From a virus: a DNA stretch of 30,904 nt. Under the pieces are notes generated by a model, which was not told the origin of the DNA, made no database searches, and was given only the letters and a program-made list of their open reading frames with translations. Shown one piece after another: positions 1 through 30,904 of this stretch (position 1 is the first letter of the stretch; each line of letters starts with the position of its first letter). Both the position numbers and the translations under genes were made by a program. The stretch covers positions 1-30,904 of the IMG/VR virus record IMGVR_UViG_3300027747_000199; one strand, given 5' to 3'.

Positions 1-157
1 CTGAATAAAGTTTGCGTTTGTACATCAAGCGCCGATGGCCAGTTGAACAAATAGATCCAACCTCGTCTCCTGCGTAAACACCACGGGATGGCCTTACGCG
101 CCAGTATAGTTTACCGTCTTTGTACTCAAACAAAGCGAATGCTTCTGTTTGCGTCAT
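1..157 (-). CDS. HNH endonuclease, N-terminal part (cut by window edge)
   Basis: Only the first 52 codons are present; the gene continues past base 1. The start ATG overlaps the portal stop in an ATGA (154-157). The peptide starts MTQTEAFALFEYKDGKLYWR and continues with a VGSICSTGHRRLMYKRKLYS-type segment, which is the typical N-terminal strand region of phage homing-type HNH endonucleases (the part before the H-N-H active site). The catalytic His and Asn residues would lie outside the window, so activity cannot be judged. Such genes nick DNA and are often free-standing mobile elements in phage late regions. Its tight coupling to the portal means it is co-translated with the late operon. The family call rests on N-terminal resemblance only. 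Confidence 0.62.
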   Translation of the reverse strand, partial: MTQTEAFALFEYKDGKLYWRVRPSRGVYAGDEVGSICSTGHRRLMYKRKLYS

Positions 158-2334
158 TGCATCATTCCTTGCTGTGGTGCGTACTCAGCCGATTCCGGCA
201 GCATTTCGTTTGTTTCCCGACCCGGCATCTCGCCAACCAGATCGCCACTCGTAATCATGCCATGCAGCGTACCCATAACGATGTCTTGGATCTGCTCCTC
301 AGACATACCGGCTTGAACCGCTGCGATACGCTTAGTCTCAGCGTCAAACGCCTTGATCTTAGCTTCGTAATCTTTGCGCTCCATGTCCTGCGCTTCCATT
401 GACTTGCCGACATTTTGCAGCATATTGTGCAACTGATCCAACTCTGCCGCCATCGCTTGCATCTGCTGCTGCGCTGCTTGCAAACCAGGATTATCCTCGG
501 CGTCACCCATGAGCTTGGGATCAATCGTCTTGGCAAACCGCTTTGCCATCTCCTGCGCCCCAGGCCAGTCCATATTCTTGACAAACAAGTCGCCAGCGAC
601 CGCCCACAACTGCGGGTTGCCTTGCAGCAATTGCGCCATCGCCTCAAGAGCCTCTTGGCGCTTGGTGGCATAGCCCGGACCAGTCGCAACCACTACGTCG
701 TACTTGCCAACTGAAGGGTTGTAGATCTTGTCGATCACAATACCCTCTTGGTTCTGGATCTTACGCACAGGTTCCTGTTGCGTCGGGTCAATCTTTACCA
801 TCTTCGTCTCGCCGTCCAACCCGATAATGCGGGCGATGCGCTGCGTATCGTAAATCTTTGGGATCAACTGAACACATTGCCGACCAATGTGCCGTACAGC
901 CCGCGCTAGGTTGTCTTGGTAGTGATAAGTACCAACGTCACCCTCACGCTGGCGGGCAAGAATAGCCCTGCCAGAACGCTCGTTTGATTGCTGCCCAAGT
1001 GATGCGTTGTACTGTCCAGTTGCCGATTTTATGTCTTCCGACGCCCCCATTTTGGCCTGAATCAGACCAGTTTGGGCCATTGGCGGCAACGCACGTTGCG
1101 GTAACGGTAATACAGCACCCTGGCCGTCCGTTACATCTGGATTGACCTCCAAATAAGGCCAATTCTGGGTGTTTGCGGTCTTCCATTGGGTTTCATACCC
1201 CTCAAACTGCCCACCATAACCAATAAACGGGGCCTTTGGAGCCAGCGCCAGCATTTCTGCCTCTTGGCTAGTCCAATAGTTGTACATCCGTTGGGCGTCT
1301 TTAGCGTTTCTGACCAGCCCGCTGATGTAAATGCGTCCCTCAACCTCGTATTCGTTGCCGATCACCCGCACAACAGGGATGCAATCACCGGCCCATTCCT
1401 GTTCTTCAAGGATTTCGTAGCCGTTGATTTTGCACCACTTGATTTTCTTAATATCCGCTTGGCGCGTTTTCTTCGGTTTGCCGTAAACCGCCTTTAACTG
1501 CTTGTCTTCCGGCGTACCCTCAAACGCAGTCACGTTTCCGGGGTACAAATTCAGCGTTTTGCGCTCGTAATCGCAGTAAAAATACTCCGCAATCCGGATC
1601 GTATCGGTATTTAACCATTGACTTAGGTTCTGATCGCCAACACCAAGCGTCTCAAGCGTAGACAAAGGCGAAGCATTCGGGAAAAGCCGACCGTATTCTT
1701 CTTTGGACAGATCCTCGGTGATAAAACACCACTTGGCGTCGCTGCCGCACGGGTCTTGAATCAGCGGGTCCATGTAGACCGAGAAACTATTGCGAACGCG
1801 GGCAATCTTGATGTCTTGGTCAAACGTATCGTCGTCGCAATACTCGGTCAGAACCCGAATATAGCCCTCACCGTAGGCCACTTGGTTCTCACAAGCCGTA
1901 TCGTAAGCCACATCAGCATCTGATATGTACTCGATGTGCCGAATCATGCCGTTGAAAATCTCGGCAACCTCAACATCAGCGTTGTCATCAACCGGGATGA
2001 CCTTCACGCTAGGCCGGTTCTGGCGCTGGTCGTTGGTAATCTGGTGGACGTGCTGCGGCAGCTTATTAATCGTCAAGCAGGGCCGCGCGTTAATCGTCTG
2101 CCCCTGCACCGCACCACGGGTTGCCAGCACATCGGCGGGCCATTGCCATTGGTTATCAGGGCTACCAGCGTAAAAACGCAGGTCGTCTAGCTCGTCTTCA
2201 CGCGATTCGGAATACGCCGAGATTGCCATTGACAGGCGATCCCGCGCTGTTGACAGCACATCCGAGTCGCTTTTGAGTGGTTTGCCACCCAACGCGACGT
2301 TGCCAACAGCGTTAATTCCGGTGTAGTCAGCCAT
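154..2334 (-). CDS. Portal protein, P22 gp1 family
   Basis: The product is a 726-residue protein, almost the same length as the P22 portal (725). Twelve copies form the ring at one capsid vertex through which DNA enters and leaves and onto which terminase and then the neck proteins dock. Recognisable features are the N-terminal stem/wing stretch with NARPCLTINKLPQHVHQI (about 82-99) followed by NDQRQNRP, and a long helical, Gln-rich C-terminal part (about 620-700, QAAQQQMQAMAAELDQLHNML) of the kind that forms the portal barrel in P22. Starts at ATG 2334. It lies downstream of the terminase genes and several small proteins, the standard packaging order, and its stop overlaps the HNH start by 4 bases. 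Family assignment is confident. Confidence 0.93.
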   Translation of the reverse strand: MADYTGINAVGNVALGGKPLKSDSDVLSTARDRLSMAISAYSESREDELDDLRFYAGSPDNQWQWPADVLATRGAVQGQTINARPCLTINKLPQHVHQITNDQRQNRPSVKVIPVDDNADVEVAEIFNGMIRHIEYISDADVAYDTACENQVAYGEGYIRVLTEYCDDDTFDQDIKIARVRNSFSVYMDPLIQDPCGSDAKWCFITEDLSKEEYGRLFPNASPLSTLETLGVGDQNLSQWLNTDTIRIAEYFYCDYERKTLNLYPGNVTAFEGTPEDKQLKAVYGKPKKTRQADIKKIKWCKINGYEILEEQEWAGDCIPVVRVIGNEYEVEGRIYISGLVRNAKDAQRMYNYWTSQEAEMLALAPKAPFIGYGGQFEGYETQWKTANTQNWPYLEVNPDVTDGQGAVLPLPQRALPPMAQTGLIQAKMGASEDIKSATGQYNASLGQQSNERSGRAILARQREGDVGTYHYQDNLARAVRHIGRQCVQLIPKIYDTQRIARIIGLDGETKMVKIDPTQQEPVRKIQNQEGIVIDKIYNPSVGKYDVVVATGPGYATKRQEALEAMAQLLQGNPQLWAVAGDLFVKNMDWPGAQEMAKRFAKTIDPKLMGDAEDNPGLQAAQQQMQAMAAELDQLHNMLQNVGKSMEAQDMERKDYEAKIKAFDAETKRIAAVQAGMSEEQIQDIVMGTLHGMITSGDLVGEMPGRETNEMLPESAEYAPQQGMMQ

Positions 2335-2376
2335 CTCTGCTTAAACCAATTAAGACCAAGGGATGAGAGTCAGCCA

Positions 2377-2634
2377 TCAACACTTCCAGCGTTTAAGTGA
2401 CGCTTTAGCCCGCTCTGCATCGCCAGAAGCATGGGCTACAACGCCTTCCATTCTAGCGCAGAAACTAGATTTCCTGCCTTTATCGGCTTCTGTCTTTGGG
2501 TTAGGCGCTGGCGCTTTCAAGTGACTACCAGTTTCCCGATTGTACTTCTCACGCCCTTTCTCGGTCAGACCTGCGCCTTTGCTGGCTGGCAACTTCTCAC
2601 CACGCCCGACCGATAACGATACGCCTTTCTTCAT
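2377..2634 (-). CDS. Small conserved phage protein, DUF6321-like
   Basis: This 85-residue basic protein has the pattern KGAGLTEKGREKYNRETG near residues 19-36 and FCARMEGVV then AKASLKRWKC at the end. This matches, from memory, a small conserved protein (DUF6321) found near terminase and portal genes in many environmental phages. No function is established as far as I know. The two short Lys/Arg/Cys-rich halves joined by a Pro-rich linker suggest a nucleic-acid or virion-associated role, which is inference. Its ATG overlaps the upstream gene's stop (ATGA, 2631-2634), so translation is coupled. A 42-base gap with no obvious signal separates it from the portal. Confidence 0.7.
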   Translation of the reverse strand: MKKGVSLSVGRGEKLPASKGAGLTEKGREKYNRETGSHLKAPAPNPKTEADKGRKSSFCARMEGVVAHASGDAERAKASLKRWKC

Positions 2635-3302
2635 TTTTTACCCGCTTTAGCTTGCGCGCGTTGCGCCAAGTCTAACATGATTGAAAATTCTGTAGCCATT
2701 GTGGGGTCAATATGCGCGGGCGCAGCGTTGTAAACGTTTGGGCTAACTGTACCACCCATGCCATACGCCGCTAATTCCTTGTCGTTTGCCCTGTAATCAT
2801 AGTGTTTTTTAGCCCATTCTGGCGCTAATCTATTTACAAACTCTTGTTTTGGAAATCTGTTAGGGTTTGATCTATCTTTATTAACATCAAAATCTAACTT
2901 TTTTCTAGCCAATACGAAGCGTTGTTCTTCAGGCGTAAGTGAAGATTTACCCATAAGCCTGTCAAGAAAAGACGTCTCTCTACGGTGACGCTCTTCTAAA
3001 TCATACGACATATTCCCTAGTTGACGATCTGCCGCATGGGTTAACTCATGTACTACCGTACTTGGTTCTGCGCCATGACTTAGGCCAATCGTACCTGGGC
3101 CGTCAAACCCGCTATAGACAAATTCCCCCGCTCTAAACGGCCCTAAATATTCCTGCTTTATTTGAGGCATCGCTTGACGCAACATCAAAAAATTAACCAA
3201 ATCATTGTACTGAGGATAAGCAGCCGCGCGCGTTAGCAGTTCCTGTAGTGGATCTTGCACAAGTGCATTCTTTGCTCTTGGGGCTAACGCGTTAGAAGCC
3301 AT
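2631..3302 (-). CDS. Putative zinc metallopeptidase-like phage protein (HELTH motif)
   Basis: The 223-residue protein carries HELTH at residues 85-89, in the context STVVHELTHAADRQLG. This fits the HExxH zinc-binding signature with the usual flanking hydrophobic and Ala residues. A plausible third ligand (a downstream Glu, His or Asp) cannot be fixed by eye; an ELAAYGMGG stretch near 177-185 contains a candidate Glu. There is no signal peptide or membrane segment. It starts at ATG 3302, directly after the stop of the 49-residue gene upstream, and overlaps the next gene by 4 bases. Position between terminase and portal suggests a virion or maturation role; capsid maturation protease is one possibility, but P22-type heads normally do not use one. 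Function is unproven. Confidence 0.6.
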   Translation of the reverse strand: MASNALAPRAKNALVQDPLQELLTRAAAYPQYNDLVNFLMLRQAMPQIKQEYLGPFRAGEFVYSGFDGPGTIGLSHGAEPSTVVHELTHAADRQLGNMSYDLEERHRRETSFLDRLMGKSSLTPEEQRFVLARKKLDFDVNKDRSNPNRFPKQEFVNRLAPEWAKKHYDYRANDKELAAYGMGGTVSPNVYNAAPAHIDPTMATEFSIMLDLAQRAQAKAGKK

Positions 3303-3452
3303 CTACTTTTTCTTGGTAGTCTTTGCAGACTCTTTGAAGTCTTTAGCGGTTGGCGCTCCGGCAGATCCGGGTTTACGCATTTTTTCGCCAGAACCAGCCT
3401 TAATTCGTTCCTGCTTGGCATGAATATTGGCGTACAAACCTGGCTTACTCAT
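3303..3452 (-). CDS. 49-residue conserved basic phage protein (MSKPGLYANIHAKQ type)
   Basis: A 150-base gene with peptide starting MSKPGLYANIHAKQERIKAG, then a GEKMRKPG stretch and a C-terminus of TKKK. This Lys/Gly/Pro-rich pattern is one I recognise as recurrent next to terminase and portal genes of environmental podoviruses, with no known function. The start ATG overlaps the stop of the 42-residue gene upstream (ATGA), and its TAG stop is immediately followed by the ATG of the HELTH gene, so it sits without a gap in the packaging operon. It is too short for many gene finders. It has no membrane segment; the high positive charge suggests DNA or RNA contact, which is inference. Confidence 0.75.
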   Translation of the reverse strand: MSKPGLYANIHAKQERIKAGSGEKMRKPGSAGAPTAKDFKESAKTTKKK

Positions 3453-3577
3453 TTCTTTGCCGCCGCGCGTTTGGTTGCGTATGCAATCGCAACTGCTTGT
3501 TTGACCGGCTTACCGGCCTTTACTTCAGTTTTAATGTTTTCTTTGAAGGCTTTTGGTGAAGCAGACTTTTTAAGCAT
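3449..3577 (-). CDS. 42-residue basic phage protein
   Basis: A 129-base gene, peptide MLKKSASPKAFKENIKTEVK followed by AGKPVKQAVAIAYATKRAAA and KK. It begins right after the large terminase stop (TAA then ATG) and ends in an ATGA overlap with the 49-residue gene. The pattern SPKAFKxNIxxE.xAGKPxxQAxAIAY is familiar from small proteins encoded beside terminases in environmental phages. No function is known to me. It is predicted to be helical and strongly basic. Gapless packing on both sides plus family resemblance make it real despite its size. Confidence 0.75.
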   Translation of the reverse strand: MLKKSASPKAFKENIKTEVKAGKPVKQAVAIAYATKRAAAKK

Positions 3578-5101
3578 TTATGCACCCATCCAAGATCCGG
3601 CCATTGCGTCACGATTCATCGTAAGAGTACGAGGCCGTTCGACGTACTCACGATGCGCTACAGGATAAGCAAATGTCACCGCCAGCGCGTCGGCTGCGTC
3701 AGGTGATGCCAGTCCTCTAGCCTTCATTTCTTTCTTGCCTTCCAGAAAGATCGTACCCGCTGAGTTGGGCTTTTTCATCGGCCCAACCAAATCATCCTTG
3801 AGCATCTTGTCTTGCGGGATGCTGGCAGTCTTTAACCACTCGCGCATCGCGCCCCACATTTCAGCCCGTTTGTTGCCCCACATTACGGGGTTCTTGGCTT
3901 TCCAACCAAAGTTCACCCCCCGTACCTTATACCGTTGTTCTGTTAATCGGTCAAGTATACCGTAGCCCAAACCGCCTTCGTCTATTACAGTTAGCGTCGG
4001 TTTGTATTCATCAATCGCGTCAATGACACGACCGACAATTGACATCGTATCTTCACCCTTGTACCGTTTGATCGCCACAATGTCCCGGCCCCGGCGAACT
4101 ACAATCACAGTTGAGTCCAGACCACCGCGCGCCGGGTCGACCCCTATTACTATAGGCGCGGTTTCGTCCTTGTACTTAGGCCGCTTAAATGCGTCCTCGA
4201 CGATCATTGGCGAGATGAACTGATCCTCACCCGCGCTTGGAAAGTCACCGTACACCTCTACGCGCGCCTGGATTGAATCCTCGCCATACTCCGCAATAAT
4301 CTGCTCGTAGACCTGCTTGTCCGTCCCCTCGACCGTGCGCGCATCTATCTGGCGCGTCTGCCAAAAATCACGCTTACTATTAAACGTCTCAAAGAAATAC
4401 CCGCTGTTGCGCCGGGGGTTGCTAAACGCAAACCAATAGCGGTCCAGAATATTTTCTGTGAAGAACCCCGCACCGACTGACCAGATCGCGTCAGCAATAC
4501 CAGACGCCTCGTCAAAGATCAACATCATCCCGTCGTGGTTGTGTACCCCGGCGTAAGCGTCTGGGTTTTCTTCTGACCAGAGCTTGCCTTCCGCTGCCCA
4601 GTAGCGCGTCCCTTTCTTTAAGTCCCGCTCGACCAGTTCGGTCAGCCATTGCGCCGGAACAATCTTTGTTGCGCTGATCTCCCACCAATGGCTGTTGATG
4701 ATCATTGCTTGCCACTTGGTTAACTCACCCCAAGTGACCGACCTTAATTGCGCTTCGCTGTTGGCGCTCACGATGACCGTCGAACCGATCCGCGTGGACA
4801 ACATCCACAGGATTAGCCAGCTAACTAACGCCGACTTACCAATCCCTCGCCCGCTAGACACCGCCTCGCGCAGCGTGTCCATGTTGACCTTACCTTCGTT
4901 GACTTTAATGTGCTTGGCAATGTCACGCAGTATTTCGCGCTGCCATTTGCGCGGGCCGCTGAACTTAGCTAACGGTGTATTGGGCTGGCCCCAAGGAAAC
5001 GCGAACAGTACAAACGCTTCAGGATCGTTCGCTATCGCGGGTGACCACAACCGCGTCATCAATGTCTGCTCTTCGGCTGATGTATAGATCGTTTTTTGCA
5101 T
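3578..5101 (-). CDS. Terminase large subunit (ATPase/nuclease)
   Basis: The 507-residue packaging motor cuts concatemeric DNA and pumps it into the prohead through the portal. The ATPase half shows Walker A GRGIGKS (84-90) and Walker B with catalytic Glu LIFDEAS (194-200). The RNase H-like nuclease half shows GVDPARGG with Asp322, a second acidic motif TVIDEGG (Asp374) and a third at SPDAADAL (Asp468/Asp471). Length and domain order are normal for the family. Start ATG 5101 lies inside the end of the small terminase gene, an 83-base overlap that favours coupled translation. The order small subunit, large subunit, portal supports the assignment. Whether packaging is headful or cos-type cannot be told from this sequence. 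Confidence 0.93.
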   Translation of the reverse strand: MQKTIYTSAEEQTLMTRLWSPAIANDPEAFVLFAFPWGQPNTPLAKFSGPRKWQREILRDIAKHIKVNEGKVNMDTLREAVSSGRGIGKSALVSWLILWMLSTRIGSTVIVSANSEAQLRSVTWGELTKWQAMIINSHWWEISATKIVPAQWLTELVERDLKKGTRYWAAEGKLWSEENPDAYAGVHNHDGMMLIFDEASGIADAIWSVGAGFFTENILDRYWFAFSNPRRNSGYFFETFNSKRDFWQTRQIDARTVEGTDKQVYEQIIAEYGEDSIQARVEVYGDFPSAGEDQFISPMIVEDAFKRPKYKDETAPIVIGVDPARGGLDSTVIVVRRGRDIVAIKRYKGEDTMSIVGRVIDAIDEYKPTLTVIDEGGLGYGILDRLTEQRYKVRGVNFGWKAKNPVMWGNKRAEMWGAMREWLKTASIPQDKMLKDDLVGPMKKPNSAGTIFLEGKKEMKARGLASPDAADALAVTFAYPVAHREYVERPRTLTMNRDAMAGSWMGA

Positions 5102-5480
5102 TCTCTAGCACTCTGGTTTGCGCGGCTTCTAGCGCCTGTGTGATGCTGATCCGTTGATATACATCAACACTAACTTCTTGTTTAGCCGTCCACTCGTGAC
5201 GATGACGCAGGATCTCTAATGCGGCCTTGGCGTCGCCACCTAACGCCGCGTTATTAAGAACTTGGGAGATTTCTCTTTCATTGTCAGCGCGACCTTTCTG
5301 TTCAGCCATTTCCGCTAACGGATCTAGCTGACACAGTTGCCGGTACTCAGCGGGCAGCATACCAGCAGCCAACGCCAGCGAGTCACCTTTCAGACCTAAC
5401 TTCGCCGCGTCGTAAATCGACTGAAGACGCGCCTCTGTTGCCTGAACATTTCTGACAGTTAGTGGCAAAGATTTGAACAT
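5019..5480 (-). CDS. Terminase small subunit (putative)
   Basis: A 153-residue protein starting MFKSLPLTVRNVQATEARLQ at ATG 5480, immediately upstream of and overlapping the large terminase by 83 bases. The N-terminal half (about 20-60, with DAAKLGLKGDSLALAAGML) looks like the helix-turn-helix DNA-recognition segment of small terminases; the middle (85-105, NAALGGDAKAALEILRHR) resembles the oligomerisation helices of phage small terminases. It would recognise the packaging site and load the large subunit. A longer reading frame continues to 5720, but its extra 80 residues are Arg/Trp/Pro-rich low-complexity and run through a repeat-bearing non-coding region, so the internal ATG was chosen. 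The ribosome-binding site is weak. Confidence 0.78.
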   Translation of the reverse strand: MFKSLPLTVRNVQATEARLQSIYDAAKLGLKGDSLALAAGMLPAEYRQLCQLDPLAEMAEQKGRADNEREISQVLNNAALGGDAKAALEILRHRHEWTAKQEVSVDVYQRISITQALEAAQTRVLENAKNDLYISRRADIDDAVVVTRDSERS

Positions 5481-5490
5481 GGCTGAAGTG

Positions 5491-5517
5491 TAGGCAATGT
5501 AGGCAATGTTAGCAATC
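5491..5517. repeat. 9-bp tandem direct repeats just upstream of small terminase
   Basis: TAGGCAATG occurs twice in tandem (5491-5499, 5500-5508), followed by a degenerate TTAGCAATC. The array ends about ten bases upstream of the chosen small terminase start codon (leftward), so it lies in the leader of that mRNA or in its control region. Confidence 0.6.
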
Positions 5518-5611
5518 AAAAAAAATTTTAAAAAATGTTTGCGGGGGGTGCGTTTCCGTGACCGGCCAGGCCAAGGCCCTACCCGGGGGCCTCGCGGCCA
5601 AACGGCCATTT

Positions 5612-5782
5612 TGTACCCGCATGTTTGCCATGTCCACAAAGTCCGTTTAGCTGTTTGCCATGTACCCGCATGTGAGCGTCCTAAAAAACCGTTATAAAGT
5701 GGAGTGGCATGTACCCGCATGTGAGCGGCCTACATTAATCGTTCTATTTTTTAGTGTGTGAGCGTGTACCCACATGTGAGCG
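5612..5782. repeat. Four spaced 18-bp repeats (TGTACCCGCATGTGAGCG family)
   Basis: Copies at 5612-5629 (diverged in its last third), 5661-5678, 5710-5727 (both exact TGTACCCGCATGTGAGCG) and 5765-5782 (one change, A for G). Start-to-start spacing is 49, 49 and 55 bases, roughly five helical turns, so the copies would lie on about the same face of the DNA. An extra TGTGAGCG octamer sits at 5757-5764. A leftward -10-like TATAAC (complement of 5691-5696) follows the 5710 copy at the distance where a -35 box would be expected but is missing. This suggests binding sites for an activator, repressor or initiator protein. Confidence 0.75.
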
Positions 5783-5941
5783 GTTTTTAGCCGGGTAAAA
5801 AATTGCGCTGGGAAAAACGCGCGCGGATTTGGTGGCCGTCGTCCGGCAAAATCCCCTATATATAAAATTCAACTTTTTTTAAAAGTAGACTAGCTAACAT
5901 CCGGGTACAGCCCTCAAACCCGCACGGTTACGCCATTTTGT

Positions 5942-5995
5942 GTGGACACTTGCCCATCAAAAAACGCTCACAAAACGCTCACAAAGTGTCCACAC
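5942..5995. repeat. 12-bp inverted repeat with two CGCTCACA boxes in its loop
   Basis: The arms GTGTGGACACTT (5942-5953) and AAGTGTCCACAC (5984-5995) are perfectly complementary. The 30-base loop carries CGCTCACA at 5965-5972 and 5976-5983, each preceded by a run of A. CGCTCACA is the reverse complement of TGTGAGCG, the end of the repeats at 5661-5782, so the same octamer appears in both orientations. TGTCCACA, in the right arm, also occurs at 5631-5638. Confidence 0.75.
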
Positions 5996-6029
5996 TCTCA
6001 GATTAGGGTTTCCCCTAGTCAAAAATTTG

Positions 6030-6058
6030 TTGACAAGGCAAGATCGCGCGCGTACATT
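6030..6058 (+). promoter_or_regulatory. Strong rightward sigma70-type promoter for early genes
   Basis: TTGACA (6030-6035) is a perfect -35 box; a 17-base spacer leads to TACATT (6053-6058) as the -10 box, which matches four of six consensus bases. The first rightward gene starts at 6108. The -35 lies within TTGTTGACAAG, an 11-mer that recurs at the divergent promoter region near 13650. It would drive 6108-7225. Confidence 0.75.
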
Positions 6059-6107
6059 ACTCACATGGCGACGCAGAACGCAGCGCCAATAACCTGGAGT
6101 AAACGAC

Positions 6108-6293
6108 ATGACCAAATTAGAACAGCGCGAAGTTTCCCGCCTTGACCTTTACATTGCACACGGGCTGCGCGACATGGCAGCGCGCGCAATCGCTACGCTG
6201 ATCCGCAGCGCGCGTACTACCCGCAGCGCAAACGAATTGCGCGCGATTGCTGCGCGGATGGCGCTCGACACTCACCCAGATTTCATCGCTTAA
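6108..6293 (+). CDS. Small early protein of unknown function, 61 residues
   Basis: First gene downstream of the promoter at 6030-6058, with a good ribosome-binding site (GGAG, nine bases before the ATG). The peptide begins MTKLEQREVSRLDLYIAHGL and is an alternating Arg/Ala-rich helical protein with no membrane segment and no recognised domain. The leader GAGTAAACGACATGA is very like that of the 6370 gene, so the two starts probably share ancestry or regulation. Being the promoter-proximal gene next to a likely origin suggests an early host-takeover or regulatory role, which is inference. The reading frame, start site and spacing are convincing; the function is unknown. Confidence 0.72.
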   Translation: MTKLEQREVSRLDLYIAHGLRDMAARAIATLIRSARTTRSANELRAIAARMALDTHPDFIA

Positions 6294-6306
6294 CAAAATT
6301 TCAGCT

Positions 6307-6327
6307 AATGCGCCCGACGGGCGCATT
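6307..6327 (+). terminator. Hairpin between first and second early genes (attenuator candidate)
   Basis: AATGCGCCC (6307-6315) and GGGCGCATT (6319-6327) form a perfect 9-bp stem with a 3-base loop, 13 bases after the 6108 gene stops. There is no clean U-run after it (only GTTTTG eight bases further on), so it is more likely a partial terminator or RNA-stability element than a full terminator. Confidence 0.45.
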
Positions 6328-6369
6328 GGCGGGCGTTTTGTCCGATCACACTAAACTGAGGTAAACGAC

Positions 6370-6603
6370 ATGAAACTAAATTTCGAGCATACCGACACGT
6401 TCGCGGGCGAGTCTAACTATTCATGGGTACGGCGCGAGACAATCGACGCGCCCGACGCGCTATCGGACCGCGCTATCGTTCGCCGCGCGAAGGCCTGGGC
6501 CGGCCTTTCGGGCATCCGCTCACGCGTCGAAAAAATGGGCGACCTGATCGCCATCCATCCGGCCGGTATTTGCCACGTCGTTTTCGTCACTTTCGGAGAA
6601 TGA
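6370..6603 (+). CDS. Conserved small early phage protein, 77 residues
   Basis: The peptide begins MKLNFEHTDTFAGESNYSWV, continues RRETIDAPDALSDRAIVRRA and ends FVTFGE. The pattern resembles a recurrent phage and prophage hypothetical family; no function is known. It is a soluble, mixed alpha/beta protein by eye. The ribosome-binding site GAGG lies about eight bases before ATG 6370. It follows the 6307-6327 hairpin and is four bases upstream of the next gene, so the cluster is probably one transcript from the 6030 promoter. Early location suggests host modulation or replication control, which is inference only. Confidence 0.75.
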   Translation: MKLNFEHTDTFAGESNYSWVRRETIDAPDALSDRAIVRRAKAWAGLSGIRSRVEKMGDLIAIHPAGICHVVFVTFGE

Positions 6604-6607
6604 CGCC

Positions 6608-6847
6608 ATGCAAGCAATCGTCACAAAATGGATTGGCCCGACTAATCATCGCGGCGACCGTATCAAGGCGACGGCGGCCGCTGGAAGTGTAACGGTCCCA
6701 TATAAAAGCGGGGCAGATACGCTTGACGCGCATCGCGTCGCGGCCGTCGCATTCTGCGCGAAATTTGGATGGGATTTTGATCACGTGTCAGGCGACCTGC
6801 CCAATGGGTCGCTCGCATGGGTTCGCTTACCAAAAAAAGGGGTTTAA
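6608..6847 (+). CDS. Conserved small early phage protein, 79 residues
   Basis: The peptide starts MQAIVTKWIGPTNHRGDRIK and has AAAGSVTVPYKSGADTLDAH and a middle FCAKFGWDF. I recognise this as a widespread small phage/prophage family (MQAIxTKxxGPTNxRGxRIKA) with no established function. The N-terminal half is probably a small beta-barrel-like fold rich in Gly and Thr; there is no membrane segment. The ribosome-binding site GGAG lies ten bases upstream of ATG 6608. It ends two bases before the next gene. Confidence in the gene is high, in function none. Confidence 0.8.
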   Translation: MQAIVTKWIGPTNHRGDRIKATAAAGSVTVPYKSGADTLDAHRVAAVAFCAKFGWDFDHVSGDLPNGSLAWVRLPKKGV

Positions 6848-6849
6848 TA

Positions 6850-7080
6850 ATGGATTGGATACGTGTTAAAAGCGACGTTAACGGCAACTCTCGTTGGGTG
6901 TGCCATTGGTTGACGTTCAAACCGGCCGCCGATACTTATGAGGCAGCGCTTGCGCTGGCGCGCCAGATTGGCGGGCGCAAGTATCACAATAAACAATATG
7001 GTGGCGGCATCGTTTTCCAATGCTACGGCCCCGACGATATCGGCCCGCATATCGCGCGCGTTAAAGGGGGAACACAATGA
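6850..7080 (+). CDS. Small early phage protein, 76 residues
   Basis: The peptide begins MDWIRVKSDVNGNSRWVCHW, contains ALALARQIGGRKYHNKQYGG and ends ARVKGGTQ. It is basic and soluble with no membrane segment; the Arg/Lys-rich middle suggests nucleic-acid contact, which is inference. The open frame extends upstream to 6817 but that would overlap the preceding gene; ATG 6850 follows an AAGGGG ribosome-binding site inside the end of the upstream gene and is the better start. The stop overlaps the next start (ATGA at 7077-7080). No family with known function is recognised. Confidence 0.72.
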   Translation: MDWIRVKSDVNGNSRWVCHWLTFKPAADTYEAALALARQIGGRKYHNKQYGGGIVFQCYGPDDIGPHIARVKGGTQ

Positions 7081-7175
7081 AACTCGAAACTTATGCAACG
7101 GCCGCGTTAATCGGATGGGTTATCGTGTGTAGCGTCATCCTATCCGACGCGATTATCGCGGCGCTGTGTCGTTAG
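7077..7175 (+). CDS. Tiny single-pass membrane protein, 32 residues
   Basis: The 99-base gene is translationally coupled to the gene before it (ATGA). The peptide is MKLETYATAALIGWVIVCSV followed by ILSDAIIAALCR, which is a single hydrophobic helix (about 8-30) with a short charged N-terminus. It is preceded by AAAGGGGGAAC, a strong ribosome-binding site. Tiny membrane peptides in early phage clusters can act on host membrane proteins; here that is only a possibility. Support comes from the ribosome-binding site, the coupling and the coherent hydrophobic composition. Confidence 0.55.
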   Translation: MKLETYATAALIGWVIVCSVILSDAIIAALCR

Positions 7176-7225
7176 TGATTGCGGCCGTGTTGGCCGCCAT
7201 CCTAGTGATCATCCTAGACTTATGA
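7175..7225 (+). CDS. Possible 16-residue hydrophobic leader-like peptide
   Basis: GTG at 7175 shares its G with the TAG stop of the preceding gene and opens a 16-codon frame, MIAAVLAAILVIILDL, ending just before the terminator hairpin. The peptide is uninterrupted hydrophobic and would be membrane-active if made. No separate ribosome-binding site is visible; reinitiation after the upstream stop would be needed. It could equally be chance. Confidence 0.2.
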   Translation: MIAAVLAAILVIILDL

Positions 7226-7250
7226 GAACGGCCCGAAAGGGCCGTTTCTC
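7224..7250. terminator. Convergent hairpin terminator between early cluster and replication operon
   Basis: AACGGCCC (7227-7234), GAAA loop, GGGCCGTT (7239-7246) make an 8-bp stem, extendable on both sides by GAGAA/TTCTC pairing with one bulge. It is followed by TTCTC rightward and preceded by GAGAA, giving short U-runs in either direction. It lies exactly where the rightward early cluster and the leftward replication operon meet and overlaps the primase stop by two bases, so it probably serves both strands. Confidence 0.65.
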
Positions 7251-9498
7251 ATTGCCCTAACTGATAATCCGGCTCTACCATCCGACGCAGCGTAGAGGCG
7301 CCCACGGCCGCTAAATCGGGCGCGCAGTAAACGTGGCGCTTAGACTCTAACCCGCGCGCAGCGACGCGGCCGCAATCAATCCAACCGGCCTCTTTGATCG
7401 CTTGCAATAACGCTTGCTGATACAGTTTCAAACCGGCCGGGGCCGACCGCGCCAGATCGTCAAGTACAGCTTGCAATGGGGCCGCGATAACGCCCCGCGT
7501 GAAGACACCCTTGCGGGCGCGCATTAGTTCGAGAATGTAAGACTCGGCACCCGATAGGCTGTTCTCGGTCATAGTTTGCTTAAATTCAGTCATAGGTGGA
7601 GCGGCCCCCGGATTGAAGCGCGACACGTCGCGCGCGTGCAACCAAGCGGCAACGGCCGCGCGGCCGCCCGTCCTCAGCCATTGCCATATGGCCGCGCCAT
7701 CCGCGTCTGACATACGGCCCACATGGGACCAGATACAAAACCAACGGCGATCTTGCGCGCTAATGCTTATAGGCAATAGATCATTCGAGAACGCCAGCAC
7801 AAAGCCCCGGTTTGCCATCATATAGGGGTGAAGTCCCTTCCGATTCACGGCCAGAACCTCAGGCGGGGCCGCGATGATAGGCTTCAGTTTATTGGCCAGG
7901 ACGCGCCTATCGGCCGCCAGCGCTTCTTTTAGCTCGTTGATCACTAGAATCTCTGACTCTAGTTGATAGCCCCATTGGGACGTGAGCGACTCATTGTCGA
8001 CCAAGCCTAAATTATGCTTATTGCCCCCGCAGACGGCCCATATAAACGGGTCATACATAGTGTCCTTGCCCGATCCTTCATCCGACGCGTGCAAAATCGC
8101 GTGATTGATCTTCACGCGCGGGTTCTGGACCTTATAGGCCATAACGTCCCATATATGGTCTAGTTCCGACTGTACCGGGACTAGCTTGCGGCAATGGTCA
8201 ATCCACGCCTGTATAGGCCCCGCTATAGGCGTCGGCCGCGCGTCGACCCAACGATTCGCATAGGGTAGATTGTCCCGCACGGCTAGAACCGACTCACCCG
8301 CAGCGTAGGTCAAGCCCGCGAGGATATGGCCGCCCGCGGCCGTTCGGTTTTCGTCAAACCAGAGCGACGGGTTGATAATGCGCGCCTTGCCGCCGTTATT
8401 GTGCAGCGAATGGCACATGATCCCGCGATAGGTCGCGTCGAACGCCCGACGCGATATAAGCACACGGTCCACTAGGTCAAAATAGGCGTCATCCGACTGC
8501 ACATAGGCGAAACGCTTAAACCAGTCGGCCCGCTCTACCCGCGCCCGCTCGCGCGCTTCAACCTGGGCGATCACGGCCTTAGCGTCATCGGTGAACATCT
8601 CCGTAGGCGTCAGTTTAGACAACGCGCCGCCCATGACCGACGCGAGAAGCTCATTACGTAGACCATAGGTCCGCTTGGGGCCGCCTTGCTCTTCAACCCA
8701 TGCTAGAAACCGCGCGGAGTCCCACTCAACGCAATGCGAGTGCAGACAACAATAGGCCCGCGTAGAGGGCATATAGCGGCCCTCTGGGTTGCCGTCCGAA
8801 TGTTCCGCACTATTAGGGCAGATGACACCCCACCAGCCCGCTGGGTTACCTTTTTGTGTGACTTCCTTGCGCTCGACAAGCCACGCCAGCACGTCATCCG
8901 ATCCGTCGTCCTTTAGGTTACCGGGACGAAATGTTGTAGTCTCAGCCGCGCCGGGGACGACCGATAGAGCGCCGCAGATCTCTTCGAGGCTGAACTCGCG
9001 CGACGGGTTGAACTCGACTAAGCGCGCGGCGAAACGGTCGCGCCCAGGCTTTAAATTGATCGAGCCTGGAATGCGGATATTGCGAACCGGATTAATAGCG
9101 CCGGGGTCCGTATAGCCCGCAGCGGCTATAGCCTTGATCGCGGCGCTATAGACCGACTTATGCGGCTGATCGTCTAGCCGGAAGACATAGCACCATTGGT
9201 AGTTATCTTTCGACGTTTCAATGATCCAAGTAGGTCTGATCGTTGGCGTCTTCGATTTAGTCCCGACGTCATCTAACACTAGACACCACACGTTCTCGCA
9301 GAACGCAGCGCCCGCGCTGACCCGCTGGCCGTCGAACCGACTTTCGATAAAGCTGCCGATATTGACGTACCAAGCGCCTTCACCGCGCGGCTTGCGAAAC
9401 GCAGGATAGGCGTAGCCGCCATCGCGCTCGACTTGTTTAGTGAATAGTACAACTTCACCCTCTGGCGCGAGGGCTATGATATGATCCACGAGTTCCAT
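7249..9498 (-). CDS. Bifunctional primase / SF3-type helicase (RepB-like primase + DUF5906)
   Basis: A 749-residue replication protein. The N-terminal part (about 1-165) resembles a RepB-like archaeo-eukaryotic primase: acidic pair LVLDD (Asp76/Asp77), then NPVRNIRIPGSINLK (136-150). A Cys/His cluster at about 227-256 (ICPNSAEH and YCCLHSHC) looks like a zinc-binding linker. The C-terminal part is a DUF5906-like helicase: Walker A DEGSGKDT (473-480), Walker B-like LVINEL (518-523), sensor FSND (570-573) and the arginine-finger-like AQDRRW (581-586). It would unwind DNA and make primers for the adjacent polymerase. It starts at ATG 9498 behind an AGGAG ribosome-binding site and is the last gene of the leftward replication operon. 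Confidence 0.87.
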   Translation of the reverse strand: MELVDHIIALAPEGEVVLFTKQVERDGGYAYPAFRKPRGEGAWYVNIGSFIESRFDGQRVSAGAAFCENVWCLVLDDVGTKSKTPTIRPTWIIETSKDNYQWCYVFRLDDQPHKSVYSAAIKAIAAAGYTDPGAINPVRNIRIPGSINLKPGRDRFAARLVEFNPSREFSLEEICGALSVVPGAAETTTFRPGNLKDDGSDDVLAWLVERKEVTQKGNPAGWWGVICPNSAEHSDGNPEGRYMPSTRAYCCLHSHCVEWDSARFLAWVEEQGGPKRTYGLRNELLASVMGGALSKLTPTEMFTDDAKAVIAQVEARERARVERADWFKRFAYVQSDDAYFDLVDRVLISRRAFDATYRGIMCHSLHNNGGKARIINPSLWFDENRTAAGGHILAGLTYAAGESVLAVRDNLPYANRWVDARPTPIAGPIQAWIDHCRKLVPVQSELDHIWDVMAYKVQNPRVKINHAILHASDEGSGKDTMYDPFIWAVCGGNKHNLGLVDNESLTSQWGYQLESEILVINELKEALAADRRVLANKLKPIIAAPPEVLAVNRKGLHPYMMANRGFVLAFSNDLLPISISAQDRRWFCIWSHVGRMSDADGAAIWQWLRTGGRAAVAAWLHARDVSRFNPGAAPPMTEFKQTMTENSLSGAESYILELMRARKGVFTRGVIAAPLQAVLDDLARSAPAGLKLYQQALLQAIKEAGWIDCGRVAARGLESKRHVYCAPDLAAVGASTLRRMVEPDYQLGQ

Positions 9499-9513
9499 GT
9501 GCTCTCCTAGTTC

Positions 9514-9542
9514 AAGCCCGTCCCCACGACGGGCTTTTTTTT
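9514..9542 (+). terminator. Rho-independent terminator pointing rightward, against the operon
   Basis: AAGCCCGTC (9514-9522), loop CCCAC, GACGGGCTT (9528-9536) give a perfect 9-bp stem followed by eight T (9535-9542). Read rightward it is a textbook terminator. Both neighbouring genes are leftward, so it would stop antisense transcription; read leftward the A-run precedes the stem and no U-run follows. Confidence 0.75.
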
Positions 9543-9543
9543 G

Positions 9544-11400
9544 TTACTTACCGTAACGGGTCATCTGCTTAACTTCTGCCTTTAGGGGCAAACCTGCCGC
9601 CCACGGCGGCGACGTACACATCACGCGGCGTAATACGTCGGGGTCACCGTCCTCTAGGACGATCTCATCGTGTACGTGGAGCACTACGTTATCTAGCTGG
9701 CGTAGCGCGTGGCGCAGCACATCATTGGCGACTGCTTGCGTGATGTTCTCGCAAGCCAAGCCCTTCCACAGTCGAGCGCGCGGCCATTCTTTAGCGTCAG
9801 CGGCGGGCTTCCAGGCGGCTTTACAGTATGAAATGCCATCTTCTTCCAGTTTTGCAAACGGGTAACACAGAACGCGGCCCGAAGGAAGAATGTACCAGAG
9901 ATGCTGCCGGTCGAATAGATAAGTCACCCGACCCGCGCTGAACTCGGCGTTAGGCGTGTGCATAGCCGACGTATAGGCCCGCTCAAGTTCTGACCAGAAC
10001 CGCACCGCCCATTGGTTAGACCGTCTCCAAGCGTCTACCATGCGCTTGGCATCGGCTTCGGGTAGGTGGATACCGTATGCGCGGCCCATAGCAGCGAACG
10101 CGCCTACGCCTCCGGCGTACCCGCACGATAGCTCCTGAACCTTGCCGATCTGGCGCTGATCGTCGGTCACCTGATCGACCGAGCATCCGAACGTAGCGGC
10201 GGCGTTAATCTTGTAAATGTCCTGGTCGAACTGCTTGAGCTTCTCGTCGCCCATGCCAGATAGCCACGGGTTGACGCGCGCCTCGATAGCCGACCAGTCA
10301 GCGACTACGAAATTACCAATGAGCGCGGGTCTAAGCATCCCCTTGAGCACATCTGTGACTCTTCGTCCGTGAAGAGGGACAATTGCTCGACCGGCGACCA
10401 TGTCGTCTCTAACGGCAGCGGGATCTTTGGCGGTCTTGCGGGTGAAATTATGGACTTGTGCGCCGTAAGAAGAGGCTCGCCCCGTCGCAGATCCGCCAGC
10501 AAAAACAAATGCGCCTCGTACTCGGTCATCTTCGACATCGGCCAACTCCTGTAGACGTTTGAACTTTGCGATGCTGGACGCCCATAGATCGTCCGCGCAT
10601 TGCACCACCTCACGCACATCCGGGTCTAGGTCATCACACGCTAATAGATTAGCGCGAACGGCCTTGTCGATGCTGTACTTCTCACCGACCCACATCAACT
10701 TCTTCTGCTCGTCGGTCACCCGCGCCAGCACCCACTCGCGCATACGTGGCGAGCGCACGGCCAGACCGCCCGTGATCTCGGTCACAATCGCTTGTATCTC
10801 AGCTAGTTCGGCGTCAGCGTAGCGAATAGCGGCCTTGCATAGTGCAACGTCCACCTTGACGCCACGGTCGTTTATGCGCTCGTTGACGTGGTAATCAGTC
10901 ATCTCATCTTGAGATAGTTGACGCAGGGCGAGGCTCACGGCGCGCATAGCGCGCACATCTTGCTCGCAATATTCGATGAGTTCTGGAATGAGCTTGTCAT
11001 TGTAAGGCGGCACGCAACATTGCCGCACAAGATAATCGCCCCGGCGGTCTTTCTTCATGTCAGCGCCAGCAAAGCGACCGACGTCCTCAAGCGACCCCGG
11101 CGCGCAGTTAGCGCGGGCTTGTGTTGCGGTGCAATAAAACTGCTCAAGATCGAAATTGATCTGTAGCACATACCAAAAGATCAGACGCTCAAACGCGGCG
11201 TTATGCGCTCTTATCTGACCTTTATGATTCTTTATCGAATCAGGGAATGGTTGGTCGGGCGTCCATGTCTGGACGTCGCCGTCGTCGAAAGCGTAGGACA
11301 TACAGATGACTTCGGTTTCCAAGTCCTGCGCGTAGTTATAGACACCCGCGACCCGAAGGTCGCAGGTGCTACGGGTTTCAAAGTCAACCCAAAGGATCAC
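9544..11400 (-). CDS. DNA polymerase I-like (family A) with 3'-5' exonuclease domain
   Basis: This 618-residue replicative polymerase lacks a 5'-3' exonuclease domain. The exonuclease part has Exo I DFET (Asp6, Glu8), Exo II-like AHNAAFE (65-71) and Exo III YCEQD (144-148). The polymerase part has motif A ADWSAIEAR (367-375, Asp368), motif B RQIGKVQELSCGYAGG (416-431) and motif C HDE (577-579). All expected catalytic acidic residues appear present except that Exo II has Glu where Asp is usual. The start is GTG 11400, directly after the upstream gene's TAA; a later ATG would remove the Exo I motif. It sits between the putative ssDNA-binding protein and the primase-helicase, a common phage replication cassette. 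Confidence 0.93.
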   Translation of the reverse strand: MILWVDFETRSTCDLRVAGVYNYAQDLETEVICMSYAFDDGDVQTWTPDQPFPDSIKNHKGQIRAHNAAFERLIFWYVLQINFDLEQFYCTATQARANCAPGSLEDVGRFAGADMKKDRRGDYLVRQCCVPPYNDKLIPELIEYCEQDVRAMRAVSLALRQLSQDEMTDYHVNERINDRGVKVDVALCKAAIRYADAELAEIQAIVTEITGGLAVRSPRMREWVLARVTDEQKKLMWVGEKYSIDKAVRANLLACDDLDPDVREVVQCADDLWASSIAKFKRLQELADVEDDRVRGAFVFAGGSATGRASSYGAQVHNFTRKTAKDPAAVRDDMVAGRAIVPLHGRRVTDVLKGMLRPALIGNFVVADWSAIEARVNPWLSGMGDEKLKQFDQDIYKINAAATFGCSVDQVTDDQRQIGKVQELSCGYAGGVGAFAAMGRAYGIHLPEADAKRMVDAWRRSNQWAVRFWSELERAYTSAMHTPNAEFSAGRVTYLFDRQHLWYILPSGRVLCYPFAKLEEDGISYCKAAWKPAADAKEWPRARLWKGLACENITQAVANDVLRHALRQLDNVVLHVHDEIVLEDGDPDVLRRVMCTSPPWAAGLPLKAEVKQMTRYGK

Positions 11401-12024
11401 TTACCCTGCGCGACGGCGGCGCGTCGGCTGGGGGGCTTCCTCTACCTCTTCAGGTCCGTCCATCGACATAAACTCGACGATCTCAAAGATCGGCGTGTAA
11501 ATGCGACCGTAAGACTTGTGCTGGTAATGCTCCTTTTTGAGCAGCACAACCGGCACGGGCTTCGACTCATCTACAGACACTTGGTTCGCAAACGCGCTTG
11601 CCAAGGCTTCGTAGGAACGCTTGCCGCCGACCGAAGTCGTCGTATAGCGCGCCTCAAGACCCTTATCTTCGCCGGTCAAACACTTGAGCGAGAACCCGAC
11701 TTGCTTTTCCCAACCGCGAGCGGCGTGGGGAGGCGCGTCGTCCGTGTCCGGCAACGGATCGGTTAGCGCGACCATACGCTCGCCCAGCACAACGCCGTCG
11801 CCCCAGGCGATCCAACCATGTACAAAGCTGAACGGGTTTACCGCCCATTTCGAGTCAGACTCAACTTCAGTCTGATCAGCGCCGAACACCCAATGACCAG
11901 TCTTGTCCATTTTCAGGATGACCGAACCAGCGGAGGCGGCGGGCGATGCAACGGTTTTGATAGCCGTTGCGATTGCTGCGAGAGCGGGAAGACCTGCTTT
12001 ATTGAAGGCTACTAAATTTGACAT
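11401..12024 (-). CDS. Putative ssDNA-binding protein of the PolA/DUF2800 replication cassette
   Basis: A 207-residue protein with KMDKTGHWVFGADQTEVE (about 39-56), WAVNPFSFVHGWIAWGDG (60-77) and HYQHKSYGRIYTPIFEIVEF near 165-185, ending in an acidic tract and RRRR. I recognise the family from phage replication modules, always beside a family A polymerase and a DUF2800 nuclease; by position and the acidic tail, which ssDNA-binding proteins often have, it is the likely single-strand binding protein. That role is inferred, not shown. The frame opens at a TTG (12036), but ATG 12024 (or 12027) follows a GGA at proper spacing and lies just after the upstream stop, so 12024 was chosen. Confidence 0.7.
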   Translation of the reverse strand: MSNLVAFNKAGLPALAAIATAIKTVASPAASAGSVILKMDKTGHWVFGADQTEVESDSKWAVNPFSFVHGWIAWGDGVVLGERMVALTDPLPDTDDAPPHAARGWEKQVGFSLKCLTGEDKGLEARYTTTSVGGKRSYEALASAFANQVSVDESKPVPVVLLKKEHYQHKSYGRIYTPIFEIVEFMSMDGPEEVEEAPQPTRRRRAG

Positions 12025-12028
12025 CATT

Positions 12029-13153
12029 TCATCCAAGTTTAAAAAGAGCAGTTTTCATCTGCTCGGGAAGAAACACAACCGCTGACCGAGGATCACTCTC
12101 CGGGGCGATTGTGGTTCCCGACGACACCGCAACAACGATGTCATCGGGGAGGTTGAGTTTACTCTTTTTCAAGATCTTCTCAACCTTGGCGGGCGACAAC
12201 AGGGCTGTCTCCACCAATTCTTCGCGGTCTACGCCTAGCTTAGTCAGCGCAGCGTAAGCCTTGTCTTCATCAACCCATTGGCGCAGCGCGCGCTTAGGGA
12301 CCAACTTGTAACCCGGAACTGGCTCGCCGGACTCAAGGATCTGGTGCGCCAGATCGCGCAAGTCGCCGATCCATTTCTCGACCAGATCGGCAGTCGCCAA
12401 GTACTCGCCAATTTTAGCGGGGTCTAGGTCTTTGATCTGCACCTTCAGCGCGCGCTCGGCCGCGCCGGTCATCTGCGGGCAGATCGGCTTGGCAGGGCAG
12501 TAACGGCAATGGTCGCCAACTTTAAGCGGCGCGGCGGCGTTCTGTGACGCGGTGACGGCGTGTACTAGATCACGCTCAAACTGCTTAACGCGCGCGACCG
12601 TGGTCGTCCAACGCTTGACCGCTGGCGGCTGGACGATGACCATCTCGACCTCAGACACGCCATCAAACGCCCACTCCAGACCTTTGGTCCGCATCGCAGC
12701 AGCGGCGTAGAAAAGCAACTGCTCGTTCTCCTCGACGTCTACTTCACCGCGCCCAAACTTCCAATCAAGGATGACGGCGCGGTCGTCGATCCGGCCGATT
12801 AGGTCAGCAGACCCGAACACCCCGGGAAGCAGTTTGCCGAAGTTAACGTGCGACTCGACATTGTACTCCATGTCGCCGTTTGGGTCGATCTCGTTTAGCG
12901 CGGCCATTGCCGGGACGATCTTCTCGTCGATCAAATCCTCGGTCATAGTCTGGTCGTTCTCGGTCATGCCAAGTACGCTCTTGATCTCCAGACTAGGATC
13001 TTCTAACAGCATCGCCATCGCGCTATGACATAGCGTGCCTTGATCGGCGGCGTCGCCCGTTACACGCGGGGGCATCTTCTGCACAAGCGCCACGCTGCCG
13101 GGGCAGTTGACGACGCGCTTGGCGGTCGAACCGCCAACGATATTAGAGTGCAT
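12029..13153 (-). CDS. DUF2800 nuclease (RecB/Cas4-like PD-(D/E)XK, Fe-S type)
   Basis: A 374-residue exonuclease-like protein. The PD-(D/E)XK signature is visible: His43 (LCHSAM), Asp117 (GSADLIG), Asp130-Trp-Lys132 (ILDWKFG) and the QLLFY motif (145-149). Four cysteines at 17, 216, 219 and 225 (NCPGS and CRYCPAKPIC) match the arrangement that binds a 4Fe-4S cluster in Cas4 and AddB-type nucleases. In phage the family is thought to process ends during recombination-linked replication; that is family knowledge and partly inference. ATG 13153 overlaps the upstream gene by 11 bases, and the stop is followed within five bases by the putative ssDNA-binding gene. Confidence 0.87.
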   Translation of the reverse strand: MHSNIVGGSTAKRVVNCPGSVALVQKMPPRVTGDAADQGTLCHSAMAMLLEDPSLEIKSVLGMTENDQTMTEDLIDEKIVPAMAALNEIDPNGDMEYNVESHVNFGKLLPGVFGSADLIGRIDDRAVILDWKFGRGEVDVEENEQLLFYAAAAMRTKGLEWAFDGVSEVEMVIVQPPAVKRWTTTVARVKQFERDLVHAVTASQNAAAPLKVGDHCRYCPAKPICPQMTGAAERALKVQIKDLDPAKIGEYLATADLVEKWIGDLRDLAHQILESGEPVPGYKLVPKRALRQWVDEDKAYAALTKLGVDREELVETALLSPAKVEKILKKSKLNLPDDIVVAVSSGTTIAPESDPRSAVVFLPEQMKTALFKLG

Positions 13154-13436
13154 TTGCTTTCCCTTTGATCAGGTTCGTTAATGATTCCTGCGACAGCATC
13201 GCAGGGTTGTGACGCCCAAGCATTTTAGTGACCCACCCGCGCTGCCAAAGCAGCGAGAGCGACACTTTAGCGCCAAGGGCCAGCAACTCAGCCGTGGTGT
13301 AGGTCTTGCCGCCGGGAAAGACCCAAGTGTTTTTGATGCGCCAATGCGGTACGCACATCAGGTTGCCTTTGTAAAACACAGGGGTCAGGTCCAACGGCTC
13401 AAAGTCGCCGTTGTCGTCTTTCATGATGTGGATCAT
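13143..13436 (-). CDS. Small protein of unknown function, 97 residues, replication operon
   Basis: The peptide begins MIHIMKDDNGDFEPLDLTPV and has a middle YKGNLMCVPHWRIKNTW, then FPGGKTYTTAELLALGAKV. It is soluble, with no recognised domain. The start ATG 13436 overlaps the upstream stop (ATGA), so the longer frame to 13493 was rejected; it overlaps the DUF2800 nuclease by 11 bases. Its place at the head of the replication operon, with translation coupled on both sides, suggests an accessory replication role, which is inference. Confidence 0.65.
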   Translation of the reverse strand: MIHIMKDDNGDFEPLDLTPVFYKGNLMCVPHWRIKNTWVFPGGKTYTTAELLALGAKVSLSLLWQRGWVTKMLGRHNPAMLSQESLTNLIKGKANAL

Positions 13437-13591
13437 TCTGCTTCGTCCTCTTCCAAGCTGATGGTGACCTTGTGCATTGTGGAGTACCCACAATCGAATT
13501 CGACTTTGTTGAACTTCGCGCTAGGCAGCAGCGATTCAAGGTAGGTGATGAGGATGTTTCGGACTTCTTCGCGATCTAGGATGATTTTCAC
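13433..13591 (-). CDS. Small conserved phage protein, 52 residues (first gene of replication operon)
   Basis: Peptide VKIILDREEVRNILITYLES followed by LLPSAKFNKVEFDCGYSTMH and VTISLEEDEAE. The pattern resembles a small phage family (KIILDRxEVRNIL...NxVEFDCGY) of unknown function. The start is GTG 13591 behind a weak GGGAA box; the open frame continues upstream to 13711, but that runs through the promoter of the divergent gene and is not coding by eye. It is the first leftward gene after the divergent control region. ATGA overlap links it to the 97-residue gene. Confidence 0.68.
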   Translation of the reverse strand: MKIILDREEVRNILITYLESLLPSAKFNKVEFDCGYSTMHKVTISLEEDEAE

Positions 13592-13684
13592 TTTGGATTC
13601 CCGTTTAGTGAAGTGGTTGGAGTCGCTACTTTGCCCGATCACAATCTGCTTGTCAACAACTTTTTTGCAAGATATGATGGCGGC
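13592..13684. promoter_or_regulatory. Divergent promoter region between replication operon and nuclease/helicase cluster
   Basis: A 93-bp gap with facing -35 elements: rightward TTGTCA (13650-13655) and leftward TTGACA (complement of 13651-13656) overlap in TTGTCAACAA, which is a small inverted repeat (TTGT..ACAA). The rightward promoter is clear (separate entry). The leftward -10 is weak: 17 bases on is CAAAGT, 3 of 6 consensus bases. Shared -35 DNA means one bound protein could control both directions. Confidence 0.6.
13650..13678 (+). promoter_or_regulatory. Strong rightward sigma70-type promoter, near-leaderless
   Basis: TTGTCA (13650-13655), 17-base spacer, TATGAT (13673-13678): five of six consensus bases in each box. 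The likely start point about seven bases after the -10 falls at or beside the ATG at 13685, so the transcript would have almost no 5' leader. It drives 13685-17105. Confidence 0.75.
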
Positions 13685-13957
13685 ATGAAAGAAAGCGAAA
13701 TCGAACGCCATTTCGTCTGGACTGTTGAGACGATGGGCGGCAAAACGTACAAGTTTACAAGCCCCGGCGTGCGGGGCGTGGCCGACCGTGTGGCATGTCT
13801 GCCAGACGGGTCGGTGTGGTTCGTAGAACTTAAAACCAAGGGGGGCAAACTCAGCAAACTACAGGAACACTTCGGCGCAATCATGCGCCAACTCAATCAA
13901 AACTACACAGTAATCTGGAACCTAGAAGGGGTAGCACAATGGGCAAAGTCCTTGTAG
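13685..13957 (+). CDS. VRR-NUC domain nuclease
   Basis: A 90-residue stand-alone VRR-NUC protein, a PD-(D/E)XK-type nuclease fold. Visible motifs are GVRGVADR (29-35 region, Asp34), FVELKTKGG with Glu48-Leu-Lys50, and Gln60 of LSKLQEH, which together give the G-x-D...E-x-K...Q set of the family. Such proteins are structure-specific nucleases, often beside phage SNF2-type helicases, and this one is two genes upstream of one. The frame opens at a GTG at 13613, but the strong promoter lies inside that stretch, so ATG 13685 was chosen. It overlaps the methyltransferase gene by 19 bases. Confidence 0.87.
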   Translation: MKESEIERHFVWTVETMGGKTYKFTSPGVRGVADRVACLPDGSVWFVELKTKGGKLSKLQEHFGAIMRQLNQNYTVIWNLEGVAQWAKSL

Positions 13958-14541
13958 CGTGCGAGTACAGCGGGACTGTACGCGACGCATTTATAAGAGC
14001 CGGACACGACGCGATGTCTTGCGACCTGTTGCCAACGGACGTGGCGGGGCCGCACTATCAAGGCGACGTTAAGTATGTTCTGGACGATGAGTGGGATCTG
14101 CTGATCGCCCACCCACCCTGCACATACATGACCAACAGCGGCGTTAGTTGGCTGCACAAAGACCCCGCAAGATGGGCGCTGTTAAATGACGCCTCCGCGT
14201 TTTTTAATCTGCTGCTGGACGCGCCAGTAAACCGGATTGCCGTTGAAAACCCGATCATGCACAAGTACGCAAAAGAGCGCATCGGTAACCGCAAGCAAGA
14301 CCAAGTTGTCCAACCGTGGATGTTCGGCCACATGGAACAAAAAGGAACTTGTTTGTGGTTGAAGAATCTGCCTCTGCTGACGGCGACCAACAACGTCAAA
14401 GCGGAAATGTTACTGCTGCCCGACAACGAACGGCAGCGGTTGCACTACCTGTCGCCAGGTCCAGATCGGTGGAAATTACGTTCTAAGACGTATCAAGGTA
14501 TCGCCGACGCGATGGCTGCACAATGGGGGGTGCTGCTATGA
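13939..14541 (+). CDS. DNA cytosine-C5 methyltransferase-like protein
   Basis: A 200-residue protein with an S-adenosylmethionine-binding start VLVACEYSGTVRDAF (4-18), the catalytic PPC at 59-61 (HPPCTYMTNSG) and the ENP motif (103-105). These are motifs I, IV and VI of cytosine-C5 methyltransferases. It is much shorter than bacterial enzymes (usually over 300 residues), with no room for a full target-recognition domain and no clear motif VIII. Short proteins of this kind are common in phages and may protect phage DNA, but activity is unproven. ATG 13939 follows an AAGGGG ribosome-binding site and overlaps the VRR-NUC gene; the stop overlaps the helicase start (ATGA). Confidence 0.75.
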   Translation: MGKVLVACEYSGTVRDAFIRAGHDAMSCDLLPTDVAGPHYQGDVKYVLDDEWDLLIAHPPCTYMTNSGVSWLHKDPARWALLNDASAFFNLLLDAPVNRIAVENPIMHKYAKERIGNRKQDQVVQPWMFGHMEQKGTCLWLKNLPLLTATNNVKAEMLLLPDNERQRLHYLSPGPDRWKLRSKTYQGIADAMAAQWGVLL

Positions 14542-15842
14542 ACTTGCGCCCTTACCAAGAAGTAGCCGCAGACTTTCTGTACGGACAAGATCGCGCGATG
14601 ATCCTAGCGCCCGTGGGGGCTGGCAAGACGGCGATTACGTTGACCGCGTTGTCAGCGTTGATGAAGATCAAACGCAACGCCTTAGTGCTTGCGCCCAAAC
14701 GGGTAGCCGAAAGCGTATGGGCGACCGAGGCCGCGAAGTGGGCGCCTGAGCTAACCGTCGCGGTCGCAGTCGGCACACCAAAGCAGCGCCAGAAAGCGTT
14801 TGAGTCTGGCGCGCAGGTGGTGGTGACTAATTACGAAAATATTCCGTTCCACGTTGACTTTGATTGCATTATCTTTGACGAACTGACGCGGCTCAAGAAC
14901 CCATACGGCGCGCGGTTCAAGGCGCTCGCCAAGTTAATTCACCACATTGAAATCCGGTGGGGCTTGACCGGATCGTTCACCAGCAACGGGTTGGAAGATG
15001 TGTACGGGCAATGCAAGATCATCGACCAGACGCTACTCGGGCGCTCTAAAGGCGCGTTCTTGCAGCAATACTTCATTGCCATAAACCCTGAGTTCGGCCA
15101 ATGGACGCCGCGCGTAGGCAGTCTGGAACAGGTCATGGAGCGTATCAAACCGGCCACCTACGTCCTTGAACCGGGTGAGTACAGCGACAAGTTACCGCCG
15201 ATCCATATCGTCCATGTGAAGTGTGAGATGCCGATGGATCACTACAACAAACTTAAGAAAGAGTTTGTGCTGGACAACATCGTCGCGGTCAACGCGGGCG
15301 TGGTGACGGGCAAGCTGCAACAGATGGCTTCTGGGTTTGTGTACGACACGCATCAGACGCCCGATCAAGTTGTGAAGGGCAAGTTCATCACGCATCAGAC
15401 GCCGATCTGGTTTTCAAAACATAAGTTTGAGGCGCTGGACGATCTGCTGGCCGAGAACCAACACGCCAACACAATTCTGGTGTACCAGTACCAGGAAGAA
15501 CTTGCAGAACTGCACCGCCGCTACTCCAATCTAGTTACGCTTGACGATGATAACGCCATCGAACGCTGGAACGCCGGTCAGATTGAACTGCTGGCAATCC
15601 ATCCTAAGTCTGCCGGTCACGGTCTGAATCTTCAGCACGGCGGTAGCAAGATGGTCTTTGTGTCGCTGCCGTGGTCGCTGGAGTTGTTTGAGCAGACTGT
15701 CGGGCGGCTTCATCGTAGCGGCCAGCGCCACGACGTCTGGGTCTACATTATGTCAACTCAGAAGACAATTGACGAAAAAATTTGGACGGCGCTTCAGGAC
15801 AAACGCGCCGTGTCTGATATTGCTATGGAGGCGCTGAAATGA
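14538..15842 (+). CDS. SNF2-type DEAD/DEAH helicase
   Basis: A 434-residue superfamily 2 ATPase. Motif I APVGAGKT (24-31), motif II FDELT (113-117; DELT in place of DEAH), motif III TGSFTSN (144-150), motif V SAGHGLNL (358-365) and motif VI QTVGRLHRSGQR (386-397) are all in place, the last typical of the SNF2 group. In phage modules it accompanies VRR-NUC and probably remodels DNA for replication or recombination; that role is from context. ATG 14538 overlaps the methyltransferase stop, so the open frame upstream to 14523 was not used. The stop overlaps the next gene (ATGA). Confidence 0.9.
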   Translation: MNLRPYQEVAADFLYGQDRAMILAPVGAGKTAITLTALSALMKIKRNALVLAPKRVAESVWATEAAKWAPELTVAVAVGTPKQRQKAFESGAQVVVTNYENIPFHVDFDCIIFDELTRLKNPYGARFKALAKLIHHIEIRWGLTGSFTSNGLEDVYGQCKIIDQTLLGRSKGAFLQQYFIAINPEFGQWTPRVGSLEQVMERIKPATYVLEPGEYSDKLPPIHIVHVKCEMPMDHYNKLKKEFVLDNIVAVNAGVVTGKLQQMASGFVYDTHQTPDQVVKGKFITHQTPIWFSKHKFEALDDLLAENQHANTILVYQYQEELAELHRRYSNLVTLDDDNAIERWNAGQIELLAIHPKSAGHGLNLQHGGSKMVFVSLPWSLELFEQTVGRLHRSGQRHDVWVYIMSTQKTIDEKIWTALQDKRAVSDIAMEALK

Positions 15843-16090
15843 ACCGCGACAACATCATCCGCATGGCGCGGGAGGCTGGGGTGTACACCGCGCATACCGA
15901 GTTGACGCTAATAGCGGGACTTGAACGCTTCGCCGCCCTTGTCGCCTCCCAAAATAGATCATGGGTCGGGCTGACGGATGAGGAAATTAAATCCCTGCCT
16001 AGTTGGTGGCCTAGTTACGAAGACGCTCCGGCTTTGATTAAATTAGTTAAAGATGTAGAAGCCAAACTCAAGGAGAAAAACGGTGAATGA
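15839..16090 (+). CDS. Small phage protein of unknown function, 83 residues
   Basis: The peptide begins MNRDNIIRMAREAGVYTAHT and ends VKDVEAKLKEKNGE. MNRDNIIRMAREAG is a familiar opening of small phage accessory proteins with no known role. It is helical, with a Trp-rich middle (SLPSWWPSYED). It is joined to the helicase gene by ATGA and overlaps the following GTG-started gene by eight bases, so it belongs to the rightward cluster from the promoter at 13650. Confidence 0.72.
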   Translation: MNRDNIIRMAREAGVYTAHTELTLIAGLERFAALVASQNRSWVGLTDEEIKSLPSWWPSYEDAPALIKLVKDVEAKLKEKNGE

Positions 16091-16277
16091 ATTCGCATTT
16101 CCTCATGTAAATTTTGTAGGTCAAAAAATTTCAGGCATGACCTTGCGCGATTACTTTGCGGGACAGGCTATGCAAGCGTTGATAACCCGAGAAACCAAAA
16201 TGATCCCTGACCCATCGGTGTACGCAGGTGCGGCCTATGATCTTGCAGACGCAATGTTAGATGCGAGAAAAAAATGA
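16083..16277 (+). CDS. Small phage protein of unknown function, 64 residues
   Basis: Starts at GTG 16083, inside the preceding gene's last codons, behind a GGAG ribosome-binding site. The peptide contains GMTLRDYFAGQAMQALITRE, a pattern that recurs in small phage proteins (GMTLRDYFAAxAMQA), and ends MLDARKK. It is helical with no membrane segment. The stop overlaps the next ATG by four bases. No function can be assigned. Confidence 0.72.
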   Translation: MNEFAFPHVNFVGQKISGMTLRDYFAGQAMQALITRETKMIPDPSVYAGAAYDLADAMLDARKK

Positions 16278-16417
16278 AATACGGAATCCTTGATGACGAA
16301 GGCAACGTGGTGCGGTGGGTCTGGCATCTGCCGCCGTACCCGCACATCGTGCAGAAAATCAAACGCCAGCGCAAACCGAAGCTGGATCTATCTAACGTGC
16401 CGGAGGCTTTGTTTTGA
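16274..16417 (+). CDS. Small protein of unknown function, 47 residues
   Basis: A 144-base gene with peptide MKYGILDDEGNVVRWVWHLP followed by PYPHIVQKIKRQRKPKLDLS and NVPEALF. The N-terminus looks like a short beta-hairpin, followed by a strongly basic segment that could bind nucleic acid. It is linked by ATGA to the gene before and by TTGA to the gene after, a gapless chain that supports it. The size and lack of known relatives keep function open. Confidence 0.68.
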   Translation: MKYGILDDEGNVVRWVWHLPPYPHIVQKIKRQRKPKLDLSNVPEALF

Positions 16418-16584
16418 TTGTCAACGGCAAGATCGTAAAAGACTGGGACAAGCGCCAGATCTCAACAGGCTACCAGCGCCCTAACCAGTTCCGCGTCATC
16501 ACGTGGGACATGGGCCGGGTTCAATCCTGGCTACTGGGTAAGCAACCGCTGGCCCGCACACTACTAGAAAAGGTAATCCGATGA
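16414..16584 (+). CDS. Small protein of unknown function, 56 residues (TTG start)
   Basis: TTG at 16414 overlaps the previous stop (TTGA). The peptide is MIVNGKIVKDWDKRQISTGY followed by QRPNQFRVITWDMGRVQSWL and LGKQPLARTLLEKVIR, reading TTG as Met. It has a coherent amphipathic composition with no membrane segment. The stop overlaps the next ATG by four bases (ATGA at 16581-16584). Exact fit in both overlaps is the main evidence. An internal ATG (codon 33) would leave a 130-base hole, so the TTG start is favoured. Confidence 0.62.
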   Translation: MIVNGKIVKDWDKRQISTGYQRPNQFRVITWDMGRVQSWLLGKQPLARTLLEKVIR

Positions 16585-16799
16585 AACTAATCCGAGCCAG
16601 ACTGATTGCCGCGCGGGAAGAACTTATAATTCGCCAGCGCGAACTGGCCGCAGCGCAACGCAACTACAACCGCGTTATTGAAACCCTTAAAGATTTAGAG
16701 GTGCGACTTGAATCACACTTGGCGGGGCTTAAACGTAGCTCTGAAGACGTTGGACGAGCAGATGGTGCTGGAGATGCTGAACCACGAGTTAGCGACTGA
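16581..16799 (+). CDS. Small coiled-coil protein, 72 residues
   Basis: The peptide starts MKLIRARLIAAREELIIRQR and is a heptad-rich helix up to about residue 55, with alternating Arg/Glu and Leu; the tail is Gly/Asp-rich. It looks like a coiled-coil dimerisation protein. It begins in an ATGA overlap with the TTG-started gene. Its end overlaps the next gene, depending on that gene's start. No family with known function is recognised. Confidence 0.65.
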   Translation: MKLIRARLIAAREELIIRQRELAAAQRNYNRVIETLKDLEVRLESHLAGLKRSSEDVGRADGAGDAEPRVSD

Positions 16800-16899
16800 G
16801 GGCCGCGCCAGCATCCTTCGCCGCATCCACCAACGCTATAACGTGCTGCGCGTATCGCGCGAACGTATTGAACTACTTCAACAGGCTAAACAACCATGA
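16762..16899 (+). CDS. Small helical protein of unknown function, 45 residues
   Basis: The frame reads MVLEMLNHELATEGRASILR followed by RIHQRYNVLRVSRERIELLQ and QAKQP, a compact Arg-rich helical protein. The start is uncertain: ATG 16762 is used here (GGA seven bases upstream, 38-base overlap with the preceding gene); TTG 16708, behind GAGGTG, would give 63 residues and a 92-base overlap. The stop overlaps the next ATG (ATGA at 16896-16899). Function unknown. Confidence 0.6.
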   Translation: MVLEMLNHELATEGRASILRRIHQRYNVLRVSRERIELLQQAKQP

Positions 16900-17105
16900 C
16901 TGATTTTGGCGCGTGGCGCTATGAGAACCTTGTGCAGTTCGCCAAGGAATCAACTGAACGTATGAACCTACTCAACGCGGAGATTGACGCGCTAAACGCC
17001 GACTTAAAAGCGGCGATTAACGCCTACCGCGACCTACTTCGCCGCGACTCCCTTGGATTTCTCAAAGCTACGCATCCCGCCGAAGCCCAAAAGACCGGCG
17101 AGTAA
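16896..17105 (+). CDS. Small coiled-coil protein, 69 residues, last gene of rightward cluster
   Basis: The peptide begins MTDFGAWRYENLVQFAKEST and contains LNAEIDALNADLKAAINAYR, a regular heptad pattern. It resembles a recurrent small phage family (MTxFxxWRYENLVxFAKE) without known function. Starts in an ATGA overlap. Its last 72 bases overlap the end of the holin gene on the other strand, an unusual tail-to-tail coding overlap; both reading frames look genuine over most of their length. Confidence 0.68.
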   Translation: MTDFGAWRYENLVQFAKESTERMNLLNAEIDALNADLKAAINAYRDLLRRDSLGFLKATHPAEAQKTGE

Positions 17106-17471
17106 GGTCATCAACTGTTCAACCTGGAGGTCTGGCGGTGCGGCCAAGCCCTTCGGGATCAAGTCCACGCCTTGCCCAAACGCCCAACACCATTGCATCA
17201 GAGGGTAGCCGAGGAACTGGTAAGCCAAGCCAGCAACCCCAACCCAACCCACAGCAGGACGCCAGCCAGAGACAAATACGCTAGTAGACGCCGCTTCAAT
17301 CTTATTGATGTCCACTTGCGCAAGATCGGTGGCTTGGTCGATACGTTTCTCTTCCAAGTCGAGCTTGCGGTCTTCCAGCGCCATTTGAAGGCGTTCTTTG
17401 TCTGTCGTAATGAGGTCGCCCGCGACCTTGCCCACGCCTTCAATGATGCTCCCGATTCCAATGAGATCCAT
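17034..17471 (-). CDS. Holin, GTA/3TM holin family
   Basis: A 145-residue protein with a charged helical N-terminal part (about 22-60), the hallmark SGWRPAVGW motif (about 69-77) and hydrophobic segments at about 76-97 and 116-131 (LMTLLAGLLGFGGM). This matches the three-transmembrane holin family named for gene-transfer-agent release. It would perforate the inner membrane to release the endolysin. ATG 17471 shares one base with the endolysin stop (TAATG), so endolysin and holin are coupled in the leftward lysis cassette; the longer frame to 17504 was rejected for this reason. Its 3' end overlaps the rightward gene ending at 17105. Confidence 0.82.
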   Translation of the reverse strand: MDLIGIGSIIEGVGKVAGDLITTDKERLQMALEDRKLDLEEKRIDQATDLAQVDINKIEAASTSVFVSGWRPAVGWVGVAGLAYQFLGYPLMQWCWAFGQGVDLIPKGLAAPPDLQVEQLMTLLAGLLGFGGMRSFEKSKGVAAK

Positions 17472-17986
17472 TACTTTAGTCCGGACAATGTACGGTTGAT
17501 CCAACCAAGGAGGAACTTGGACTGGGTACGATTCTTGTTGCAGATGTCAGCGTAGCGGGTGATCTTTGCCAGCGCGTAGGCTTTCTTGAACGCTTCGGGT
17601 TCAACATTGTTGAACTTTTGCAAGGTCACATTACCAACCGCGCCGTCTGGCGTAGCACCCACGATCAACTGCGCGAGCTTGACCGCAACGCCTATTCCGG
17701 TGTTTACGCCGAAATTGAAAACCGATTCCGCAACAACTTGGTTCGTAACTTCATCCCCTCGGATACGATCCCAAAACTCAACTTTATAAAAGTTACGCAC
17801 CATTCCAGTAAGGAGCGGGTTGCTGATGGCTTCATGGTCAATGAGATTCCAACCGGGCCAGTTGGGGTTCTTGTTTCGTGCAATACCTGCATAAGTCATC
17901 CCACCCGTGTCGCCGGGGATAGTGTGTAGAACGTAACCGCCTTCGTCGGCGATCATCTTTTCAAAGGCTTGCTCAAAGTTAGCCAT
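17471..17986 (-). CDS. Endolysin, glycoside hydrolase family 108 (N-acetylmuramidase)
   Basis: A 171-residue peptidoglycan hydrolase. The N-terminal catalytic domain starts FEQAFEKMIADEGGY with the family Glu15 in the DEGGY motif, then GDTGGMTYAGIAR (25-37). The C-terminal half (about 95-171, FNFGVNTG... ATPDGAVG) fits the PG_binding_3-type domain that normally follows GH108. No signal peptide or anchor is visible, so release depends on the holin. ATG 17986 was chosen over an open frame to 18037 because the family starts here. It overlaps the 52-residue membrane protein upstream by eight bases. Confidence 0.9.
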   Translation of the reverse strand: MANFEQAFEKMIADEGGYVLHTIPGDTGGMTYAGIARNKNPNWPGWNLIDHEAISNPLLTGMVRNFYKVEFWDRIRGDEVTNQVVAESVFNFGVNTGIGVAVKLAQLIVGATPDGAVGNVTLQKFNNVEPEAFKKAYALAKITRYADICNKNRTQSKFLLGWINRTLSGLK

Positions 17987-18137
17987 TGTGTGGCCTCTTG
18001 TTGATGAGGTCAAAGAGCGTCTTGACCTTTTCCTCAAGCACCGCGACGCGCAGGTCGAGCTTGGCTAGGACAACAATCAACGTGATCAGCGCAAGAATCG
18101 CTGGCGACGCCTTTAGGATAAGTTCAAACGCATCCAT
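17979..18137 (-). CDS. Small membrane/coiled-coil protein of lysis cassette, 52 residues
   Basis: The peptide MDAFELILKASPAILALITL then IVVLAKLDLRVAVLEEKVKT has one membrane helix (about 8-25) followed by a short heptad-repeat helix. Its start shares one base with the stop of the 101-residue gene upstream, and its end overlaps the endolysin start by eight bases. Position just before the endolysin suggests a second holin, antiholin or spanin-like partner; sequence alone does not decide. It is short, but both overlaps and the clean membrane helix support it. Confidence 0.65.
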   Translation of the reverse strand: MDAFELILKASPAILALITLIVVLAKLDLRVAVLEEKVKTLFDLINKRPHNG

Positions 18138-18442
18138 CACTTCACCTTCTGCTCAAGAATGACAATCCGCTCTCGGTTTAGGTGGATCAGTTCCCGGTTC
18201 TCACCAATCTGCTTTTCTAGATCTTGGCGCAACTTCTCCCGTGCCAATTCTGCGCCGCTGTTGGCGGCTTGCTTGTTGTCGCTGGTGACCACAAGGCTGA
18301 TCTTGGCGTTTAGGACCGTCACATCATGCGTGATCTTGTCCAACGCGCTCATCAGGTAGACAACGCAGGTAAACAAAATCGGCAAGACGGCAAACGCGGT
18401 CTTCTCAATCAACTGCGACTTGGCTTCCAACTTTTCAGTCAT
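18137..18442 (-). CDS. Membrane-anchored coiled-coil protein, 101 residues
   Basis: One membrane helix at about 15-33 (FAVLPILFTCVVYLMSA) is followed by a long charged helix to the C-terminus ending with heptads (LHLNRERIVILEQKVK region). This is the layout of phage membrane proteins such as holin partners or i-spanin-like proteins, but no spanin motif or lipobox gene is seen inside it. It lies between the metallophosphoesterase (ATGA overlap) and the 52-residue membrane protein. A lysis role is inferred from position. Confidence 0.72.
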   Translation of the reverse strand: MTEKLEAKSQLIEKTAFAVLPILFTCVVYLMSALDKITHDVTVLNAKISLVVTSDNKQAANSGAELAREKLRQDLEKQIGENRELIHLNRERIVILEQKVK

Positions 18443-19392
18443 AGTTTGCTCACATCAATAAGTTGACCACGGAAGTCAATGATACCCTCAGCGTGTTTGC
18501 TGACTAGTTCCGGCCAGAGTGGCTTGCTGTCTTTCATCGTTATGACCGCGAACCCGCTGCGCCAGTTGACCGGGCCGTCTTCAAGATAGTCTATGAATTG
18601 TGGCCCATCAATCTCAGCAAGCGTCCCAGTATCAACGCCCCATCGAGTCCCATTATAGTCCCCAAACGGTGTGACTTTGAGGCTGTGTAAATGGCCGGTG
18701 ATGGTTGTGACGCCAGAATTGACGGTGTTGTTGTGGGTGGCGTGAACGCCGCCCTTGTAGCGGTGCTTGACCACTACGTTGTCTGACAGCCAGCAAGACC
18801 AGCAGGGATGCCATTTGGGAAAATGATCTTTAAGCGCCGTGCCGCCGACCCCTTCAAACTGCGGCGCTGCTTCGGAGAGGCGCGTCTCGAAACGCGAGTC
18901 ATGGTTACCTAACGGCCAGATTAGTTGGGTGTGGTGGCGAGCCTTTTCGCAGGCGTCTTCAATCTCTTTAAGCGCCGCTTGGCAAGCGTCGAGTTCCTGC
19001 TTCACGTTTGGAACCGCGCTCCAATTTATTTTGGCGTGTCTGCTGATTGAACTTCCATCAAAAATATCGCCGTTGGCAATCACAACGTGCGGTTTAAGTT
19101 CGTTTATCGCCCACAACAAGCCCTTGAAGGCAGTTGTTCTGATCCCAGGCCAAAAGTGAGCGTCAGAGAAAATGATAGCAATGCCATCAGTCAGGCCAGC
19201 TTCGTGTCTGGCTTTCTGAATGTGGATTGGTTTGCCAGTTAGTAAGTTTAGGCTCAACTTACTTTCTAAAGAACGACGCCGAGAATGAACGCGCCGCTCA
19301 GAAATTCCCGTCAGTCTGGCAACTTTGACAGGTGATTTATGCTCTTCCCATAGCCGCAAGAACTCTTCGTCGCTTATTTTTTGTGGCTTCAT
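18439..19392 (-). CDS. Calcineurin-like metallophosphoesterase with N-terminal helix-turn-helix
   Basis: A 317-residue protein. Residues about 5-45 (EEFLRLWEEHKSPVKVARLT then GISERRVHSRRRSLE) look like a winged or simple helix-turn-helix. The phosphoesterase core shows DxH at SDAHF (Asp77, His79), GDxxD at NGDIFD (108-112), GNHD (162-165) and GHLH (233-236), the full two-metal site. Substrate cannot be told: nucleic-acid ends, cyclic nucleotides and protein phosphates are all used by the family. The ribosome-binding site AGGATGAAG precedes ATG 19392. It sits between tail and lysis genes in the leftward late operon, an unusual place for a nucleic-acid enzyme. Confidence 0.88.
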   Translation of the reverse strand: MKPQKISDEEFLRLWEEHKSPVKVARLTGISERRVHSRRRSLESKLSLNLLTGKPIHIQKARHEAGLTDGIAIIFSDAHFWPGIRTTAFKGLLWAINELKPHVVIANGDIFDGSSISRHAKINWSAVPNVKQELDACQAALKEIEDACEKARHHTQLIWPLGNHDSRFETRLSEAAPQFEGVGGTALKDHFPKWHPCWSCWLSDNVVVKHRYKGGVHATHNNTVNSGVTTITGHLHSLKVTPFGDYNGTRWGVDTGTLAEIDGPQFIDYLEDGPVNWRSGFAVITMKDSKPLWPELVSKHAEGIIDFRGQLIDVSKL

Positions 19393-19447
19393 TCTTCATC
19401 CTATTAGAAGAACCACATCAAATAGCACAGTTTTGTTGCGGTTGGGT

Positions 19448-19472
19448 GACCCCCCGAGGTCATCGGGGGGTC
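19448..19472 (-). terminator. Strong GC-rich hairpin between late genes
   Basis: GACCCCCCGA (19448-19457) and TCGGGGGGTC (19463-19472) form a perfect 10-bp stem with a 5-base loop, seven bases after the acidic protein gene stops. No U-run follows in the leftward direction (ACCCAACC), so it is a stable processing or partial-termination hairpin rather than a canonical terminator. Confidence 0.55.
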
Positions 19473-19478
19473 TGAGCA

Positions 19479-19703
19479 TTACTCGTCGGTCTGCTCGTCA
19501 ACCTCTTCGGCTTCAACTTCTTCCACTTCTTCGTCTTCAGCGTGGGCTTGGAAGAGAGCGTCGGCGGTTGAAGAGAAAAGCGAGGACAAGGTGAACTCGT
19601 TGATGTTCGATGCTTTGGCAACAAGGAACGCCACCGAGAACAGAGCGTTCAAGGCATCAACTGGCTCAGAGTCATTGATCGCGTCAAGAATGTCGTCTTT
19701 CAT
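19479..19703 (-). CDS. Small acidic-tailed protein, 74 residues
   Basis: The peptide begins MKDDILDAINDSEPVDALNA, has a helical middle FSVAFLVAKASNINEFTL, and ends in about 19 residues almost entirely Glu, Asp, Val and Ala (EDEEVEEVEAEEVDEQTDE). ATG 19703 follows GGAG at seven bases, so the TTG-started longer frame was rejected. The strongly acidic C-terminus resembles those of DNA-mimic or assembly-chaperone-like proteins, an inference. It follows the ejection-protein genes and precedes the hairpin at 19448. No family recognised. Confidence 0.65.
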   Translation of the reverse strand: MKDDILDAINDSEPVDALNALFSVAFLVAKASNINEFTLSSLFSSTADALFQAHAEDEEVEEVEAEEVDEQTDE

Positions 19704-19753
19704 GTCAGGCTCCAAAAAAAGGAATCTTAAGTTTACGAACTGATGATGACTTT

Positions 19754-19945
19754 TTAATGACCTCTAGTCAGTATGGTCAGCAACAGCAGGATGATTGACC
19801 CGCAGCCGGTGACCAAGATCTGCTCTAGGCGTTTGATCCGGGCGTGGATACCCCGCGTTTCTTTTTCAATACCTTCGTACCGAATCGCGCAGATGTCAAC
19901 GTGGGCATCAATTTTGTGTTCAACTTCAGATAATGTAACCATCAT
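19754..19945 (-). CDS. Small XhlA-like coiled-coil/membrane protein, 63 residues
   Basis: The peptide starts MMVTLSEVEHKIDAHVDICA, has a coiled-coil IEKETRGIHARIKRLEQI, then a C-terminal membrane helix CGSIILLLLTILT. This layout (helix, then one C-terminal membrane segment) matches phage haemolysin XhlA-type proteins, which work with holins. The start at 19945 overlaps the upstream stop (ATGA), so it is coupled to the 632-residue ejection-type protein. It could help lysis or membrane anchoring; the call is from topology and family resemblance. Confidence 0.7.
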   Translation of the reverse strand: MMVTLSEVEHKIDAHVDICAIRYEGIEKETRGIHARIKRLEQILVTGCGSIILLLLTILTRGH

Positions 19946-21840
19946 GGAGCCAGTTGGTTTTGGTTTTCGCGGTCCGCGACAAGCGCGTTGATAACTGCGG
20001 GAGTACGGATAATTTTTGACCCCATTTTACCGGCGGTCTGAAACGGTGCGGCTATTTTTTTACCCTTGGCCTCACGCTTGATCGCTTTATCTAATGCTTT
20101 AGCCGCCGCTGCGGGGTCTAACATTTCTGTAGCTAGTTCGATAGCAAGTTTCTGATCTAGTTTGCCTTGCAGCCGCCGCATAATATCGTTAGCAACAGTA
20201 GCTACGCGGGATATAAGGTTAGGCGCGCGTATTTGTCCGATAGCTTCAGTACCTAACAAATTAACGTCAGGGCCTGCCCCTCGCGCAAAACGCGCTTGTT
20301 GCTCTGCTAATTTAGCGCGGGCAAGATCGTCTCGCACCGCTTCAAGAGCAGCAATTTGTTGCGGCGTAAGAATCTGGCGTAAACTTTCAAATCGTGACTG
20401 CCCTGTCGCGCGTTTAATTGTAGCTGGCGCGTTTTCTAACGCTTCCGCGTACCCTGCGGCCCTAAGCGCCGCTGTATCTTGACCAAGTGCCGGTTTTAAT
20501 TTTCCTTCAAGGAACTGACCGACTTGCATTTGGTTGATCGGTTCGCTTTGTTTTTGAAAAGTTTCCCTTGCTACTTTATATTCTGGCGCTTTATTTTCCA
20601 TCCATCCAACAAGTTGTTTTTGTAGATTTACAACTTGTTTTTTCTCAGTAGACGCAAGAGCGGTATCGCCTGTTTTTGACATCATTTTGTCAAGAGACAA
20701 TTTAACGCCGTGTAAAAATTCAATTGGGTTACTTCTAAACGTAATACCTTTTGCTTCTGCTAATTTAGTAGCGTCTGGTATAGCGTCCTTAAAATATGGG
20801 TTATTTGTTAATTGTGCTAACGCAAGGTCTGCTTGCGTTTGTACTGCAAACGCTGCTGGATAGTTAGTTGCCGCCGTACCACTTCTAAGTGCTTCCGCGC
20901 GAGCAAGTGCTGCCTCATCTTGACCAACAAATTGAATTTGTCCTAGTTGGGCTGATTTTTGTTGAGCTTCACGTTCAAAATACGGCGTCGGTAAAGTTTT
21001 TTTAGCCGATTCACCCATTGCAGAAAAACGAGTGGCTCCTACAGGTGCAGCGGCTTGCGCTGCTGTAGGCATACTTCCCGGAACAATTTGAACATTAGGA
21101 TCTAGTAGCGCGTTTAGAATTTGCGGCGCGCGCCCTTCTGTTGCAGTCATGTACGCAACTGATTTTGGGTCGAGCGCGTTGTATATTGCGCCCGTCGCTT
21201 TACCAGCCAACTTAAAAGGCGCTTCTATTATCGGAGCCACTACGCGAGAAGGGTTAATTTTTTCGCCTACCGCAGCAGCGGGTGCAAACACATCACCGGC
21301 GTTAGCAATACGACCCGCAGTAGTGGCAGATACGCCCGCTTTTCTAGCCGCGCCGCCAGCAGCGGTAGTTATACCCTTAACAGTTCCCGCGCCGCCCGTA
21401 AGCAACGAAGACAGATCACCTGCCGCGCCTACTGGGTCTTCAGCAACTGTTCGTTTAATTGCGTCATAACTGCCGTAGCGGTCTTTAATAACGCCGCCTA
21501 CCGCGCTGGCTTTGTCTGACACTCGTTGCGCTGCTTTTGGATCCGCGCCAAATACTTGGTCAACTTTGTCTATTGTGGCTACAACATTTTTTGGTAAGGA
21601 ATTTCTTAACGCGCCCGCGCCAACATCTAAAATGTCACCAATTGTTGTGAGCGGGTTAAGTACAGCTTGAACAATCCCACCTACAAACGCGCCCGCGCTT
21701 TTGGGTAGGTTTTTCCCCGCTTCAATAGGCACTTCAGCCAAAGAGTAACTACGGCGCGCGATTGGTATTTCGCTAGTAATAGCATACTGCGCGAACGGGT
21801 TTTGTTGCGGCGCGTATTGGGCAAACGGATTGTCAGCCAT
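19942..21840 (-). CDS. Large ejection-type internal virion protein, 632 residues
   Basis: An Ala/Gly/Lys-rich, mostly helical 632-residue protein with no clear catalytic motif. It opens MADNPFAQYAPQQNPFAQYA, a doubled NPFAQYA motif that I recognise at the N-terminus of phage internal virion/ejection proteins. The 130-170 region is Gly/Ala rich (GGAGTVKGITTAAGGAARKA). Size and place, third of three ejection-type proteins after the tail genes, match P22 gp16 or gp20 or T7 internal proteins, which enter the host with the DNA. No lytic transglycosylase domain is seen. The start follows directly on the upstream stop (TAA then ATG). Confidence 0.65.
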   Translation of the reverse strand: MADNPFAQYAPQQNPFAQYAITSEIPIARRSYSLAEVPIEAGKNLPKSAGAFVGGIVQAVLNPLTTIGDILDVGAGALRNSLPKNVVATIDKVDQVFGADPKAAQRVSDKASAVGGVIKDRYGSYDAIKRTVAEDPVGAAGDLSSLLTGGAGTVKGITTAAGGAARKAGVSATTAGRIANAGDVFAPAAAVGEKINPSRVVAPIIEAPFKLAGKATGAIYNALDPKSVAYMTATEGRAPQILNALLDPNVQIVPGSMPTAAQAAAPVGATRFSAMGESAKKTLPTPYFEREAQQKSAQLGQIQFVGQDEAALARAEALRSGTAATNYPAAFAVQTQADLALAQLTNNPYFKDAIPDATKLAEAKGITFRSNPIEFLHGVKLSLDKMMSKTGDTALASTEKKQVVNLQKQLVGWMENKAPEYKVARETFQKQSEPINQMQVGQFLEGKLKPALGQDTAALRAAGYAEALENAPATIKRATGQSRFESLRQILTPQQIAALEAVRDDLARAKLAEQQARFARGAGPDVNLLGTEAIGQIRAPNLISRVATVANDIMRRLQGKLDQKLAIELATEMLDPAAAAKALDKAIKREAKGKKIAAPFQTAGKMGSKIIRTPAVINALVADRENQNQLAP

Positions 21841-23310
21841 TTATTTTTTTCCACCTAAAATTTTAGCCGCCGCGCCAGCACCAAAAATTTCATCAAACTG
21901 TTGCGCGCTACCTTTACCAGCTTTTAACGCTTCAATCGCGGCGGCTGGTATAGCAGCCGCAGTCGCCGCTGCGGTTCGCTCTGGCAACGTAATTTTTGGA
22001 TCGTAAGGAAATTTAACGCCGCGTGTTTCAGCGCCGGTAACTTCTTGATTGTGGCGTTCCACTCTATTGCGTACAGAATCACCAAAAGCATCAAGCACAC
22101 GCGGAAGCGCGCTCGGGTCTGTACCAAGACTTCCCAAAGCAGCCTGAAGCGCATCTTGCTGTTGCGCTGTAGGTTGGGAATCCAACTTTTTCAAGTTGTC
22201 CATAATCCCAAAGAATAGCCTAGACCGCAGTTCAGCAGCGTCAGCTACACCTTTGGTGTCAATTTTGGTCCCCAAACGAGTGTTTAAGAAACTTGCGGCT
22301 TGCTGTAAAGATTCGCCGCCAGGACCCATAAATCCTTTGGCCCCGCCAACTAACTTTTTGGCTTTGTCAATATTATCAAGCACTCCCGCCGCGTCTCTTA
22401 ATTTTTCATAGTTTTCCCGTGTTGCTTTCATAAACTCTTGCTGCGCGGTTACACTAGCGGGCGCGTAAGCGTTTACGTTTGTAATTGTGTTTGACGCCGG
22501 TTGATGGGTCGTCAAAGTTGCAATACGTTGATTGTATTCTTGAATTAACGGGTCTTTAGGATTTTTGGCTATTAAAGCTGCCCGTTCAGATTGCAGCCGC
22601 GAAAGATCAGACGGGCCAGCAGGAGCGGCGGTTTTAGATATTACTGGCACGTTAGTCATTGTTTGACCATACCCGGACAGTAATGGATTTCCTTGAACTG
22701 GTGTAATGTTAGCGCCCGTATCCACTCGTTCTATTTTTGGCATTGCATCTACAAGTGCTTTGCGCGCTTTATCCGAACCAGTAACCAAATTTTTTAAAAA
22801 ATCTGGGACTTCCGCATCAGACTTTGGGAGTTCATTTATTTCTGTTTGGCCTATCAATCCGCGCCTAAACAAAGATTGCGCCGCGCCCTGTACTTGTGCT
22901 AAAGAAACTGGTGTTCCTTGTGCGGACGCTGCCGCCAACGGTACAAACGCGCCGGAAATATTTTCTAAAATATCTCCTCGGCGTTTTAATTCTGCGGAGT
23001 CGATTTCCGATTGAGTTTTTTTAGCTGTAAGCCCAGCGTTTTCTGCTTCACGTTGCGCTTTAAGAAATTCTAAGCCAGTTTTGCCAAACGGAAGCGCCGT
23101 CGAAACGTCTAGTTTAAACCCCGGCTGGCTGGCTTGTCGGTAAAAAGCATTTTGTTGTTCTTCCGCACGTTGAGCTGCAGACAACTGATACTGCGCCAGC
23201 GCGTTCTGATTCTGAGCGCTTTGGATTTGCGAAAACTGCGCCAGACGGTTAATTTGGTCGGGAAATTCAATTGCTGCGGGGGCGCGGAGAAGGTTAGTAT
23301 TCAGCGGCAT
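21841..23310 (-). CDS. Internal virion/ejection-type protein, 489 residues
   Basis: A Gln/Ala-rich protein beginning MPLNTNLLRAPAAIEFPDQI, then a long helical stretch (about 20-120, NRLAQFSQIQSAQNQNALAQ) with many Gln and Ala. This is the composition of P22 gp20/gp16-like injection proteins. The middle part has SDLSRLQSERAALIAKNPKD and no enzyme motif. It lies between the other two ejection-type genes, one base after the upstream gene's stop and with its stop joined to the next gene's ATG. Assignment rests on composition, size and position. Confidence 0.65.
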   Translation of the reverse strand: MPLNTNLLRAPAAIEFPDQINRLAQFSQIQSAQNQNALAQYQLSAAQRAEEQQNAFYRQASQPGFKLDVSTALPFGKTGLEFLKAQREAENAGLTAKKTQSEIDSAELKRRGDILENISGAFVPLAAASAQGTPVSLAQVQGAAQSLFRRGLIGQTEINELPKSDAEVPDFLKNLVTGSDKARKALVDAMPKIERVDTGANITPVQGNPLLSGYGQTMTNVPVISKTAAPAGPSDLSRLQSERAALIAKNPKDPLIQEYNQRIATLTTHQPASNTITNVNAYAPASVTAQQEFMKATRENYEKLRDAAGVLDNIDKAKKLVGGAKGFMGPGGESLQQAASFLNTRLGTKIDTKGVADAAELRSRLFFGIMDNLKKLDSQPTAQQQDALQAALGSLGTDPSALPRVLDAFGDSVRNRVERHNQEVTGAETRGVKFPYDPKITLPERTAAATAAAIPAAAIEALKAGKGSAQQFDEIFGAGAAAKILGGKK

Positions 23311-23311
23311 A

Positions 23312-24388
23312 TCAAGGCCTCCGTAATGCGGCGATGAGAGCGTTGTCGCTTTCGTTTCTCAAGTATTGACTTGCTCCGCGAGCCAAAGCGTCGGTTGCGT
23401 TTAAATAAGAAGATGCTTTGATGTTGCCAGTATTGGCTAACGTCTCAGCTTGGTTTGTACCGTATGCGCCAGTAGTCGCAGCCAAATTATTGGTAGCGCC
23501 TTGACCATACCCCGCCAACGTCTGTAGCGGTCCAAGTCTCATGTTGTAATCGGTGTTATACCGATTGTAGGCGTTTTGGTACTCTTGCGACGCTAGTCCT
23601 TGCGCGAACCGTTGTGTTGCTTTCAAAGTGCCGCCAGACAGCAACCCACCACGAGCAGCAGCAGCGTTGTTTAGACCTTTGATGCCTTCAGACAACCGGA
23701 AAGCATAGCCGGGGTCTGTCTGAAATTTGTCAGCCGAAAAGGGCGTAAACTGCATTTCAGGCGATTGCAACTTGTTAAGCGCGGTTATACCCGCCTGGCG
23801 CCACGGTTCTTGGAGTGCTTTTTGTTCTTGGAAAATTCTGTAGTTTGAATCCGCTATTGATTGATTGGCGTTAGACATCGCCCGAGCACCGGCAATAGAC
23901 CCAAGCGCACCCAACGCAGAACTACCCGCAAGAAGCGCGGTGCTAGGTGAAATGCCGGATGGAAGGAAAGACATTAGTCCTGTCGCTTCTGCGCCTACGG
24001 GAAGCCCTGCGCTGCCCGTTAAGGGGAAAGCCGACGACGCCACATCGCCACCTAATGTCATACCTCCCGCGCCGGGAGCAAGATAATTTGTTGGGATTGT
24101 GCTAAGTGCTTCGCCACCCGCCAACGCGTTGGTTCCGGTAAGACTCCCGCTAGTCAACGCGGAATCAATTGCGGCTTGCCCGCCAGCAACCTCTGCCGTC
24201 GCTACAGATGCGCCAGTAGCAGGATTAAAGAACGCTCCAATCTCAGGAGCAAAATAGTAACCACCCGCCAAAAGTGCAGGAAGAGTCCAACCGCCGGGAA
24301 TGTTTTCTCGAACTTGATCGTCTATTTTGGCTAACGGGTCGCTAATAAAATCAAACGCGCCGCCGGTTAATTTGCTAAACCAACCCAT
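23312..24388 (-). CDS. DNA transfer/ejection protein, P22 gp7-like, 358 residues
   Basis: The N-terminal third is hydrophobic and Gly/Ala-rich (MGWFSKLTGGAFDFISDPLA, then TLPALLAGGYYFAPEIGAFF), consistent with membrane contact. The C-terminal half has EPWRQAGITALNKL, DPGYAFRLSEGIKGLNNAAA and LLSGGTLKATQRFAQGLASQ, the YAFRLSEG...AAARGGLLSGG...YQNAYNRY pattern of P22 gp7-like DNA transfer proteins that I recognise with fair confidence. Its start overlaps the upstream gene by one base (TAATG). It would be packed in the virion and injected with the DNA. Confidence 0.8.
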   Translation of the reverse strand: MGWFSKLTGGAFDFISDPLAKIDDQVRENIPGGWTLPALLAGGYYFAPEIGAFFNPATGASVATAEVAGGQAAIDSALTSGSLTGTNALAGGEALSTIPTNYLAPGAGGMTLGGDVASSAFPLTGSAGLPVGAEATGLMSFLPSGISPSTALLAGSSALGALGSIAGARAMSNANQSIADSNYRIFQEQKALQEPWRQAGITALNKLQSPEMQFTPFSADKFQTDPGYAFRLSEGIKGLNNAAAARGGLLSGGTLKATQRFAQGLASQEYQNAYNRYNTDYNMRLGPLQTLAGYGQGATNNLAATTGAYGTNQAETLANTGNIKASSYLNATDALARGASQYLRNESDNALIAALRRP

Positions 24389-24723
24389 TATGTTATCTCC
24401 CGCCCGTTAGACCGGATGTTGATCGCCGATGCCGTCCCTGCGATGGTGCTGATGAACCCGCCTGGGCCTAACGCAGCGCCGGTAATTTCCGGGAACGTAT
24501 ACGTCTCTGACGGCTGGAGTGTCTTGGTTTTGACGATCAAGTTCTGATTGCCAGCCGAGTCTGCAACCGTGACCAAGTTAACGCTGATTGTCGCCGCTGA
24601 CCCGCTAAAGTTGGTCGCGGTGAACTTGTCAATAAGCGTGGTCACACCGTTGGCGGTGTACTGAGTCGTTTGGCTAGACTCGGCCAGCTTCGCAGGAATC
24701 AAGACTCTTACGGTTACACTCAT
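24388..24723 (-). CDS. Small virion-type beta protein, 111 residues
   Basis: The peptide begins MSVTVRVLIPAKLAESSQTT and continues with alternating Thr/Ser/Val strands (FTATNFSGSAATISVNLVTV, LQPSETYTFPE), typical of a beta-sandwich. Related small proteins occur between tail-fibre and injection genes in environmental phages. No enzyme motif or membrane segment. ATG overlaps the upstream stop (ATGA, 24720-24723). Likely a structural or tail accessory protein. Confidence 0.7.
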   Translation of the reverse strand: MSVTVRVLIPAKLAESSQTTQYTANGVTTLIDKFTATNFSGSAATISVNLVTVADSAGNQNLIVKTKTLQPSETYTFPEITGAALGPGGFISTIAGTASAINIRSNGREIT

Positions 24724-25085
24724 GGTTGCGTCGCCTTGTAAGCTAAGATCTGCGCGTCATAGCTATCGCCAATCTGCGCCTTTAGAACGTCCCGAATCCT
24801 GATGGTTTTGCTTTGCTCTGCCCTTTCGGTTCTGATCAACGAACGCAGACGGTCGCGGTACTGGTAATCGCTAATCGCTTGGGCTTCGTCATCCGACAAA
24901 GAATGCGGCAGTTCGTCAATCTTGACGCCCTTAAATGCCACCCAGTCCTGCGGCCAGTCGCCCGAAGGAAATGCAAGTAGCATAGCAGAATAGTTGTCAA
25001 TGTTCACCTGATACGAGTAGATTTCAAGCTCTCGAAAGTAGGCGTTCATGACTGTGGAAGCTAGTTTTTCGTTGTCAGTAATCAT
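24720..25085 (-). CDS. Protein of unknown function, 121 residues, near tail genes
   Basis: The peptide starts MITDNEKLASTVMNAYFREL; the centre has LAFPSGDWPQDWVAFKGVKI, and the C-terminal half (about 60-121) is a charged helix (AISDYQYRDRLRSLIRTERA) that could form a coiled coil. Position directly after a tail-tip-like propeller gene (ATGA overlap) suggests a chaperone or assembly protein for it, similar in placement to fibre-assembly proteins, but no known motif supports that. Function open. Confidence 0.65.
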   Translation of the reverse strand: MITDNEKLASTVMNAYFRELEIYSYQVNIDNYSAMLLAFPSGDWPQDWVAFKGVKIDELPHSLSDDEAQAISDYQYRDRLRSLIRTERAEQSKTIRIRDVLKAQIGDSYDAQILAYKATQP

Positions 25086-26134
25086 CTTGATTGGTTAGAG
25101 AAAGAGACACAATTGGGGATACTTGCGACGAACGCTGGGTCTGCGTACTGCGTACCAAAACCTGCATTCCAAGGCCACACACTAATGGGACCGGCGCTTT
25201 TAGCGATCTCCGTTCCCGTGCTTGACCAATTTACTGATAAAGCCGTGCCGGAAGTTGGGCTAAAAATTCTGGTCCCAAAACCAGAACTCCAAGGATACAC
25301 AAAAATAGGAAGTCCAGAACCAGTTCCAGTTGCTAAATACGTCCCGTCTAAGTTGAAATCTATAGAGTTTTTTATGAACCCGTCAGATACTGGATTGGCA
25401 TATTTTGAACCAAACCCAGAGCTACTAACTGCGTAAGCAGCAATGTATGGGTTGGTTCCAGTACCAACTGCCAAATCGTTTGTGACTTTGTTAAACGAAA
25501 TGGTTTGCCGTATGGCGTTGCCGGTATACGCAGTTGCAGGGTTGGCATATCGAGTGCCAAACCCAGACGAGGATGACCAAGGATACAAAGCAACATACGG
25601 GCTTGCGCTAAAGTTAAACGCCACCAACGTATTGTCGCCGTTCAGAGAAATTCCGTAAGTCGCCCCGCTGGTCGTGATGGAACTACCGTTAGAATATTTG
25701 GTTCCAAACCCGGAACTCCACGCCCATGCCTGTGGATATGATGTAGCCGGTTGGTTAAACGTAAGGATTGCGTCTATTGCGTTTGTCCAAGTAAACCCTA
25801 CTGGCGTACCTGTTGGGCTTAAAAGACTAGACGGGTCTGCGTAACGTGTCCCGTATCCAGAGGCAGACCAAGGCCACGCATAGATGTACGGAGACGTAGA
25901 AAACGATGCCGAAATTACGGAGTTGTCCCGTACAAACGAAATTTCTTGTACGGTGACAGATGTTATAGCCGATGGGTTGCTGTAGACCGTTCCAAAACCA
26001 GTTGTAGAGTCCCAAGGAAAAACGCCGACAGTTCTTCCTCCGGTTGCCGATCCACAATATGCAATGTATTCAGATGGCGTTGGTGGCGGTATAGCTCCGT
26101 AACCATAAATAAGAGCACCGAAAAAGCCACTCAT
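25082..26134 (-). CDS. Seven-bladed beta-propeller tail protein (putative receptor-binding)
   Basis: A 350-residue protein with seven copies of a 40-49-residue unit: motif GFGT or variant at 46-49, 93-96, 142-145, 191-194, 240-243 (GFGS), 285-288 and 325-328, each preceded by a Trp/Tyr-Pro-Trp-Ser-like strand and usually followed by a Y-x-NP or Y-x-DP turn. Between motifs lies a strand pair resembling ISF..D..LA.GT...YI. Seven regular blades with the final half-blade completed by the N-terminal strand (YIAYCG) fit a closed WD40-like propeller. Start ATG 26134 overlaps the fibre gene's stop (ATGA). A receptor-binding or tail-tip role is inferred from its place downstream of the fibre gene. Confidence 0.75.
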   Translation of the reverse strand: MSGFFGALIYGYGAIPPPTPSEYIAYCGSATGGRTVGVFPWDSTTGFGTVYSNPSAITSVTVQEISFVRDNSVISASFSTSPYIYAWPWSASGYGTRYADPSSLLSPTGTPVGFTWTNAIDAILTFNQPATSYPQAWAWSSGFGTKYSNGSSITTSGATYGISLNGDNTLVAFNFSASPYVALYPWSSSSGFGTRYANPATAYTGNAIRQTISFNKVTNDLAVGTGTNPYIAAYAVSSSGFGSKYANPVSDGFIKNSIDFNLDGTYLATGTGSGLPIFVYPWSSGFGTRIFSPTSGTALSVNWSSTGTEIAKSAGPISVWPWNAGFGTQYADPAFVASIPNCVSFSNQSR

Positions 26135-27249
26135 GTCACACCCAAACCGAAGACGTACCAAGTGTTTGTTGCGACCTTAATCATTGTGGCTACGCCGTTA
26201 GACGCAACAGATCGGTCGCCAGTAGATGTTGAGTTAGCCAGTTTGAGCGTAACGCCAGATCCGGCTTGAATAATTAACGCGGTCGCGTTACTCACCACGC
26301 TGATAACCGTACCAATTTCAAACGCTACGCTGCTGTTGGGCGGCACGGTGACGTTGCCGGTTAGATACAAATGCTTGGCGCTATCTGACAAAACCAACGT
26401 GCCGCTGGTGTTGCCAGACTGCGGCATGGTACGGAAACCAAAGCCATAAGGGTTGCCGCTACTGTCGTTGACCGTGGAGCCAGTTGCCAGCCCCGTGATG
26501 GTCTTATTGGTTAGCGTTTGTGTGCCAGTCAACGTCACAACCGTGCTATCAATACTGACCGTGCCAGACGTTGTTATCGGCCCGCCCGTTAGACCCGTGC
26601 CGGTATTAACTTGTACGACGCTACCACCAGCACCGTTACTTGCAGCGGTAAGCTGGCCTTGAGCATTAACGGTGATGTTGGCAGAAGTGTAAGTACCAGC
26701 GGCAACCGTAGTGTTGGCTATGTAGATGGTTCCGGTTGTTGTCACCGGCCCACCGGCCAGTCCGGTCCCAGTATCGACTTGCGTAACACTTCCAGCCGAC
26801 CCGTTGCTGGCGGCGGTTAACTGCCCTTGGGCGTTGACCGTAATATTGGCTGCTGTGTAGTTACCAGGCGTGACTGCGGTGTTTGCTATCGCAATCGTTC
26901 CGGTCTTGACAATCGGGCCACCAGTTAGCCCTGTGCCTGTGTTGACTTGAATGACGCCGCTTTCTGGTGCTGGCTGACCAACTGGCCCCAAAGACAGATC
27001 ATTAAGTTGCGCGTAGATGTCTTGGATTGCCGGTTGACCAACGGACAAGTCGTTGATGCTTGGGCTAGATGGTTGCGGCAACGGGACGTAGTTTAGATAT
27101 TCAACTGCCGTATCGCTGGCCCCAGATCCGGTCAGCGTAAACAGATTTAAAAAAAACCTGTACCACTCACGCGACATCAATCCGGTGCGCGAATCAATAA
27201 AATCAACCCGAGGCGCGGGTATCTGGGTGATGTTATTGATGACCGGCAT
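26131..27249 (-). CDS. Tail fibre protein with 56-residue tandem repeats
   Basis: A 372-residue fibre. The N-terminus MPVINNITQIPAPRVDFIDS followed by TGLMSREWYRFFLNLF is the adaptor-type start common in phage tail fibres. Residues 99-154 and 155-210 are two 56-residue repeats (QVNTGTGLTGGP, GTIxIANTxV, YTxANITVNAQGQLTAASNG) and 211-254 is a partial third ending in a different way. The C-terminal part (about 255-372) is Gly/Ser/Thr-rich beta structure with ASNGVATMIKVATNTWYVFG at the end, a recurrent fibre-tip signature. Likely a trimeric beta-rich fibre for host recognition. One base of its stop/start is shared with the upstream gp10-like gene (TAATG). Confidence 0.82.
   Translation of the reverse strand: MPVINNITQIPAPRVDFIDSRTGLMSREWYRFFLNLFTLTGSGASDTAVEYLNYVPLPQPSSPSINDLSVGQPAIQDIYAQLNDLSLGPVGQPAPESGVIQVNTGTGLTGGPIVKTGTIAIANTAVTPGNYTAANITVNAQGQLTAASNGSAGSVTQVDTGTGLAGGPVTTTGTIYIANTTVAAGTYTSANITVNAQGQLTAASNGAGGSVVQVNTGTGLTGGPITTSGTVSIDSTVVTLTGTQTLTNKTITGLATGSTVNDSSGNPYGFGFRTMPQSGNTSGTLVLSDSAKHLYLTGNVTVPPNSSVAFEIGTVISVVSNATALIIQAGSGVTLKLANSTSTGDRSVASNGVATMIKVATNTWYVFGLGVT
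26620..26955 (-). repeat. Two 168-bp coding tandem repeats in the tail-fibre gene
   Basis: Residues 99-154 (26788-26955) and 155-210 (26620-26787) are units of exactly 56 residues; 211 onward begins a third that diverges after about 35 residues. NITVNAQGQLTAASNG is identical in both full units although many codons differ at third positions, so the repeat is old and the protein sequence has been kept by selection. Confidence 0.8.
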
Positions 27250-28814
27250 TAAGAACTTGTTCCGCTTGCGTGCAGTTCTGCCCCCATGATGGCAATCTTC
27301 ACGGGGTCTGTGCCAGATAACTCATACACTCGATCACGCAGTTTAAGCGTCATACCCAAACGCCGCCAGAACACGCGCTGCTGGTAGACGCCAATTTTGC
27401 CAAGCGTTGCCCAATGCTCATTAGACCAAGTGTGACCGCCATCATCTGACCAGCGCAACATCACTTGTGGATCAAACCCAATCGTGAACGAATCGCCAGA
27501 AACAGCCAGCAAATAATCGCCGCTTTCTGTGATTAGAAACAAGCCGTCTTCGGTAGTCAGAAAAGACGGGTCAGTCCCCGCGCTGTTATTGATACCGACG
27601 CCGCTTTGACAATCTAGTTGTAGGCTATGGTGCGCCGTGCGGGTTAAGTTATTCTGACCAGTCGGCAGCGCCCGCCAAGAGCGTAGCCATTTCTGCGGGC
27701 TACCGTTGTCGGCATAAACGTCTAGGTCAAAAGCGTACAAATTGCCATTAGCAAAATCGCCAACAACAATCTCGCTATTAAACGCCATCTGGCAGTTGCT
27801 GCGATGGCGCAAGAACAGACCGTTAGAAAACGCCGCTCGTTCATGCCACGCTTGTGTAGATACATCGTACACCCAAGTTGCGTTAGCCGATGGGAATGTC
27901 AGAACGTAGAAGGCGTGACCCTCTTGCTGGTAGGTGTACGCAATTGCATCGCTAATATTTCCGTACTGGGCAATCGCGTATTCAATTGCGTGCGTACTAA
28001 CCCGCTGGCCGGTGTAGCCATTGGCGCGGTAGACAATACCCTGCCCGCGAGCGTCAGCGCCCAACCAGAACAGACCGTTGTCTAGTTTGGCTACTGAGAA
28101 CGTCGCCGCACAACCAATCTCGTTATACGCACCTTGGATGCGTTGAAATGGTTGGTCTGTATCTGCTACGTTGTACCAAACTTCAACCGAATTGGTTCCA
28201 AACAACCATAGCTCGCTATGGTCAACGATCATGCTAACCAGACCGTCTGATGATCCCTCGGCGGTCCCTACGTTTGTTAAATCAAATACCAGCGGGTAGA
28301 CATACGCAACACCGTTTGTTGTTGGGTCAACTGTGATTGAGGTTACCCAATAAAACTGTTGCGACCCTGGTTCTAGATAAACAAAAAAAGTGTTGAAATA
28401 ATAAACGATTGAAGCGCCAGCAAAATCAGTTGAAGTGATTTTTTGAAAGTTGCCTGTCAGCGAGTTGTAGGTGTAACCGTCTGGATTACACGCAACAAAC
28501 AACACAGCGCCGTTGTCAGCCATGCTGACCGGCCCCGTGCCGGATACGTCGCCCAATTTTGTAGCAACGTAGCTGCTAGTGATCTTGTAGAGTTCAGACC
28601 CGCTGACAACGTAGCCAATGCCGTTAAACGTCCACAGCCCACGAATGGGACCAGTACCAACGGTGGCTAGTTTTGTTAGCCCCGGCGCTCGATTTAGAAA
28701 TGCTGGTTCTTTGCCGCCTTCGGGAATAATCTCAGGAAAGAGATTGACCATTCTGTTGTCGGCAGCATTGATGCTCCGAGCAACGTATGCCGACCCCAGA
28801 ATCGGCGTTTTCAT
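27249..28814 (-). CDS. P22 gp10-like tail/packaged-DNA stabilisation protein
   Basis: A 521-residue protein starting MKTPILGSAYVARSINAADN with RMVNLFPEIIPEGG (21-34), which is the recognised opening of phage packaged-DNA stabilisation proteins related to P22 gp10. The rest is beta-rich with repeated Tyr/Gly/Asp segments. It would form the hexameric neck ring below the portal and gp4-like adaptor and carry the tail tip. Gene order coat, two small proteins, gp4-like, gp10-like, fibre fits. ATG 28814 shares a base with the upstream gene's stop. Confidence 0.82.
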   Translation of the reverse strand: MKTPILGSAYVARSINAADNRMVNLFPEIIPEGGKEPAFLNRAPGLTKLATVGTGPIRGLWTFNGIGYVVSGSELYKITSSYVATKLGDVSGTGPVSMADNGAVLFVACNPDGYTYNSLTGNFQKITSTDFAGASIVYYFNTFFVYLEPGSQQFYWVTSITVDPTTNGVAYVYPLVFDLTNVGTAEGSSDGLVSMIVDHSELWLFGTNSVEVWYNVADTDQPFQRIQGAYNEIGCAATFSVAKLDNGLFWLGADARGQGIVYRANGYTGQRVSTHAIEYAIAQYGNISDAIAYTYQQEGHAFYVLTFPSANATWVYDVSTQAWHERAAFSNGLFLRHRSNCQMAFNSEIVVGDFANGNLYAFDLDVYADNGSPQKWLRSWRALPTGQNNLTRTAHHSLQLDCQSGVGINNSAGTDPSFLTTEDGLFLITESGDYLLAVSGDSFTIGFDPQVMLRWSDDGGHTWSNEHWATLGKIGVYQQRVFWRRLGMTLKLRDRVYELSGTDPVKIAIMGAELHASGTSS

Positions 28815-29530
28815 TAGTAATTACCGGCGTAGACGTTGAACCGCTGGCGAGTCGCAACCAGCGAGTAAGGCATCGCCATTACATCGTCAGGATTGTTGAT
28901 GCGCTTGAGGTTGCGCTTGCTGGTCATGGCAATACGCTTGACCTGTTCTGATGGTTCAACACCAAACTCAGGCGCGATCTCCATCGCCAGATTGTAAGTG
29001 AACGCCCGCAGGTAACCTGGCGGGTAAGCCATGATTGTTGCCAGCGTAGCTGGCTTGTCCAATTCTTCAACGCTGATGAAATGCCACTCCAAAACCCGCG
29101 TGGGCTTGGGGTAGATCGTCATCGTAATGTTGGGGTACTCCATGTTGATCCACATCACTTGTGGATACGTGGAGGTCACCGTTTTGACCGCAATGCCGTC
29201 GTACTGCTGCTGGTTGATGAACTTGATGCCATACGACACGTTTGTTGACGGGTCACGGAAGTACGTTGAATCTTCCAACAAGACTGGACGGTTGCCAACA
29301 AAGTCGCCAGAAGGCCCAAGCGTCTGAGTAATCAGACCGGGCGTCCAAAGATATGTCTGGTCTTGAGTGTTGTAGGTTGACAGTTTTTCCGTGTTCCAAC
29401 TGTCAATCATCTGATTCATTGCAGTCAATGAATCTTGCATTACCGAGGCCGAGGTTGTTTCACCTTCTGCTAGGACACCTAACAAACGCAAGGCGCGGTT
29501 GATCTGCTCACCAGCGGAATATGTTGCCAT
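28814..29530 (-). CDS. P22 gp4-like tail accessory/neck protein
   Basis: A 238-residue protein opening MATYSAGEQINRALRLLGVL then AEGETTSASVMQDSLTAMNQ and MIDSWNTEKL (41-50), the N-terminal helices typical of P22 gp4-like head-completion proteins (also seen in T7 tail-tubular A relatives). It plugs the portal after packaging and attaches the gp10-like ring. P22 gp4 itself is shorter (166 residues); longer versions are common. Start ATG 29530 follows a GAGG ribosome-binding site, itself just after the hairpin at 29547-29562. Confidence 0.82.
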   Translation of the reverse strand: MATYSAGEQINRALRLLGVLAEGETTSASVMQDSLTAMNQMIDSWNTEKLSTYNTQDQTYLWTPGLITQTLGPSGDFVGNRPVLLEDSTYFRDPSTNVSYGIKFINQQQYDGIAVKTVTSTYPQVMWINMEYPNITMTIYPKPTRVLEWHFISVEELDKPATLATIMAYPPGYLRAFTYNLAMEIAPEFGVEPSEQVKRIAMTSKRNLKRINNPDDVMAMPYSLVATRQRFNVYAGNY

Positions 29531-29546
29531 CGTAAACCTCAGTAGA

Positions 29547-29562
29547 CGGGGCCGAAGCCCCG
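29547..29562 (-). terminator. UUCG tetraloop hairpin between structural genes
   Basis: In the leftward RNA, CGGGGC (complement of 29557-29562), UUCG loop, GCCCCG (complement of 29547-29552) make a very stable 6-bp hairpin. No U-run follows. It sits between the 137-residue gene and the gp4-like gene and ends about six bases before that gene's GAGG box, suggesting RNA processing, stability control or partial attenuation. Confidence 0.55.
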
Positions 29563-29566
29563 CCGT

Positions 29567-29980
29567 TTAGCTTGCGCCGTGAATGATGCAGAAGTTAATT
29601 ACAACCGCTTCAGAGTATGAAGTCCCGCTCAAATTACGCAACGTAATTGAAGCAGAACCAGCAGACATATTAGAAACGTAAGAAGTGTACGCACCAGCGG
29701 TACTACCAGTGGTAACACTAGAGATACAGACAGTAATTACATCATTGGTGGAAATCAAACTGTTGTTTAACGTAAACGAAACCGCAGTAGATCCAGCCAA
29801 AGCCGCATTGTTCATTGTGATGCGACCAGCAGACTTGTTCAACGTGACTGCCGTTGATTTGTCGGTTGCTTGCGTAACGGCACCTTGAGCAGCCGCGCTA
29901 TAGCCAATCTCTTGGCTTGCGTAGCAGGTCGTGAATTCTGGGTCGCTATATGCGACCCCAACTGCTTGCGTATTAGGCAT
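29567..29980 (-). CDS. Small structural protein, possibly head decoration, 137 residues
   Basis: The peptide starts MPNTQAVGVAYSDPEFTTCY then ASQEIGYSAAAQGAVTQATD and continues as Thr/Ser/Asn-rich beta strands (TLNKSAGRITMNNAALAGST). Low charge, no enzyme motif, no membrane segment. Its place two genes after the coat protein, behind a terminator and with its own ribosome-binding site (AAGGAATTACT), fits a head decoration or fibre-like capsid protein. Function is inferred from position and composition. Confidence 0.7.
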   Translation of the reverse strand: MPNTQAVGVAYSDPEFTTCYASQEIGYSAAAQGAVTQATDKSTAVTLNKSAGRITMNNAALAGSTAVSFTLNNSLISTNDVITVCISSVTTGSTAGAYTSYVSNMSAGSASITLRNLSGTSYSEAVVINFCIIHGAS

Positions 29981-29991
29981 AGTAATTCCTT

Positions 29992-30022
29992 AAAAAAGGG
30001 GAGAGCTTGTGGCCCTCCCCTT
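29992..30022 (-). terminator. Rho-independent terminator after the coat-proximal genes
   Basis: In the leftward RNA, AAGGGGAG (complement of 30015-30022) pairs with CUCCCCUU (complement of 29996-30003), extended inward by a G-U and two GC pairs to an 11-bp stem, and followed by four more U. It ends about four bases before the ribosome-binding site of the next gene, so it would lower expression of all genes to its left relative to coat. Confidence 0.78.
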
Positions 30023-30026
30023 AGAC

Positions 30027-30434
30027 TTAGACGCGGTAAACGACGTAAGTCGAATCGCCCGTGCGACGGAACAGGAACCGACCGCTAGACGTAACAGCAA
30101 CTGCCACAAGAGCATTGCCGCCATCAGACACGCCAGTACCAACTGCCAGAGTTGCCGTGCCAGACGATGTACCCAAGTTCACCAACACCAATTCAAAGGT
30201 GCTGTTGACTTTGGCGCTGGACACTAGGGCGTCTAGCGACGCTCCGGTGGGCAGCGTGTACGTCTGGGCAGCGGTAGCACCAGAACCAACCAACAGGACG
30301 CCAGAGGCGACTTGAGCGGCGGTCAGGGTTGCTGTAGCGGTAACAGACTGAGGAGCGGCTTGGTAGCCAAGGATAACTTCATTCAGGTTGCCGTCACCGA
30401 CTTGGTAACCACCTGCGCCATTAGGGAGAGCCAT
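30027..30434 (-). CDS. Small structural protein, possibly decoration, 135 residues
   Basis: The peptide starts MALPNGAGGYQVGDGNLNEV and is dominated by Ala/Thr/Val/Gly strands (TATATLTAAQVASGVLLVGS, YTLPTGASLDALVSSA), ending RTGDSTYVVYRV. It resembles small capsid-associated proteins found directly after P22-type coat genes. A good AAGGA ribosome-binding site precedes ATG 30434. It lies between coat and the terminator at 29992-30022, so it should be made at coat-like levels. A decoration role is inference. Confidence 0.7.
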   Translation of the reverse strand: MALPNGAGGYQVGDGNLNEVILGYQAAPQSVTATATLTAAQVASGVLLVGSGATAAQTYTLPTGASLDALVSSAKVNSTFELVLVNLGTSSGTATLAVGTGVSDGGNALVAVAVTSSGRFLFRRTGDSTYVVYRV

Positions 30435-30455
30435 GATATTTCCTTAAAAAGAGGT

Positions 30456-30904
30456 TCAACCCCAGAGGCGGCAAGCCATCTGTGGACGGATCGTTGAGAA
30501 GCCATACAGAACGTCAATACGACATGGCAGACGGTCGTTATTGATGTCGTACTGGCGAACCACACGCAAGCTGATACCGTTGTGAACTGCGCGAGCAGCC
30601 ATGTCAACACCCTGCGGCAGCAACAAGTCAGCCGTAGCAAACGTGATTGCGTCCTTGTGGTAGACCAAGTTCTGTGGGTACTGGGTTGATGCAGTTCCAA
30701 CAAACGTGATAACCGCGCTGGTAGCTGGGAACGCATCAATGGTAGCCAAAGCATTTGCCGACGTGTAAAGCGCCGGAGAAATTGCCAAGGTCATTGCAGT
30801 ACCGGAGGTCACGCTGTTGTCAGCGGTCACAACGAACTGTTGAAGCGAACCAGTTGACTCACGGGTCTGTGGGTTGACTGCGTACACGTTAGCAATTGTG
30901 AACA
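30456..30904 (-). CDS. Major coat protein, P22 gp5 family, C-terminal part (cut by window edge)
   Basis: The frame is open to base 30904. Visible residues include FTIANVYAVNPQTRESTGSL, YHKDAITFATADLLLPQGVD and VHNGISLRVVRQYDINNDRL followed by PCRIDVLYGFSTIRP, the C-terminal signature of P22-type coat proteins that I recognise with confidence. It would be the first gene of the visible late transcript; the N-terminus and the scaffold gene lie outside the window. Ends at TGA 30456, followed by the ribosome-binding site of the next gene. Confidence 0.88.
   Translation of the reverse strand, partial: FTIANVYAVNPQTRESTGSLQQFVVTADNSVTSGTAMTLAISPALYTSANALATIDAFPATSAVITFVGTASTQYPQNLVYHKDAITFATADLLLPQGVDMAARAVHNGISLRVVRQYDINNDRLPCRIDVLYGFSTIRPQMACRLWG

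Follow-up and report, generated by a model that had tools for sequence, protein, structure and literature searches.

Seven-bladed beta-propellers with velcro closure have been described in podovirus tails, in the T7 nozzle gp12 and the P22 gp10 hub, where the propeller is part of the central channel protein (PMC6702177). Phage adhesins are known in other forms: the gp38 tip adhesins on the long tail fibres of T2/S16-like phages are separate receptor-binding proteins encoded near the fibre gene, and they combine a constant scaffold with variable segments, as does the propeller that we propose here as an adhesin (PMC12892980). Some receptor-binding proteins (RBPs) are paired with a downstream chaperone, as in gp26/gp27 of Alteromonas phage V22, where no protein of the region varies more than the RBP (PMC7289586), and in gp24/gp25 of Pam3, where the chaperone gp25 is composed of a beta-sandwich and a helical domain (PMC9608196). 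The WD40 superfamily includes 'highly repetitive' propellers (PMC9218822). Propellers, phage adhesins and adhesin-chaperone pairs are already known kinds; what is undescribed, as far as these searches reach, is a propeller lineage associated with phages that has a constant helical partner without a family name and that diversifies on one face.

The propeller studied here lies in a 30.9 kb record of a freshwater virus (the window, meaning the whole stretch of 30,904 nucleotides that was analysed), which carries P22-type genes including those for a portal, a gp4-like adaptor, a gp10-like hub and a gp20-like ejection protein. The structural genes suggest, as the best reading, a P22-type podovirus. 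The genes around the propeller are as follows:

28814-29530, minus strand: P22 gp4-like head-tail adaptor (PHROG 637, E 3e-09).

27249-28814, minus strand: P22 gp10-type hub, head closure Hc3 (PHROG 578, E 1.7e-127).

26131-27249, minus strand: tail-fibre-like protein of 372 aa, directly upstream of the propeller (PHROG tail fiber, E 3e-05).

25082-26134, minus strand: seven-bladed WD40-like propeller protein of 350 aa (ORF, AlphaFold2 and blade counts).

24720-25085, minus strand: partner of 121 aa with a YQVNIDNY motif, a predicted helical hairpin (H4-36, H65-105).

24388-24723, minus strand: protein of 111 aa after the partner, with no assigned function.

23312-24388, minus strand: gp20-like DNA-ejection protein (PHROG 598, E 1.7e-28).

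After the gp20-like gene stand two large proteins (21841-23310 and 19942-21840) without convincing family match, which by position are perhaps further ejection proteins, and a metallophosphoesterase gene (18439-19392; PF00149, PHROG 221) lies between ejection-type and lysis-type genes. The PHROG annotation of the neighbours upholds the place given to the propeller gene in a preliminary description of this DNA, between a fibre gene and ejection genes; it belongs to the tail cluster and adjoins the fibre gene. Whereas the T7 and P22 propellers are built into the channel protein, here that protein is another gene (27249-28814): PHROG 578 matches this adjacent gene and gave no match to the window propeller, and the propeller was accordingly ruled out as the hub or nozzle. 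The PHROG 578 hub was found in 15 of 35 records of propeller contigs, and a contractile tail sheath marker was absent from the propeller contigs tested. The T2/S16-like phages that carry gp38 differ from the window system in being myoviruses. The gp38 fold is polyglycine-rich, unlike a propeller, and we know of no YQ[VI]NIDNY partner for gp38.

The propeller ORF is read on the minus strand, from an ATG at 26134 to a stop at 25082, while on the plus strand across 25082-26134 many stops close the frame. With the strand so assigned, the ORF and the repeats noticed at the outset are a real observation and are confirmed: seven GFGT-type motifs start at residues 46, 93, 142, 191, 240, 285 and 325, spaced 40-49 residues apart. 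The protein is not a product of chance, since relatives at 30-99% identity occur in many contigs and their blade number is fixed at seven. Its N-terminus is short, hydrophobic and disordered (MSGFFGALIYGYG), and the propeller extends from about residue 22 to residue 345.

AlphaFold2, supplied with an alignment of 17 homologues, modelled the 350 aa as one propeller (pLDDT 85.1, pTM 0.86; residues 1-14 alone under 50), and the strand sets of the model correspond to seven blades, such that the seven repeats are predicted as blades of a WD40-like beta-propeller. At the N-terminus, blade 1 has two strands only, b (23-29) and c (36-42); residues 339-345 at the C-terminal end contribute strand a and complete the blade (the 'velcro'). 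The ring is thus predicted to be closed by a blade to which both chain ends contribute, as judged by this strand order and by fold matches to seven-bladed propellers that are closed. Foldseek against the PDB returned seven-bladed WD40/YVTN propellers and designed seven-bladed proteins at E about 1e-10, several of the top matches being 6-phosphogluconolactonase-type YVTN propellers; against viral models it returned 'WD40/YVTN repeat-like' proteins (uncultured Caudovirales) and ORF76 of Pseudomonas phage POR1. The second-ranked match was to a propeller protein of a phage whose annotation includes a coagulation factor 5/8 C domain. These matches point to the generic WD40/YVTN fold and convey no function. 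The closed seven-bladed propeller with velcro that had been predicted is borne out by the strand order, by Foldseek and by the blade counts of the family (seven in 104 of 108 members, as detailed below).

Relatives of the propeller are common in IMG/VR, with at least 577 confirmed stretches in one scan; two scans yielded 27 and 80 loci, the 80 being chosen from those at least 577 stretches. Because only two GTDB MAG contigs turned up, the family is considered phage-associated, and the two do not allow a host to be assigned. A blade HMM run over distinct members counted exactly seven blades in 104 of the 108 members of 300-400 aa, while among ten members of 600-760 aa it counted fourteen blades in seven and thirteen in one, the other two being partly resolved (five blades detected). 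The long forms with regular motif spacing have one wider gap near the middle (51-54 rather than 47), which fits two propellers in tandem (two times seven). The consensus blade is approximately GFGTKYANPATLPTGxGxGVAFSPDGSAIAVAHxxSPYISVYPWSS. In some members the blades are 80-94% identical to each other (up to 94% in L219, among four blades), which indicates that amplification or homogenisation has been recent in some lineages; the blades of the window propeller are far less alike. The propellers of L017 and L021 are nearly identical, most of their differences falling within roughly the final 45 residues, a pattern that looks like intragenic recombination in the last blade.

The family shares with the WD40 superfamily (PMC9218822) the blade layout, the number of seven blades and the near-identical blades of some members, as in recent amplification, but it has its own signature (PWSSGFGTKYANP) and is found almost only in phage contigs. 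No Pfam model matched the window propeller at E <= 0.1, and a PHROGs scan of it alone gave nothing significant. Three of 17 members reached E 0.068 at best on PF00400 (WD40), short of its curated cut-off, and the scores of individual family members against WD40-type models of Pfam are weak (6.6e-07 at best). Sequence searches of the PDB with the propeller yielded generic propeller proteins or chance matches only, and a search by motif and for phage WD40 adhesins in open-licence PMC papers found no description of the family. The same repeat class is present in two deposited proteins, A0A6J5SDD4 (UniProt, 694 aa, uncultured Caudovirales), named 'WD40/YVTN repeat-like', and MW202701.1 (Podoviridae sp. 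ctYwJ313), named 'wD40 repeat protein'; identity to such deposited relatives is 34-38%. In MW202701.1 the propeller comes after a gp10-like stabilisation protein and is followed by a YQINIDNY partner, as in the window; the deposited relatives are longer, at about 700 aa (MW202701.1 has two sets of seven blades), and they are annotated by name only, without described function. The 'unusual sequence class' of the preliminary description is therefore an already deposited WD40-like lineage, although its statement that no function has been described agrees with what we found.

The start of the partner gene, which is absent from the preliminary description, overlaps the propeller stop by 4 bases. 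Its family comprises proteins of about 75-140 aa with the motif YQ[VI]NIDNY; Y25, N28, Y32, E90 and K93 are invariant in the alignment used for folding, and the model is an all-helical hairpin (pLDDT 97.4) for which the PDB contains no fold match at E <= 0.001. A known tail assembly chaperone was ruled out, as none of 44 partner members matched PF16778 (Phage_tail_APC); separate PF16778 proteins stand near the cassette in L100 and L224. When partner members were scanned one by one, the Pfam and PHROG matches were weak, none better than E 5e-05, and fell in many different families; they were taken as chance. No named family and no solved structure was found to correspond to the partner.

Pairing of the two genes is near-obligate. 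Of 97 propeller loci in which this could be tested, with redundant contigs counted, 95 have a partner after the propeller, and in the two exceptions it is found in an overlapping frame call (L087) or just upstream (L104). The reverse search, from the partner, showed that 72 of 77 distinct partner genes adjoin an HMM-detected propeller; the remaining five comprise a start-codon overlap artefact (L166), a partner at a contig end (L156), two partners with a divergent propeller-like protein carrying an fn3 domain upstream (L224 and L232), and L163, the only partner locus without a propeller, on a myovirus-like contig with a sheath-like protein. Many of these partner and propeller loci were found with queries from one lineage, and so the sample is weighted towards it. 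Propeller and partner are considered to form a cassette because the partner search leads back to the propeller in nearly every case. Given the YQVNIDNY-family protein of L163 (3992-4342), the role of the partner family may be wider than propellers.

Several loci depart from the usual arrangement. In L101 (7857-10826) the whole propeller-partner pair is duplicated in tandem, with a 122-aa relative of the partner at window 24720-25085 after each propeller. Both L101 propellers have an N-terminal 'GGxI...GxWTLxQ' module. The module of one of them shares 75% identity with its counterpart in a concanavalin-A-like lectin protein of phage DSL-LC04; the small protein after that lectin-type gene does not belong to the partner family and matches an ALTTAQ repeat model. 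The order is reversed in L148 (3992-5488), with the partner before the propeller gene. In L224 (3514-4974) and L232 (3558-4976), divergent propeller-like proteins with a GxWS-type N-terminal module and fn3 are followed by a partner, and L224 also contains two genes for LamG lectin-like proteins whose N-terminus is likewise short and hydrophobic.

The V22 and Pam3 pairs share their gene order with the cassette, namely an adhesin and then a small helper, and by analogy with them the partner would most simply be a client-specific chaperone. Their clients are fibres, unlike the propeller, and their chaperones are other proteins than the partner.

When blades have four antiparallel strands, one face of the propeller carries the b-c and d-a loops and the opposite face the a-b and c-d turns. 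Variation of the propeller is concentrated in the loop sets of one face, b-c and d-a. Comparison of sister blades within 29 highly repetitive members gave a mean mismatch of 0.44 for b-c and 0.41 for d-a, against 0.26 for a-b and 0.05 for c-d, and comparison of 17 orthologues of the window propeller gave 0.62 and 0.67 against 0.32 and 0.25, respectively. For the sister blades, the true register ranks second among 47 circular shifts, one step from the best, and the position-shuffle p is 0.0006, which is only a guide because positions are non-independent, sequences are related, and loops are generally more variable than strands. Loops vary in many WD40 proteins; more telling than the p value is that one face differs from the other in sister blades and orthologues alike.

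The propeller is also among the fastest-evolving genes of its tail cluster. Compared with many relatives, the gp4-like protein is 79-97% identical, the hub 76-91% and the partner 80-91%, whereas the propeller is only 44-53% identical, a strong divergence relative to neighbouring virion genes. In these comparisons the fibre falls to 48-56%; at 48-69% in most loci, it diverges at a pace similar to that of the propeller; the gp20-like protein is variable as well (37-92%). A second phage group shows a different pattern, with low identity to the window in the hub (36-37%) and the gp4-like protein (25-26%) and higher identity in the fibre (64-68%), the partner (62-68%) and the propeller (47-51%), as expected if the last three were exchanged as a set; the 111-aa protein, 86-95% identical in near relatives, was not detected in this group. 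Fibre, propeller and partner thus appear to move together between distant phages, although slower evolution of these three genes in that lineage may also account for the pattern.

We consider it rather probable that the propeller is a fibre-associated adhesin with a dedicated assembly partner in P22-type podoviruses; its role, its location and its chaperoning are putative. The receptor- or glycan-binding role put forward earlier is better motivated by the one-face hypervariability, the rapid divergence and the apparent cassette exchange, all of which suggest it; no known carbohydrate-binding motif was identified in the window propeller, and the 'tail tip' location first proposed is tentative. 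In the mechanism that we propose, the propeller would be a single closed seven-bladed WD40-like virion adhesin, anchored to the neighbouring tail fibre (or to the tail) through the short, disordered and hydrophobic tag at its N-terminus. The fold would be maintained by the core and by a bottom face that is conserved, and the b-c and d-a loops on the variable top would meet the host surface and bind glycan or protein there; with a constant scaffold and changing loop residues, specificity could shift while the fold is kept. The partner would serve as a propeller-specific assembly chaperone, or else as a permanent docking subunit, and fibre, propeller and partner would travel between phages as a cassette.

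Other propellers act as scaffolds or as enzymes, and WD40 proteins are often intracellular interaction platforms. An alternative that we regard as unlikely is that the propeller is a structural virion subunit, such as a fibre collar or tail decoration, which docks virion proteins and whose variable face meets the variable fibre and not the host. Propellers are common docking scaffolds and the T7 nozzle gp12 holds one in a structural role (PMC6702177), but the hub or nozzle equivalent is here a separate gene (27249-28814). Likewise, the upstream fibre diverges at a similar pace and appears to move with the propeller, yet a single constant partner facing every blade would give less reason for sister blades to vary, and the fn3 domain of the L224 and L232 propellers and the N-terminal module common with a lectin protein fit an adhesin better. 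It seems very improbable that the propeller is absent from the virion and works within the host cell or at its surface, for instance by binding a host factor, with an incidental place in the tail cluster: the frequent intracellular role of WD40 proteins speaks for this, and against it stand the constant position in the late structural cluster with overlapping start and stop codons, the N-terminal module common with a lectin-type tail-cluster protein, and a divergence pattern that resembles the fibre. Marginally less probable still is a tail enzyme, for example a lactonase-like or polysaccharide-degrading domain, as suggested by the 6-phosphogluconolactonase-type propellers among the top PDB fold matches, since Gly, Trp, Pro, Tyr, Asn and Ser make up most of the invariant positions, where charged residues are very rare (K146, D220), and no Pfam enzyme family matched significantly.

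Beyond the adhesin reading itself, we tentatively propose, with a little less than even confidence, an undescribed adhesin system of environmental podoviruses, in which fibre-mounted propellers diversify on one face by repeat amplification and loop change, are served by a propeller-specific YQ[VI]NIDNY helical chaperone, and are exchanged with fibre and chaperone as a cassette. Receptor-binding proteins decide which bacteria a phage infects, and in uncultured freshwater phages they are mostly unrecognised; the cassette is widespread in IMG/VR (at least 577 confirmed stretches) and has a clear sequence signature for both genes. As the propeller scaffold separates the fold from the variable surface, its role is directly testable. 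If the partner is indeed a propeller-specific chaperone, it would be of a type unlike the tail fibre chaperones compared here.
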